From positions 32,205-96,204 of the forward strand of contig JACPQL010000007.1 in NCBI GenBank assembly GCA_016190445.1: 64,000 nucleotides of DNA, read 5' to 3'. Origin of the DNA: Chloroflexota bacterium. GTDB lineage: Bacteria > Chloroflexota > Dehalococcoidia > Lucifugimonadales > JACPQL01. The translations under genes and the position numbers were made by a program. Position 1 is the stretch's first letter; each line of letters begins with the position of its first letter. Under the pieces are notes generated by a model, which saw nothing but the letters and a program-made list of their open reading frames with translations, did no database searches and was not told the DNA's origin. Positions 1 to 64,000 of the stretch are shown piece by piece.

Positions 1-112
1 TTGTCCAGGCACGGGACTCATCTTCCCCCCGGTGTCCCCGCTGCGGCGAGCCTGTTGCCGGTGAGTCTGAGCGGTGCGGTCACTGCGGCGGACTTCTGGA
101 GAGGGGGCCATC

Positions 113-1210
113 ATGAGTTACAAGATAGGAGCGTTCCTCGCGCTGGCGTTGGTGGTGCTCGCATTCCCACTGGAGGCGGCCCTGGCTGGGGACGGGAGTG
201 TACAGGGCAAGGTGATCAGCAAGACCACGGGCGAGCCCGTGTCTGGGCAGTTGGTGCTGCTTCATGTGAGCCGCTCCGATGGAACGGCCCTTCCAAACCC
301 GGAGACGACCACCAGTCCGGAGGGTAGCTTCGCCTTTGAGGACGTGGACCTGGCCCCAGGCAACCAGTTGGCCCTTTGCGCCACCTACCAGGGCGCCATG
401 TACCACGACCCCTTCGAAGCCCCGTCGGATGGCTCCCCCGTGTCCCGGGACCTGGCGGTCTACGAGGCAACCGCCAGCGACGAGGCGATCAGCCTTGGAG
501 CGGTGCATATGATTTTCTACCCCGACCCGAAGCAACGCACCGTACAGGTAGAAGAGTTCCTCATGTTCCAGAACTCGGGCGACCGCACCTACATCGGAGC
601 CGGGGAGGAAGGCAAGGGCAACCCAGGCGAGACGCTGCACTTCACCCTGCCCGAAGGGGCGTCTAATCTGATGCTCCACCAGGGCCTCAGCAACGAGGAG
701 GTGCAGCAGCACGAGGGTGGGTTCTGCTCCACGGCACCCATGTACCCCGGCCAGCAGAACATTGTGTACACTTACGTTCTGCCGTACTCGGGCAAAGGCA
801 CCCTCCGGCTCCAGCGGCCGCTGGACTACCGCCCGGCCGAGGTGGTGGTGATGACCGCCGGCAACCAGGGGCAGTTGACCGGCCAGGGGATAGTCTCCCA
901 AGGGCCGGTAACCCTTCAGGGAGAGGAATACAAGGAGTATGGGGTATATCAAGCCACCCTATCTCCCTCTCAGACGGCCTTGGACCTGGAGCTATCCGGG
1001 CTCGGGGGTGGCGCGCCCGGCTCTGCGGTGGGCGGCAACATCAAGGTCCTGGCCGGAGGGGCGACCGGCCTCGGCCTGGTCGGTGGCCTGTTCTTCGCAT
1101 TGGTATTGAAGCTGCGCCGGGCCACGGCCCTTGCCGCAGCGGTCACTCCCCGACACCCCAGCAGGGACATGGCCGAAGAAGAGCAGGACAACGACGACCC
1201 CGGACAGTAA
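113..1210 (+). CDS. Secreted/membrane-anchored protein with carboxypeptidase-regulatory-like domain and C-terminal TM helix
   Basis: ORF 74..1210; likely start ATG at 113 (MSYKIGAFLALALVVLAFPLEAALA signal-like N-terminus); SVQGKVISKTTGEPVSGQLVLL repeat-like beta domain; C-terminal hydrophobic helix. Confidence 0.6.
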   Translation: MSYKIGAFLALALVVLAFPLEAALAGDGSVQGKVISKTTGEPVSGQLVLLHVSRSDGTALPNPETTTSPEGSFAFEDVDLAPGNQLALCATYQGAMYHDPFEAPSDGSPVSRDLAVYEATASDEAISLGAVHMIFYPDPKQRTVQVEEFLMFQNSGDRTYIGAGEEGKGNPGETLHFTLPEGASNLMLHQGLSNEEVQQHEGGFCSTAPMYPGQQNIVYTYVLPYSGKGTLRLQRPLDYRPAEVVVMTAGNQGQLTGQGIVSQGPVTLQGEEYKEYGVYQATLSPSQTALDLELSGLGGGAPGSAVGGNIKVLAGGATGLGLVGGLFFALVLKLRRATALAAAVTPRHPSRDMAEEEQDNDDPGQ

Positions 1211-1257
1211 CGCGCCCGCTCTCCATGTCGAACAGGTCGCTGAGAAAAGGGTGTCCC

Positions 1258-1302
1258 GTCCCGACCTGTCGGGACTGGCGGGGGTCTGGGGGTATCCCCC
1301 AG
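1258..1302. terminator. Tandem palindromes between convergent genes (candidate bidirectional terminator / palindromic repeat)
   Basis: GTCCCGAC-CT-GTCGGGAC (1258-1275) and CTGGGGG-TAT-CCCCCAG (1286-1302). Confidence 0.45.
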
Positions 1303-1315
1303 GTAATGGGTATTC

Positions 1316-3790
<2,475 letters not shown>

Positions 3791-3876
3791 GGTCTCTCCT
3801 GAGGGTGCCGCGCCACCTGCGCGGCGGCCAGCCACTCTATGTTACACACACCCTTCTGGGCCCGCAAACCGGGCCG

Positions 3877-5133
3877 CTATAGCCTGCGTATCCGCGGCAT
3901 GCCCAGGACGTAAAGCGCCGCCACAGCGCCCAGTGCAACGCCGTTGATGGCCAGTGCCACAGGCGGGCCCAGGGCTCCCGCCAGAGCTCCTAGCTCCATG
4001 TGACCCACTGGGCCCACGCCGATGCCCAGCGCCCATCCCCCCATGGCACGGCCCCGCTGCTCGTTGGAGACGGAGCGCTGCATCAACGTGGGTATCAGGA
4101 CGTCGGTGGCCGAGGCCACGGCGCTGACAAAGAGGAGGGCCACCAGCACCAGTAGGAAGGTGGGCGAATACCCGAGGAGCACCAGCCCCAGGCCAAAGAG
4201 GCCCACGCAGGCAAGAAGGAGCTTCCCCAGGCCCAGAAGGTGAGAGGTCCCCGCCAGTAGCGCCACCCCTGCCATGCCTCCCAGAGAGCGAAAGGCCATC
4301 ATGACGCCCAGGCCAGCCGCGCCCACCCCAAGGACGTCCCGCGCCAGGATGGGCATGATCATAGTGTGGGAGTACCCCAGCACCTCGGTGCCCGCGGCCA
4401 TGGCCGTGAGGCTGGCCAGCACCCGGTTGCTACGCATGAGCCGGAAGCCGCCTCGCAGGTTCTGGAGCATGGGTTCTCTGCTAGTCGGCGCCGCCTGACC
4501 CTGCTCCTTCACCAGCAGCAGCGCCAGAACGCTGACCAGGTAGCTTCCACCCATGGCCAGGTATGCTCCTCCCGCACCCACGGCAACGATGATCGCCCCC
4601 GCCAGAGGGCCCCCCGCCAGACCTCCGACGCGCATACTTATGGACAGGAAGGCCAGGCCGTTCAGGGCGTTGGCGCTCCCCACCACGTCGTATGCGAAGC
4701 TCTGGCGGAGAGCCATATAAAGGGCCCGGAGGGCGCCCATGACAAAGGCGATAGCCAGCACGTGCCAGACCTGCACCATGTCCAGAAATATGAGGACGGC
4801 CAAGGTCACGGCGACCCCCGCCACTCCTGCATTGATGAAGCGCAGGAACAGGGGCCGGTTCACCCGGTCGGCCAGAGCGCCGGCCACCAGGCCGAAGAAG
4901 AAGAATGGTGCCATGCGGACCCCGTAGGCCACACCTACCATGAAGGGAGAATCGGTCAGCTCCAGCACCATCCATCCGAGGGCCACCTGCTCCATCCACA
5001 TGCCCACGGAGGCCGCCACGGTGGAGAGCCACAGGTTGCGGAAATCGCGGTACGCCAGAGAAGGTGCGACTGAGGCGTACCACGCCCGAAGGCGGCTGGC
5101 AGCGGTAGTAGACGTTCCTCCGGCCTGGTGCAT
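3877..5133 (-). CDS. MFS transporter (EntS/MFS_3-like)
   Basis: About 12 hydrophobic segments; LADRVNRPLFLRF loop motif; FRNLWLSTVAASVGMWMEQVALGW N-terminus. Confidence 0.8.
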   Translation of the reverse strand: MHQAGGTSTTAASRLRAWYASVAPSLAYRDFRNLWLSTVAASVGMWMEQVALGWMVLELTDSPFMVGVAYGVRMAPFFFFGLVAGALADRVNRPLFLRFINAGVAGVAVTLAVLIFLDMVQVWHVLAIAFVMGALRALYMALRQSFAYDVVGSANALNGLAFLSISMRVGGLAGGPLAGAIIVAVGAGGAYLAMGGSYLVSVLALLLVKEQGQAAPTSREPMLQNLRGGFRLMRSNRVLASLTAMAAGTEVLGYSHTMIMPILARDVLGVGAAGLGVMMAFRSLGGMAGVALLAGTSHLLGLGKLLLACVGLFGLGLVLLGYSPTFLLVLVALLFVSAVASATDVLIPTLMQRSVSNEQRGRAMGGWALGIGVGPVGHMELGALAGALGPPVALAINGVALGAVAALYVLGMPRIRRL

Positions 5134-5277
5134 GATGACGGGGATTATACGCCACGCGGGGCTTGGCAGCGCCACCGGCCTTTGCATTGGCACCACAGCC
5201 CGTGGTACCATTCCTTCCTATCCCAGCTAGACGCGGCATATCTCCGATGTTAGCCTCGGGGCCGGGCCTGTAGCGCC

Positions 5278-6081
5278 ATGAGTTCACGCCGCATTGAAGA
5301 GACGTTCAGCCGCCTCCGGCGCCAGCGCCGGACCGGCCTAATCCCTTTCCTCACAGTGGGATTTCCCACAGTGGATGCCACGTTGGAGCTGGTGCCCGCC
5401 CTGGAGGGGGCGGGGGCGGCGGCCATTGAGCTGGGGGTGCCCTTCAGTGACCCGCTGGCCGACGGTGCTACCATCCAGGCGGCGAGCTTCCACGCGCTGA
5501 AACATGGGGTCATGCTGGGGACATGCCTGGAGGTGTGCCGGGTGCTGCGGCAACGTGGCGTTGCCATGCCCATAGTCCTCATGGGGTACTACAACCCGGT
5601 GCTGAGCTACGGAATAGAGGGCTTCGCCCAGGAGGCAGCCCGCTGCGGGGTAGATGGCCTCATAGCGGTGGACCTGCCGCCCGAGGAGTCGGCGGAGCTG
5701 CGGGCCGCCCTGGCCACAAGGGGATTGGACCTGGTGCACCTCCTGGCGCCCACTAGCACTGAGGAGCGAATCGCCCTGGTCTCCGCCACGGCGACGGGCT
5801 TCATCTACTGCGTCAGTCTGGCAGGGGTCACGGGGGCCAGGGACGAGCTGCCCTCAGGGGTCTTCGACCTGCTGAGGCGGGTGCGGGCCCACACCCAGTT
5901 GCCTCTGGCGGTGGGGTTCGGCATCTCCCGCCGCGAGCACGTCCGGGCCGTGGGTGAGCAGGCCCAGGCAGCGGTAGTAGGCAGTGCCCTGCTCAACGTG
6001 ATAGACTGTGCGCCACCTGGCGAGATAGTCCAGCGCGCCTGCCGGTTCGTGGCAGAGCTGGCGGGTAATTCGCGCCCGTGA
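5278..6081 (+). CDS. trpA: Tryptophan synthase alpha subunit
   Basis: FLTVGFPTVDATLELVPALEGAGAAAIELGVPFSDPLADGATIQ signature; VGFGIS motif. Confidence 0.95.
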   Translation: MSSRRIEETFSRLRRQRRTGLIPFLTVGFPTVDATLELVPALEGAGAAAIELGVPFSDPLADGATIQAASFHALKHGVMLGTCLEVCRVLRQRGVAMPIVLMGYYNPVLSYGIEGFAQEAARCGVDGLIAVDLPPEESAELRAALATRGLDLVHLLAPTSTEERIALVSATATGFIYCVSLAGVTGARDELPSGVFDLLRRVRAHTQLPLAVGFGISRREHVRAVGEQAQAAVVGSALLNVIDCAPPGEIVQRACRFVAELAGNSRP

Positions 6082-6088
6082 GGAAGCG

Positions 6089-6475
6089 ATGAGTGGTACG
6101 GTCTGCCGAGGCATCAGGGGCGCCACGACTGCCGATGCCAACACCAAGGAGGCGATAGTTTCGGCAACCAGAGAACTCCTGGAGGCGGTGGTCTCCGCCA
6201 ACGGTATCGTGGAGGTGCAGGTGGCCGCGGTGTTCTTCACCACCACACGGGACCTGAACGCCGAGTTCCCTGCCGTGGCCGCCAGGCAGATGGGTTGGAC
6301 CAGCACCGCGCTCATCTGCGGACACGAGATGGACGTTCCCGATGCCGCCACCTCCGTGGTCCGCGTGCTGATGCTGGTGAACACAGATAAGAGCCCTGAC
6401 CGGCTGGTCAATGTATACCTGAAGGAGGCCAAGAACCTTCGTTCCCGAGGGACGGAGACGTGGAGGGGGCAGTGA
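6089..6475 (+). CDS. aroH: Chorismate mutase, AroH class
   Basis: [60 protein letters not shown]. Confidence 0.93.
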
Positions 6476-6476
6476 G

Positions 6477-7517
6477 ATGATAGTAGTCATGCAGAAGGAC
6501 TGCACTGAGAAGCAGATTGAGGAAGTCCAGCGCCGCATCGAGGAACGGGGGCTGAAGGGCCACCTTTCCAAAGGGACGGAGCGTACCGTGATCGGCGTGG
6601 TGGGCCAGACGTACCCGGAGCTCCGGGACGAACTGGAGCTGCTCAATGGGGTCTTGGAGGTGGTGCGTATCTCCAGGCCCTACAAGCTGTCCAGCCGGGA
6701 GTTCCAGCCCGAGGACACCGTGGTCCGCGTGGGCAACGTGGCCATTGGCGGCGATAAGGATTTCGCGGTGATGGCGGGCCCGTGCTCCGTGGAGTCGCGG
6801 GAGCAGGTGCTGGCCACGGCGCGAGCGGTCAAGGCCGCGGGCGCCGCTGTGCTGCGTGGCGGCGCCTTCAAGCCACGCACCTCGCCCTATAGCTTTCGAG
6901 GCCTGGGCCAAGAGGGCCTGGAGTACTTGGCAGAGGCACGGGCGGAGACGGGGCTCCCGGTGATCACCGAGGTGATGAGCCCGGGCGATGTGGAGCTGGT
7001 GGCCCGCTACGCGGACATACTACAGATAGGCACGCGCAACGCACAGAACTTCAACCTGTTGGAAGAGGTCGCCCGCTCCGGCAAGCCGGTGCTGCTGAAA
7101 CGGGGGTTTGCCTCCACCTATGAGGACTGGCTCCTGGCCGCCGAGTACATCCTTGCCCAGGGGAACCGCCAGCTCATCCTGTGCGAGCGGGGCATTCGCA
7201 CCTTTGAGACCTACACCCGCAACACCCTGGACCTGGTGGCTATCCCGGTGATCCGCAAGCTGAGTCACCTGCCCATACTCATTGACCCCAGCCATGGCAC
7301 GGGCAAGTGGTACCTGGTTACCCCCATGTCCATGGCGGCGGCCGCCTGCGGCGCTCACGGCCTGCTCATTGAGGTCCACCCCACGCCGGACCTGGCCAAG
7401 TCCGATGGTGCTCAGTCTCTCACCCCGGAGAACTTCGCCAAGCTGATGAACGGGGTGGCCAGCGTACTCCAGGCACTGGGCAAGAGGGTAACCAGCGTCG
7501 CCGCTCGCGGGACCTAG
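6477..7517 (+). CDS. aroF: 3-deoxy-7-phosphoheptulonate synthase (AroF/AroAII-beta type with N-terminal ferredoxin-like domain)
   Basis: [40 protein letters not shown] motifs. Confidence 0.95.
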
Positions 7518-7569
7518 CGGCTGTTCGGAACTCCCCAGACACCTTTTCTTACCCCTCTCAACTCGCAGG

Positions 7570-7722
7570 GGGCTTGCCTCAAGATGTCATTCTGAGGAGT
7601 CCCGATGACATCGGGACGACGAAGAATCTGGGGCGGGGCTAGTGCATCATAGATAGCTCTCGCCACCCCCCAGACCCTTCGTCCCGATGCAATCGGCACG
7701 AAGGGTGAGCGGAGGCAAGCCC
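7570..7722. repeat. MITE/REP-like element with 11-bp terminal inverted repeat and internal palindromes
   Basis: GGGCTTGCCTC (7570-7580) vs GAGGCAAGCCC (7712-7722); internal GTCCCGATG-A-CATCGGGAC (7599-7617). Confidence 0.5.
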
Positions 7723-7820
7723 TTTGGGGCAAAGCCACTTCGCAGAGAAGGGAGAGACCACGGGGGTGAGGATTTCCGAGTCGCCCCCAGCGGGACCGGC
7801 CTTCCAGACGGCGGCCTTCT

Positions 7821-7967
7821 CTACTTGGGTGGCGGCTTCACCCCTGCACGGCCCACTCCCGGGCATGAGTGCGAGGGCGACCACGGCCCCGGGTGCTCCG
7901 GCAATGGAGTTTGCCTGGCGTCTACGTCGAAGGTCTTGTGGCAAACTGGGCATTCTACCTGGGTCAT
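7821..7967 (-). CDS. Small (48 aa) putative zinc-binding protein
   Basis: Manual translation MTQVECPVCHKTFDVDARQTPLPEHPGPWSPSHSCPGVGRAGVKPPPK*; CPVC + H + C ligands; AGGAGG ribosome-binding site upstream; below the length cutoff of the ORF track. Confidence 0.6.
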   Translation of the reverse strand: MTQVECPVCHKTFDVDARQTPLPEHPGPWSPSHSCPGVGRAGVKPPPK

Positions 7968-8094
7968 GCCAGATCCACCTCCTGACATGGTTGTGCCGCA
8001 GGGCCCTTACCTCAGCGGCAAAGTGGCTGCATCATACCATCTGGGCCTGCATGGTGCATCTACCAGGGCTGTTGGGGACCCGTAGGCGGGGCGA

Positions 8095-8143
8095 AAGGAA
8101 GAGCTGCGGCCCGGGCTATGCTTCGGCGCCGCAGCTCTTCCTT
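8095..8143 (-). terminator. Candidate intrinsic terminator downstream of rpoBC
   Basis: Perfect 16-bp inverted repeat AAGGAAGAGCTGCGGC / GCCGCAGCTCTTCCTT about 50 nt past the rpoC stop. Confidence 0.6.
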
Positions 8144-8194
8144 CAACAGGGCCAGCCCAGGACACGGCCGGCACCCTGATATCGCTACCCTGAG

Positions 8195-12430
<4,236 letters not shown>

Positions 12431-15400
12431 CTACTCCTCCCCCTCGGTCCACTCCTGGGCGCCGTGCGGCGTCTCAGTTGCCGGCTCTTCTGAGGGCGAT
12501 TGGGAAGCGTCGTTCTCCTCCATGGTACCGGCGGCCTCCCGCCACTCCGCCGAGGACGGCCAGGCAAGAGGTGCACCCTTGGGGTACTCCTCCTCCTTGT
12601 CCTCTATTATCTGTGGCTCCAACTCCATGGCTGCGGGCAGGGCCTGCTCCTCCTCGTGGCGCAGTTCCACGGAGAGGCCCAGACTCTGGAGTTCCTTTAT
12701 CAGCACGTGGAACGACTCCGGCACCCCCGGTTGGATAATATCCTCACCTTTGACGATGGCCTCATAGGTCTTTACGCGACCCACCACATCGTCGGACTTG
12801 ACAGTGAGCATCTCCTGGAGGTTGTAGGCGGCGCTGTAGGCCTCGAGTGCCCACACCTCCATCTCGCCGAAGCGCTGGCCCCCAAACTGCGCTTTCCCGC
12901 CCAGGGGCTGCTGGGTGATGAGGGAGTAGGGGCCGGTGGAGCGGGCGTGGATCTTGTCCTCCACCAGGTGAATGAGCTTCATCATGTAGATGTAGCCCAC
13001 GGTCACCGGCTGGTCAAAGGGCTCCCCGGTGCGTCCATCGTACAGGACAGCCTTTCCAAAGGTGGGTGGGGCCAGGTTCCGCTCCCTGCTGAGCTTCAGG
13101 GCTGTGGCAAATAGCTCCTGGCCGCTCATGGCATCCACGTTTTCCGCCATGTCTGGGACCTCTTCCTTGAGCCAGATAGCGAGGCAGGCGCGGCGCGCTT
13201 CTCCCTCCTTGGACTCGTCGAAGACGAGGTCCGCATCGAAGCCGTGCTGCGACACAAAGGCCCGGGCCTTCGCCATCTCTGGTGAGGCGCCGTTGGTGGC
13301 GTGACCGTTGGTCTCCGCCTTGGCACGCTCAAGGAGCCAGGCGCGTGCCAGCATGTCTTCGATAACAGTGTCCCGGGCGCCGTCGAAGACGGGGGTGGTG
13401 ACCCGAAGGTTGAGCTTGTGGGCCGCCAGACCCAGGTGAGTCTCCAGCACCTGCCCCAGGTTCATGCGGGAGGGAACGCCGATGGGGTTCAGGATGATGT
13501 CCACCGGTGTGCCGTCCGGCAAATAGGGCATATCCTCCACCGGCATGATGCGGGATATGACTCCCTTGTTGCCGTGTCGCCCAGCCATCTTGTCGCCCGC
13601 AGAGATCTTGCGGGTCTGGGCTATCCATACCCTCACCATCTTGTTGACTCCAGGGGCGAGCTCCTGCCGGTCTTGTCTGCCGATGGCCCTAACGTCTATG
13701 ACCTTTCCGCGCTCGCCGTGGGGGACCCGGAGGGATGTGTCCTTCACATCCCTGGCCTTCTCGCCAAAGATGGCCCGCAGCAGCTTCTCCTCCGCCGTCA
13801 GCTCCGTCTCTCCCTTGGGGGTTATCTTCCCCACCAGGATGTCCCCTGGCCCCACCTCCGCTCCCACGCGGATTATCCCTTCCTCATCCAGGTCTTGCAG
13901 CGCCTCCTCCCCAACGTTGGGGATGTCCCTGGTGACCTCTTCAGGGCCCAGCTTGGTGTCGCGGGCCTCCACCTCGTGTTTTTCTATGTGGATAGAGGTG
14001 AACTTGTCATCCTGCACCATGGCTTCCGAGATGATGATGGCGTCCTCAAAGTTGTACCCCTCCCAGCTCATGAAGGCCACCAGCACATTCTGGCCCAGGG
14101 CCAGCTCTCCCTGGTCGGTGGAGGAGCTGTCGGCGAGAGGTGTGCCCGGATGCACCACATCTCCCACAAAGACGATGGGGCGCTGGGTAACGCAGGTCCC
14201 CTGGTTGCTGCGGAGGAACTTCACGAGCTTGTAGTGACGCTCCTGGCCCTGGAGGTCGGTGACGACAATCTCGTTGCCGCTGGCCCCGGTGACCACTCCC
14301 TCAGTGCGAGAGAGGACCACCTGACCACTGTCGCGGGCCACCCGTCGTTCCATGCCCGTGCCCACCAGGGGCGCTTCTGGCCTGAGCAGGGGCACCGCCT
14401 GGCGCTGCATGTTGGAGCCCATGAGGGCCCGGTTGGCGTCATCGTGCTCCAGGAAGGGGATCAGGGCGGTGGATACGGATACTATCTGCATGGGCGACAC
14501 GTCCATGTACTGCACCCGGTCGGAGGGCTCCATGGAGTATTTGTTGGCCACCCTGGTCTCCACCCTATCGCCCACGAACTGGTCCTTGTGGTCCAGGCGA
14601 GAGGTGGCCTGGGCTATGGTGTACCGCTCCTCCTCGTCGGCAGAGAGGTAGACGATGCCCCCGGGGTCAGCAGAGACAAAGGGCTGCACCCGCACCTCCT
14701 GCTCTACCAGAGCGGCGATGCGCTTGGCAAGCCTGGCAGAGACCACCGTGCCTGATGCACCAATGACGCGCCCCTTGTCGTCCGCCACGTCCTGACGCAG
14801 GGTGCGGCCCTCCAGGTCTGGCGACGTGTTGGGCACGTGGTTGTACACCTTGCGGTAGGGCGTCTCGATAAAGCCGTAGGGGTTGGTGCGAGCATAGGTG
14901 GCCAGGGAGCCCAAAAGGCCGATGTTGGGGCCTTCAGGTGTCTCAATGGGGCAGATACGACCATAGTGCGAGTAGTGGACGTCCCTGACATCGAACCCGG
15001 CCCGCTCCCGGGAGAGGCCGCCCGGGCCCAGGGCCGAGAGGCGGCGCTTGTGGGTCAGCTCCGCCAGGGGGTTGGTCTGGTCCATGAACTGGGAGAGCTG
15101 AGAGCCGCCAAAGAACTCCCGGACAGCCGCCACCACGGGGCGGACGTTTACCAAAGCGCTGGGGGTCGCCAGCTCCGGGTCTATGATGGTCATCCGTTCC
15201 TTGACCACCCGCTCCATACGGAGAAGTCCAACGCGAAGCTGGTTCTGGATCAGCTCACCCACGGCCCGCACGCGGCGGTTTCCCAGGTGGTCTATGTCGT
15301 CGGCGTGGATCTCACCGCGGTTGATGCGGATCATCATCCGCACCATGGCCACGATGTCCTCGCGCGTTAGGGTCCGTTCTTTTTCGGGTATCTGCAAGTC

Positions 15401-16273
15401 CAGGCGCCGGTTCAGCTTGTAGCGCCCCACACGGCCCAGGTCGTAGCGCCGCGGGTTGAAGAACAGGTTCTCCATAAGATTGCGAGCGTTTTCCAGGGAG
15501 GGAGGCTCGCCAGGGCGCAAGCGCCGGTAAAACTCCAGCAGGGCCTCCTCTTCGTTGTGGATCTGGGAGTCCCGCTCCATGGTGGTGCGGATGAACTGGT
15601 GATCCCCGCTGTCTATATCCTGGAACTGCTCCAGGAGGGCGTCGTCGGTGGCGAACCCGATGGCGCGCAGCAGGGTGCTCACCGGTGTCTTGCGCTTGCG
15701 GTCCACCTTTACCGAGACGATGTCTTTGGCGCTGGTCTCAAACTCAAGCCATGCGCCCCGGTAGGGGATGAGCTTGGCAAAGCAGAGGGGCCGGCCGGTG
15801 GCCGGGTCCTCTGTCACCGTGAAGTAGGCCCCCGGAGAGCGGACAAGCTGGCTGACCACCACCCGCTCGGCGCCGTTGATGATGAAGGTCCCGTTCTCGG
15901 TCATGAGGGGTACATCCCCCATGAAGAGCGATTGCTCCTTCTTCTCGCCGGTGTCCTTCGCCTCCAGCCGGACGATCACGTACAGGGGTGCCGCGTAGGT
16001 GATCTCCTTCTGCCGACACTCCTCCTCGGTGTGCTTGGGCTTTCCGAACTCGTGGTCCAGGAAGTAGAGGTGGTACCGGTTCCCAGTGAAGTCCTGGATG
16101 GGGCTGATCTCCTCAAATAGCTCTTTCAGTCCCTCTGTCTGGAGCCATTGGAAAGAGCTGATCTGGATCAGGATCAGGTTGGGCACGTCCAGGATCAAGG
16201 GTATGCGGGCATACGACCTATGCATCGGAGAGGGACGGATAGGGATAGCACCGGCGGATGCTGGAGACACCAT
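12431..16273 (-). CDS. rpoB: DNA-directed RNA polymerase subunit beta
   Basis: [70 protein letters not shown]. Confidence 0.98.
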
Positions 16274-16394
16274 GCGGTCACGCTCCTTGCGTTGAACGAA
16301 GTACCTATGCGTTGGGGATCAATGGGCAGAGTTCGACCCGGGAAGGGGATAAGCCAAAAAGGCGACGCAGTGAGGCCATAAGCAGAACAAACAC

Positions 16395-16425
16395 ATAGTA
16401 TCCGGCCCCATGCGTTCTTTGTCAA
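16395..16425 (-). promoter_or_regulatory. Candidate sigma70 promoter for rpoBC
   Basis: Minus strand TTGACA (16425-16420), 17 nt to GATACT or 19 nt to TACTAT. Confidence 0.45.
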
Positions 16426-16509
16426 GAGGCACTTCGAAGGGCAGGGTAGCCTCCCAGGTGGGCCACTGCTATACTCTTCCCCAGCACAACCGGCGTCAGG
16501 AGGAAACCC

Positions 16510-17985
16510 GTGCCCCAGAAGAGCCGCGACGGCTACCATCTTATCGTGGTGGGGGCAGGAAACGCTGCTCTTACCACCGCCCTCACCGCCCGAGAGCAGG
16601 GAGCACAGGTCGTGGTGCTGGAGAAGGCGCCCAAGGAGCTCCGGGGGGGCAACAGCCGGTTCACTGGCGGCCTCTTCCGCTTCGCCTATCGCAGCATCGA
16701 GGAGATCACGCCCCTTCGCCCGGATGTGCTTGCAGCGGAGTGGGAGAACATAGATGTGGGCACCTACCCCCCGGAGCGTTTCTACCAGGACATGATGCGG
16801 GTCACGGGCGGACTGACTGACCCGGACCTGAGCATGGTGCTGGCCGAGCGCTCCTACGAGACGGTGCGGTGGCTCACTGGCCTGGGAGTGCGCTGGGAGT
16901 GGACGGTCCTCTGGTCGGTGCGACAGGGGGACCAGCTCCGCTTCAACCCCGGCGCGGTGCTGGAGGTGGAGAACAAGGGCATCGGTCTGACGAACACCCT
17001 GTTCCGCGTAGCCGAGGAGAGCGGCATTGAGGTGCAGTACCAGAGCAAAGTAGTGCGCCTGCTCCAGGACAGGCGTGGCCGCGTTTGTGGCGTAACGGTT
17101 AAGACCCCTGACGGCTTTCATGACCTGCGCGCCCGAGCGGTGGTCCTGGCCTCGGGGGGCTTCCAGGCCAACCCGGAGATGCGCGTCCGGTATCTGGGGC
17201 CCGACTGGAACCTGGTCAAGGTGCGGGGCACTCGCTTCAACACCGGCGAGGTCCTCCAGGCCGCCCTGGACATAGGCGCGCAGCCGGTGGGCCACTGGGC
17301 TGGCTGCCACGCCACGCCGGTGGACGCCAACTCGCCCCCCGTGGGAGACCTGGCGCTCACCGACCGTACCAACCGCCTCTCCTACCCCTTCGCTCTCATG
17401 GTGAACGTGGAGGGGAAGCGGTTTGTGGATGAGGGTGAGGACCTGGGGCAGTACACCTACGCCAAGACCGGGCGCTCCATCCTGGCCCAGCCGCGCTCCC
17501 TGGCCTTTCAGATATTCGACCAGAAGACCGTCCACCTCCGGGAGAAGCGGTACGAGACCGGCAAGCCGGTGGTCGCCGACACCCTTGACGAGCTAGCGCG
17601 TCGCCTGGGCCTGGACCCCGCTGCTTTGAACAGGACGGTGCAGGAGTTCAACGCCGCAGTGCGGGACGGCGAGTTCGACCCATCCAGGAAGGACGGCAAG
17701 AGCACCGCAGGCCTGGAGCCTCCCAGGTCCAACTGGGCACAGCGCATAGACTCGCCTCCCTTCGTCGCCTACCCGGTAACCGGGGGCATCACCTTCACCT
17801 TTGGGGGGATCAAAATAGACACCCAGGCCCGGGTGCTGGACACGGAGGACAATCCCATCCCTGGCCTGTACGCCACCGGCGAGGTGACCGGCGGCTTCTT
17901 CTACTTCAACTACCCCGGTGGCGCTGGCCTCATGCGGGGCGCCGTCTTCGGGCGCATAGCGGGCAGGAACGCCGTCGGGGAGTAG
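16510..17985 (+). CDS. FAD-dependent tricarballylate dehydrogenase / fumarate-reductase-type flavoprotein
   Basis: LIVVGAGNAALTTALTAREQGAQVVVLEKAPKELRGGNSRFTGG FAD-binding N-terminus; PGLYATGEVTGGFFYFNYPGGAGLMRGAVFGRIAG C-terminus. Confidence 0.82.
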   Translation: MPQKSRDGYHLIVVGAGNAALTTALTAREQGAQVVVLEKAPKELRGGNSRFTGGLFRFAYRSIEEITPLRPDVLAAEWENIDVGTYPPERFYQDMMRVTGGLTDPDLSMVLAERSYETVRWLTGLGVRWEWTVLWSVRQGDQLRFNPGAVLEVENKGIGLTNTLFRVAEESGIEVQYQSKVVRLLQDRRGRVCGVTVKTPDGFHDLRARAVVLASGGFQANPEMRVRYLGPDWNLVKVRGTRFNTGEVLQAALDIGAQPVGHWAGCHATPVDANSPPVGDLALTDRTNRLSYPFALMVNVEGKRFVDEGEDLGQYTYAKTGRSILAQPRSLAFQIFDQKTVHLREKRYETGKPVVADTLDELARRLGLDPAALNRTVQEFNAAVRDGEFDPSRKDGKSTAGLEPPRSNWAQRIDSPPFVAYPVTGGITFTFGGIKIDTQARVLDTEDNPIPGLYATGEVTGGFFYFNYPGGAGLMRGAVFGRIAGRNAVGE

Positions 17986-18136
17986 TGGCAGCCCCCAAGC
18001 ACCCGCCGCGGGCCGGGGCCGCCTTGGGGCGCAGTCCAGGGCAGGGCGGTCTGGCCCGCTTGCCCCCATTGTCCCCCGCGGCCCAAGACGGTAATATAGC
18101 GCCCATCACTGTCCGAGGGCTGCGGCTTCGCGGGGG

Positions 18137-19339
18137 GTGCCAATGCTAAGAGAGGTCCTACAGGGGCTACATGTTTTGGAGGTGGGGCGGTTCATCTCCG
18201 GCCCCTTCTGCGCCCGCCTTCTGGCCGATTGTGGTGCACAGGTGATCAAGGTGGAGCCCCCCGCCTGCGGTGACCCGGCGCGGGCCATGGGCCCCTTTCT
18301 GGGGGACAAGCCGCATCCTGAGCGCAGTGGCCTCTTCCTCTACGTCAACACCAACAAGCGGGGCATCACCCTGGACCTCTCCCGTCCCCAGGGCGCGGCC
18401 CTCTTCCGCCGCCTGGCCCGGGACGCGGACATCCTGGTGGACAACATGCCTGCGGGCACCCTGGAGAGTTGGGGGCTGGGCTACGACGGGCTGCGCCGGC
18501 TGAACCCCGCCCTGATAGTCGTCTCCATCACCGACTTCGGGCTCAGCGGTCCTCACAAGGGTTTCAAGGGGTCCCAACTGGTCCACGCCGCCATGGGTGG
18601 ATGGATGAGCAGCAACGTCATGGATACGCGAGCACCTGTCCGCCCGGGAGGATGGGTAATCCACTACGTCGCAGGGGTGGCCGCGGCGCTCGGTGCCATG
18701 ACGGCGGTGTTCCACCGCGACATCACCGGCGAGGGGATAGTGGTGGAACTGTCCCAGCAGGAGGTCATGCTGGAGGTCGGCTCCGCCCAGTTCACCGCCC
18801 AGATGCATACCGGCGTTGGTGTGACCAGGTCTCCGGGCAGCCTGGGCTTCCCCGGTCTTTTGCCCTGCCGGGACGGATGGGTGGGCCTGAACGCCATGAG
18901 CTTCCGCAACTGGGCGAACCTATGCAAGCTGGTGGGCCACCCTGAGCTTTCCGAGGAGCCCGATTTGGCGCGGATGGCGGGGCGGCAGGCCCGCGCCGCC
19001 GAGTTGACGGCCATGGTGTTGCCCTGGTCAGAGTCCAGGGGCAAGTGGGAGATACTCATGGACGGTCTGAAACAGGGTGCCACGGTGGGGTTTGTGGCCA
19101 CGACGGAGGACATCGCGAATTTCCCCATACACGAGGAGCGCGGCTTCTTTGTGGAGGTGGCACACCCGGAGATGGGTAAAGTCAAGCTGCCCGGGCCGCC
19201 ATTCCGTCTGGGCGCAGGGGCGCCCCACACATCACCCACGCCCGCTCCCACGCTGGGGCAGCACAACAACGAGGTTTACCAGGAGGCAGGGCTCAGCCAG
19301 GAGGAGGTAGAGGCCATGGCCCAGGAGGGGACCATCTAA
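18137..19339 (+). CDS. CaiB/BaiF (class III) CoA-transferase, alpha-type (catalytic Asp replaced)
   Basis: GPFCARLLADCGAQVIKVEPP; ITGEGIVVELSQQEV; PGGWVIHYVAG with His (codon 18662-18664) at the usual Asp position. Confidence 0.88.
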   Translation: MPMLREVLQGLHVLEVGRFISGPFCARLLADCGAQVIKVEPPACGDPARAMGPFLGDKPHPERSGLFLYVNTNKRGITLDLSRPQGAALFRRLARDADILVDNMPAGTLESWGLGYDGLRRLNPALIVVSITDFGLSGPHKGFKGSQLVHAAMGGWMSSNVMDTRAPVRPGGWVIHYVAGVAAALGAMTAVFHRDITGEGIVVELSQQEVMLEVGSAQFTAQMHTGVGVTRSPGSLGFPGLLPCRDGWVGLNAMSFRNWANLCKLVGHPELSEEPDLARMAGRQARAAELTAMVLPWSESRGKWEILMDGLKQGATVGFVATTEDIANFPIHEERGFFVEVAHPEMGKVKLPGPPFRLGAGAPHTSPTPAPTLGQHNNEVYQEAGLSQEEVEAMAQEGTI

Positions 19340-20577
19340 TGCCGCAGCCAGCGTTCCGTGGTGTGCGTATCCTGGACATGACCCACTTTTTGGCTGGCCC
19401 CGAGGTGACCCGCCACCTGGCGAACTTGGGTGCCCAGGTCATCAAGGTGGAGTCTTTGCAGCATTTCGACGCGGCCCGCAACCTTGGCACCCCCAAGGGC
19501 GAGGGCCCTCTCTACGAGCTCTCCTCTACCTACATCCACTACAACCGCCACAAGCAGGGCATCACCCTGAACCTTTACGATCCCCGCGGAGTGAAGACGT
19601 TCAAGGAGTTGGCCCGCATATCCGACGCTGTGACGGAGAACTTTCCTTGCGGCACCCTGGAGCGCCTGGGCGTGGCCCCAGAGGCCCTCTGGGAGGTGAA
19701 CCCCACCCTGGTGGTCTTCCGAATGGGGGCCTTCGGCGCCACCGGCTCGTGGCGCACTTATCCCTCCTTCGCCACCTCCCTGGGCCAGATCGGCGGCTTC
19801 TGGGAGCTCACAGGCTACCCTGACGACCTGCCCAGCAACTTCAACTTCGCCGGGGTGGACCCCATCAACGGCGTGCTGGCCGCCTTCGCGCTGGCGGCGG
19901 GCCTGCGCCACCGCCAGCGGACAGGCAAGGGCTTCGTTGTGGACTTCTCGCAACTGGAGGCCTTCACCACCCTCTTCGGGGATGCCCTGGCTGACTACAC
20001 CATGAACGGCAGGGTGCAGACCCGGCAGGCCAACCGTCATCCTGGGGGCGCACTTCAGGGGGTGTACCCCTGCCAGGGCGAGGACCGGTGGGTGGCCATC
20101 ACGGTGTGTACCGACAAGGAGTGGGCCGCCTTCTGCCGTGTCCTGGGCGAACCTACCTGGTGCCGCGACGCCAGGTTCCAGACGCAGGAGGGGCGCCTCG
20201 GCCACCACGATGAGTTGGACGCCCACATAGCCTCCTGGACGGCGGAGCGGGATGCCTGGGAGGTCGCCCAGCTTCTCCAGGAGGCGGGCATAGCCGCTGG
20301 CCACACCATAAAACCCGCCGACATCCTGGAAGACCCCCACCTCTCCCAGCGCGGCTGCTTTGAGGAGATAGAGAGGCCCTATAGCGGGCGGCGCCCCTTC
20401 TTCAGGCCTGCCATCCGCCTGTCCGGGCTGCCACGGACTCCGACGGAGCCGCCCCCAACCCTGGGCCAGCACAACCACCAGGTGCTGGCCACCCTACTGG
20501 GCCTTGCCGAGGAGGAGCTGCGCTCCCTGGAGGAAGCGGCGGTCATCGGCACCAATCCTATCAACCTGCGTGTGTAG
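19339..20577 (+). CDS. CaiB/BaiF (class III) CoA-transferase, beta-type (catalytic Asp present)
   Basis: GPEVTRHLANLGAQVIKVES; GVDPINGVLAAFAL with Asp (19858-19860); start codon overlaps the stop of the preceding gene (taatg). Confidence 0.88.
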   Translation: MPQPAFRGVRILDMTHFLAGPEVTRHLANLGAQVIKVESLQHFDAARNLGTPKGEGPLYELSSTYIHYNRHKQGITLNLYDPRGVKTFKELARISDAVTENFPCGTLERLGVAPEALWEVNPTLVVFRMGAFGATGSWRTYPSFATSLGQIGGFWELTGYPDDLPSNFNFAGVDPINGVLAAFALAAGLRHRQRTGKGFVVDFSQLEAFTTLFGDALADYTMNGRVQTRQANRHPGGALQGVYPCQGEDRWVAITVCTDKEWAAFCRVLGEPTWCRDARFQTQEGRLGHHDELDAHIASWTAERDAWEVAQLLQEAGIAAGHTIKPADILEDPHLSQRGCFEEIERPYSGRRPFFRPAIRLSGLPRTPTEPPPTLGQHNHQVLATLLGLAEEELRSLEEAAVIGTNPINLRV

Positions 20578-20610
20578 TGCCACGGGCCTGGGGATGGCAG
20601 CGGAGAAGCT

Positions 20611-21285
20611 GTGAGCGAACTGGTGGACTTGACCCTGACTCTGGGCGGCGAGCGGATGACCCCCGTGCCTGGCCTGCTGGGCGTGGAGATCGAGCCGGTC
20701 CATGTGCATGAGCGCGACTATCGCTCCAACTCCCGCATCTCCATGAGCATCCACCTGGGCACCCACGTGGATGCCCCTTACCACTTCGTCCCCGGGGGCG
20801 CCACCGTGGACCAGGTGCCTCTGGAGCAGTTCACGGGGACAGGAATTCTCATTGACCTGAGGGGCCGGTGGCGCCGGCGCGCCTCCATAGGCCCGGCGGA
20901 GCTGTGGGGAGCTGGCGTGGGCCGGGAGCAGGCCATGGACCGGATGGCGGTCCTCTTCACCGGCTGGACGGCCAGCGAGTCTGGCTCCACCCGTCTCTAC
21001 ACCGACAATCCCTTCCTCTCTCCTGAGGCAGCCCGTTCCCTGGTGGAGGCAAAGGTGCGAGCTGTGGCCGTGGACTTCCCAGTGGACCAGTCCCCTGGAG
21101 ATGCGCCTCCCAGCCCGCACCAGTTTCCCGTCCACCGCATCCTGCTGGGTGCCGGCATCCCCATCATCGAGAACCTGGTCAACCTGGACCGGCTGGTGGG
21201 AAGACAGTTTGAGCTATGGGCCTTGCCCCTCAAGATACACCGCGGCAACGGCGGTGCCACCCGAGCCGTTGCCAGGCTGCTTTAG
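20611..21285 (+). CDS. Cyclase family protein (kynurenine formamidase-like)
   Basis: HLGTHVDAPYHF metal-binding signature; GIPIIENLVNLD. Confidence 0.85.
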   Translation: MSELVDLTLTLGGERMTPVPGLLGVEIEPVHVHERDYRSNSRISMSIHLGTHVDAPYHFVPGGATVDQVPLEQFTGTGILIDLRGRWRRRASIGPAELWGAGVGREQAMDRMAVLFTGWTASESGSTRLYTDNPFLSPEAARSLVEAKVRAVAVDFPVDQSPGDAPPSPHQFPVHRILLGAGIPIIENLVNLDRLVGRQFELWALPLKIHRGNGGATRAVARLL

Positions 21286-21438
21286 CAGACCCACCCTGAG
21301 CGTGGCTCTCCCCTTTCCGGTTCGGGGCCTCCAGCCCCGCTCGACTGCCAGGTGGCAAACTGCTATCATGCGTCTCTCCTGGGACAGGCGCTGGTGACAT
21401 GAGCCTTCAACGATGACTAGAGAGCACCACGGCAGTTT

Positions 21439-22719
21439 ATGATCACCCCTGCCATCCCGCGGCGTTTGCCGCACGCCCTGGACGCCCTGGGACTACGGGA
21501 ATTCCGCCTTCTTTGGTTCTCCTCCTGGCTTGGGTACGTGGCCAGATGGATGGAGATTATTGTGACGGCGGACCTGGTCTACAGGATGACCGGGTCTCCC
21601 TTTCTCACCGCCGTGGTGGGCTTCTGCCGCTCCATACCGACGGTAGCTCTGGGCCTCTTTGCCGGCATCCTGGCAGACAAGGTGGACCGAAAGCGACTCC
21701 TTCTGGCGGTCCAGGGAGTTAACCTGGCCGTTATCGGCGTGCTGGCTGTCCTGGCCCTCACCGAGACCATAGCCCTGTGGCAGGTCATCCTCATCACCCT
21801 GACCATGGGAGTAGGCTGGGTCTCGGACTACCCCTCGCGCCGCTCCCTGGTCCTGGACATAGTGGGGCGCGAGCGTATCACCAACGCCATAGCCCTGGAT
21901 GCCTCTGCCATGGTGGGTAGCAAGATGGCTGGCCCAGCTCTGGGCGGCCTGCTCATCTGGCTCGTCGGCGCCGGGGGCGCCTTCGCGGTCATGGCGGCCT
22001 GCTACCTCGGCAGTCTTGCCCTGCTCTCTCTGCTCCGGCCGCCACCTGTGAGGGGGGCACGAGCACCCAGGCAGCCGGTATTCTCCGCGTTGGTAGAGGG
22101 AATGCGTTACGCCCGGTCCAGGCCAGTCCTATGGGGCGCCTTGCTGGTCACGGTGGTGGCCAACCTCTTCATCTTTCCCTACATCGTACTGGTGCCGGTG
22201 CTGGCCCGCGATGTGCTGGGCGTGGGGCCGGTCCTCATGGGCCTGCTGGGCGCTGCTGAGGGGATGGGCTCACTGGTGGGCACCCTTTTCGTGGCCTCTC
22301 TGGGAAACATCACCCGCCATGGCCGCGTCTTTGCCTTCGGCACCCTGGCGGCGGCGGTCTCCCTCTCTGTCTTCGGCTTCTCCCACTGGTACCCCCTGTC
22401 GCTGGCCCTTCTACTGGCCACAGGCGTGTGCCTCGCGGGCTTCGCCAGCATGCAGAGCACCATATTCCTCCTCGGCTCCCCGGACCACCTGCGGGGGCGG
22501 GTCTTCGGCACCCTTATGCTGGCGATCGGTATGAATCCCGTGGGGATGTTATATTTGGGGTTCCTCTCCAGTCATTTTGGCGCGGCCAACGGGGTGGCCA
22601 CCAATGCCCTCACCGCCGTGGCACTGATGCTGGTGGTCCTCGCTCTGGTCTCTCCTCTCTGGCGTGAGCCGACAGCGCCGCCATCCCGGGTCTCGGGCCA
22701 GCAGGGGACCTCAAGTTGA
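21439..22719 (+). CDS. MFS transporter (MFS_3-like)
   Basis: GLFAGILADKVDRKRLLL loop motif; about 12 TM segments. Confidence 0.82.
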   Translation: MITPAIPRRLPHALDALGLREFRLLWFSSWLGYVARWMEIIVTADLVYRMTGSPFLTAVVGFCRSIPTVALGLFAGILADKVDRKRLLLAVQGVNLAVIGVLAVLALTETIALWQVILITLTMGVGWVSDYPSRRSLVLDIVGRERITNAIALDASAMVGSKMAGPALGGLLIWLVGAGGAFAVMAACYLGSLALLSLLRPPPVRGARAPRQPVFSALVEGMRYARSRPVLWGALLVTVVANLFIFPYIVLVPVLARDVLGVGPVLMGLLGAAEGMGSLVGTLFVASLGNITRHGRVFAFGTLAAAVSLSVFGFSHWYPLSLALLLATGVCLAGFASMQSTIFLLGSPDHLRGRVFGTLMLAIGMNPVGMLYLGFLSSHFGAANGVATNALTAVALMLVVLALVSPLWREPTAPPSRVSGQQGTSS

Positions 22720-22744
22720 CATACCCCAGCATGGGTGATACAGT
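22716..22744 (+). promoter_or_regulatory. Candidate sigma70 promoter upstream of citrate synthase
   Basis: TTGACA-N17-TACAGT; -35 overlaps the stop codon of the upstream MFS gene; long (~250 nt) leader to start at 22992. Confidence 0.5.
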
Positions 22745-22991
22745 GAACAAACGGAGGCCTACCGGGCTCCCGTGCCCCATCACCTGGGCGCGTGGCTGTT
22801 GGCAAGGGGTGAGTCTCGTATGGTAGAGGCGGTGGTCGTCGAGGCGCGGTGCCACGCTGCTCTAAGTCCCCTTTTCGCAAGCGTTTTCGGGGGATAAGTG
22901 CGTCCCCCTTTGGTCTGTGGACCGGGCAGTGCGCGGGCCATGGAACAAGCCCGGCGTCTCCCGGAAGGAGCGACACGCAGGAGGGTGACTG

Positions 22992-24137
22992 ATGACCACA
23001 CAGCAGCGGGAAATATCGCTGGCCCGGGGGCTCAAGGGCGTGTACCTTGATACCACAGAGTCCAGCGACGTACAGGGCGACATTGGCAAACTCATCTACC
23101 GTGGCTACAACATCCACGACCTGGCAGAGCAGTCCACCTTCGAAGAGACCATCTACCTTCTCCTCTACGGCAAGCTCCCCACCCGCGCTCAACTGAACCA
23201 GTTCGGTGCCACGCTGCACCAGAGCGGGAAAGTCCCCGGGCCAGTGATTGACATCATTCGGTCGGTGCAGAAGTCCCACCCCATGGACGTCCTGCGCACG
23301 GCGGTCTCCGCGCTGTCTGCCTTCGATCCTGAGACGGAAGACAACTCGCCCGAGGCGACCCTGCGCAAGGGCATTCGCCTCACCGCCCAGACGCCCACCA
23401 TTGTGTGCGCCCACGATCGTATTCGCCACGGGCTCAAGCCGGTGGAGCCCAATCCTAGCCTGAACTTCGCGGCCAACTTCCTGTACATGCTCAAGGGTGA
23501 AGCCCCCTCAGAAGCCGATACAAAGCTGATGGACACGGACTTTATCCTGCATGCGGACCACGGCTCCAACGCATCGGCCTTTGGGGCGCGGGTGGCCGCC
23601 AGCACCCTGGCGGACCTCCACTGCGCCGTCGTGGCGGGGGTCGCTACTCTCAAGGGCCCCTGGCACGGCGGTGCCGCCGAGAAGGTCATGGAGATGGCCC
23701 TGGAGATTGGCGAGGAGTCCAAGGCCCTCTCCTACATCGAGGATAGACTGAAGAAGGGGGACCGGGTGATGGGCTTTGGGCACCGGGTGTACACGGCGGA
23801 GGACCCCCGGGCCCGCCACCTGCGGGATAGGGCCAAGGCGCTGGGAGATAGGATGGGCCAGCCCAAGTGGTGGCGCATCCTGAGTGCAGTGGAGGAGAGG
23901 ATGCGTCCTTACGCCCGCCGGGGCATCTGCGTCAACGTGGACTTCTGGTCCGGGTCCATCTACTATCTCCTCGGCATTCCTGAGGACCTGTTCATCTCCA
24001 TCTTCGCCATCGGACGGGTCCCAGGGTGGGCGGTCCAGGTGCTGGAGCAGCAAAAGAACAACATTCTGATCAGGCCCCTGCTCAAGTACGTGGGCCCAAT
24101 GGATGTGCCGTACGTCCCCATAGACCAGCGGTCATAA
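22992..24137 (+). CDS. Citrate synthase (type II-like, 381 aa)
   Basis: LIYRGYNIHDLAEQSTFEETIYLLLYGKLPT; DFILHADHGSNASAF; VMGFGHRVY; VDFWSGSIYYLLGIP. Confidence 0.93.
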   Translation: MTTQQREISLARGLKGVYLDTTESSDVQGDIGKLIYRGYNIHDLAEQSTFEETIYLLLYGKLPTRAQLNQFGATLHQSGKVPGPVIDIIRSVQKSHPMDVLRTAVSALSAFDPETEDNSPEATLRKGIRLTAQTPTIVCAHDRIRHGLKPVEPNPSLNFAANFLYMLKGEAPSEADTKLMDTDFILHADHGSNASAFGARVAASTLADLHCAVVAGVATLKGPWHGGAAEKVMEMALEIGEESKALSYIEDRLKKGDRVMGFGHRVYTAEDPRARHLRDRAKALGDRMGQPKWWRILSAVEERMRPYARRGICVNVDFWSGSIYYLLGIPEDLFISIFAIGRVPGWAVQVLEQQKNNILIRPLLKYVGPMDVPYVPIDQRS

Positions 24138-24201
24138 GGACTCTCGCGGCGCAGAGCGAAGCCTGCGACCGCCCTAGCAGAAAGGAGCGCTGGGCACCAA
24201 G

Positions 24202-24423
24202 ATGCAGTACAGTGTGGAACACCAGGTCCTGGAGCGAAATGATGCCGGACTAGTCTGCACGCACTACTGGCTTATCGCAAGCCCTAACGGGCCCACAAGC
24301 CAGGGGGTGTGCAAAGTCTGCGGAGAGGCCAGAGAGTTCAAGAACTCGGTCCAGATCACCAGTTGGGAGTCCGAGGGGGGTGACTACCGCCAGCACGGCC
24401 TGACGGTGGACCGGACGCTGTAG
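24202..24423 (+). CDS. Small Zn-ribbon-like conserved protein (73 aa)
   Basis: CTHYWLIASPNGPTSQGVCKVCGEAREFKNS: C-x-H plus CxxC; coupled to next gene (TAG/GTG overlap). Confidence 0.6.
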   Translation: MQYSVEHQVLERNDAGLVCTHYWLIASPNGPTSQGVCKVCGEAREFKNSVQITSWESEGGDYRQHGLTVDRTL

Positions 24424-25727
24424 TGGCTTCTGTCAGGACCAGGCCGGGGGCGCACGACCTTGGGGCGCCCCCGGCTCTTTTTGCCCACCCGCATCACCGC
24501 ATGGCAGGAGCACCGTTGGCCAGCGCCGAAGAGGAAGTCCGCCTTCGCATCCACAGGGATGGGCCCATCACCTTCCGCGAGTTCATGGAGGTGGCCCTGT
24601 ACGCCCCAGGCGTGGGGTACTACGCCAGCCGGGGAGCGGAGAGCGCCCAGCGGGACTACTTCACCGCTCCCAGCGTGCATCCCCTGTTCGGCGCGCTGGT
24701 GGCCCATCAGCTTCAGCAGTTCTGGGAGGCGCTGGGGCGCCCAGAGGCCTTCTGGGTGGTGGAGCCAGGCGCCGGCGATGGCCTGCTCTGCCGCGACATC
24801 CTGAGCTGGCTGTCCCACCTGGACACCTCCATGGCCCACGCTGTACGCTATGTTGTCACTGATCGGGGCAGCGGGCTGAGGGTGGAGCAGGAGCTACCGG
24901 CGGACCTCCTGCCCAGGGTGCACCGTATTCGGACGGCCGGCCTGCCCCTGGGCCCCATCACGGGGTGCATCATCTCCAACGAGCTTCTGGACGCCTTCCC
25001 CGTGCACAGGGTAACAGTGCAGGGGGGCCGTCTGCGTGAGATATACGTGGGCCTCGACGCTCAGGGTGGGTTGGTGGAACGGTTGGGGAGGCCGTCCACA
25101 CCGGCCCTGGAGAAGCGTTTCAGGGAGCTGGGCATATCCCTGCCCGAGGGGTACCGCACCGAGGTGAACCTGGAGCTGGCGTCATGGGTACGGGAGGTGG
25201 CCTCCACCCTGGAGCGAGGTTTTGTGCTCACCGTGGACTACGGCCACCCCGCCACCGACCTGTACGGCCCCACCAGGTCCCGGGGCACCCTCCGCTGCTA
25301 CTACAGGCACACCCTAAACGCGAATCCCTACCAGCATGTGGGACGGCAGGACATAAGCGTGCACGTGGACTTCACCACGCTGATCCGCCTGGGAGAGCCA
25401 GCAGGGCTCCAGACCCTGGGCTTCGCCACCCAGGGGGAGTTCCTGGAGAACCTGGGGTTCCGCGCCTACCTAGCGAGCCTGGCGGCGCGGCGCGACCTTC
25501 ACCCAGCCGTCCGTCGCAACAACCAGATGGCCATGGAGGAGCTGGTCAAGCCCGACGGCATGGGCGCCTTTCGCGTGCTGGCGCAGGGAAAGGGCGTGGG
25601 TGCCCCCGCGCTGCACGGCTTCAGTCGAGACAACCCACTGTGCCAACGCCTGGAGGCCGAGAGCGGGACATTGCCCGTGCCCATGGCCACCAAGCACCAC
25701 CTGGCGGGCCGTCTGTGGCACGGCTAG
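24423..25727 (+). CDS. Class I SAM-dependent methyltransferase, MidA/NDUFAF7 family
   Basis: GPITFREFMEVALYAPGVGYYASRG; VVEPGAGDGLLCRDIL; GCIISNELLDAFPVHRV; alternative start ATG 24501. Confidence 0.88.
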   Translation: MASVRTRPGAHDLGAPPALFAHPHHRMAGAPLASAEEEVRLRIHRDGPITFREFMEVALYAPGVGYYASRGAESAQRDYFTAPSVHPLFGALVAHQLQQFWEALGRPEAFWVVEPGAGDGLLCRDILSWLSHLDTSMAHAVRYVVTDRGSGLRVEQELPADLLPRVHRIRTAGLPLGPITGCIISNELLDAFPVHRVTVQGGRLREIYVGLDAQGGLVERLGRPSTPALEKRFRELGISLPEGYRTEVNLELASWVREVASTLERGFVLTVDYGHPATDLYGPTRSRGTLRCYYRHTLNANPYQHVGRQDISVHVDFTTLIRLGEPAGLQTLGFATQGEFLENLGFRAYLASLAARRDLHPAVRRNNQMAMEELVKPDGMGAFRVLAQGKGVGAPALHGFSRDNPLCQRLEAESGTLPVPMATKHHLAGRLWHG

Positions 25728-26293
25728 CCGGGGTTGAGCCCCAGCGCGGCGGCCACGGGCTTCAGGGCGTCAATGACAACAGAGATGTGCTGGTCTAGGT
25801 CTACTCCTATTTCCTGGGCCCCCTGCACGATATCCTCCCGGTTCACCGCTCTGGCGAAGGCCTTGTCCTTCATCTTCCGCCTCACCGACTGCGCAGTGGT
25901 GTCCTCCAGGCTCTTGGAGGGGCGCACCAGGGCCACGGCGGTGACGAAGCCGCTAAGCTCGTCCACGGCAAACAGGGCATGCTCCATCAGGGACTCTCGG
26001 GGCACGCCGGTGTGGTTGCCGTGGGAGAGGACGGCCCGGACAATGTTCTCCGGGTAGCCCCGCTGCCGAAGGATGTCGGCGCCGTAGGTGGGGTGCTGCT
26101 CCGGCGAGGGGCAGACATCCCAGTCGAAGTCGTGCAGGAGACCCACCACCCCCCACAATCCCTCGTCCTCACCGAAGTGGCGGGCATAGGCGCGCATGGC
26201 GGCCTCCACCGCCAGCCCGTGCTTGATAAGGGTATCACCTTTGGCGTGCTCCTGTAGAAGCGTGAAGGCGCTCTCTCTGTCCACAGTGCTCAT
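25724..26293 (-). CDS. HD-domain phosphohydrolase
   Basis: KHGLAVEAAMRAYA...WGVVGLLHDFDWD HD motif. Confidence 0.8.
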   Translation of the reverse strand: MSTVDRESAFTLLQEHAKGDTLIKHGLAVEAAMRAYARHFGEDEGLWGVVGLLHDFDWDVCPSPEQHPTYGADILRQRGYPENIVRAVLSHGNHTGVPRESLMEHALFAVDELSGFVTAVALVRPSKSLEDTTAQSVRRKMKDKAFARAVNREDIVQGAQEIGVDLDQHISVVIDALKPVAAALGLNPG

Positions 26294-26365
26294 GCCTTCC
26301 TCCCCATTTCAGAAGGGCACTTACGGCTCTCACCGCCCTCCCTCGCCGAGTATAGCACTCCAGAG

Positions 26366-27265
26366 CTAGACCTGCCGCCCCGCGCGCTCCTCCCGCACCG
26401 TCTTCTCCAGGACGGAGATAAAGTTGAGGACGCCGCGCGCCAGGTGCTTTCCCCGAAGGGTGATCACGCCTGCCTGGTCCACGGGCAGAAGGTGGGACAG
26501 GCTGACCACGCCCAGGTGTCGCTCGTCCTCGGGGTCTATGGCCAGCCTGGGGCCCACGGAGATGCCCATCCCAAGGGCCACGTAGCGTTTTATCATGTCC
26601 ATGCTCTCCATCTCCACCACCACCTGGTACCGCAGGCCCTTGCGCTGGAACAGGCCCTCCAGCAGGGTGCGGGTGTAGGTACCTGGAGACATCAGGATGA
26701 GGGGCCATGTGGCAATGTCCTCCAGGGATACGACGGGCAGGCCCAGGATGGGATGGCCCAGGGGCGCGATGAGCACACGTTCGTAGGTGAAGAGGGCATG
26801 AAACTCCAGAGGGAGGTTCGTCTCCCGCGCGGGCACCAGGCCCAGGTCCACCTCCCCCGAGTTGACCAGCTCCAGGACCCGGGCCCTGTTGCGAGACAGG
26901 AGGCGTATGGGCATCTGGGGGTACTCGGCACGGAAGTTGCGGACCACCTGAAGGAGGGTGTGGGGGATCATGTCCGGCGTGGTGGCCACGGACACAGAGC
27001 CCTTGTGCTCCGCCGTCTTGAGCTTGGCCACCAGCGAGTCCATCCCCTCGATGAGCGGCATTGCCAGCTCGTATAGCTCTTCACCCTCCTTGGTGAGCTG
27101 GATGGGCCGCTTGACCCTATCGAACAGCACCACCCCCAGATCGCTCTCAAGCTTCTGAATATGCGTGGTCACGGTGGGCTGCCCCAGCTCCAGGAGTTCT
27201 GCCGCCTTGGAGATGCTGCGCAGCCTGGCGGCGTAGCAGAAGCTATTCAACTCCCGCAGTTCCAT
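26366..27265 (-). CDS. LysR-family transcriptional regulator
   Basis: MELRELNSFCYAARLRSISKAAELLELGQPTVTTHIQKLESDLGVVLFDR HTH; start moved to 27265. Confidence 0.9.
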   Translation of the reverse strand: MELRELNSFCYAARLRSISKAAELLELGQPTVTTHIQKLESDLGVVLFDRVKRPIQLTKEGEELYELAMPLIEGMDSLVAKLKTAEHKGSVSVATTPDMIPHTLLQVVRNFRAEYPQMPIRLLSRNRARVLELVNSGEVDLGLVPARETNLPLEFHALFTYERVLIAPLGHPILGLPVVSLEDIATWPLILMSPGTYTRTLLEGLFQRKGLRYQVVVEMESMDMIKRYVALGMGISVGPRLAIDPEDERHLGVVSLSHLLPVDQAGVITLRGKHLARGVLNFISVLEKTVREERAGRQV

Positions 27266-27281
27266 GGGTTCCTCCTGGCAT

Positions 27282-27332
27282 GTATCATGTATGACGATGT
27301 CTATTATCACACAATATCCCTTTACATGATAC
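27282..27332. promoter_or_regulatory. Perfect 10-bp inverted repeat in the LysR divergent intergenic region
   Basis: GTATCATGTA (27282-27291) / TACATGATAC (27323-27332) in an AT-rich island. Confidence 0.55.
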
Positions 27333-27410
27333 CGGCTGAGGGGGATAATGGGAATCGAAAAGAGAACAGGGCGCGGTGCCCTGCCTCGGTTTGGAAAAGG
27401 AGATGGTGTC

Positions 27411-27581
27411 ATGCTACACAGGTTCATAGAGGGGCTTTCGGAGGCCCTGTCACGCGGCGACTTCCAACTCTACCTGAGCGGCGTTCAGACGGGCTTTCAG
27501 CCAGGTGTGCCCACCAAAGCTGAGGCGCTGCGGGACTACCAGGAGGCCCTGAGGGTTCACGACGGAGCCCTGCTAGGGTAA
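27411..27581 (+). CDS. Small hypothetical protein (56 aa)
   Basis: MLHRFIEGLSEALSRGDFQLYLSGVQTGFQPGVPTKAEALRDYQEALRVHDGALLG; AAGGAG ribosome-binding site upstream. Confidence 0.45.
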   Translation: MLHRFIEGLSEALSRGDFQLYLSGVQTGFQPGVPTKAEALRDYQEALRVHDGALLG

Positions 27582-28396
27582 ACGCCTCCCCGCTGACACC
27601 GGCGCGCCGTGGTGATGAAGCCCGTGTGGGCCACCATCCGGTGCGCCGGTCGCACGCTGGCCTCGGAGACATGCCAGGGCCGCTCCAGCACCTCAACCGT
27701 CTCGATAAGCTGGTAGCGGCCGTCCTGTTCTAGCGCCTGCCCCAGCCGCTGCACCTGGATGACGGTGGGCAGATAGCTGAGGAAGATGCCCCCCGGCGCC
27801 AGGGCGCAGGCCGCGCTCTCCACTAGCCGCCACGGCTCAGGAAGGTCCAGGAGCACCCGGTCCCAGTCCTGCTCCTGGATGCCGCTCTCGTACACGTCCT
27901 GGAGCTTCACGGTGAGGTTGGAGCAGTCGGGCGCCAGCTCCCGGATGTTGCGCAGGCCCCGGTCCAGCATGTCCTGGCGCACCTCATAGGAGGTGACATG
28001 GCCCTGGGGCCCCACGGCCCGCAACAGCGTGACCGTCAGCGCCCCGGAGCCCAGCCCCGCCTCCACCACCCGTGCGCCAGGAAAGACGTCGCCCCGCATC
28101 AATATAGGACCCAGGTCCTTGGGGTAGATGATCTGGGCACCGCGGGGCATCTGAAGGAGGGCATCTGCCAGGGTGGGGCGCAGCACCAGGAGGCGGTGGC
28201 CCCGGTTGGTGTGCGCCCGGCACCCCTCCTCCTGGCCCAGCAGGTCGTCGTGGGGTATGGTGCCCAGGTGGCAGTGGAAGACCTGGCCCGCCGCAAGTTT
28301 GGCCGTGTAGCGCCGCCCCTTGCGGTCCACCAGCATCACCAGGTCTCCCTCGCGTAGAGGGCGCCGCCCTTTTTGGCTGGCCTCTTGCTCCATCAC
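27557..28396 (-). CDS. tRNA (adenine-N1)-methyltransferase, TrmI family
   Basis: YPKDLGPILMRGDVFPGARVVEAGLGSGALTVTLLRAVGPQGHVTSYEVRQD; DRVLLDLPEPW. Confidence 0.9.
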   Translation of the reverse strand: MMEQEASQKGRRPLREGDLVMLVDRKGRRYTAKLAAGQVFHCHLGTIPHDDLLGQEEGCRAHTNRGHRLLVLRPTLADALLQMPRGAQIIYPKDLGPILMRGDVFPGARVVEAGLGSGALTVTLLRAVGPQGHVTSYEVRQDMLDRGLRNIRELAPDCSNLTVKLQDVYESGIQEQDWDRVLLDLPEPWRLVESAACALAPGGIFLSYLPTVIQVQRLGQALEQDGRYQLIETVEVLERPWHVSEASVRPAHRMVAHTGFITTARRCQRGGVYPSRAPS

Positions 28397-28400
28397 ACCC

Positions 28401-28856
28401 CTACAGCTCCTCCAGCGCGGCCAGCACCTCGCTGGTTTCCGGAAGGCCGCGGGGGTATAGCCTCTTCCACCGCACCACGCCCTCCTTGTCCACGATGAAG
28501 ACCGCTCGTTTGCTGACGCCCCGCTCCTCGTCGTAAACGCCGTACTTGCGGGCCACCTCCCCCTTGGGGTGGAAGTCGGCCAGTAGGGGGTAGGGGCAAC
28601 CGCCGAAGCTGGCTGCGAAGGCGCGCTGCACCGGCGCGCTGTCCACGCTCAGGCCCAGCACCAGGGCCCCCTTCTCCTCCAACTTCGCGTTGTCCACGCG
28701 GAAGGAGGAGACCTGGTGGGCTCAGCCGCCGGTGAAAGAGGCGATGTGGAAGGAGAGGACGACCGCCTTCTGTCCCCTGAACTGGCTGAGAGTGACCTGC
28801 TGACCATCGTGCGACCGCAGGGTAAAGTCTGGCGCTGGCTGTCCTACTTCTACCAT
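28401..28856 (-). CDS. Peroxiredoxin, predicted selenoprotein (Sec45 encoded by TGA at 28724-28722)
   Basis: Manual translation MVEVGQPAPDFTLRSHDGQQVTLSQFRGQKAVVLSFHIASFTGGU-AHQVSSFRVDNAKLEEKGALVLGLSVDSAPVQRAF...; both sides of the TGA are peroxiredoxin, same frame; TGA sits at the peroxidatic Cys position. Confidence 0.85.
28674..28710 (-). promoter_or_regulatory. Candidate bacterial SECIS hairpin for the peroxiredoxin
   Basis: Minus-strand CUCCUCC-UUC(c)GCG-[UGGACAA]-CGCGAA-(GUU)-GGAGGAG; loop begins 25 nt after UGA with G at loop positions 2-3. Confidence 0.7.
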
Positions 28857-28980
28857 GGGTACCCTCCTGAAAGCGACGGGCGCGAAGGCTGGCCGCGTTG
28901 CGGTTGTGAGTGACGCAGCCAGTATAGCATGAGTGTGAAAGAGGACCTGACAGGAGACAGGGTAACGCCTGCCGCCTAGC

Positions 28981-30453
28981 TTACTGCTCTTGCGCCCGCC
29001 AGCGGAGGTCGGGGTGGCGGGCGGCGGTGGCCTCGTCCAAGCGAGAGATGGGAGTGGAGTGGGGAGCGCCCCTCACCAGGTCGGGGTTCTCGCGGGCCTC
29101 ACGGTCTATCTCCCGTAGCGCCTGGATGAAGGCGTCCAGGGTCTCGCGGGACTCCGTCTCCGTGGGCTCTACCATCAGCGCCTCTTCCACGATGAGGGGG
29201 AAGTACATGGTGGGGGCGTGGAAGCCGTAGTCCAGGAGGCGCTTGGCCACGTCCAGCCCCTTCACCCCCACGGCCCTCTGGTTGCGTGCGCAGAGGACCA
29301 CCTCATGCATGCAGCGGCGGTCGTAGGGGAGGTGGTAGACGTCCTTCAGCCTGGAGAGCAGGTAGTTGGCGTTGATGACCGCGTTCAGGCTGATCTCCCG
29401 CATCCCCTGGCCGCCCAGCAACGAAATGTAGGCCAGCGCACGCACCAGCACGCCGAAGTTGCCGTGGAACCCGCCCAGCTTGCCAATGCTCTTGGGTGGG
29501 CGTCCCAGCTTGTGGCGACTACCTTCCTTCAAGACTACAGGGGATGGCAGGAAGGGCGACAGCGTTGGCCCTGCGCACACGGGCCCCGCTCCGGGGCCGC
29601 CGCCGCCGTGGGGCGTGGAGAAGGTCTTGTGCAGGTTCAGGTGGGCCACATCGAACCCCAGCTCTCCCAGCTTGACTCGCCCCAGTAGCGCGTTCATGTT
29701 GGCGCCGTCGCAGTACACCATGCCGCCTGCCTGGTGGACTATGTCGCATATCTCCGCCACGTTGGGGTCAAAGAGGCCCAGAGTGTTGGGCAGGGTGAAC
29801 ATCATCCCCGCCAGGTCTGCCGTGGCCTCCTTCCGGAGGGCCTCCAGGTCCATATTGCCCTGACGGTCCGAGGGTATGGCGACCACGTGGAAGCCGCCCA
29901 TGGCCGCCGAGGCGGGGTTGGTGCCGTGGGCGCTGTCTGGCACCAACACCTTTTTCCTATGCGCCTCTCCTCGGCTGTGGTGGTAGGCACGGACCATCAG
30001 GGTACCCGCCAGCTCCCCGTGGGCCCCGGCCATGGGCGCCAGGCTGACGCCAGTCATGCCCGTGATATCAGCTAGGGAGGTCTGGAGACGGTGCATCAGC
30101 TCCAGGGCGCCCTGGGTGGTGGCATCAGGCTGGCGGGGATGGAGCTGGGCGAACCCCGGCAGGGAGGCCACGGCCTCCCCGACCTTGGGGTTGTACTTCA
30201 TGGTGCAGCTTCCCAGGGGGTAAAAGTGGGTGTCCACGGAGAAGTTGAGCTGGCTGAGGAGCGTGAAGTAGCGCACCACCTCCGGCTCGGTCACCTCCGG
30301 CAGGCGCAACTCCTCCCGCAGCAGGCCAGCAGAGGGCATGGGCTGCTCCGGCACGTCCAGGCCGGGGAGGGAGCAGCCGACGCGCCCCGCCACGCTGCGC
30401 TCCATGAGGAGGTGGCGCCGGGAGTCACCTGGCTCTTGCCAGACCTTTTCCAC
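28981..30453 (-). CDS. gcvPB: Glycine dehydrogenase (decarboxylating) subunit 2
   Basis: LGSCTMKYNPK; DSAHGTNPASAAMGGFHVV; HLNLHKTFSTPHGGGGPGAGP. Confidence 0.95.
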   Translation of the reverse strand: MEKVWQEPGDSRRHLLMERSVAGRVGCSLPGLDVPEQPMPSAGLLREELRLPEVTEPEVVRYFTLLSQLNFSVDTHFYPLGSCTMKYNPKVGEAVASLPGFAQLHPRQPDATTQGALELMHRLQTSLADITGMTGVSLAPMAGAHGELAGTLMVRAYHHSRGEAHRKKVLVPDSAHGTNPASAAMGGFHVVAIPSDRQGNMDLEALRKEATADLAGMMFTLPNTLGLFDPNVAEICDIVHQAGGMVYCDGANMNALLGRVKLGELGFDVAHLNLHKTFSTPHGGGGPGAGPVCAGPTLSPFLPSPVVLKEGSRHKLGRPPKSIGKLGGFHGNFGVLVRALAYISLLGGQGMREISLNAVINANYLLSRLKDVYHLPYDRRCMHEVVLCARNQRAVGVKGLDVAKRLLDYGFHAPTMYFPLIVEEALMVEPTETESRETLDAFIQALREIDREARENPDLVRGAPHSTPISRLDEATAARHPDLRWRAQEQ

Positions 30454-30455
30454 GT

Positions 30456-31766
30456 CTACCCTTTCACCTCTGCCAGCGCTGAGACCAAGGCGTCAATCTC
30501 CTTGCGGCTGTTCATCTCGGTGACGCAGAGGAGCATCCCCTGGGGCACCTGGTCGCTCACGTCCAGCCCGCCGATGATGCGCCGCTCCAGAAGGTGCTCA
30601 TTCACCTTGGCCGGAGGCGAGGGGCACCGCACCACGAACTCCTGGAAGAACGTCCCCGAAAGGGGCAGAGAGTAGCCCGGTAGCTTGGCGATCTCGGAGG
30701 CGGCGTAATGGGCCTTGTGGTAGCAGAGCTCGGCCACCCGCTGCATTCCCTGCTTGCCCAGCGCCGCCACGTACACGGTGCATGCCAGGGCCACCAGGGC
30801 CTCGCTGGTGCAGATGTTGGAGGTGGCCCTCTCCCTGCGGATGTGTTGCTCTCGCGTCTGGAGGGTGAGCACATACCCGGTGCGGCCCTGGCCGTCCCTG
30901 GTGCGACCAACGATGCGCCCCGGCATCTGGCGCAGGTGCTCCTGGCGGGAGGCGAAGAGCCCCACATAGGGCCCGCCAAAGGAGAGTGGTATGCCCAGAG
31001 GCTGCCCCTCCGCCGTGGCGATGTCGGCGCCAAAGGCGCCCGGGGGCTTGAAGAGGCCCATGGCCGTGGGGTCAACGGAGGTGACCAGCAGCGCCCCGGC
31101 CTTGTGGGCGGCGACGCTCAGGGCATCCAGTTCCTCCAGGTAGCCGAAGAAGTTGGGGTGCTGTGCCACCAGGCAGGCCGTCTCCGCATCCAGCCGCACC
31201 GCCTTCTGGGGCACCTGGCGGACCTCGATCTCCTGCCCGCGGGCGTACGTCTCCAGTACCTCGCGGTAGGTGGGCGATACCGTGTCCAGCACCGCCACCC
31301 GGTAGCGGTGGGTGACTCGGCAGGCCATGAGGGCCGCCTCAGCCAGCGCCGTGGGGCCATCGTACATGCCCGCGTTGGCCGCCTCCATCCCCAGGAGTTC
31401 GCACACCGCGGACTGGAACTCGTAAGCCACCTGAAGGGTGCCCTGGCTCACCTCCGGCTGGTAGGGAGTGTAGGAGGTAAGGAACTCACCCCGGCTAGCG
31501 ATGGCCCAAACCACCGCCGGGATGAAGTGCCGGTAGGCGCCCGCGCCCAGGAAGGAGGCGTATTTGCCTGGGTACAGGTCCCGCTCCGCCAGCGCCTCCA
31601 TCTCCTGGCGTAGCTCCAGCTCCGAGAGGGGCGAGGGCAGGCGCAGAGGAGGGTTGCGGAACCGCTGGGGAATGTCCTGGAACAGCTCCTCAGCCGATGC
31701 CACGCCGATGGCGCGCAGCATGACCTGGCGATCCTGGTCGGTGTTGGGAAGGTAAGGTAGGTCCAT
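30456..31766 (-). CDS. gcvPA: Glycine dehydrogenase (decarboxylating) subunit 1
   Basis: FLGAGAYRHFIPAVV; TSYTPYQPEVSQGTLQVAYEFQSAVCELLGMEAANAGMYDG. Confidence 0.95.
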   Translation of the reverse strand: MDLPYLPNTDQDRQVMLRAIGVASAEELFQDIPQRFRNPPLRLPSPLSELELRQEMEALAERDLYPGKYASFLGAGAYRHFIPAVVWAIASRGEFLTSYTPYQPEVSQGTLQVAYEFQSAVCELLGMEAANAGMYDGPTALAEAALMACRVTHRYRVAVLDTVSPTYREVLETYARGQEIEVRQVPQKAVRLDAETACLVAQHPNFFGYLEELDALSVAAHKAGALLVTSVDPTAMGLFKPPGAFGADIATAEGQPLGIPLSFGGPYVGLFASRQEHLRQMPGRIVGRTRDGQGRTGYVLTLQTREQHIRRERATSNICTSEALVALACTVYVAALGKQGMQRVAELCYHKAHYAASEIAKLPGYSLPLSGTFFQEFVVRCPSPPAKVNEHLLERRIIGGLDVSDQVPQGMLLCVTEMNSRKEIDALVSALAEVKG

Positions 31767-31777
31767 GGATCGGTGCG

Positions 31778-32170
31778 CTAATGCCCCTGCTTGGCGACGA
31801 GATGGTCGTACTCATCCGCCGAGAGCAGGCCCTCCAGCTCCGCCCGGTCGGAGATGGCTACCCGGAGCAGCCATCCCCTGCCGTAGGGGTCCTGGTTCAC
31901 CACCTCGGGATGGGCCACCACCTCGGCGTTGACCTCCACCACCTCGCCACTTACGGGTGAGTAGATGTCGGAGACCGCCTTCACTGACTCCACCTCTCCC
32001 AGCTTCTGGGACTGCTTGAGTGGCGTGCCCGGCTTGGGCAGGTCCAGGTACACGATGTCGCCAAGCTGGTCCTGGGCGTGGTGGGTGATGCCAGCCAGCG
32101 CACGCCCCCCGTTCTCCAGCAGCACCCATTCGTGCTCACGGGTGTACCTGCGGTCTGAAGGAGTGGTCAT
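31778..32170 (-). CDS. gcvH: Glycine cleavage system H protein
   Basis: YTREHEWVLLENGGRALAGITHHAQDQLGDIVYLDLPKPG; ESVKAVSDIYSPVSGEVVEVN lipoylation site. Confidence 0.95.
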   Translation of the reverse strand: MTTPSDRRYTREHEWVLLENGGRALAGITHHAQDQLGDIVYLDLPKPGTPLKQSQKLGEVESVKAVSDIYSPVSGEVVEVNAEVVAHPEVVNQDPYGRGWLLRVAISDRAELEGLLSADEYDHLVAKQGH

Positions 32171-32173
32171 CAG

Positions 32174-33268
32174 CTACCTCTTTCTGGAATAGAAGGGCAA
32201 CGGGACCGCCACCGCCTCGGTGGGCCTTCCGCGGACATCCACCTGGAACCTGGCACCGGGGGTGGCGTGCCGGGGGGATACATAGCCCAGGCCGATGTTC
32301 CTATCAAGGGTAGGTGAGAAGCCGCCGCTGGTGACCTTGCCGATGGCGCTGCCACCGTCCAGGATGGCGTATCCGTGGCGGGGGACCGCCCCCCGGCCGT
32401 CGGTCTGGAACCCCACCAGCTTGCGACTCACCCCATGTTTTTGTGCCCTGCGGATAGCATCGCCGCCGCAGAACTCCTTGTCTGCCTTCACGAAGCGCTC
32501 CAGTCCAGCCTCCACCGGGTTGGTGGTGGCATCCATATCCTGGCCGTGGAGAAGGAGGGCGGCCTCCAGTCGAAGCACATCCCGCGCCCCGAGGCCGCAG
32601 GGGGTGGCACCCTGCTCCTGAAGCAGGGACCAGAGCCAGGGGGCGTGCTCCGAAGGGAGGATGACCTCCACGCCGTCCTCTCCCGTATACCCCGTGCGCC
32701 CCACCAGGGCGTGGCGGCCCTGAATATCTGCCTCCATGCACCAGAAGGGGCGGACCCTGGAGCTGTCAAAGGAGGAGAGCCGCTCCATAATGCCCACCGC
32801 CTCGGGCCCCTGAAAGGCTATCATCGCCTGCTCAAGGGTGACGTCCGTGATCTCAGCATCGGGGGACCGCTCCTGGCGCCACCGGCGCACCCAGGAGAGC
32901 ACCCTCTCCATATTGGCGGCGTTGGCCACCAGCAGGTAGCGCTGCTCCCCCAGCCGGTAGACGATGCCATCGTCAATGACGCCGCCCTCCGGGTTGCAGA
33001 GGAGGCCGTAGCGGGCGCGGCCTACCGCCATGCCTGCGATGTCGTTGCTGTGCGCCCAGTCCAGGAGGGGCCCTGCACCTGGCCCCTCCACCACGATGCG
33101 GCCCATGTGGGAGACGTCAAAAAGCCCGCAGCGGGCCCGGACCGCCCGGCTCTCCGCCAGGATGCCCTGGAACTGGAGGGGCATCTCCCATCCGGCGAAG
33201 GGCACTATGCGGCCCCCCAAGGCGACGTGGGCGGCGAAAAGGGGTGTGTGCTTCAGAGTCGTGGTCAT
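32174..33268 (-). CDS. gcvT: Aminomethyltransferase (glycine cleavage T protein)
   Basis: TPLFAAHVALGGRIVPFAGWEMPLQF; RTGYTGEDGVEVILP; GARDVLRLEAALLLHGQD. Confidence 0.95.
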   Translation of the reverse strand: MTTTLKHTPLFAAHVALGGRIVPFAGWEMPLQFQGILAESRAVRARCGLFDVSHMGRIVVEGPGAGPLLDWAHSNDIAGMAVGRARYGLLCNPEGGVIDDGIVYRLGEQRYLLVANAANMERVLSWVRRWRQERSPDAEITDVTLEQAMIAFQGPEAVGIMERLSSFDSSRVRPFWCMEADIQGRHALVGRTGYTGEDGVEVILPSEHAPWLWSLLQEQGATPCGLGARDVLRLEAALLLHGQDMDATTNPVEAGLERFVKADKEFCGGDAIRRAQKHGVSRKLVGFQTDGRGAVPRHGYAILDGGSAIGKVTSGGFSPTLDRNIGLGYVSPRHATPGARFQVDVRGRPTEAVAVPLPFYSRKR

Positions 33269-33362
33269 GGCTCGTGGGGTGGACGTCGGAACCAGTCACC
33301 CGTGAGGCATCCTAGTCTGCGAGGCCACAAGTTGTCAAGGAAGCCAGCCCCCAAAGGCTGTG

Positions 33363-33391
33363 TTGACACCCCCTGAGGGCATGACTAGAAT
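33363..33391 (+). promoter_or_regulatory. Candidate sigma70 promoter of the DUF151 gene
   Basis: TTGACA-N17-TAGAAT. Confidence 0.55.
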
Positions 33392-33428
33392 TAAGCTTAC
33401 GGACAAGGGGGGCTGGGCTGTGCCGGAG

Positions 33429-33932
33429 ATGTTGATTGATAGCATCCGCGTGAGTCTCATGAACTATCAGAGGGTTGTCATTCTCAAAGAGAAGGATGCT
33501 GATCGCTATCTGCCTATTTGGATCGGCCCCGCCGAGGCCGATGCCATCGCGGTCAAGCTTCAGGATGTGTCCGTGCCGCGGCCTCTCACTCATGACCTTC
33601 TGACCTCTGTTATCCAGAGCCTGGGGGCTGCGGTGAGTCACATCGTGGTCTCAGACCTGCACAACGACACCTTCTATGCCAAGGTGATCCTGAACGTGGA
33701 CAGCAGGCAGGTGGAGGTGGACTCACGGCCCAGCGACGCCATTGCGCTGGCAGTGCGGGTCAAGGCGCCCATCTTCGTCGAGGAATCGGTGCTGGAAAAG
33801 GCGGGTATTCTCTTGGACGAGGGGGGCGAGACTGGCAAGGTCAAGGACGATGACCTGCGCCGGCTGTCCGCGTTCAAGGACTTCATCAACAGCCTGGACC
33901 TAGAGGACTTCGGCAAGGGCCGCAGTAGCTAG
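33429..33932 (+). CDS. Bifunctional nuclease family (DUF151)
   Basis: RVVILKEKDADRYLPIWIGPAEADAIAVKLQ; VDSRPSDAIALAVRVKAPIFV; start at ATG 33429 or GTG 33420. Confidence 0.88.
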   Translation: MLIDSIRVSLMNYQRVVILKEKDADRYLPIWIGPAEADAIAVKLQDVSVPRPLTHDLLTSVIQSLGAAVSHIVVSDLHNDTFYAKVILNVDSRQVEVDSRPSDAIALAVRVKAPIFVEESVLEKAGILLDEGGETGKVKDDDLRRLSAFKDFINSLDLEDFGKGRSS

Positions 33933-33975
33933 GACCCAGTTTTGCAAATCCGCGTACACAAGGCCCGACCCAACC

Positions 33976-34008
33976 CCGCTCACCCTGAGCTTGTCGAACC
34001 ATGAGCGG
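33976..34008. repeat. Short interspersed palindromic repeat (CCGCTCA...TGAGCGG with ctgagcttgtcgaac core)
   Basis: CCGCTCACCCTGAGCTTGTCGAACCATGAGCGG, 7-bp terminal inverted repeat. Confidence 0.5.
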
Positions 34009-34110
34009 TTGATTATGCTGCCCTTTTCCGCAAGTAGGTACCTATGACCCCTGCCATAAGCGTGCGACCAGAGCCCCTCGCCACTACCGGTGAGGGGCTA
34101 CGGTTTTCGG

Positions 34111-34139
34111 TTGACGGGCCTCTGGGCTCGTGATAGGAT
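34111..34139 (+). promoter_or_regulatory. Candidate sigma70 promoter of the ATP synthase operon
   Basis: TTGACG-N17-TAGGAT, inside the 5' end of the raw atpI ORF. Confidence 0.5.
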
Positions 34140-34149
34140 TCACCAAGCC

Positions 34150-34383
34150 TTGAACAACCTGCCCTGGTGGGTCCAGGCCCTCCGCGTCTCAGGGCTGGGG
34201 TGGTACGTCGCCGCCTGCATAATCCTGGGTATCCTGGGCGGATTGTGGCTTGACCGGCATCTGGGCACATCGCCCATGTTGACCCTAGTAGGGGTGGTGG
34301 CGGGTACCGTGCTGGCTTTCTACGGCGTGTACAAAATGGTGCAGTCTATGTTCAACCAGGGCCATAAGGGAGGGGGACGCTAG
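34150..34383 (+). CDS. AtpI/AtpZ-like F0F1 assembly membrane protein
   Basis: SGLGWYVAACIILGILGGLWLDRHLGTSPMLTLVGVVAGTVLAFYGVYKMV two-TM AtpZ/I fold; TTG start inferred from promoter position. Confidence 0.75.
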   Translation: MNNLPWWVQALRVSGLGWYVAACIILGILGGLWLDRHLGTSPMLTLVGVVAGTVLAFYGVYKMVQSMFNQGHKGGGR

Positions 34384-35363
34384 TGCCCGCAAACCCTGCG
34401 GCCAGACGGCTACTGCTCCTCGCTGGCGCCGTTCTGTTGGCACTCCTGCTGGCGGGCCTCGTCACCGGGGCCATCGGCGCGGCGTTCCTGGGCAGGGAGC
34501 CCCTGCTCTCCAAGCCGGAGGTCCATCTGGCGCCGCAGCCTGTGACAGGTGTAAGTGGTGAGGCCAGCGGTGAGCATGGAGAGGGGCCTGCCGGCCTGCC
34601 CAGCGGCTTCGTCCTCACCAACACCCTCCTTTCTTCCTGGATCGCTACGGTGCTCTTGCTCCTCTTCTTCTTCTTCGCCACGCGGCGGATGTCACTGGTG
34701 CCCGGGGGGCTCCAGAACTTCGCCGAATGGGTGGTGGAGACGCTGCACAACTTTGTGCAAGGGGTGGTAGGGCCGGAGTATGGGCGGCGCTTCTTCCCCA
34801 TGATAGCCACCATCTTCCTCTTCGTAGCGGTCAACGCCTGGCTGGAGCTTTTGCCCATATACCAGAGCCTGGGCTTCAAGAACGCTGACGGAGAGCTTTC
34901 CACACACCTGCTGCGCGCCGCCGCCACCGACCTGAACATGCCCCTGGCCATTGCCTTGGTCTCCTTTGTCTTTGTGGAGTACTGGGGACTACGGGCCCAC
35001 GGCACCCGGTACCTGGGGGAGTTCTTCCGGGTGAGCAGCTTCTGGCACGGTATCAGGCGCTTCTCCCCAGGGCTGCTGTTCCAGGGCGCCATTGACATCT
35101 TCGTTGGCTTGCTGGAGTTCCTGAGCCACGGTATCAGGGTCATCAGCTTCACCTTTCGTCTCTTTGGCAATATCACAGCGGGAGAGATCCTGCTGCTGGT
35201 GGCAGGGTTCCTGGTCCCCTTCGTGGCGCTGCTGCCCTTTTACGGGCTGGAGCTTCTGGTGGGGTTCATTCAGGCGCTCATCTTCGCCGGCCTGACCCTG
35301 GGGTTTGTGGCGGTGGCAGTGGCGCCCCACGAGGGTGAGGGCCACAGCGAGGAGCGCGGCTAA
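34383..35363 (+). CDS. atpB: ATP synthase F0 subunit a
   Basis: SFTFRLFGNITAGEILLLVAGFLVP; ELLVGFIQALIFAGLTLGFVAVAV. Confidence 0.95.
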   Translation: MPANPAARRLLLLAGAVLLALLLAGLVTGAIGAAFLGREPLLSKPEVHLAPQPVTGVSGEASGEHGEGPAGLPSGFVLTNTLLSSWIATVLLLLFFFFATRRMSLVPGGLQNFAEWVVETLHNFVQGVVGPEYGRRFFPMIATIFLFVAVNAWLELLPIYQSLGFKNADGELSTHLLRAAATDLNMPLAIALVSFVFVEYWGLRAHGTRYLGEFFRVSSFWHGIRRFSPGLLFQGAIDIFVGLLEFLSHGIRVISFTFRLFGNITAGEILLLVAGFLVPFVALLPFYGLELLVGFIQALIFAGLTLGFVAVAVAPHEGEGHSEERG

Positions 35364-35376
35364 CAAGGAGCGGAGC

Positions 35377-35475
35377 ATGGAGATTATCATTCTGGCGCTG
35401 GTAATAACCGTGCTGGGACTGGCGGGAGCAGCCCTTGGCGGTGTGTTTGCTATCTACGCCAGCAAGATGGACTAG
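35377..35475 (+). CDS. 32-aa single-TM micro-protein between atpB and atpE
   Basis: Manual translation MEIIILALVITVLGLAGAALGGVFAIYASKMD*; AAGGAG ribosome-binding site 8-13 nt upstream; absent from ORF track. Confidence 0.65.
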   Translation: MEIIILALVITVLGLAGAALGGVFAIYASKMD

Positions 35476-35533
35476 CTCTGTGCAAGTGCGTGCGAGAGCC
35501 AGCGCACTCAATTACACTAAAAAAGGAGTTTGA

Positions 35534-35776
<243 letters not shown>

Positions 35777-35803
35777 CACCCGGGCCCGGGGCAGGAGGAG
35801 TCC

Positions 35804-36304
35804 ATGGGAGCGCTAGGCTTTCACATCCCTAGCCTGATAATTTATTTGGTCAACTTCCTTATCCTGCTGGTGGTGCTGTATCTCTTCGGGTACAAGCCCC
35901 TGCTGCGCATGATGGACCAGCGCGCCACTCGTATTCGCGAGAGCCTGGAGGAGGCGGAGCGGGTGAGGCGGGAGTCGGAAGAGCGCCAGGCCGAGATGCA
36001 GCGCCGTCTGGAGGAAGCGCGACAGGAGGGGCAGCAGTTCCTTCAGCAGGCCCGGGAGATGGCGGAGCGGTACCGCCAGGAGGAGAGCGAGAGGGCCCGC
36101 AAGGAGGCCCAGGCCATGGTGGAGAGGGCCCGCTCCGAGATCCAAAGAGAGCGGGAGCAGGCCGTGGAGGAGTTGCGGCAGGAGTTCGCCGCGCTCGCCG
36201 TGGCCGCGGCGGAGAGGGTCATCCAGCGCTCCCTGAATGCGCAGGACCACCGCGACATAATTGAAGATGTGCTCAAGGAGAGCGAAGAGATAGGGAGGAG
36301 TTAG
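35804..36304 (+). CDS. atpF: ATP synthase F0 subunit b
   Basis: N-terminal TM plus long charged coiled coil (RIRESLEEAERVRRESEERQ). Confidence 0.92.
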   Translation: MGALGFHIPSLIIYLVNFLILLVVLYLFGYKPLLRMMDQRATRIRESLEEAERVRRESEERQAEMQRRLEEARQEGQQFLQQAREMAERYRQEESERARKEAQAMVERARSEIQREREQAVEELRQEFAALAVAAAERVIQRSLNAQDHRDIIEDVLKESEEIGRS

Positions 36305-36310
36305 GTAAGG

Positions 36311-36847
36311 ATGGCCAGGGTACCCTCGGCCAAGCGGTACGCCCAGGCAGTCTTTCAGATTGCCGAGTCCCAGGGGCAGTTGGACCGGTGGGTGGAAGAA
36401 CTCTACCACGCGGCGGAGGTCTTCAGTGACAGCGCCCTCATGGCCTACCTGGGACAGCCCAGGGTGCGGCTGGATGAAAAGGTCCGCATAGTGCGAGAGC
36501 TCCTGAAGGAGGCGGACCCTCTTCTCCAGAACCTGGTCTGTCTCCTGGCATCCCGCCTCTCTCTGGAGCTGCTTCCCTCCGTTGCAGCGCAGTACCAGGA
36601 ACTCCTGTTCCGTCGCCGCGGCCGGGAGCGCGCTGAGGTGGTCAGTGCGGTGCCCCTGAACAGGAGGCAGGAGGCCCAGATCAGGGCACGGCTGGAGCGC
36701 CTGCTCAGGAAAGAGGTGGTGCTGACCACCCGGGTGGACCCCGCGGTGGTGGGTGGGCTGGTGGTGAGGGTAGGTGATAAGGTGCTGGACGGCAGCGTGC
36801 GGGCCCGCCTGGAGAGCATGAAGCAAGCCCTGGCAGGGACGACGTGA
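36311..36847 (+). CDS. atpH: ATP synthase F1 subunit delta
   Basis: [54 protein letters not shown]. Confidence 0.94.
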
Positions 36848-36893
36848 TGATTACCAGGCGGGGTGCGGTGGACCCTGCCGGCGGAGGTTAGAG

Positions 36894-38405
36894 ATGGCAG
36901 TACGCGGACAGGACATAGCCTCTGTGCTCAAGAGGCAGATCGAAGAGTTCAGCGGGCGGGTGACCATGGTGGACGTGGGGACGGTGGTGGAGGTGGGGGA
37001 CGGCATCGCTCGCATTCACGGCCTCGGCGGCTGTCACTACGGCGAGCTTCTGGAGTTCCCCGGGAACGTCATCGGCATGGCGCTCAACCTGGAAGAGGAC
37101 AGCGTGGGCGCGGCGGTCCTGGGTGACATTAGCGGCATCCGAGAGGGGGACGAGGTACGGGCCACGGGGCGCATCGCCCAGGTGCCTGTGGGAGACGCCC
37201 TGCTGGGGCGAGTGGTGGACCCGGTGGGCCGCCCCCTGGACGGAAAGGGCCCGGTGAAAACCTCCAAGACCCGCCCTGTGGAGCGGGTGGCCCCCAACGT
37301 GGTGACTCGGAAGTCGGTGGACACGCCGGTCCAGACCGGTATCAAGGCCATTGACTCCATCATCCCCATAGGCCGGGGCCAGAGGGAGCTGATCATCGGC
37401 GACCGCTCCACAGGCAAGACAGCCATCGCGTTGGACACCATCATCAACCAGCGCGGCGGCGACCTGTACTGTATCTACGTGGCCGTCGGCCAGAAGGTTG
37501 GGCGGGTGGCCCAGATTCAGGCGGTGCTGGAGCAGCACGGGGCCATGGAGCATACCATCATCGTGGCCGCCAACGCCTCGGACCCGGCCCCTCTCCAGTA
37601 CCTGGCCCCATATGCCGGCTGCGCCATGGGCGAGGAGTTCATGGAGCAGGGGCGCGATGCCCTCATTGTATACGACGACCTCTCCAAGCACGCCTGGGCC
37701 TACCGGCAGCTCTCATTGCTGCTGCGCAGACCCCCTGGGCGCGAGGCGTACCCAGGTGATGTGTTCTACCTGCACAGCCGGCTGCTGGAGCGGGCCGCCA
37801 AGATGGCCCCGGAATTCGGCGGTGGCTCCCTCACCGCACTCCCCATCATCGAGACCCAGGCCGGGGACGTCTCGGCCTATATTCCCACCAACGTCATCTC
37901 CATCACCGATGGCCAGATATACCTGGAGACAGACCTGTTCAACTCCGGCATCCGGCCAGCGTTGAACGTGGGGCTTTCAGTATCCCGGGTGGGGGGCGCG
38001 GCCCAGACCCGGGCCATGAAGCGGGTAGCCGGCAGGCTGCGGCTGGACCTGGCCCAGTACCGGGAGCTGGTCAGCTTCGCGCAGTTCGGCACCTCTGACC
38101 TGGACGTAGCCACCCGCCGCCAGCTTGAGCGGGGCCAGCGTATCACCGAGATACTGAAGCAGCCCCAGTACGAGCCGGTCTCGTTGGCGGAGCAGGTGGT
38201 TGTCATGTACGCTGTCATCAACGGATACCTGGACGACGTGTCCGTGGAGAAGGCCAAGAGCTTCGAGGCCCAGTTCCTCCAGTTCATGAGGACCGGCCAT
38301 CCCGAGGTCCTGAGGGCCGTAGAGGAGAAGAGAGACCTGGACCAGCAGGCCGAGGAGTCCCTGAAGGCCGCCATTGCCCAGTTCAAGAAGACCGTGGCGC
38401 TGTAA
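36894..38405 (+). CDS. atpA: ATP synthase F1 subunit alpha
   Basis: [35 protein letters not shown]-like signature [22 protein letters not shown]. Confidence 0.97.
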
Positions 38406-38520
38406 GGGCCGCTACAAGAATTCACCGCCGCGCGGTGGAGTGCACTCGGACGCAGCCCTGCCAGGGAAGGATGTAGGCCGGGGCAGGTGGGACTGAAGCG
38501 CACCGCATAGTGGTGGGGGT

Positions 38521-38596
38521 GCAGGGGGCTCTGCCCCTGCCGGGGTCTGGGGTGTCCCCAGTTTCTTCTTCCCCCTCTCCTGAGTAGGAGAGGGGG
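38521..38596. repeat. Cluster of palindromes inserted between atpA and atpG
   Basis: CTGGGG-TGT-CCCCAG (38547-38561); CCCCCTCTCCT-gagt-AGGAGAGGGGG (38571-38596). Confidence 0.55.
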
Positions 38597-38618
38597 CCAG
38601 GGGGTGAGGTACTAGCCC

Positions 38619-39482
38619 ATGGCCAACATAAGGATAATCCGGCGGCGCATCAGGAGCGTGCAGAACACGGCCAAGATAACCAAGGCCATGCAGATGATCG
38701 CTGCCTCTAAGATGCGCCGTGCCCAGGAGCGGGTGCTGGCCGGGCGGCCCTACTCCAGTAAGATGCAGGAGGTCCTTGCCGACCTGGCGGCCCAGATAGA
38801 GGCGGCCGGAGAGGCACCACACCCCCTTATGGCCCGGCGCCCAGTGCGCAAGACCATGGTCATCCACGTCACCCCAGACCGGGGCATGTGCGGTGGCCTC
38901 AACTCGACGGTGAACCGGCGCACCGGCCAGTTCATCCTCCAGGAGGAGGCGCCGGTAACGCTGGTGACGGTGGGGCGCAAGGGCCGCGACTTCATGGTCC
39001 GCTACGGCAGGGACGTGAAGGCGGTGTTCACCGACCTGGGCGACCGGCCCCGGCTGGCCGACACCCTGCCCATCTCCCACATCGCCATCGAGGACTACAG
39101 CCGCGGCGAGGTGGACCGGGTCTGCATCGCCTACGCCCGGTTCATCAACACCGCCATCCAGACACCGGAGGTGTTGCAGCTCCTGCCGGTAGAGTCGGCG
39201 GAGGTGCCGCCGTCCCAGAGGGTGGGGTACATCTACGAGCCACACGAGCTGGGCGTGCTCAGCGGCCTTCTGCCCAGGTTCGTGGAGATGCAAGTCTATC
39301 ACGCCATCCTGGAGAGCATCGCCAGCGAGCAGTCGGCGCGCATGGTGGCCATGCGCAACGCCACCGACAACGCCAGGGAGATGATAGACAGCCTCACCCT
39401 GGAGCTGAACAAGGCGCGCCAGGACTCCATCACCAGGGAGCTACTGGACATCGTGGGCGGCGTGTCGGCGCTGGAAGGGTAG
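38619..39482 (+). CDS. atpG: ATP synthase F1 subunit gamma
   Basis: IRRRIRSVQNTAKITKAMQMIAASKMRRAQE; SLTLELNKARQDSITRELLDIVGG. Confidence 0.96.
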   Translation: MANIRIIRRRIRSVQNTAKITKAMQMIAASKMRRAQERVLAGRPYSSKMQEVLADLAAQIEAAGEAPHPLMARRPVRKTMVIHVTPDRGMCGGLNSTVNRRTGQFILQEEAPVTLVTVGRKGRDFMVRYGRDVKAVFTDLGDRPRLADTLPISHIAIEDYSRGEVDRVCIAYARFINTAIQTPEVLQLLPVESAEVPPSQRVGYIYEPHELGVLSGLLPRFVEMQVYHAILESIASEQSARMVAMRNATDNAREMIDSLTLELNKARQDSITRELLDIVGGVSALEG

Positions 39483-39485
39483 GTT

Positions 39486-39965
39486 GTGCCGGTGGGAAAG
39501 ATGCTGTGGGGGCGAAGGGGACTGCTATTGGGGGCCAGCGGCGTGGCCCTGGCGGGTGCGCTGGTCTTGGTGGCCTGGCAGCATAGTTGGGGCTCCACCA
39601 GCGCGCCGCTGGAGCCGTTCCGGTCGTTCCAGAACCTGACCGGGTTCTCCAACGAGGAGGTCTGGAGGGCCTACCGTTTTGGGGCGGCAAACCCGGGCGG
39701 TGTGCTCAACTACATCCCCTGCTTCTGCGGCTGCGGCGCGTTCGGACACACAAGCAACCGGGACTGTTATGTTAGTGGCTTCGACGGCCAGGGGAGGCCG
39801 ACGTTTGACCTCCACGCAGCCGGCTGAAACACCTGCGTGGCCATCACCCTTGAGGTGATGCAGCTTCAAGAAAAGGGACTTCCTCTATCCCAGATAAGGG
39901 CATCCATTGACTCCTGGTACGGCGGCCTGGGCCCCAGCACCCAGACTCCCTGGCCGCCCCTGTAG
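39486..39965 (+). CDS. PCYCGC-motif protein, predicted selenoprotein (Sec114 at TGA 39825-39827), 159 aa
   Basis: ...NYIPCFCGCGAFGHTSNRDCYVSGFDGQGRPTFDLHAAG-U-NTCVAITLEVMQLQEKGLPLSQIRASIDSWYGGLGPSTQTPWPPL*; family pattern continues in frame through TGA to TAG at 39963-39965, 24 nt before atpD ATG. Confidence 0.8.
39842..39860 (+). promoter_or_regulatory. Candidate SECIS-like hairpin downstream of TGA in the PCYCGC gene
   Basis: CAUCACC-[CUUGA]-GGUGAUG, perfect 7-bp stem; loop begins 21 nt after UGA; loop G is at position 4, so a weaker match to the bacterial consensus. Confidence 0.45.
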
Positions 39966-41396
<1,431 letters not shown>

Positions 41397-41451
41397 GATA
41401 AGGGTGGTAAGATGGTCATAGGGCAAGGTCAGCGGGGATGGCGGTACTGTC

Positions 41452-41679
41452 ATGACGCAGACAGCGGTCAATACGGCGCAGGAGGCCACGGACATCGCCG
41501 TGGGCTTCTTGAAGCAATACAAGCAGCTCGTGACGCCCGTAAAGGCTCAGCGTGAGGGGGACGAGTGGACGGTCCTGGTGGACGTCGGGGTTTTCAGAAC
41601 CATCATAGCCACCTTCCACATTGACGCCGCCACTGGCGCCATAAAGGACTACGATATACCGACGCCGGCGAGTGGATAG
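41452..41679 (+). CDS. Small alpha/beta protein (75 aa; GvpO/PepSY-like topology) inside atp operon
   Basis: ATDIAVGFLKQYKQLVTPVKAQREGDEWTVLVDVGVFRTIIATFHIDAATGAIKDYDIP. Confidence 0.55.
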   Translation: MTQTAVNTAQEATDIAVGFLKQYKQLVTPVKAQREGDEWTVLVDVGVFRTIIATFHIDAATGAIKDYDIPTPASG

Positions 41680-41682
41680 TGC

Positions 41683-42063
41683 ATGCAAGAGAGGCTGGCA
41701 TTGTACCGTGCCCAGGCTCTCCACTACCTGGAGAACGCCTTTATCGCGCTCCGGCAGGGCGACGTGGAGAAGGCAGGGGAGTTCTTGTGGGGCAGCATGG
41801 CCGAGGCCCTCAAGGCGGTGGCTGCCCACAAAGGAACGACGTTGCGTCAACATCGGGAGATACGGGAGTTCGCTCGTGCTATCGCCAACGAGTTGGGGGA
41901 GAGGGCCCTCTGGGATGCCTACGGCAATGCCGAGCACCTTCACGCTAACTTCTACGAGGTGGAGCTGTCTTTGGAGGACGTGGCGGCTATCGGCGAAAGC
42001 GTGAAAAGAGCGGTAGAGAGACTGCTGGGCCTTGCAGAGGAGCCTTTGCCGGTATCAGGGTAG
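41683..42063 (+). CDS. PaREP1/HEPN-like helical protein inside atp operon
   Basis: [64 protein letters not shown] resembles the PaREP1 helical pattern. Confidence 0.55.
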
Positions 42064-42076
42064 CGGGAGCCAACAA

Positions 42077-42517
42077 ATGCCAAAGATGCGGCTAGAGATC
42101 ATAACGGCGGAACGAGTAGTGTATGCCGACGATGTGAATGTGGTGGTCGCGCCTGGCATTGAGGGAGAGCTAGGCATACTCCCTCACCACGCTCCTCTCA
42201 TGACCATCCTCCAGCCTGGAGAGCTCCGCATTGTCAAGGACGGCCAGGAGCAGTTCCTTGTCGTTGGCGGCGGTTTCATGGAGGTCATGGCCAACAAGGT
42301 CATCGTCCTGGCGGATGCCGCCGAACGCGCCGAGGAGATAGACGAACAGCGGGCCCAGGAGGCCATGCGGCGGGCACAGGAACGGCTCGCTGGTCGGGAG
42401 GCAGACCTGGACTTCGAGCGAGCACTGGGTGCCTTGCACCGCGCCCAGGCACGCCTTCGGGTGGTGCAGCGACGTCGGCCCCGGCGCCCTGGCCCGCCGC
42501 CCGAGAGCCCCGCATAG
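42077..42517 (+). CDS. atpC: ATP synthase F1 subunit epsilon
   Basis: [47 protein letters not shown]. Confidence 0.95.
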
Positions 42518-42522
42518 CAGGT

Positions 42523-42615
42523 CGCTGAAAAACTCCGTTTTTCAGCGATGGCCCCCTTTCCCATCAGGGGTGGGGTGGAAACCTGCTGAAAAAGGCCCGG
42601 GGCCTTTTTCAGCAG
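42523..42615. terminator. Two strong hairpins between convergent atpC and rex
   Basis: CGCTGAAAAAC-TCC-GTTTTTCAGCG (42523-42547) and CTGCTGAAAAAGGCC-CGG-GGCCTTTTTCAGCAG (42583-42615). Confidence 0.75.
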
Positions 42616-42633
42616 CCTGATAGCACCGGGCGG

Positions 42634-43350
42634 TTACGGTAGGCCCCGCCGTTCCGTGCCACCCCGCGGGCGACGGGCCGCCACTGGTGCGGGTGAGGCG
42701 CCGGCGACAGAGCCCAGGTAATAGGTCATAGACTGGAGGACCAGCACGGGGTCTATGGTCCGCACCCGGACATGGGGAGGGGCCTGGATCGTAGTTGGGG
42801 CGTAGCTCAGGATCGCCCGCACGCCGCACTCCACCAGCAGGTCAACCACCTTCTGAGTGACGGGTGCCGGTACGGCGACGATAGCGATCTGGATGTCCAG
42901 GCGCCTGATGGTGTCGCACAGTTCGGCCACGGGCTGGATGACCAGTCCTGCCACCTCTTGCCCCGTGTGCGTGGGGTTGCTGTCGAAAGCGGCTGCCACT
43001 TGGAAGCCCTCGGGTGCGAAGCCGGGATAGCCGATGATGGCGCGTCCCAGCCTGCCCACACCCACCAGGGCTACCCTCCACTGCCTGTTCAGCCCCAGTA
43101 TCTGACGCAGCTCCTCCGAGAGCGACAGCACATTGTATCCCTGGCCCTGCTTTCCAAACCGGCCAAAGTAGCTCAGGTCCTTGCGGATCTGGGCGGGAGT
43201 CATCTGGAGGCGCTCGCCCAACTGCTGCGAACTCACCACCGTAGCCCCACCCTGCGTGAGCTGGTCCAGCGCCCGCAGGTACCTGGGGAGCCGCTGCACC
43301 ACCACATCGGGAACCTCTACGGCCCGCTGATGCGTCGAATACACAGTCAT
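42634..43350 (-). CDS. rex: Redox-sensing transcriptional repressor Rex
   Basis: RLPRYLRALDQL; VSSQQLGERLQMTPAQIRKDLSYFGRFGKQGQGYNV; VGVGRLGRAI Rossmann motif. Confidence 0.95.
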   Translation of the reverse strand: MTVYSTHQRAVEVPDVVVQRLPRYLRALDQLTQGGATVVSSQQLGERLQMTPAQIRKDLSYFGRFGKQGQGYNVLSLSEELRQILGLNRQWRVALVGVGRLGRAIIGYPGFAPEGFQVAAAFDSNPTHTGQEVAGLVIQPVAELCDTIRRLDIQIAIVAVPAPVTQKVVDLLVECGVRAILSYAPTTIQAPPHVRVRTIDPVLVLQSMTYYLGSVAGASPAPVAARRPRGGTERRGLP

Positions 43351-43402
43351 TCCCCCTCAGCAGCGCGGTTTCCGACTACCGTCGGTCTTGGCGGTGGCGT
43401 CA

Positions 43403-43431
43403 ATTGTAACTCGCTGCACAAACGGGGTCAA
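43403..43431 (-). promoter_or_regulatory. Candidate rex promoter with embedded Rex operator (18 bp at 43404-43421)
   Basis: Minus strand TTGACC-N17-TACAAT; TTGTGCAGCGAGTTACAA resembles TTGTGAA-N4-TTCACAA. Confidence 0.6.
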
Positions 43432-43465
43432 CCGAGAGCAGGTATCTGGAAGGCACGCGCTACCC

Positions 43466-43494
43466 TTGCATCGTCATCTGGGGCTAGATATACT
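43466..43494 (+). promoter_or_regulatory. Candidate sigma70 promoter
   Basis: TTGCAT-N17-TATACT upstream of the zinc-ribbon gene. Confidence 0.5.
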
Positions 43495-43613
43495 GGCGCC
43501 CGCGTGGCGCTCAGGCAGTCTATGTCGGTTTGGCTCTCCGCTCTCGCCACAGTGTGAGACCGCAAGCCGGACAAGCCCGGGCGCCCATGAGACCACTGGG
43601 AGGAGGAGGAGCC

Positions 43614-43919
43614 TTGACCTTCGCAGACAAGACGCTGGCGTGCCGAGAGTGTGGCGGGGAGTTCCTCTTTACCGCTGGAGAGCAGGAGTTCTATCAGCAA
43701 CGGGGTCTGCAACACGAGCCAGGCCGATGCCCCACCTGCCGCTCCTCCCGCCGCCGCGAGCAGGGTGATGCCGGTGGCGGCTACTCGCGGGGGCCACGGC
43801 AGATGTTCCCCGCCGTGTGCGCCTCCTGCGGCGCCGAGACGGAGGTACCCTTCGAGCCTCGGTTGGGCCGCCCCGTCTACTGCCGGGACTGTTTCGCCGC
43901 CATGAATCGCCACGGCTAG
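43614..43919 (+). CDS. CxxC-x17-CxxC zinc-ribbon protein
   Basis: LTFADKTLACRECGGEFLFTAGEQEFYQQRGLQHEPGRCPTCRSSRRR and CASCGAETEVPFEPRLGRPVYCRDCFAAM; GAGGAGGA ribosome-binding site before TTG 43614. Confidence 0.8.
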   Translation: MTFADKTLACRECGGEFLFTAGEQEFYQQRGLQHEPGRCPTCRSSRRREQGDAGGGYSRGPRQMFPAVCASCGAETEVPFEPRLGRPVYCRDCFAAMNRHG

Positions 43920-43969
43920 AACGGCCCGCCATGGCCCTCTAGGGATATTCTCTCCCGGGAGCAAGCGGA

Positions 43970-44263
43970 ATGCAGGTGGGCATGGGCCGTCTCGCCTTGC
44001 GTCTGCCCGAGAATGCGACTCTCAAGGGAAAGCGCCAGGTGGCGCGCTCCATCATTTCCCGAGTCCGCAGCCGCTTCAACGTCTCCATCGCCGAGGTGGA
44101 TGACAATGACAAGTGGCAGATCCTCTCCTTGGGCGTCACCTGCGTGAGCAACGACGCCCGTCATGCCAACGAGGTCCTTTCCCGGGTGATGGACTACATC
44201 CAGGCCATCAGGGGAGATGCGGAACTGCTAGACTACGAGATAGAGTTGGTGGCTGGACTGTGA
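43970..44263 (+). CDS. DUF503 family protein
   Basis: LRLPENATLKGKRQVARSIISRVRSRFNVSIAEVDDNDKWQILSLGVTCVSNDARHANEVLSRVMDYI. Confidence 0.88.
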   Translation: MQVGMGRLALRLPENATLKGKRQVARSIISRVRSRFNVSIAEVDDNDKWQILSLGVTCVSNDARHANEVLSRVMDYIQAIRGDAELLDYEIELVAGL

Positions 44264-44269
44264 CGCATA

Positions 44270-46561
44270 ATGGACGCGGGTACTTTCCTCGGCGCCATTA
44301 CCCATGCCTCCTGGTACAGGGGTCAGATGGCCCATGTCCAGGAGCTGGCGCCCAGAGATGCCCTGTACGGTGAACCGCCTCCGCTGCAACCCGCCCTAGT
44401 CGGCGCCCTGTCCAAGCAGGGCTTTTTCCCCCTTTACCGCCATCAGGCCCAGGCAGTGGCGGCAGTCCTGGGCGGAGCCAACGTCATAGTCAGCACCCCG
44501 GCGGCCAGCGGCAAGAGCCTGTGCTACCACCTACCGGTGCTGACGGCCCTTCTGGAAGACAGCGCGGCCACAGCGCTCTACCTTTACCCCACCAAGGCCC
44601 TGGCCCAGGACCAACTCCGTGGGCTCCAGGCCCTGGTGCCTCAAGGCATGGAGCCAAGGGCCGCCATCTTCGACGGCGACACCCCGGCCCAGGAGCGGGG
44701 CAGGGTGCGTCGGTCGGCCCGGGTGCTGCTCACCAACCCCGACATGCTGCACGTGGGCATCCTGCCGCGCCACCGTCTCTGGTCCCGGCTGCTCTGCAAC
44801 CTCAGGTACGTAGTGCTGGACGAGGCACACGTCTACCGGGGCATCTTCGGCTCCCACGTGGCCAACCTGCTGCGCCGCTTGCGTCGCCTGTGCCTCTACT
44901 ACGGCAGTGACCCTCGCTTCGTGCTCTGCTCCGCCACCCTGGCCAACCCCGCCCACCTGGCCGAGAGACTCACCGGGCTGCCTTTCCTGGCGGTGGAGGA
45001 GGACGGGTCGCCCTTCGGTGGCAAGCATTTCGCCTTCTGGAACCCGCCCATCATCAACCAGGCCACCGGCGCCAGGCGCAGCCCCGCCTCTGAAGCCACC
45101 CAGCTCCTGGTGGAACTGCTGCGCCGCCACGTTCGCACCCTGGTCTTTGTGCGCAGCCGGAGGGCAGCCGAGCTGGTGTACGTGTATGTCAGGGACCAGC
45201 TCCGCCAGAGCGCCCCGGAGATGGCTGGTCAGGTCCGCCCTTACCACGCCGCCTATCTCCCCGAGGAGCGCAGGGAGGTGGAGCAGGCGCTCTTCTCCGG
45301 AGGTCTTATGGCGGTGGTGGCTACCAGCGCCCTGGAGCTGGGCATAGACGTGGGAAGCCTGGAGGCCACGGTCCTGACAGGTTACCCGGGCAGCATCGCC
45401 AGCACGTGGCAGCAGGCGGGGCGGAGCGGCCGGCGGGGAACGGGCTCTCTCAGCATTCTGGTGGCCCAGGACAACCCCCTGGACCAGTACCTGATGCGGC
45501 ACCCGGAGTTCTTCTTCGGCCATCCCCACGAGCAGGCCCTCGTCTCGCCCGAAAACCGCCATGTGCTGGCACCACACCTGCTGTGCGCAGCCTACGAGGC
45601 GCCCCTGACCGAGGCCGACTCCTCCCTCTTTGGCCCAGGCTTCCACGAGCGAGTCCGTGGACTTGAGAAACAGGGCTTCCTCCGGACCTACCAGGGACGC
45701 TGGCACCTGGAGCCCGCCGTCGGCTACCCCGCCCAGGAAGTGAACCTCCGCTCTGCCTCGTCGGACCACTACCTGCTGGTGGAGGCGGGCTCGGGCCGCA
45801 TTCTGGAGCGGGTGGAGGAGTTCTCCGCCTTCGCTCAGCTCCATCCGGGGGCCGTGTACCTGCACCAGGGGGAGCCATACCTGGTGCAAGCGCTGGACAT
45901 GGAGAGCAGGACAGCTAGCGCCTCTCCCACCGACGCCCCGTACCACACCCAGTCCAGGGACGTCACCGACATTCGCATAGTGGAAGTCCGCCAGGAGAAA
46001 CAGGTGGGCGGAGTCCAGGTCTGCCTGGGGGATGTGGAGGTGACCACCCAGGTGGTAGGGTTTAGAAGAAAGGCATACCTGACCGAGGAGGTGCTGGCGG
46101 ACGAGCCCCTGGAGCTGCCGGCGCGCTCCTTTGGAACCGTGGCCCTCTGGTTCGGCGTGCCCCAGCAGGTGCTGGAGAGGGTGCGGCGGGAGCGGCTGGA
46201 CCTGGCAGGGGGACTGCACGCGGCGGAGCACGCCGCCATTGGGGTACTGCCGCTTTTTGCCCTGTGCGACCGGGCCGACATTGGGGGTGTGTCTACCCCC
46301 CTGCACCCGGACACCGGGGTCCCCCAGGTCTTCATCTACGACGGCCACCCCGGGGGCATCGGCATCGCGGAGCGTGGCTACGAGACGATGCGGGAGCTGT
46401 GGCAGGCCACCTACCATGCTGTCTCCGAGTGCCCCTGCGAGGCGGGTTGTCCAGGTTGCATCCAGTCGCCCAAGTGTGGCAACAACAACCAGCCCCTGGA
46501 CAAGAGAGTGGCACTGCTGCTTTTGGGAGCACTGCTGGGCCAACCACTTGCCGCCTTCTGA
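44270..46561 (+). CDS. DEAD/DEAH-box helicase with C-terminal DUF1998 Cys cluster (MrfA/YprA-like)
   Basis: STPAASGKSLCYHLPVL Walker A; LDEAHVYRG; QAGRSGRRG; CPCEAGCPGCIQSPKCGNNN. Confidence 0.92.
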   Translation: MDAGTFLGAITHASWYRGQMAHVQELAPRDALYGEPPPLQPALVGALSKQGFFPLYRHQAQAVAAVLGGANVIVSTPAASGKSLCYHLPVLTALLEDSAATALYLYPTKALAQDQLRGLQALVPQGMEPRAAIFDGDTPAQERGRVRRSARVLLTNPDMLHVGILPRHRLWSRLLCNLRYVVLDEAHVYRGIFGSHVANLLRRLRRLCLYYGSDPRFVLCSATLANPAHLAERLTGLPFLAVEEDGSPFGGKHFAFWNPPIINQATGARRSPASEATQLLVELLRRHVRTLVFVRSRRAAELVYVYVRDQLRQSAPEMAGQVRPYHAAYLPEERREVEQALFSGGLMAVVATSALELGIDVGSLEATVLTGYPGSIASTWQQAGRSGRRGTGSLSILVAQDNPLDQYLMRHPEFFFGHPHEQALVSPENRHVLAPHLLCAAYEAPLTEADSSLFGPGFHERVRGLEKQGFLRTYQGRWHLEPAVGYPAQEVNLRSASSDHYLLVEAGSGRILERVEEFSAFAQLHPGAVYLHQGEPYLVQALDMESRTASASPTDAPYHTQSRDVTDIRIVEVRQEKQVGGVQVCLGDVEVTTQVVGFRRKAYLTEEVLADEPLELPARSFGTVALWFGVPQQVLERVRRERLDLAGGLHAAEHAAIGVLPLFALCDRADIGGVSTPLHPDTGVPQVFIYDGHPGGIGIAERGYETMRELWQATYHAVSECPCEAGCPGCIQSPKCGNNNQPLDKRVALLLLGALLGQPLAAF

Positions 46562-46589
46562 CCGCGCCATTTGCTAGAATGTCTCTACT

Positions 46590-49500
46590 ATGTCCTTGAA
46601 TCCCCTCAGGATGCCCTGGAGATCGTGGCGTCTTTCTCCTCTGCTCCCCCTGGCCCTCATAGTCATGCTGGCCCTGGGGCTGCGGCTCTATGGCCTCCAG
46701 TGGGACCAGGGCAACTTCTTCCACCCGGACGAGCGCTCCATCTACATGCGGGTGGACTGCATGTACCGGCTTCTCACCACCCAGCCTGGCTGGGAGTATT
46801 GCGCTGGCGACTTCCAGCAGACCGAGCCCGGTGTTCCTTCCCCCAGTGTGTTCCTGGACGCCCAGCGGAGCCCTCTCAACCCTCACTGGTTCCCCCTGGG
46901 GAGCATCATCCTCTACGCACTGCTCCTGGTACGCGTTGGGCTTGAGCCCTTCATGAATCAGGTAGCCCTCACCGACCTGGCCCTGGCGGGGCGGACCATG
47001 GCGGCCCTGGCCGATGTGGGCTCAGTCCTGGTGGTCTACGCCCTGGGCCGTCGCCTCTACGGCACCCGCGTGGGCCTCCTGGCCGCTGCCCTGGTGGGCC
47101 TGGCCGTCATCCATATCCAGCAAAGCCACTTCTACCGCCCCGAGGCCTTTGTCGTACTGTTCACTCTCGCCTCCTTCTGGTTCATGCTCAACGTGGCCCA
47201 GCGCGACCGGTGGCGAGACTCGCTCCTTCTGGGCCTGTTCGTCGGGCTGACCTTCACCACCAAGGTGAGCAGCATTCCTCTCCTGGTGCCCCTGGCCATC
47301 ACCTACGGCTACAGGCTGTACCAGGCAGCCCGGAGGGACTGGCTCGCCGTCCCAGCCGTGGCAGTAGGTGGGGTCGTCCTGCAAGCGATGGTGGCCGCCA
47401 TCATAGCCCTGGCGGTGTTTCTGTTCTGGATGCCCTACGCCCTCATAGACTCTGGCAAGTTTGTGGGCGACCTGCTTTGGGAGACCGACATCGCGCGCAC
47501 GGCGGGGCTGGTGCCTTACACCCTTCAGTACGTGGGTGCCCCCCGGTTCTGGTACGAGCTTCGCCAGAGCAGCGTGTGGGGGCTGGGGCTTCCGCTGGGC
47601 ATAGCCGCCTGGGGTGGCCTGGCCTATGCCCTGGCCCGCAGCCTGCGGCGTCCCCAACTGGGCGACGTGCTCCTCCTTGCGTGGGTGCTCCCCTTCTTCT
47701 TCGCCGTCGGCAGCTTCGAGGTCAAGTTCCTGCGCTACACCTTTCCCCTGATGCCGGTGCTGGTCCTGCTGGGGGCCAGAGCGCTTCTGGAGTTGCGGGG
47801 CCAAGCATCCACTTGGCATCCGGCGCTGGCACCCGTCGCATCGGCCATCGTGGTGCTGGTGGTGGCCTCTACAGCTTTCTACGCCCTGGCCTTCATGCAG
47901 GTGTACCGGAGCCCTCACCCTGCGGTGCAGGCCTCTCGCTGGATTAACGGGAACGTTCCTCCAGGCGTTGTCATCCTCAGCGATAACCATTGGGACGAGG
48001 GCATCCCCGACCTGGGGCGCTACCAGGTGGTCCAGCCCCCCATGTTCGAGCGCGACGACACCGGCAAGATGTTCAACCTGGCTACGGCACTGGCCCAGAG
48101 CGAATACCTGGTAACTTACAGCAACCGCCTCTATGGCACCTTTCCCCGGTTGCCCCAGCGGTACCCTCTGAGCGCCAGGTACTACCAGCGCCTCTTCTCC
48201 GGCGAGTTGGGCTATCAGGCAGAGCGGGCCTTCACCACCTATCCTGCCTTCTTGGGCGTGACCTTCGTGGACGACACCTTCTTCCGCCCTGGCCTGCCGG
48301 TGCCTGAGGCGGTGCAGTCGGCCAGGCGCGGGCCTCTCTCCCTCAACCTGGGCTTTGCAGACCAGGACGCGGTAGACTACGACCACCCACTGGTGCTGGT
48401 GTTTCGCAATGTGGAGCACCTTCCCTTGGAGGAGACCTACGCCCGGATCATGCAGCCGGGGACGTTGGAGTTGCCGGGCGCCGGCGGGCCTCTGCTATCG
48501 CCGGAGGAGCTGGTGGTGCAGCGGGCCGGCGGCACCTGGTCCCAACTCTTCGACCGCCACGGCTTCACCAACCGCTTCCCGCTCCTGGTGTGGCTGCTGC
48601 TGGCGGAGGCCATGTGGCTGGCGGCGCTCCCACTCAGCGTCGCCCTGCTCAAGTCACTGCCCGACCGCGGCGTGGTCCTGGCGCGGCCCCTGGGCCTGCT
48701 GGTGGTGGCCTACCTCACCTGGCTGGGCGCCAGCATGGGGTGGTGGACATTCTCCCGCGCCACTGTGCTCCTGGCCCTGCTGGTCGTAGCATTAGTCTCG
48801 GTGGCTGTCCTGTTCATCCGGTGGCGGGAGGTGTCCTCCTTCCTGCGGCGCCGGTGGAGGTACGTGGCCCTGGTGGAGGCCCTCTTCCTGGCCGCGTTCC
48901 TATCCTTCTTGTTAGTCCGAATGGCCAACCCTGACCTGTGGCACCCGTGGCGGGGTGGAGAGAAGCCCATGGACCTGGCCTATCTAATCGCGGTGGTCAG
49001 GTCTACTACTATGCCCCCCTACGACCCGTGGTTCGCGGGCGGCTACATGAACTACTACTACTGGGGCCACTTCCTGGTGGCGGTCCTTATCAAGGCCACG
49101 GGCATAGTGCCGGAGGTGGCCTACAATCTCGCCATACCGCTCCTCTTCGCCATCACCTTCACCGTTGCCTTCTCCCTGGTCTACAATCTGGCGGAGACGC
49201 TGCGTCGCCGGGCGTATCCCGGCGCTTCCCCTATGGGGCCTATGCTGGCGGGGGTGGCGGGTGGTCTCCTGGTAGTGGTGCTGGGCAACATGGACGGTGC
49301 AGTGCAGCTTGTCCAGGGGGCCTGGAGCGCGGCGAGGGGAGAGGGATTCCCCGCCTTCGACTTCTGGCGAAGCAGCCGAATGATGCCGGGCCAGATCAGC
49401 ATCACCGAGTTCCCTTTCTTCACCTTCCTCTTCGCCGACCTGCACGCCCACCTGGTGGCCGTGCCCTTCACACTGCTCGCTCTTGGACTGGCGCTCAGCT

Positions 49501-50909
49501 TTGCCATAGCGCCAGTCCAAGAGGAGCGCTTCCCCTTGCTGGTCCGAGGAGTGCGGCTGGCGCTCCTCGCTCTGGCAGTGGGGGTGCTGGCGCCCATCAA
49601 CACCTGGGACCTGCCTACCTATCTCGCGCTAGCCGTGGTAGCGGTGGGAATTGGCGAGGTGGTCCGCCGTCCACGGCCTGTCGGGGACCTGGTGGGCCGC
49701 TGGCTGCTCCAGGCGGCCGTCCTGGTAGGGGGGGCCTATGTCCTGTTCTTACCGTTCTACGCGCACTATGAGTCAGCCTTCCAGGGCATCAAGACCAGCC
49801 AGTGGCAGACTCCCCTCTGGCAGTACCTGGGCGTCCATGGCCTCTTCTTCTTCCTGGCCCTGACCTTTCTCGTCTGGGAGCTACGCCGATGGCTCGTCGG
49901 ACGACGGCCGGCCCTCCTGGCATCCAAGCCGCGGCGCAGCCTCGGCTGGCGGATGCTGACATACGCGGCCATGGCATTGGCGGTCCTGACAGGGGTGCTG
50001 GCGGCAACCAGCTATGGTGTGGCAGTCATGCTGCTGGCGCTGGTCGTGGCCTGCGCCCTGCTCGGATGGCGGAGGCTGGCGGCCCCCTCCTCCGGGACTT
50101 CCGTCTACGTCTTCGTGCTCTCCCTCCTGGGAGCTGCCATGGCCATTGGCGCTGGGGTGGACCTGCTGGTTGTGAACCCGGACATAGACCGCATGAACAC
50201 GGTGTTCAAGCTCTACCTGCAGGCGTGGGTGCTGTATGGCGTGGCCTCCGCCTTCATCCTGTGGTACCTGTGGGCCTCCCGTGGCCCGGGTGGGTGGCGG
50301 CTGTGGAGCTGGCGGAGCGGGTGGCTGACCCTGCTGGCATTGCTGGTGCTCTCCAGCGCCATCTACCCAGTGCTGGGGACCCGCGCCAGGCTGGCCGACC
50401 GGTTTGAGGTGCTCCCTCTGACGGTAAACGGGATGGCCTATGCTGGCCGCGCCGCCTACTGGGACCCCGACGCGAGCGGTCCCTTCGCCCTGACCTGGGA
50501 TGCCCAGGCTCTCCAGTGGCTACGCGAGGAGGTGCAGGGTTCCCCTGTGGTGCTGGAGGCGGTGAGAGACCAGTACAGGTGGGCGGGGCGCGTATCGGAG
50601 TATACGGGGCTGCCCGCGGTGGTGGGATGGCCCTGGCACCAGACTCAGCAGAGGTGGGAGCACAGGGGAGCCGTTGGGGCCCGAGTGCGGGATGTTGAGA
50701 CGATATACTCCTCCCTGGACGCGGACCTGGTGGTGGGGCTGCTCCGGCGCTACCAGGTCGCCTATGTGTACGTGGGGCCGGTGGAGCGGGCCTATTACCC
50801 CGAAGCCGGGCTGCGCAAGTTCGATACCATGCTGGCCGACGTGGTGACGCCGGTGTACCAGAACAGGGAGGTGACCATCTACCGGGTGATGGCCCCTGGG
50901 GTTGGGTAG
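46590..50909 (+). CDS. Giant (1439 aa) multi-TM protein: GT39/PMT-like half plus DUF2298 (Chlor_Arch_YYY) half
   Basis: N-half LRLYGLQWDQGNFFHPDERSIYM...; C-half DLAYLIAVVRSTTMPPYDPWFAGGYMNYYYWGHFLVAVLIKATGIVPEVAYNLAIPL. Confidence 0.88.
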   Translation: MSLNPLRMPWRSWRLSPLLPLALIVMLALGLRLYGLQWDQGNFFHPDERSIYMRVDCMYRLLTTQPGWEYCAGDFQQTEPGVPSPSVFLDAQRSPLNPHWFPLGSIILYALLLVRVGLEPFMNQVALTDLALAGRTMAALADVGSVLVVYALGRRLYGTRVGLLAAALVGLAVIHIQQSHFYRPEAFVVLFTLASFWFMLNVAQRDRWRDSLLLGLFVGLTFTTKVSSIPLLVPLAITYGYRLYQAARRDWLAVPAVAVGGVVLQAMVAAIIALAVFLFWMPYALIDSGKFVGDLLWETDIARTAGLVPYTLQYVGAPRFWYELRQSSVWGLGLPLGIAAWGGLAYALARSLRRPQLGDVLLLAWVLPFFFAVGSFEVKFLRYTFPLMPVLVLLGARALLELRGQASTWHPALAPVASAIVVLVVASTAFYALAFMQVYRSPHPAVQASRWINGNVPPGVVILSDNHWDEGIPDLGRYQVVQPPMFERDDTGKMFNLATALAQSEYLVTYSNRLYGTFPRLPQRYPLSARYYQRLFSGELGYQAERAFTTYPAFLGVTFVDDTFFRPGLPVPEAVQSARRGPLSLNLGFADQDAVDYDHPLVLVFRNVEHLPLEETYARIMQPGTLELPGAGGPLLSPEELVVQRAGGTWSQLFDRHGFTNRFPLLVWLLLAEAMWLAALPLSVALLKSLPDRGVVLARPLGLLVVAYLTWLGASMGWWTFSRATVLLALLVVALVSVAVLFIRWREVSSFLRRRWRYVALVEALFLAAFLSFLLVRMANPDLWHPWRGGEKPMDLAYLIAVVRSTTMPPYDPWFAGGYMNYYYWGHFLVAVLIKATGIVPEVAYNLAIPLLFAITFTVAFSLVYNLAETLRRRAYPGASPMGPMLAGVAGGLLVVVLGNMDGAVQLVQGAWSAARGEGFPAFDFWRSSRMMPGQISITEFPFFTFLFADLHAHLVAVPFTLLALGLALSFAIAPVQEERFPLLVRGVRLALLALAVGVLAPINTWDLPTYLALAVVAVGIGEVVRRPRPVGDLVGRWLLQAAVLVGGAYVLFLPFYAHYESAFQGIKTSQWQTPLWQYLGVHGLFFFLALTFLVWELRRWLVGRRPALLASKPRRSLGWRMLTYAAMALAVLTGVLAATSYGVAVMLLALVVACALLGWRRLAAPSSGTSVYVFVLSLLGAAMAIGAGVDLLVVNPDIDRMNTVFKLYLQAWVLYGVASAFILWYLWASRGPGGWRLWSWRSGWLTLLALLVLSSAIYPVLGTRARLADRFEVLPLTVNGMAYAGRAAYWDPDASGPFALTWDAQALQWLREEVQGSPVVLEAVRDQYRWAGRVSEYTGLPAVVGWPWHQTQQRWEHRGAVGARVRDVETIYSSLDADLVVGLLRRYQVAYVYVGPVERAYYPEAGLRKFDTMLADVVTPVYQNREVTIYRVMAPGVG

Positions 50910-50920
50910 AGGAGGCATGC

Positions 50921-51781
50921 ATGGTGGGCGGAGAGCGGGTGCGCTCGCCGGCGGTGGCAGGACAGTTCTATCCCATGGACGCCGGTGCCCTGCGGCAGGA
51001 GCTGGAGCGGTGCTTCAACGACACCCGCCTGGGGCCGGGCCGGATGCCCAGGCCCAGGGCGACGCCGCCGGAGCGCGTGGTGGGCCTGCTGGCCCCCCAC
51101 GCGGGGTACCGGTACTCCGGGCACACCGCAGCCCGCGCCTTCGCGGCCCTGGCGGATAGGGGAACGCCCGGGGCACTGGTGCTGCTGGGCCCTAACCACC
51201 ACGGTATTGGGCCTGCCCTGGCGGTGCCCGAGGCCACCCATTGGGCCACGCCTATCGGCAGGGTGGCTGTGGACATGGAACTGGCCGACGCGCTGTGTCG
51301 CAGGCTACCCTCCCTGGCACGCAGCGACGCGGCCCACGCCCAGGAGCACTCCCTGGAGGTGGAGGTCCCCTTCCTCCAGCACCTGTACGGGCAGTCCTTG
51401 CGCCTTCTGCCCGTGGCTGTGGCCACTGTGGAGGTGGGACTGGCGGTGACCCTGGGCAGGGCGCTGGCAGAGGTGCTGGAGGGAAGGAGAGCGGCCATCG
51501 TGGCCAGCTCCGACCTGAGCCACTACTTGCCCGACGCCGAGGCCCGGCGCCGCGACCGGATGGCGCTAGAGGCGGTGGCCTCTCTGGACCCGCGCCAGCT
51601 TGCCCTGGTGGTGGAGCAGGAGGGTGTCAGCATGTGTGGCCTGGGGCCGGCGATGACTATGATGGAGGCCTGCCGGGCCCTGGGGGCCACGCGCGTGGTG
51701 GAGCTAGGCTATGCCACCTCAGCCGACACCTCCGGCGACACCACATGGGTGGTGGGGTATGGTGCCATGCTGGTGGAGTAA
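50921..51781 (+). CDS. AmmeMemoRadiSam system protein B / MEMO1 family
   Basis: RSPAVAGQFYPMDAGALRQELERCF; LLAPHAGYRYSGHTAARAF; VLLGPNHHG; SSDLSHYL. Confidence 0.92.
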   Translation: MVGGERVRSPAVAGQFYPMDAGALRQELERCFNDTRLGPGRMPRPRATPPERVVGLLAPHAGYRYSGHTAARAFAALADRGTPGALVLLGPNHHGIGPALAVPEATHWATPIGRVAVDMELADALCRRLPSLARSDAAHAQEHSLEVEVPFLQHLYGQSLRLLPVAVATVEVGLAVTLGRALAEVLEGRRAAIVASSDLSHYLPDAEARRRDRMALEAVASLDPRQLALVVEQEGVSMCGLGPAMTMMEACRALGATRVVELGYATSADTSGDTTWVVGYGAMLVE

Positions 51782-51797
51782 CGGGAGGAGCTGGCTG

Positions 51798-52565
51798 TTA
51801 GCCCTTCTGCACCAGGTTCACCACTGGTTCACGGTGGGCCAGCACCTCGTAGTTCAGGGCTGTCACCCCCTCACCCGCCTCCAGGGAGTTGGTAACGGTT
51901 ATCTGGGTAGGCCCCTCATGGTAGTGGATGTGGTCGCCTTCCACGCTGAAGGGGCGGTCGTGGCCGGGATAGAACATCTGGGCCGAGGCCACCATCTTCG
52001 CCACGCTCTCGCGGGCATCCTTCAGGTCCCAGAACACGTTGTACGGAAGGCCCCGGCGCACACTGGCCGCGTCGGGCAGAGCGTCGCCTGCCACCAGGCG
52101 GGTCTGCCCCGACACGTTCACCAGCACGCTCAGGTGCCCCTTGCTGTGGCCCGGGGTGTCAATGATGCTGACCCCCTCCGCTACCTCGTCCCCTTCGGAT
52201 ACGGTCTCCACCTTCATCCTCTCCAGGATGGCGGGGAGATAGGTGGCCACCGCCATGTCCCCGCGCTGAGGGTTGCGGGCGTACTCCAGCTCCACAGGGT
52301 GAATGAGCACCTGGGCGTTGCGGAAGATGTCCGTGTTCTGGCAGTGGTCCCAGTGGGCGTGGGTCAGGACAACCAGGTCAATCTGTTCCGGGGTGAGGTT
52401 ACGCTCCTTGAGCGCCCGCACCAGCATCGCCCGGCGGGAGTGGGGGCCCGTGTCCACCAGGATGCGCTGCTTGCCCGCGGTGATCAGGGAGAGGGTGGAG
52501 AAGCCAAAGCCCCCCTGGTCGCACGTGAGGGCGAATCCGCAGACCAGCATGTCTATGGACGCCAT
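51798..52565 (-). CDS. MBL-fold metallohydrolase (N-acyl homoserine lactonase-like)
   Basis: LTHAHWDHCQNTDIF; DTPGHSKGHLSVLVNVSGQTRLVAGD. Confidence 0.85.
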   Translation of the reverse strand: MASIDMLVCGFALTCDQGGFGFSTLSLITAGKQRILVDTGPHSRRAMLVRALKERNLTPEQIDLVVLTHAHWDHCQNTDIFRNAQVLIHPVELEYARNPQRGDMAVATYLPAILERMKVETVSEGDEVAEGVSIIDTPGHSKGHLSVLVNVSGQTRLVAGDALPDAASVRRGLPYNVFWDLKDARESVAKMVASAQMFYPGHDRPFSVEGDHIHYHEGPTQITVTNSLEAGEGVTALNYEVLAHREPVVNLVQKG

Positions 52566-52657
52566 GGTCACCTCCCTTTGTTGGCGGGCAGTGCCCGCAG
52601 TATGGCTCACGCTAGTGGCAGACGTGCTCGTAGAAGCTGTTCAAAAACCTTGTTAGA

Positions 52658-52677
52658 CCCCAGCCTGAAGGCTGGGG
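52658..52677. terminator. Hairpin between convergent/adjacent minus-strand genes
   Basis: CCCCAGCC-TGAA-GGCTGGGG. Confidence 0.5.
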
Positions 52678-52730
52678 CATCATGCCACCCACTTCAGGGG
52701 GCGGCTGCCTCAGAGCATTTCGAATAGCCG

Positions 52731-53963
52731 TTAGAGGAGCCCCAGGGGCTGGTGGCCAGTGATCTGGGCCGCCTCCATCCGCTGCTGCTCTTCCGATGGC
52801 ACCCCCAGAAGCTCGCCCAGAATGAACTCGTTGTGTTCTCCCAGAGATGGCGGTGGCCTGCGGATCGTCCCCGGCGTTTTGGAGAGGTGAACGTGGACTC
52901 CAAAGGTCTTGAATGTCCCTACCTCCTTGCGCTCCAGGGAGACCATGAAGTCCCGTGCCTGGATATGGGGGTCCTCCACCAGGTCCTTGGGGCTGCTCAC
53001 GGCACCACAGGGCACACCCGCCTTCTGCATCTGCTCCATCACCTCTCGCTTGTCCCTGCGGGAGGTCCACTCCTCAATACACCGGTCTAGCTCCTCCCGG
53101 TGCTTGCGCCGGCCCAGGGGGTCGGAAAAGCGAGGGTCGGAGGCCAGCTCTGGCATGCCCAGGACCCGGCACAGCGCCTCCCACTCCTCCTGAGTACCCA
53201 CGGCGATGACCACCCAGGCATCCTCTCCCTGGCACCGGTATACCCCGTGGGGGGTCTGGGAGGGATGGTCGTTCCCCCACTGGGGGCGCACCTTGTGGTT
53301 GATGCTGGCGTCCACCAGCTTCTCGCCGATGAGGCGGCCCGATGCCTCGATGTGGGATAGGTCAATGAACTGGCCGCGGCCGGTGCGACGCCGATGGTAG
53401 ACGGCGAGCAGGACCGCCAGCACGCCGTTGTAGCCAGCGATAGGGTCCGCCAGCCCTACGCCGCTGCCCAGGGGATAGCCGTCCTCATAGGAGGTCTGCC
53501 AGCTCAGCCCGCTGGTCTGCTCCACGTTGGTGCCGAAGCCCAGGTACTCCTGCCACGGGCCCGTGGAGCCGAAGGCGGGCATGGATAGGGCGATGATGCT
53601 GGGGTTGAGCTTCGTAAGCTCCGGGTAGGTGAGGCCAAAGCGGCGCATCACCCGGACGCTGAAGTTCTCCACGAAAACGTCGCTGATCCTCACCATGTCC
53701 CGGATGAGTGCCGCCCCCTCCGGAGTGGTGAGGTCCAGGGTGACATCGTATTTATTCCGGTTGACATTGTTCCAGGCGCCGCGGCGCTCCCAGAACTTGG
53801 GGTCCTCCGGGTTCTGCCCCATGATGCGCCACCAGTCCACCCTCTGTATGGACTCCACCTTGACGATCTCCGCTCCCAGATCGCCCAGCAGGTAGGTGGT
53901 GGTCGGCCCCGCCCACCCCTGGCTCAGGTCCAGGACCCGGATTCCTGCCAACGGTAGCTTCAT
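52731..53963 (-). CDS. CaiB/BaiF CoA-transferase, beta-type (catalytic Asp present)
   Basis: GPTTTYLLGDLGAEIVKVES; GVGLADPIAGYNGVLAVLL (Asp codon 53447-53445). Confidence 0.88.
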   Translation of the reverse strand: MKLPLAGIRVLDLSQGWAGPTTTYLLGDLGAEIVKVESIQRVDWWRIMGQNPEDPKFWERRGAWNNVNRNKYDVTLDLTTPEGAALIRDMVRISDVFVENFSVRVMRRFGLTYPELTKLNPSIIALSMPAFGSTGPWQEYLGFGTNVEQTSGLSWQTSYEDGYPLGSGVGLADPIAGYNGVLAVLLAVYHRRRTGRGQFIDLSHIEASGRLIGEKLVDASINHKVRPQWGNDHPSQTPHGVYRCQGEDAWVVIAVGTQEEWEALCRVLGMPELASDPRFSDPLGRRKHREELDRCIEEWTSRRDKREVMEQMQKAGVPCGAVSSPKDLVEDPHIQARDFMVSLERKEVGTFKTFGVHVHLSKTPGTIRRPPPSLGEHNEFILGELLGVPSEEQQRMEAAQITGHQPLGLL

Positions 53964-53978
53964 AGGGGGTCTCTCCAT

Positions 53979-55175
53979 CTAGATGACGCCGCTCTGGCGC
54001 AGCACCGCCAGCTCCTCCCTAGTGTAACCCAGCCAGCCGCAGTAGACCTCCTGGTTGTGCTGGCCCAGCAGGGGGGCAGGGCTCACCGGACGGGCTGGCG
54101 TCTCGTACATCCTGAAGGGCGGCCCCGGCTGGGTCTCTTTTCCAGTTACCGGATGCTCCACCTCGGAGAGGTACCCTCGCTCATGGTGCTGTTCCAGGGC
54201 CAGCACTTCCGGCGGGTTGGGCACTAGGCCCATGGGTATGCGCATCGCCTGGCCCCCGTGGAAGAGGTCGTCCTTGGTGCGACCCTTCACGTGCTCCGCC
54301 ACCAGGTCCCGCAGCTCGGCGGCGTACTGGCGGCGCACATACCCGTTGGCGAAGCGGGGGTCCTCCACCAGCTCGGGCATGTCCAGGAAGGCGCACAGCA
54401 GGTCAAAATGCTCCTGCATCAGGGCGTTCACCCCTATCCAACCGTCCTTGGCGGGGAGGACAGAGCCGCTGTAGAAGATATTGCCGCGCCTGCCCCGGTT
54501 GATCCCTTTCATGATGTAGTCCCCCATGGCAAAGGCCATGATGGGCACCAGGGACTCTAAGTGGTTCATGTCCACCCTTTGGCCAGTCCCCGTCTCCTGG
54601 GCGCACAGCAGGGCAGCCACGGTGCCAGCGGCGCTGATGGTCCCGGTCATGTAGTGACTTGTCCACCCTCCCGGAGTCAGGGGCTCCCGGTCCGGCTCCC
54701 CAGTCTGGAATGTCCACCCTGCCAGGGCCGCGTGGATGGCGTGAGTGGCTTTATAGTCACGGTAGGGACCGGAGAGGCCGAAGTTGGTGATGGAGGTGTA
54801 CACCAGCGCGGGGTTCACCTTCTCCAGCGTCTCGTACCCCAGGCCCAGGCTGTCCATGACACCGGGGCCCAGGTCCTCCACCAGGACGTGGGCCCGACGC
54901 GCCAGTTGCTGGAAGATGTCTACTCCGGCGGGATGCCGCAGGTTGAGGGTTATCCCCTTTTTGCTGGCGTTCAGATAGTGGAAGGGGCAGCTCTTCTCCG
55001 GGTGTGGGTCTTCCTGGGCAAAGGGTCCAAGGTTGCGGGCCGGGTCTCCCTGGCCCGGAGGCTCCACCTTGACCACCTCTGCCCCAAAGTCCGCCAGCAG
55101 CTTGGCGCAATATGGCCCTGAGACCTCCTGGGCCACTTCGAGGACGGTTACGCCTGTGAGTGGTGCCGAGTCCAT
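53979..55175 (-). CDS. CaiB/BaiF CoA-transferase, alpha-type (catalytic Asp replaced)
   Basis: SGPYCAKLLADFGAEVVKVEPPGQGDPARNLGPF; PGGWTSHYMTG with His (54656-54654); start MDSAPLTG. Confidence 0.88.
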   Translation of the reverse strand: MDSAPLTGVTVLEVAQEVSGPYCAKLLADFGAEVVKVEPPGQGDPARNLGPFAQEDPHPEKSCPFHYLNASKKGITLNLRHPAGVDIFQQLARRAHVLVEDLGPGVMDSLGLGYETLEKVNPALVYTSITNFGLSGPYRDYKATHAIHAALAGWTFQTGEPDREPLTPGGWTSHYMTGTISAAGTVAALLCAQETGTGQRVDMNHLESLVPIMAFAMGDYIMKGINRGRRGNIFYSGSVLPAKDGWIGVNALMQEHFDLLCAFLDMPELVEDPRFANGYVRRQYAAELRDLVAEHVKGRTKDDLFHGGQAMRIPMGLVPNPPEVLALEQHHERGYLSEVEHPVTGKETQPGPPFRMYETPARPVSPAPLLGQHNQEVYCGWLGYTREELAVLRQSGVI

Positions 55176-55360
55176 AGGGTAGAGCGTCGCTGGGAAAGTG
55201 TTACAGGTGGAGAGAGTACCCCACTGAGGCCTGGTTGTAAAGGGAGTGTACTCGTGTGGCCTGGCTTGTGGGAGCCGCGCCAAAGTCTAGATTCCCACAA
55301 GAGGCGACAAACGCCTAATAGAGCGCTCCTTTTCGTCACAGCTTGGCCTGATAACGTCTA

Positions 55361-55388
55361 TTGACAGCGGCCAACCGTTTGCTATAAG
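55361..55388 (+). promoter_or_regulatory. Candidate sigma70 promoter of the peptide ABC transporter operon
   Basis: TTGACA-N16-TATAAG about 86 nt upstream of the ATG. Confidence 0.55.
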
Positions 55389-55473
55389 GTGCTACCACCG
55401 TTTCGGGCCAGAAGCGGGCATTGAGCAGATGCTCCTCGGAACGTGAAGGCCGGTCGGCAAGGAGGTACGGGCG

Positions 55474-57225
55474 ATGAGGGCACTTCGGGCGGGCAAGCGG
55501 CTTTCAGCTCTCCTGGTGGTCCTGGCGGCGCTTCTCCTGATGGGCGCCTGCGCTGGCGCAGAGCCCACGGCTACACCCAGCCCAACTCCAACCTCCGCCG
55601 TGGCCCCGGCGGCGACGCCTACCCCAACGCCCAGGGGGACACCCACGCCCACACCCACTATCAGGGTGGTGCTGGTGGCGACACCCACGCCGACGCCAAC
55701 CACTGCCGCGCCAGTGGTGGTGAAGGCCAGCGGCAGGGTGGTCATCACCATGGAGCCTCCCACCACGGGCCTGATTGACCCCGCCCAGTCGCGCGGGAAT
55801 ACCGACCAGGCTTTCATGTGGGCCATCTACAACTGCACGGTAGGTGGCGCCGACGAGCGGATGGCCCTGGCACCGGGCATCGCCACCAAGTGGGAGATGA
55901 GCGGCGACGGCAAGACCTGGACATACACCATACGCAAGGACGTCAAGTTCCACGATGGCACCCTGGTGCGCCCCGAGGACATCAAGTTCACCGTGGAGAA
56001 CTACGTGAAACTCAAGTCCTACCGGGCCCCGGTCTACACGGAGCTGGTGGAAAGCATCGAGACAAAGGGAGATGACACTGTCATCGTGCACATGAAGAAG
56101 CAGGACGTTTTCCTGCCCTACTGGATGTCGGACCTGGACACGTCGGGCCACTGCGGGATTGTGCCCAAGGCGTACAAGGAGAGGGTGGGCGACGCGGCCT
56201 TTTCCAAGAAGCCGGTGGGCACGGGGCCCTTCAAGCCGGTGTCGCACGCGGCCCAGGAGTACCTGGAGGTGACGGCCTTCCCGGAGCACTTCAAGAATGC
56301 GCCCCGCATCGAGTCGGCGCGCTTCGTGATCGTGGGGGAGGAGACCACGCGGATGGCGCAGCTCAAGGTGGGGGAGGCGGACGCAGCCCAGCTCTCCACC
56401 CGGCAACTGGCGGCTTTGCAGAAGGACGCAAAGCTGCGACCCATCATGGTCCCGGAGGTGGGCACTGTAAGTCTGAAGTACTGGGGACTGGATATGCCCG
56501 AGTCGGAGAACCCGCTGGTGAACAAGAAGGTGCGGATGGCCCTGGACTTCGCGGTGGACCGCCAGGCCATAGCCGACGCCGTGTACAGTGGGGCGGCCGA
56601 GCCAGCGGTGGTGGCGTACGGCGCCTGGCCCTCCGACCCCGTCTATCTGCGCGACCTGAAGCCTTACCCGTACGATCCCGAACGCGCCAGGGCCCTTCTG
56701 AAGGAGGCGGGCTACCCCAACCTGAGCCTGAAGCTGCACGGGGTAGACTACGGCCCCACGCCCCTGATGCCCGAGGTGGCTGAGGTGGTGGCGGCCCAGT
56801 GGCAGGCCATCGGGGTGAAGGTGGAGCTGCGGCGGTGGGAGTGGGCGGGGTACGCGCCCAAGGCCCGAGCGGGGGAGTTCAGGGGCCAGGTCTCCACCCA
56901 CATGGCCACGCACCCCGCCTTCCAGGAGAGGAGTGTGGCAGACAAAGTGTCGAGGCCCGGGACCACCTACGGGGAACAAATTGGCGCCTGGGCGCTGTTC
57001 CCGGTGTTCGAAGAGTGGTCAGCAAGGATGCAGGAGGACCCGGACCCAAAGGTGCGGGCCGAGTTGGCGGAAAAGGCAATGAGGCTTGTCTACGATGAGC
57101 ACATCTTCAACCCCATCGTCCATACATCTGGCATATGGGGGCTCAGCAGCCGCGTCAAAGCGTGGACACCGCGCGCCGGGCAGGGCCCTTTCATTAACCT
57201 CTGGACAGTGGAGGTATCCAAGTAG
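55474..57225 (+). CDS. ABC transporter substrate-binding lipoprotein, family 5 (DppA/OppA-like)
   Basis: Lipobox LLLMGAC; Thr/Pro-rich linker; WEMSGDGKTWTYTIRKDVKFHDGTLVRPEDIKFTVEN. Confidence 0.93.
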   Translation: MRALRAGKRLSALLVVLAALLLMGACAGAEPTATPSPTPTSAVAPAATPTPTPRGTPTPTPTIRVVLVATPTPTPTTAAPVVVKASGRVVITMEPPTTGLIDPAQSRGNTDQAFMWAIYNCTVGGADERMALAPGIATKWEMSGDGKTWTYTIRKDVKFHDGTLVRPEDIKFTVENYVKLKSYRAPVYTELVESIETKGDDTVIVHMKKQDVFLPYWMSDLDTSGHCGIVPKAYKERVGDAAFSKKPVGTGPFKPVSHAAQEYLEVTAFPEHFKNAPRIESARFVIVGEETTRMAQLKVGEADAAQLSTRQLAALQKDAKLRPIMVPEVGTVSLKYWGLDMPESENPLVNKKVRMALDFAVDRQAIADAVYSGAAEPAVVAYGAWPSDPVYLRDLKPYPYDPERARALLKEAGYPNLSLKLHGVDYGPTPLMPEVAEVVAAQWQAIGVKVELRRWEWAGYAPKARAGEFRGQVSTHMATHPAFQERSVADKVSRPGTTYGEQIGAWALFPVFEEWSARMQEDPDPKVRAELAEKAMRLVYDEHIFNPIVHTSGIWGLSSRVKAWTPRAGQGPFINLWTVEVSK

Positions 57226-57282
57226 GCCTCCATCGGAATGGGATGCGGCCAATGGCTAGTGCCAGGCCACGAAGGGTGAAGT

Positions 57283-58227
57283 GTGCAGAGGTACCTGATC
57301 CGGCGGTTCCTCCAGTCGCTGGTGACCATCTTCGGCGTGAGCGTGGTCATCTTCCTGCTGACGCGCATCGGCGGCGACCCGGTGGACACCATGCTGCCTC
57401 AGGACCGCATCACGCCCCAGGACATCGCCTTCTTCCGGGAGAAGTTTGGCCTAGACAAACCCCTGCCGGTGCAGTACGGGTACTTCGCAGCCAATGCCCT
57501 GAAGGGTGACCTGGGGCGCTCCTACCAGTGGGACAGGCCCGTGGTGGAGTTGGTGGTGGTCCGCCGGTTCCCCGCCACCCTTCAGTTGGCGGCGGCCACC
57601 ATGCTCATCGCCATAGCCGTGGGCCTGCCCGTGGGCGTCCTCTCGGCGCTGCGGCCAGGCGGTTTCATGGACAGGTTCGGCAAGCTCTTTGCTATCATGG
57701 GCCAGTGTGTGCCTCACTTCTGGGCAGGCATCATGCTTATTCTGCTTTTCTCCGTGGTGTTGGGGTTGCTGCCCACCTCAGGAAGGGGGCCTGGCCTGGG
57801 GCATCTGGAGGGGTGGAAATACCTCCTGATGCCTGCCTTCACCCTGAGCAGCTTTAGCATGGCGGCGGTCATGCGCATGACGCGCTCGTCCATGCTGGAC
57901 GTGCTGGACAGCGAGTACATAAAGCTGCTGCGCCTCAAGGGGCTACCCGAGTCGCTGGTCGTCTGGAAGCATGCTCTGCGCAACGCCGCCATCCCCGTGG
58001 TCACCCTGGCGGCGTTGCAGGTGCCCATACTGCTCCACGGCTCGGTGGTGGTGGAGACGGTCTTCGCCTGGCCGGGCATCGGATTGCTGGCCGTCCAGGC
58101 CATCACCAAGAGCGACTACCCTGTGGTGCAGGCCATAGTCCTGTATACCGCGGTCCTGGTTGTTGCCATCAACCTGGCTGTTGACGTGCTTTACGCCTAT
58201 CTGGACCCGCGGATCCGGTACGAGTAG
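57283..58227 (+). CDS. ABC transporter permease (DppB-like)
   Basis: RYLIRRFLQSLVTIFGVSVVIFLLTRIGGDPVD; VVVETVFAWPGIGLLAVQAI. Confidence 0.93.
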   Translation: MQRYLIRRFLQSLVTIFGVSVVIFLLTRIGGDPVDTMLPQDRITPQDIAFFREKFGLDKPLPVQYGYFAANALKGDLGRSYQWDRPVVELVVVRRFPATLQLAAATMLIAIAVGLPVGVLSALRPGGFMDRFGKLFAIMGQCVPHFWAGIMLILLFSVVLGLLPTSGRGPGLGHLEGWKYLLMPAFTLSSFSMAAVMRMTRSSMLDVLDSEYIKLLRLKGLPESLVVWKHALRNAAIPVVTLAALQVPILLHGSVVVETVFAWPGIGLLAVQAITKSDYPVVQAIVLYTAVLVVAINLAVDVLYAYLDPRIRYE

Positions 58228-58235
58228 GGGGCTCT

Positions 58236-59144
58236 ATGGCCGGTGTTGCAGGTGTGGCACCATCCCGGGCGGGCCTGGCCCAGCGCTGGCTCCAGGGAGC
58301 GCAGGGGCTTCTCCAGAGGGCCCAGAGGTATCCGCTGGTCGGTGGAGGGCTCTTGGTGCTGGTGGTGCTTGCCGCCACCCTGGCCCCCCTGATGAGCCCC
58401 CACGCCCCCGACAAAATTGACCTGCGGATTGTGCTTCAGCCCCCGGCGTGGATGGATGGGGGGAACTGGCGCCATCTCCTGGGCACCGACCAGTTGGGCC
58501 GGGACCTGCTGAGCCGCATCATCTATGGAGCACGGGTATCGCTGGTGGTGGGCTTCTTCGCCGTGGCTATCGCGGGCTCGGTGGGGACGGTGGCGGCGGT
58601 GGTGGCTGGGTACTTCGGCGGGTGGGTAGACGCCGTAATCATGCGGACGACCGATGCCTTTCTGGCGATGCCTCTGCTTATGGTGGCCCTGGTGCTAGTG
58701 GGGGTCCTGGGCCCCGACCTGAAGAACATTATCTATGTCCTGGCGTTCATCTACTGGTCGCGATACGCCCGCGTGCTGCGCGGCGAGGTGCTCCAGGCCA
58801 AGACCCGTGACTATGTGGCCGCGGCCAGGGTCGCGGGGACCGGCACGCCCGTGATCCTATTCCGCCACATCTTCCCCAACGTGGTCAATTCCCTCATCAT
58901 CCTGGCCACCTTGATGCTGGGTGTCACCATCCTGGCCGAGGCCTCCCTCAGCTTTCTGGGCCTGGGCGTGCCACCACCAACGCCTGCCTGGGGGTCCATG
59001 CTGGCTGAGGGGCGCGAGTACCTGGACACGGCCTGGTGGATATCCACCTTCCCAGGTGTGGCCATTGTGCTCACGGTGCTGGCCTCCAACCTCCTGGGTG
59101 ACTGGCTCAGGCTGAGGCTGGACCCCAAGCGACGGCAGTTGTAG
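58236..59144 (+). CDS. ABC transporter permease (DppC-like)
   Basis: HLLGTDQLGRDLLSRIIYGARVSLVVGF; EASLSFLGLGVPPPTPAWGSMLAEGREYL. Confidence 0.93.
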   Translation: MAGVAGVAPSRAGLAQRWLQGAQGLLQRAQRYPLVGGGLLVLVVLAATLAPLMSPHAPDKIDLRIVLQPPAWMDGGNWRHLLGTDQLGRDLLSRIIYGARVSLVVGFFAVAIAGSVGTVAAVVAGYFGGWVDAVIMRTTDAFLAMPLLMVALVLVGVLGPDLKNIIYVLAFIYWSRYARVLRGEVLQAKTRDYVAAARVAGTGTPVILFRHIFPNVVNSLIILATLMLGVTILAEASLSFLGLGVPPPTPAWGSMLAEGREYLDTAWWISTFPGVAIVLTVLASNLLGDWLRLRLDPKRRQL

Positions 59145-59148
59145 AAAC

Positions 59149-59179
59149 TGCTGCAAAAGTCCCCAGGACTTTTACAGCA
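59149..59179. repeat. Palindromic element after the permease gene
   Basis: TGCTGCAAAAGTCC-CCA-GGACTTTTACAGCA (13/14 bp paired). Confidence 0.55.
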
Positions 59180-59260
59180 CATGTCCCCACCCCCAGGGGA
59201 GTTGGGGGACCCCGTTGCAAAACGAAGTTTGACAATGGCCTGTAGGGAGGGCGGTGGAGA

Positions 59261-60256
59261 ATGAGTGGCACCGCAGACAGCGTGCTTCTGGATGTCCGCG
59301 ACCTGAGGACCCACTTCTTCACCCGATATGGGGTGGCGAAGGCTGTAGACGGGGTGAGCTTCCACGTGCGGGAGGGGGAGACGCTGGGCCTGGTGGGGGA
59401 GTCTGGGTGTGGCAAGACCGTCACCAGCCTCTCCATCGTCCGCATGGTGCCCAGGCCGGCGGGGCGGATAGTGGGAGGCGAGGTGCGGCTGGCGGGGGAA
59501 AACCTGCTGGAGATGGACGAGAAGGAGATGCAGCGGGTGCGGGGCAGGAAGGTCGCCATGATCCTCCAAGACCCGATGATGTCTTTGGACCCGGTTTTTA
59601 GCATTGGGGAGCAGGTGGCGGAGCCGATCCGCTGGCACCAGAAGGTCACCGGCAGCGCCCTCTGGGAGCATGTGGTCTCCATGCTGCGGCTGGTGAAGAT
59701 ACCTGCACCCGACGTGAGAGTCCGGGAGTTCCCTCACCAGATGAGTGGTGGGATGAGGCAGCGCATCGTGGGGGCCATCGGCCTCTCGTGCCAGCCGCGC
59801 CTGCTCATCGCCGACGAGCCCACCACCTCTCTGGACGTCACCATCCAGGGGCAGTTCCTCCAGTTGCTGTCGGAGCTGAAGGAGCAGCGGGGCCTCTCCA
59901 TGATACTGATCACTCACAACCTGGGCATTGTGGCCTGGGTGTGCGACCGGGTGGCCATCATGTACGCCGGGAGGATAGTGGAGACGGCCCCGGTGGTGGA
60001 GATCTTCCACAGGCCCCAGCACCCCTACACCCAGGCGCTTATAGGCTCCGTCCCAAGGTTCGGCCAGCGGGTGCGCCGTCTGACCGCCATCGAGGGCCAG
60101 CCCGCCGACGTTCGCCAGCTACCGCCGGGCTGTTCCTTTCACCCCCGGTGCCCCCATGCCAAGGACGTATGCCGGCGTGAGTACCCACCGGAGAGGGCGC
60201 TGGGGCCCCAGCACAGGGTCAGTTGCTGGCTTGTGGATGGGCAGGGCCATGACTAG
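59261..60256 (+). CDS. Peptide ABC transporter ATP-binding protein (DppD-like)
   Basis: LVGESGCGKTVTSLSI; LIADEPTTSLDVTIQGQ; PPGCSFHPRCPHA. Confidence 0.94.
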   Translation: MSGTADSVLLDVRDLRTHFFTRYGVAKAVDGVSFHVREGETLGLVGESGCGKTVTSLSIVRMVPRPAGRIVGGEVRLAGENLLEMDEKEMQRVRGRKVAMILQDPMMSLDPVFSIGEQVAEPIRWHQKVTGSALWEHVVSMLRLVKIPAPDVRVREFPHQMSGGMRQRIVGAIGLSCQPRLLIADEPTTSLDVTIQGQFLQLLSELKEQRGLSMILITHNLGIVAWVCDRVAIMYAGRIVETAPVVEIFHRPQHPYTQALIGSVPRFGQRVRRLTAIEGQPADVRQLPPGCSFHPRCPHAKDVCRREYPPERALGPQHRVSCWLVDGQGHD

Positions 60257-61280
60257 CCAAGAAGAGACGGTGCTCCTAGCGACCGGGCTCACCAAGCATT
60301 TCCCCGTCTCCCGGGGCATTGTGCTCAAGCGCCAGATTGGCGCGGTGAAGGCGGTGGACGGTATTGACTTCGCCATCTCTGCGGGCAGCACCTTTGGCCT
60401 GGTGGGGGAGTCGGGGTGTGGCAAGACCACTACAGGAAAGATGGTGGTTATGCTGGAGAAGCCCACCCAGGGAGAGCTGGTGCTGGAGGGCAGGAGCATG
60501 CTCGGCTCTTCCTCAGGGGTGCGCAGGCAGTTGCGGGGCAGGGCGCAGATGGTGTTCCAGGACCCCTACAGCTCCCTGAACCCTCGCATGCGGGTGGGCG
60601 ACATCATTGCCGAGCCCTTGAGGGCCCGGGGGGATATGTCGCGCCGGGAGACGCGGGAGCGGGTCCGGGAGCTGGCGGCAGTGGTGGGGCTTCCCCCTGA
60701 GACGCCGGACCTGTACCCGCACGAGTTTAGCGGGGGGCAGCGTCAGCGCATAGCCGTGGCCCGCGCCCTCTCCTCCAGCCCGCGGCTCGTCGTGCTGGAC
60801 GAACCCGTCTCCGCACTGGACGTCTCCATCCGGGCCCAGGTGATGAACCTGCTCCAGGACGTTCAGGAGCGGTTCCACCTCTCTTACCTGCTTATCTCCC
60901 ACGACCTTGCCGGGGTGTACCACATGAGCGCACAGGTAGGGGTGATGTACCTGGGCAAGTTCATGGAGGTGGCTGGCAGCCAGGAGTTGTACGAGAACCC
61001 ATTACACCCGTACACCAAGGCTTTGCTGGCGGCGGCGCTGCCGGCGGACCCGGGTGTGCGGCGGGAGAAGATGGTGGTTGCAGGGGAGGTCCCCAGCCCG
61101 CTTAATCCACCGCCGGGCTGCCGCTTTCATCCTCGCTGCCCCTTCGCCTTCGAGCGGTGTCGGCTGGAAGAGCCGGTGCTTCGCGAGGCGGCCCCCCAGC
61201 ACCTGGTGGCCTGCCACCTGTACTTTGATGGCCCCGCACCACGCCAGGATAGGCCCCAGGAGAGCGCCGATGGCCGATGA
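60249..61280 (+). CDS. Peptide ABC transporter ATP-binding protein (DppF-like)
   Basis: LVGESGCGKTTTGKMVV; FSGGQRQRIAVARAL; LDEPVSALDVSIRAQ; start MTSQEETVLL. Confidence 0.94.
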   Translation: MTSQEETVLLATGLTKHFPVSRGIVLKRQIGAVKAVDGIDFAISAGSTFGLVGESGCGKTTTGKMVVMLEKPTQGELVLEGRSMLGSSSGVRRQLRGRAQMVFQDPYSSLNPRMRVGDIIAEPLRARGDMSRRETRERVRELAAVVGLPPETPDLYPHEFSGGQRQRIAVARALSSSPRLVVLDEPVSALDVSIRAQVMNLLQDVQERFHLSYLLISHDLAGVYHMSAQVGVMYLGKFMEVAGSQELYENPLHPYTKALLAAALPADPGVRREKMVVAGEVPSPLNPPPGCRFHPRCPFAFERCRLEEPVLREAAPQHLVACHLYFDGPAPRQDRPQESADGR

Positions 61281-63681
61281 GGCCCTGGCCGATGTGCGCG
61301 TGCTGGAGTTGAGCCAGGGCATCGCCGGTCCTTTCTGTGCCCGGCTGCTGGCCGACTACGGTGCCGAGGTGGTGAAGGTGGAGCTCTCTGGGAAGGGGGA
61401 CAGGACCCGTGCCATGGGGCCCTTTCCCGGCGACGTACCCCACCCCGATAAGAGCGGGCTATTCTGGTACTTGAACTCCAACAAGAAGAGCATCACCCTC
61501 GACCTTCGAGAGTCCGCAGGCGCCCAGCGATTTCGGGAGCTGGTCAGAGAGGTGGATGTGGTGGTGGAGAGCCGCCGCCCCGGGGCCATGGCCCGCTGCG
61601 GGCTGGACTATGAGACCCTCCGGCGGCTGAATCCCGGCCTGGTCATGACCTCCATAACCGACTTCGGGCAGGATGGTCCCTACCGCGACTACAGGGCCTG
61701 CCACCTGGTACTGAGTGCCCTGGGAGGGCTTCTCTTCAACAGCGGGTACCCGGAGCGGCCTCCGGTGCAGCCTGCCGGGTGGCTTTGCCACTACGTGGTG
61801 GGGCTCGTGGCAGCCGCGGGGACTCTGGCCGCCCTCTACCATCGTAACCGTGGCGGGCAGGGGCAACACCTGGACATCTCCGGCATGGAGTGCATCGTGG
61901 CCATGGCGGGCCGGTTAGTGACGGAGCAGTCCATCACCGGCCGCCAGGATGGCAGGCGCGGCTCCGGCTTCCAGCTTATCCGTTGTCCGGACGGCTACAT
62001 TGGCGTGAACATCCTCAACTTCCGCCACTGGGAGAACTTCTGCCAGCTCATCGGTGCCCCGGACCTGGCCCAGGACCCACGCTTCGAGACCGGCCTGGGG
62101 CGCCAGCGCCACGCCGCCGAGCTGCACCAACGGATCTACCGGGCCCTTGAGGGCCGCTCCAGGACGGAGCTTTTCACCCAGGGCCAGGAGTCGGGTGTCC
62201 CCATCGGGCTGGTGGCCACCCCGCAGGAGATTCCGAGCTTCCCCCACCACCGAGAGCGCGGCTTCTTCGTGGAGCTGGCCCTGGCGGGAGTGGGACCCGT
62301 GGTGGTCCCCGGCGCGCCCTTCCGCCCCTCGGCCACGCCTTGGCGAATGTCCTGCCCTGCTCCTGCGCTGGGCCAGCACAACGGAGAGTTCCAGGAAGGC
62401 ATCCTGTTCTCCCCTCGGGTCACTCCCGCGGCGGCTGCGCCACCCCCAGGCCGGCTCCCTCTGGAGGGCATCCGCATCCTAGACTGCACCCACTGGGTGG
62501 CGGGGCCCGCGGCCACCCAGTACTTGGCCGCCCTGGGGGCCGAGGTGATCAAGGTGGAGTCGGTGCAGCATTTCGACGGGGCGCGCACCTCGGTGGACCG
62601 GCTGGAGGGGATGGCCTACGAGCAGTCGGCAAGCTACTGTTTTCGTAACCGCAACAAGAAGGGCATAACCCTGAACTTGGCTGATCCCAGGGGACGGGAA
62701 CTCTTCCGAGAGCTAGCTAAGGTGAGTGATCTGGTGACGGAGAACTATCCCCCCGGGGTGATGGCCCGCTTCGGGCTGACCTACCAGGACCTGAGGCCAT
62801 TGAACCCCACGTTGGTGATGCTCTCCATGTCTGGCTACGGTGTGACCGGGCCTTGGAGCCAGTACCCAGCCTTTGCCAGCACCTTTGCCCAGATGTCAGG
62901 TATCTATCATCTCACCGGCTACCCGGACCACCTGCCTACACCCCTGGGTGGTGGGGGCGTGGACCCCATTACCGGGGTCATGGGCTCGGTGGCGGCCCTG
63001 GTGGGACTTCTTTGCCGCCAGCGCACGGGCCGGGGCCAGCATCTGGACTTCAGTCAGCTTGAAAGCATCACTGCCCTGGTAGGGGACGCCTTCTTGGATG
63101 TGGGGCTCAATGGGCGGGTGCCCGGGCGCAAGGGGAACCGTCATCCCCGGGCGGCCCCCTATGGGTGCTATCCCTGCCAGGGCGAAGACTCCTGGGTGGC
63201 TATTGCCGTGTTCTCCGACGGCCAGTGGCGGCGGCTGTGTCGCATTATGGGGGTGCCGGAGCTGGCTGACAGGGAGGAGTTCGCCACCCTGTCAGCACGG
63301 CTGGCCCACCAAGAGGAGCTGGACGCGCTGGTAGGCAGGTGGACGGCGCAGCACGAGGGATACGAGGTGATGCACCTGCTACAGGCAGAGGGCATCGGGG
63401 CTGGCCCCGCTCTGTCGCCCGCGCAACTACCCAAGGACCCCCACCTGGTGGCGCGCGGCTCCTTCGAGGTGGTGGACCGTGCCTGGGTGGGCAAGCATCC
63501 TTATTCTCGGGTCCCCATTCGCTTCTCCGCCACACCCATAGGCCCCTCGGCGCCAGCACCATGTCTGGGAGAGCACAACGACCTGGTGCTGAGGGGCCTG
63601 CTGGGACTGGGAGCAGGAGAGGTCCGGGAGTTGGCGGAGCGCCGGGTCAGCGGCACCGAACCCCTCACGCTTCGCGTGTGA
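61270..63681 (+). CDS. Fused alpha-beta CaiB/BaiF CoA-transferase (803 aa)
   Basis: Two complete class III CoA-T domains; alpha half PAGWLCHYVVG (His 61789-61791), beta half GVDPITGV (Asp 62962-62964); Pro/Ala linker around 62411-62460; start MADEALADV. Confidence 0.9.
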   Translation: MADEALADVRVLELSQGIAGPFCARLLADYGAEVVKVELSGKGDRTRAMGPFPGDVPHPDKSGLFWYLNSNKKSITLDLRESAGAQRFRELVREVDVVVESRRPGAMARCGLDYETLRRLNPGLVMTSITDFGQDGPYRDYRACHLVLSALGGLLFNSGYPERPPVQPAGWLCHYVVGLVAAAGTLAALYHRNRGGQGQHLDISGMECIVAMAGRLVTEQSITGRQDGRRGSGFQLIRCPDGYIGVNILNFRHWENFCQLIGAPDLAQDPRFETGLGRQRHAAELHQRIYRALEGRSRTELFTQGQESGVPIGLVATPQEIPSFPHHRERGFFVELALAGVGPVVVPGAPFRPSATPWRMSCPAPALGQHNGEFQEGILFSPRVTPAAAAPPPGRLPLEGIRILDCTHWVAGPAATQYLAALGAEVIKVESVQHFDGARTSVDRLEGMAYEQSASYCFRNRNKKGITLNLADPRGRELFRELAKVSDLVTENYPPGVMARFGLTYQDLRPLNPTLVMLSMSGYGVTGPWSQYPAFASTFAQMSGIYHLTGYPDHLPTPLGGGGVDPITGVMGSVAALVGLLCRQRTGRGQHLDFSQLESITALVGDAFLDVGLNGRVPGRKGNRHPRAAPYGCYPCQGEDSWVAIAVFSDGQWRRLCRIMGVPELADREEFATLSARLAHQEELDALVGRWTAQHEGYEVMHLLQAEGIGAGPALSPAQLPKDPHLVARGSFEVVDRAWVGKHPYSRVPIRFSATPIGPSAPAPCLGEHNDLVLRGLLGLGAGEVRELAERRVSGTEPLTLRV

Positions 63682-63746
63682 GCGCGCCAGTGGCCAGCGA
63701 GACAGTTTCAGGAGGCAGACAGCAAGTCCGCACAGAAGGAGGAGCC

Positions 63747-64000
63747 ATGGAGTACGAGAACATCCTGTACGAGAAGCGGGACCGTGTGGGCATCGTCACC
63801 CTCAACCGGGTCCAGAACCGCAACGCCCTGGCCCCAGGGATGCAGGGGGAGATCAGGGACGTGCTCCAGGTCATGGCTGGGGACGACGACGTGCTTTGTA
63901 GCATCCTCACCGGCGCGGGGGACAAGGCCTTCTGCGCCGGGGCCTTTGTCAAAGACCCCAAGACCCACCACGCCGAGGGCCCGGCGGAGTACCTGGCCCG
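63747..64000 (+). CDS. Enoyl-CoA hydratase/isomerase family protein (truncated by window end)
   Basis: MEYENILYEKRDRVGIVTLNRVQNRNALAPGMQGEIRDVLQVMAGDDDVLCSILTGAGDKAFCAGAFVKD, open to the end; GAAGGAGGA ribosome-binding site. Confidence 0.88.
   Translation, partial: MEYENILYEKRDRVGIVTLNRVQNRNALAPGMQGEIRDVLQVMAGDDDVLCSILTGAGDKAFCAGAFVKDPKTHHAEGPAEYLA

Follow-up and report, generated by a model that had tools for sequence, protein, structure and literature searches.

A selenocysteine (Sec) form of the CYCXC/OS_HP4 family, with a UxxC motif and a PF13798 (PCYCGC) domain, has been described in PMC13188914, which cites Zhang and Gladyshev 2007, and a Sec form with UxxC is also given in PMC9312934. 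The NCBIfam entry NF041379 carries the name 'CYCXC family (seleno)protein'. OS_HP1 and OS_HP2, though not OS_HP4, appear by name in the 2008 GOS paper. The PCYCGC lipoproteins of Bacillota, such as AOT13_14730 of Parageobacillus thermoglucosidasius (PMC13068155), are extracytoplasmic, mostly have Cys in place of Sec, carry a lipobox and combine CxCGC, a further Cys and a CxxC. More generally, in bacterial selenoproteins such as SelD (UxxK), TGA alternates with Cys codons, a hairpin lies past the UGA and the genome carries Sec genes. The first-pass annotation of the DNA analysed here knew of no described Sec form of the PCYCGC family, a view that the papers above overturn; the protein reported here is a new, well-supported instance of it and not a new protein type.

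The window, meaning the whole 64,000-nucleotide stretch that was analysed, comes from a Dehalococcoidia (Chloroflexota) assembly of 2.02 Mb in 52 contigs, which is 81% complete. Its PCYCGC gene resembles CYCXC/OS_HP4 in the Pfam family and in the predicted Sec within UxxC, but sits between atpG and atpD, and the protein scores 60.3 bits against NF041379, where a cut-off of at least 90 applies. It is therefore assigned to PF13798 without the status of an NF041379 equivalog. Unlike the Bacillota lipoproteins, most of which have Cys there, it has a predicted Sec and a predicted transmembrane anchor, and its gene does not adjoin a metal-binding ABC component as that of AOT13_14730 does. It shares with the Sec/Cys-alternating selenoproteins the alternation, the hairpin past the UGA and the genomic Sec genes, but its hairpin loop lacks a G found in the other TGA forms of the family. 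Our overall reading, to which we give a probability of roughly 0.85, is that the gene encodes a membrane-anchored Sec-containing PCYCGC protein, for which relatives suggest a copper or redox function. The features of the locus are collected in Table 1.

Table 1. Coordinates of the PCYCGC gene, its elements and its flanking genes in the window
Feature	Position	Strand	Basis
PCYCGC (PF13798) gene, predicted to contain Sec	39486..39965	+	GTG start; 159 residues if the TGA is Sec; PF13798 match
Shine-Dalgarno-like GGAAGGG	39473..39479	+	6 nt before GTG 39486, overlaps the atpG end; read directly
Predicted N-terminal membrane anchor helix, codons 11-33	39516..39584	+	AlphaFold2 helix H11-33 (low confidence there); hydrophobic sequence
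PCFCGC motif, residues 78-83	39717..39734	+	P78 C79 C81 G82 C83 invariant in 38 members
In-frame TGA, predicted Sec at residue 114, first of UxxC (114-117)	39825..39827	+	TGA/TGC/TGT at the same homologue column
SECIS-like hairpin	39843..39859	+	Compensatory changes in 16 Sec forms; no synonymous change vs L008
atpG, F1 gamma subunit, directly upstream	38619..39482	+	PF00231, 314.5 bits
atpD, F1 beta subunit, directly downstream	39978..41396 (start GTG 39978 or ATG 39990)	+	PF00006, 233.4 bits

The first-pass annotation had described a 113-aa ORF between atpG and atpD that ends at a TGA (39825-39827) and whose frame runs on to a TAG (39963-39965), and both the sequence and the domain matches of the flanking genes bear this out. 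The frame of 113 codons opens at GTG 39486, 3 nt past the atpG stop, and 45 further codons separate the TGA from the TAG. Read-through would leave 24 nt to the atpD ATG (39990), or 12 nt if atpD starts at GTG 39978; with a stop at the TGA the gap would be about 160 nt, much as had been stated. The length of the open tail is not evidence by itself, because 44% of the TGA-ended ORFs of at least 100 aa in this G+C-rich window have one as long. What makes the tail informative is its match to PF13798 positions 111-153, which follow directly on positions 51-107, the part of the profile matched by the half before the TGA. Further along (window 41452-42063), between atpD and an atpC-like ORF at 42032, there are two more small ORFs (75 and 126 aa), the larger of which may, by eye, be a HEPN/PaREP1-type protein. 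An Rfam scan of the whole window gave no match, and a scan of the window for other TGA read-through motifs gave no second case that was convincing by eye.

By its sequence, the read-through product is a clear PCYCGC member. It matches PF13798 over residues 56-157 with 70.9 bits (curated cut-off 25), across the TGA, as expected from the earlier proposal that the family's C-terminal part lies past this codon. NF041379 was matched by all 38 aligned members with an E of 0.001 or better. Invariant among these 38 are P78, C79, C81, G82, C83, C94, H110, U/C114 and C117, together with a GxxTxTP tail. The P-C-x-C-G-C motif, further Cys and C-terminal CxxC that mark a PCYCGC protein are thus found as C79, C81, C83, C94, C/U114 and C117, and the TGA-x-x-Cys of codons 114-117 corresponds to the UxxC of the OS_HP4/CYCXC Sec form. 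Past the TGA, the window protein keeps UxxC and GPxTxTP. An AlphaFold2 model reached a pLDDT of about 95 over residues 55-159. A sequence search of solved structures gave no relative, and a PDB fold search gave no meaningful match (best E = 3).

Whether relatives alternate between TGA and TGC at codon 114, a check proposed in the first-pass annotation, was examined by searching 250 genomes from the order and 393 from the class. Scanning genome contigs with the single protein confirmed no relative, and a first family alignment was too diverse as a query; a closer alignment worked. PCYCGC members were found in 10/250 genomes of the order, where a few weak matches are probably chance, and in 34/393 of the class. 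At the codon that lines up with the TGA of the window gene, which had been proposed to replace the first Cys of CxxC, relatives carry TGA or TGC/TGT. Seventeen distinct TGA forms, including the window gene, come from Dehalococcoidia and Bacillota (the others being L008, L009, L012, L013, L024, L025, L028, L031, L032, L043, L058, L060 on the minus strand, L086, L093, L145 and L160), and all remaining members have Cys, the commoner residue in the family. The sources of the TGA forms include two MAGs, one from Chloroflexi in groundwater (L145) and one from Bacillota (L093), and a cultured Bacillota isolate, Paludifilum halophilum DSM 102817 (L086:4226-4440, NZ_NOWF01000006.1), whose SECIS-like hairpin is fully paired. 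A tree of 63 members implies at least six switches between Sec and Cys, with many forks, and the placement of L028 and L058, unresolved; the window gene forms a clade with L008 and L009 (support 91) and groups with L008 within it (support 96). In L060 (TGA at 11795; G256:C118) an extra codon lies between Sec and Cys, giving UGNIC in place of UxxC, and the hairpin is retained 3 nt further on. On several Dehalococcoidia contigs (L072, L059, L060, L063) two PCYCGC paralogues lie 5-9 kb from each other, close to CcoG-like, cupredoxin or radical SAM genes.

The hairpin begins about 15 nt past the UGA. In the window, 39843-39848 pairs with 39854-39859 around the loop 39849-39853 (CUUGA), and an outer C-G pair lengthens it to 39842-39860. 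Folded as a single sequence, the 61 nt past the TGA did not stand out from shuffled versions (z = -1.15); it is comparison that supports the hairpin. In a gap-free alignment of 16 TGA forms (stem columns 19-24 with 30-35), 89.6% of stem cells are paired, and the covariation score is 0.494 vs at most 0.124 for slid partners, a value reached in 0/500 shuffles. Sixteen stem cells are altered on both sides, and three of the six pairs show two-sided changes (C-G/A-U/G-C; G-C/A-U; G-C/C-G/A-U); the outermost pair, 19-35, is present in just half of the sequences. The mean number of stem pairs is 5.4 of 6 in the first 12 TGA forms vs 2.9 in 27 Cys forms; the 16 TGA forms thus have the hairpin in common, and the Cys forms lack it. 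Silent sites are also constrained here. When degenerate codons with an identical residue were compared between the window gene and L008 (proteins 59% identical), none of 11 had a synonymous change in the 13 codons past the TGA vs 40/74 elsewhere in the gene (Fisher P = 6e-4). The SECIS hairpin expected of a bacterial selenoprotein, a further proposed check, is thus recognised by covariation; the window's own copy fits less well, being predicted less stable than another fold of those bases (-9.2 vs -15.5 kcal/mol) and having, like L008, a CUUGA loop without the G of the other TGA forms (CGUGA or CGGGA).

The search for selABCD that had been suggested succeeded in part. The source assembly contains a tRNA-SeC with anticodon TCA, a SelB of 620 aa above the profile cut-off and a SelD that itself has an in-frame TGA at UxxK (MVQEHVRLTTLARCAGUAAK), giving the tRNA-Sec, SelB and SelD called for by a bacterial selenoprotein; no match to SelA was found in it. 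Among 36 genomes checked, PF03841 was matched in 27 (two only weakly) and tRNA-Sec was found in 29, so that SelA is present in most relatives. The SelA gap is most likely due to the incompleteness of the assembly. The SelD gene (L020:1121-2164, G000:C46) is a selenoprotein gene in its own right, with a strong hairpin past its TGA.

Taken with the alternation, the TGA-only covarying hairpin and the silent-site constraint, this machinery makes it very probable, on comparative sequence grounds, that UGA at codon 114 is decoded as Sec, as the first-pass annotation had proposed. The TGA could instead be a true stop that leaves a truncated, pseudogenised PCYCGC protein of 113 residues, as the standard code would have it and as the missing SelA might suggest. 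However, a tail with UxxC and GPxTxTP is conserved past the TGA, independent genomes retain TGA at exactly this column, silent sites beyond it are constrained and the genome carries Sec machinery, all of which make a stop highly improbable. An error at 39825-39827 for TGC or TGT, raised at first pass as well, would agree with Cys being the commoner residue, but it is contradicted by independent genomes: L008 and L009, from two other families of the same order, have TGA at the same codon and operon place, and many further genomes have it at the codon 114 column. We regard such an error as next to impossible.

Five genomes (the source genome, G054, G048, G276 and G272), each from a different family of the class, were found to have the TGA form between atpG and atpD; the distance from atpG to the PCYCGC gene is about 0.8 kb in G272. 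Within the stretches fetched, no Cys form was found in this position, and the papers searched held no description of a selenoprotein between atpG and atpD. This placement looks new. In the source lineage, a single transcript probably carries the gene together with those of the ATP synthase. That the selenoprotein has become a permanent accessory to the F-type ATP synthase operon in several Dehalococcoidia lineages, co-translated after atpG and coupling ATP synthase assembly or activity to extracytoplasmic redox or copper status, is a speculation that we consider improbable.

The window gene has only ATP synthase genes as neighbours, and the link with copper comes from relatives. Chloroflexota members repeatedly adjoin a CcoG-like Fer4_5 membrane protein or cupredoxin/COX2-like proteins, and another set of Chloroflexota neighbours comprises TPR, DsbD-like, TlpA-like, ResB and cytochrome c assembly proteins. 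The Sec form of P. halophilum lies in a copper cluster with SCO1, YtkA-like, DUF1775 (YcnI) and ZnuA genes and a DeoR/NosL-like regulator resembling YcnK. CcoG is a known cupric reductase. Copper import and CuA assembly in Bacillus subtilis involve the products of ycnKJI as well as CtaK (YtkA) with Sco (PMC13344008). The copper/cytochrome-maturation context of the relatives looks new. Because of these neighbours we tentatively favour an extracytoplasmic factor, either handling copper or active in thiol/selenol redox chemistry, for the maturation of copper or heme-c proteins. SelB and tRNA-Sec would act on the hairpin to insert Sec at codon 114, giving a membrane-anchored, outward-facing protein with UxxC. 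Its invariant CxCGC, C94 and (U/C)xxC thiols would probably bind copper, carry out thiol-disulfide exchange or both, and this chemistry would probably serve the maturation of extracytoplasmic copper or heme-c proteins. A somewhat less likely possibility is that the Sec protein is a purely thiol-disulfide, thioredoxin-like reductant, unrelated to copper, which serves cytochrome c maturation or ATP synthase. The redox nature of UxxC, the DsbD-like, TlpA-like and ResB genes beside relatives and the atpG-atpD position agree with such a reductant, but copper genes (SCO1, YtkA, DUF1775, cupredoxins) also adjoin relatives, the six invariant thiol/selenol positions are more than a simple CxxC oxidoreductase needs, and there is no match to a thioredoxin-like fold.

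The finding places this thiol-rich family, whose confidently predicted domain has no match among solved structures, in a setting of copper and cytochrome maturation, and provides a Sec/Cys pairing open to testing in a cultured species. It also exposes an annotation error that will recur, in which TGA-form PCYCGC genes are cut at the UGA.
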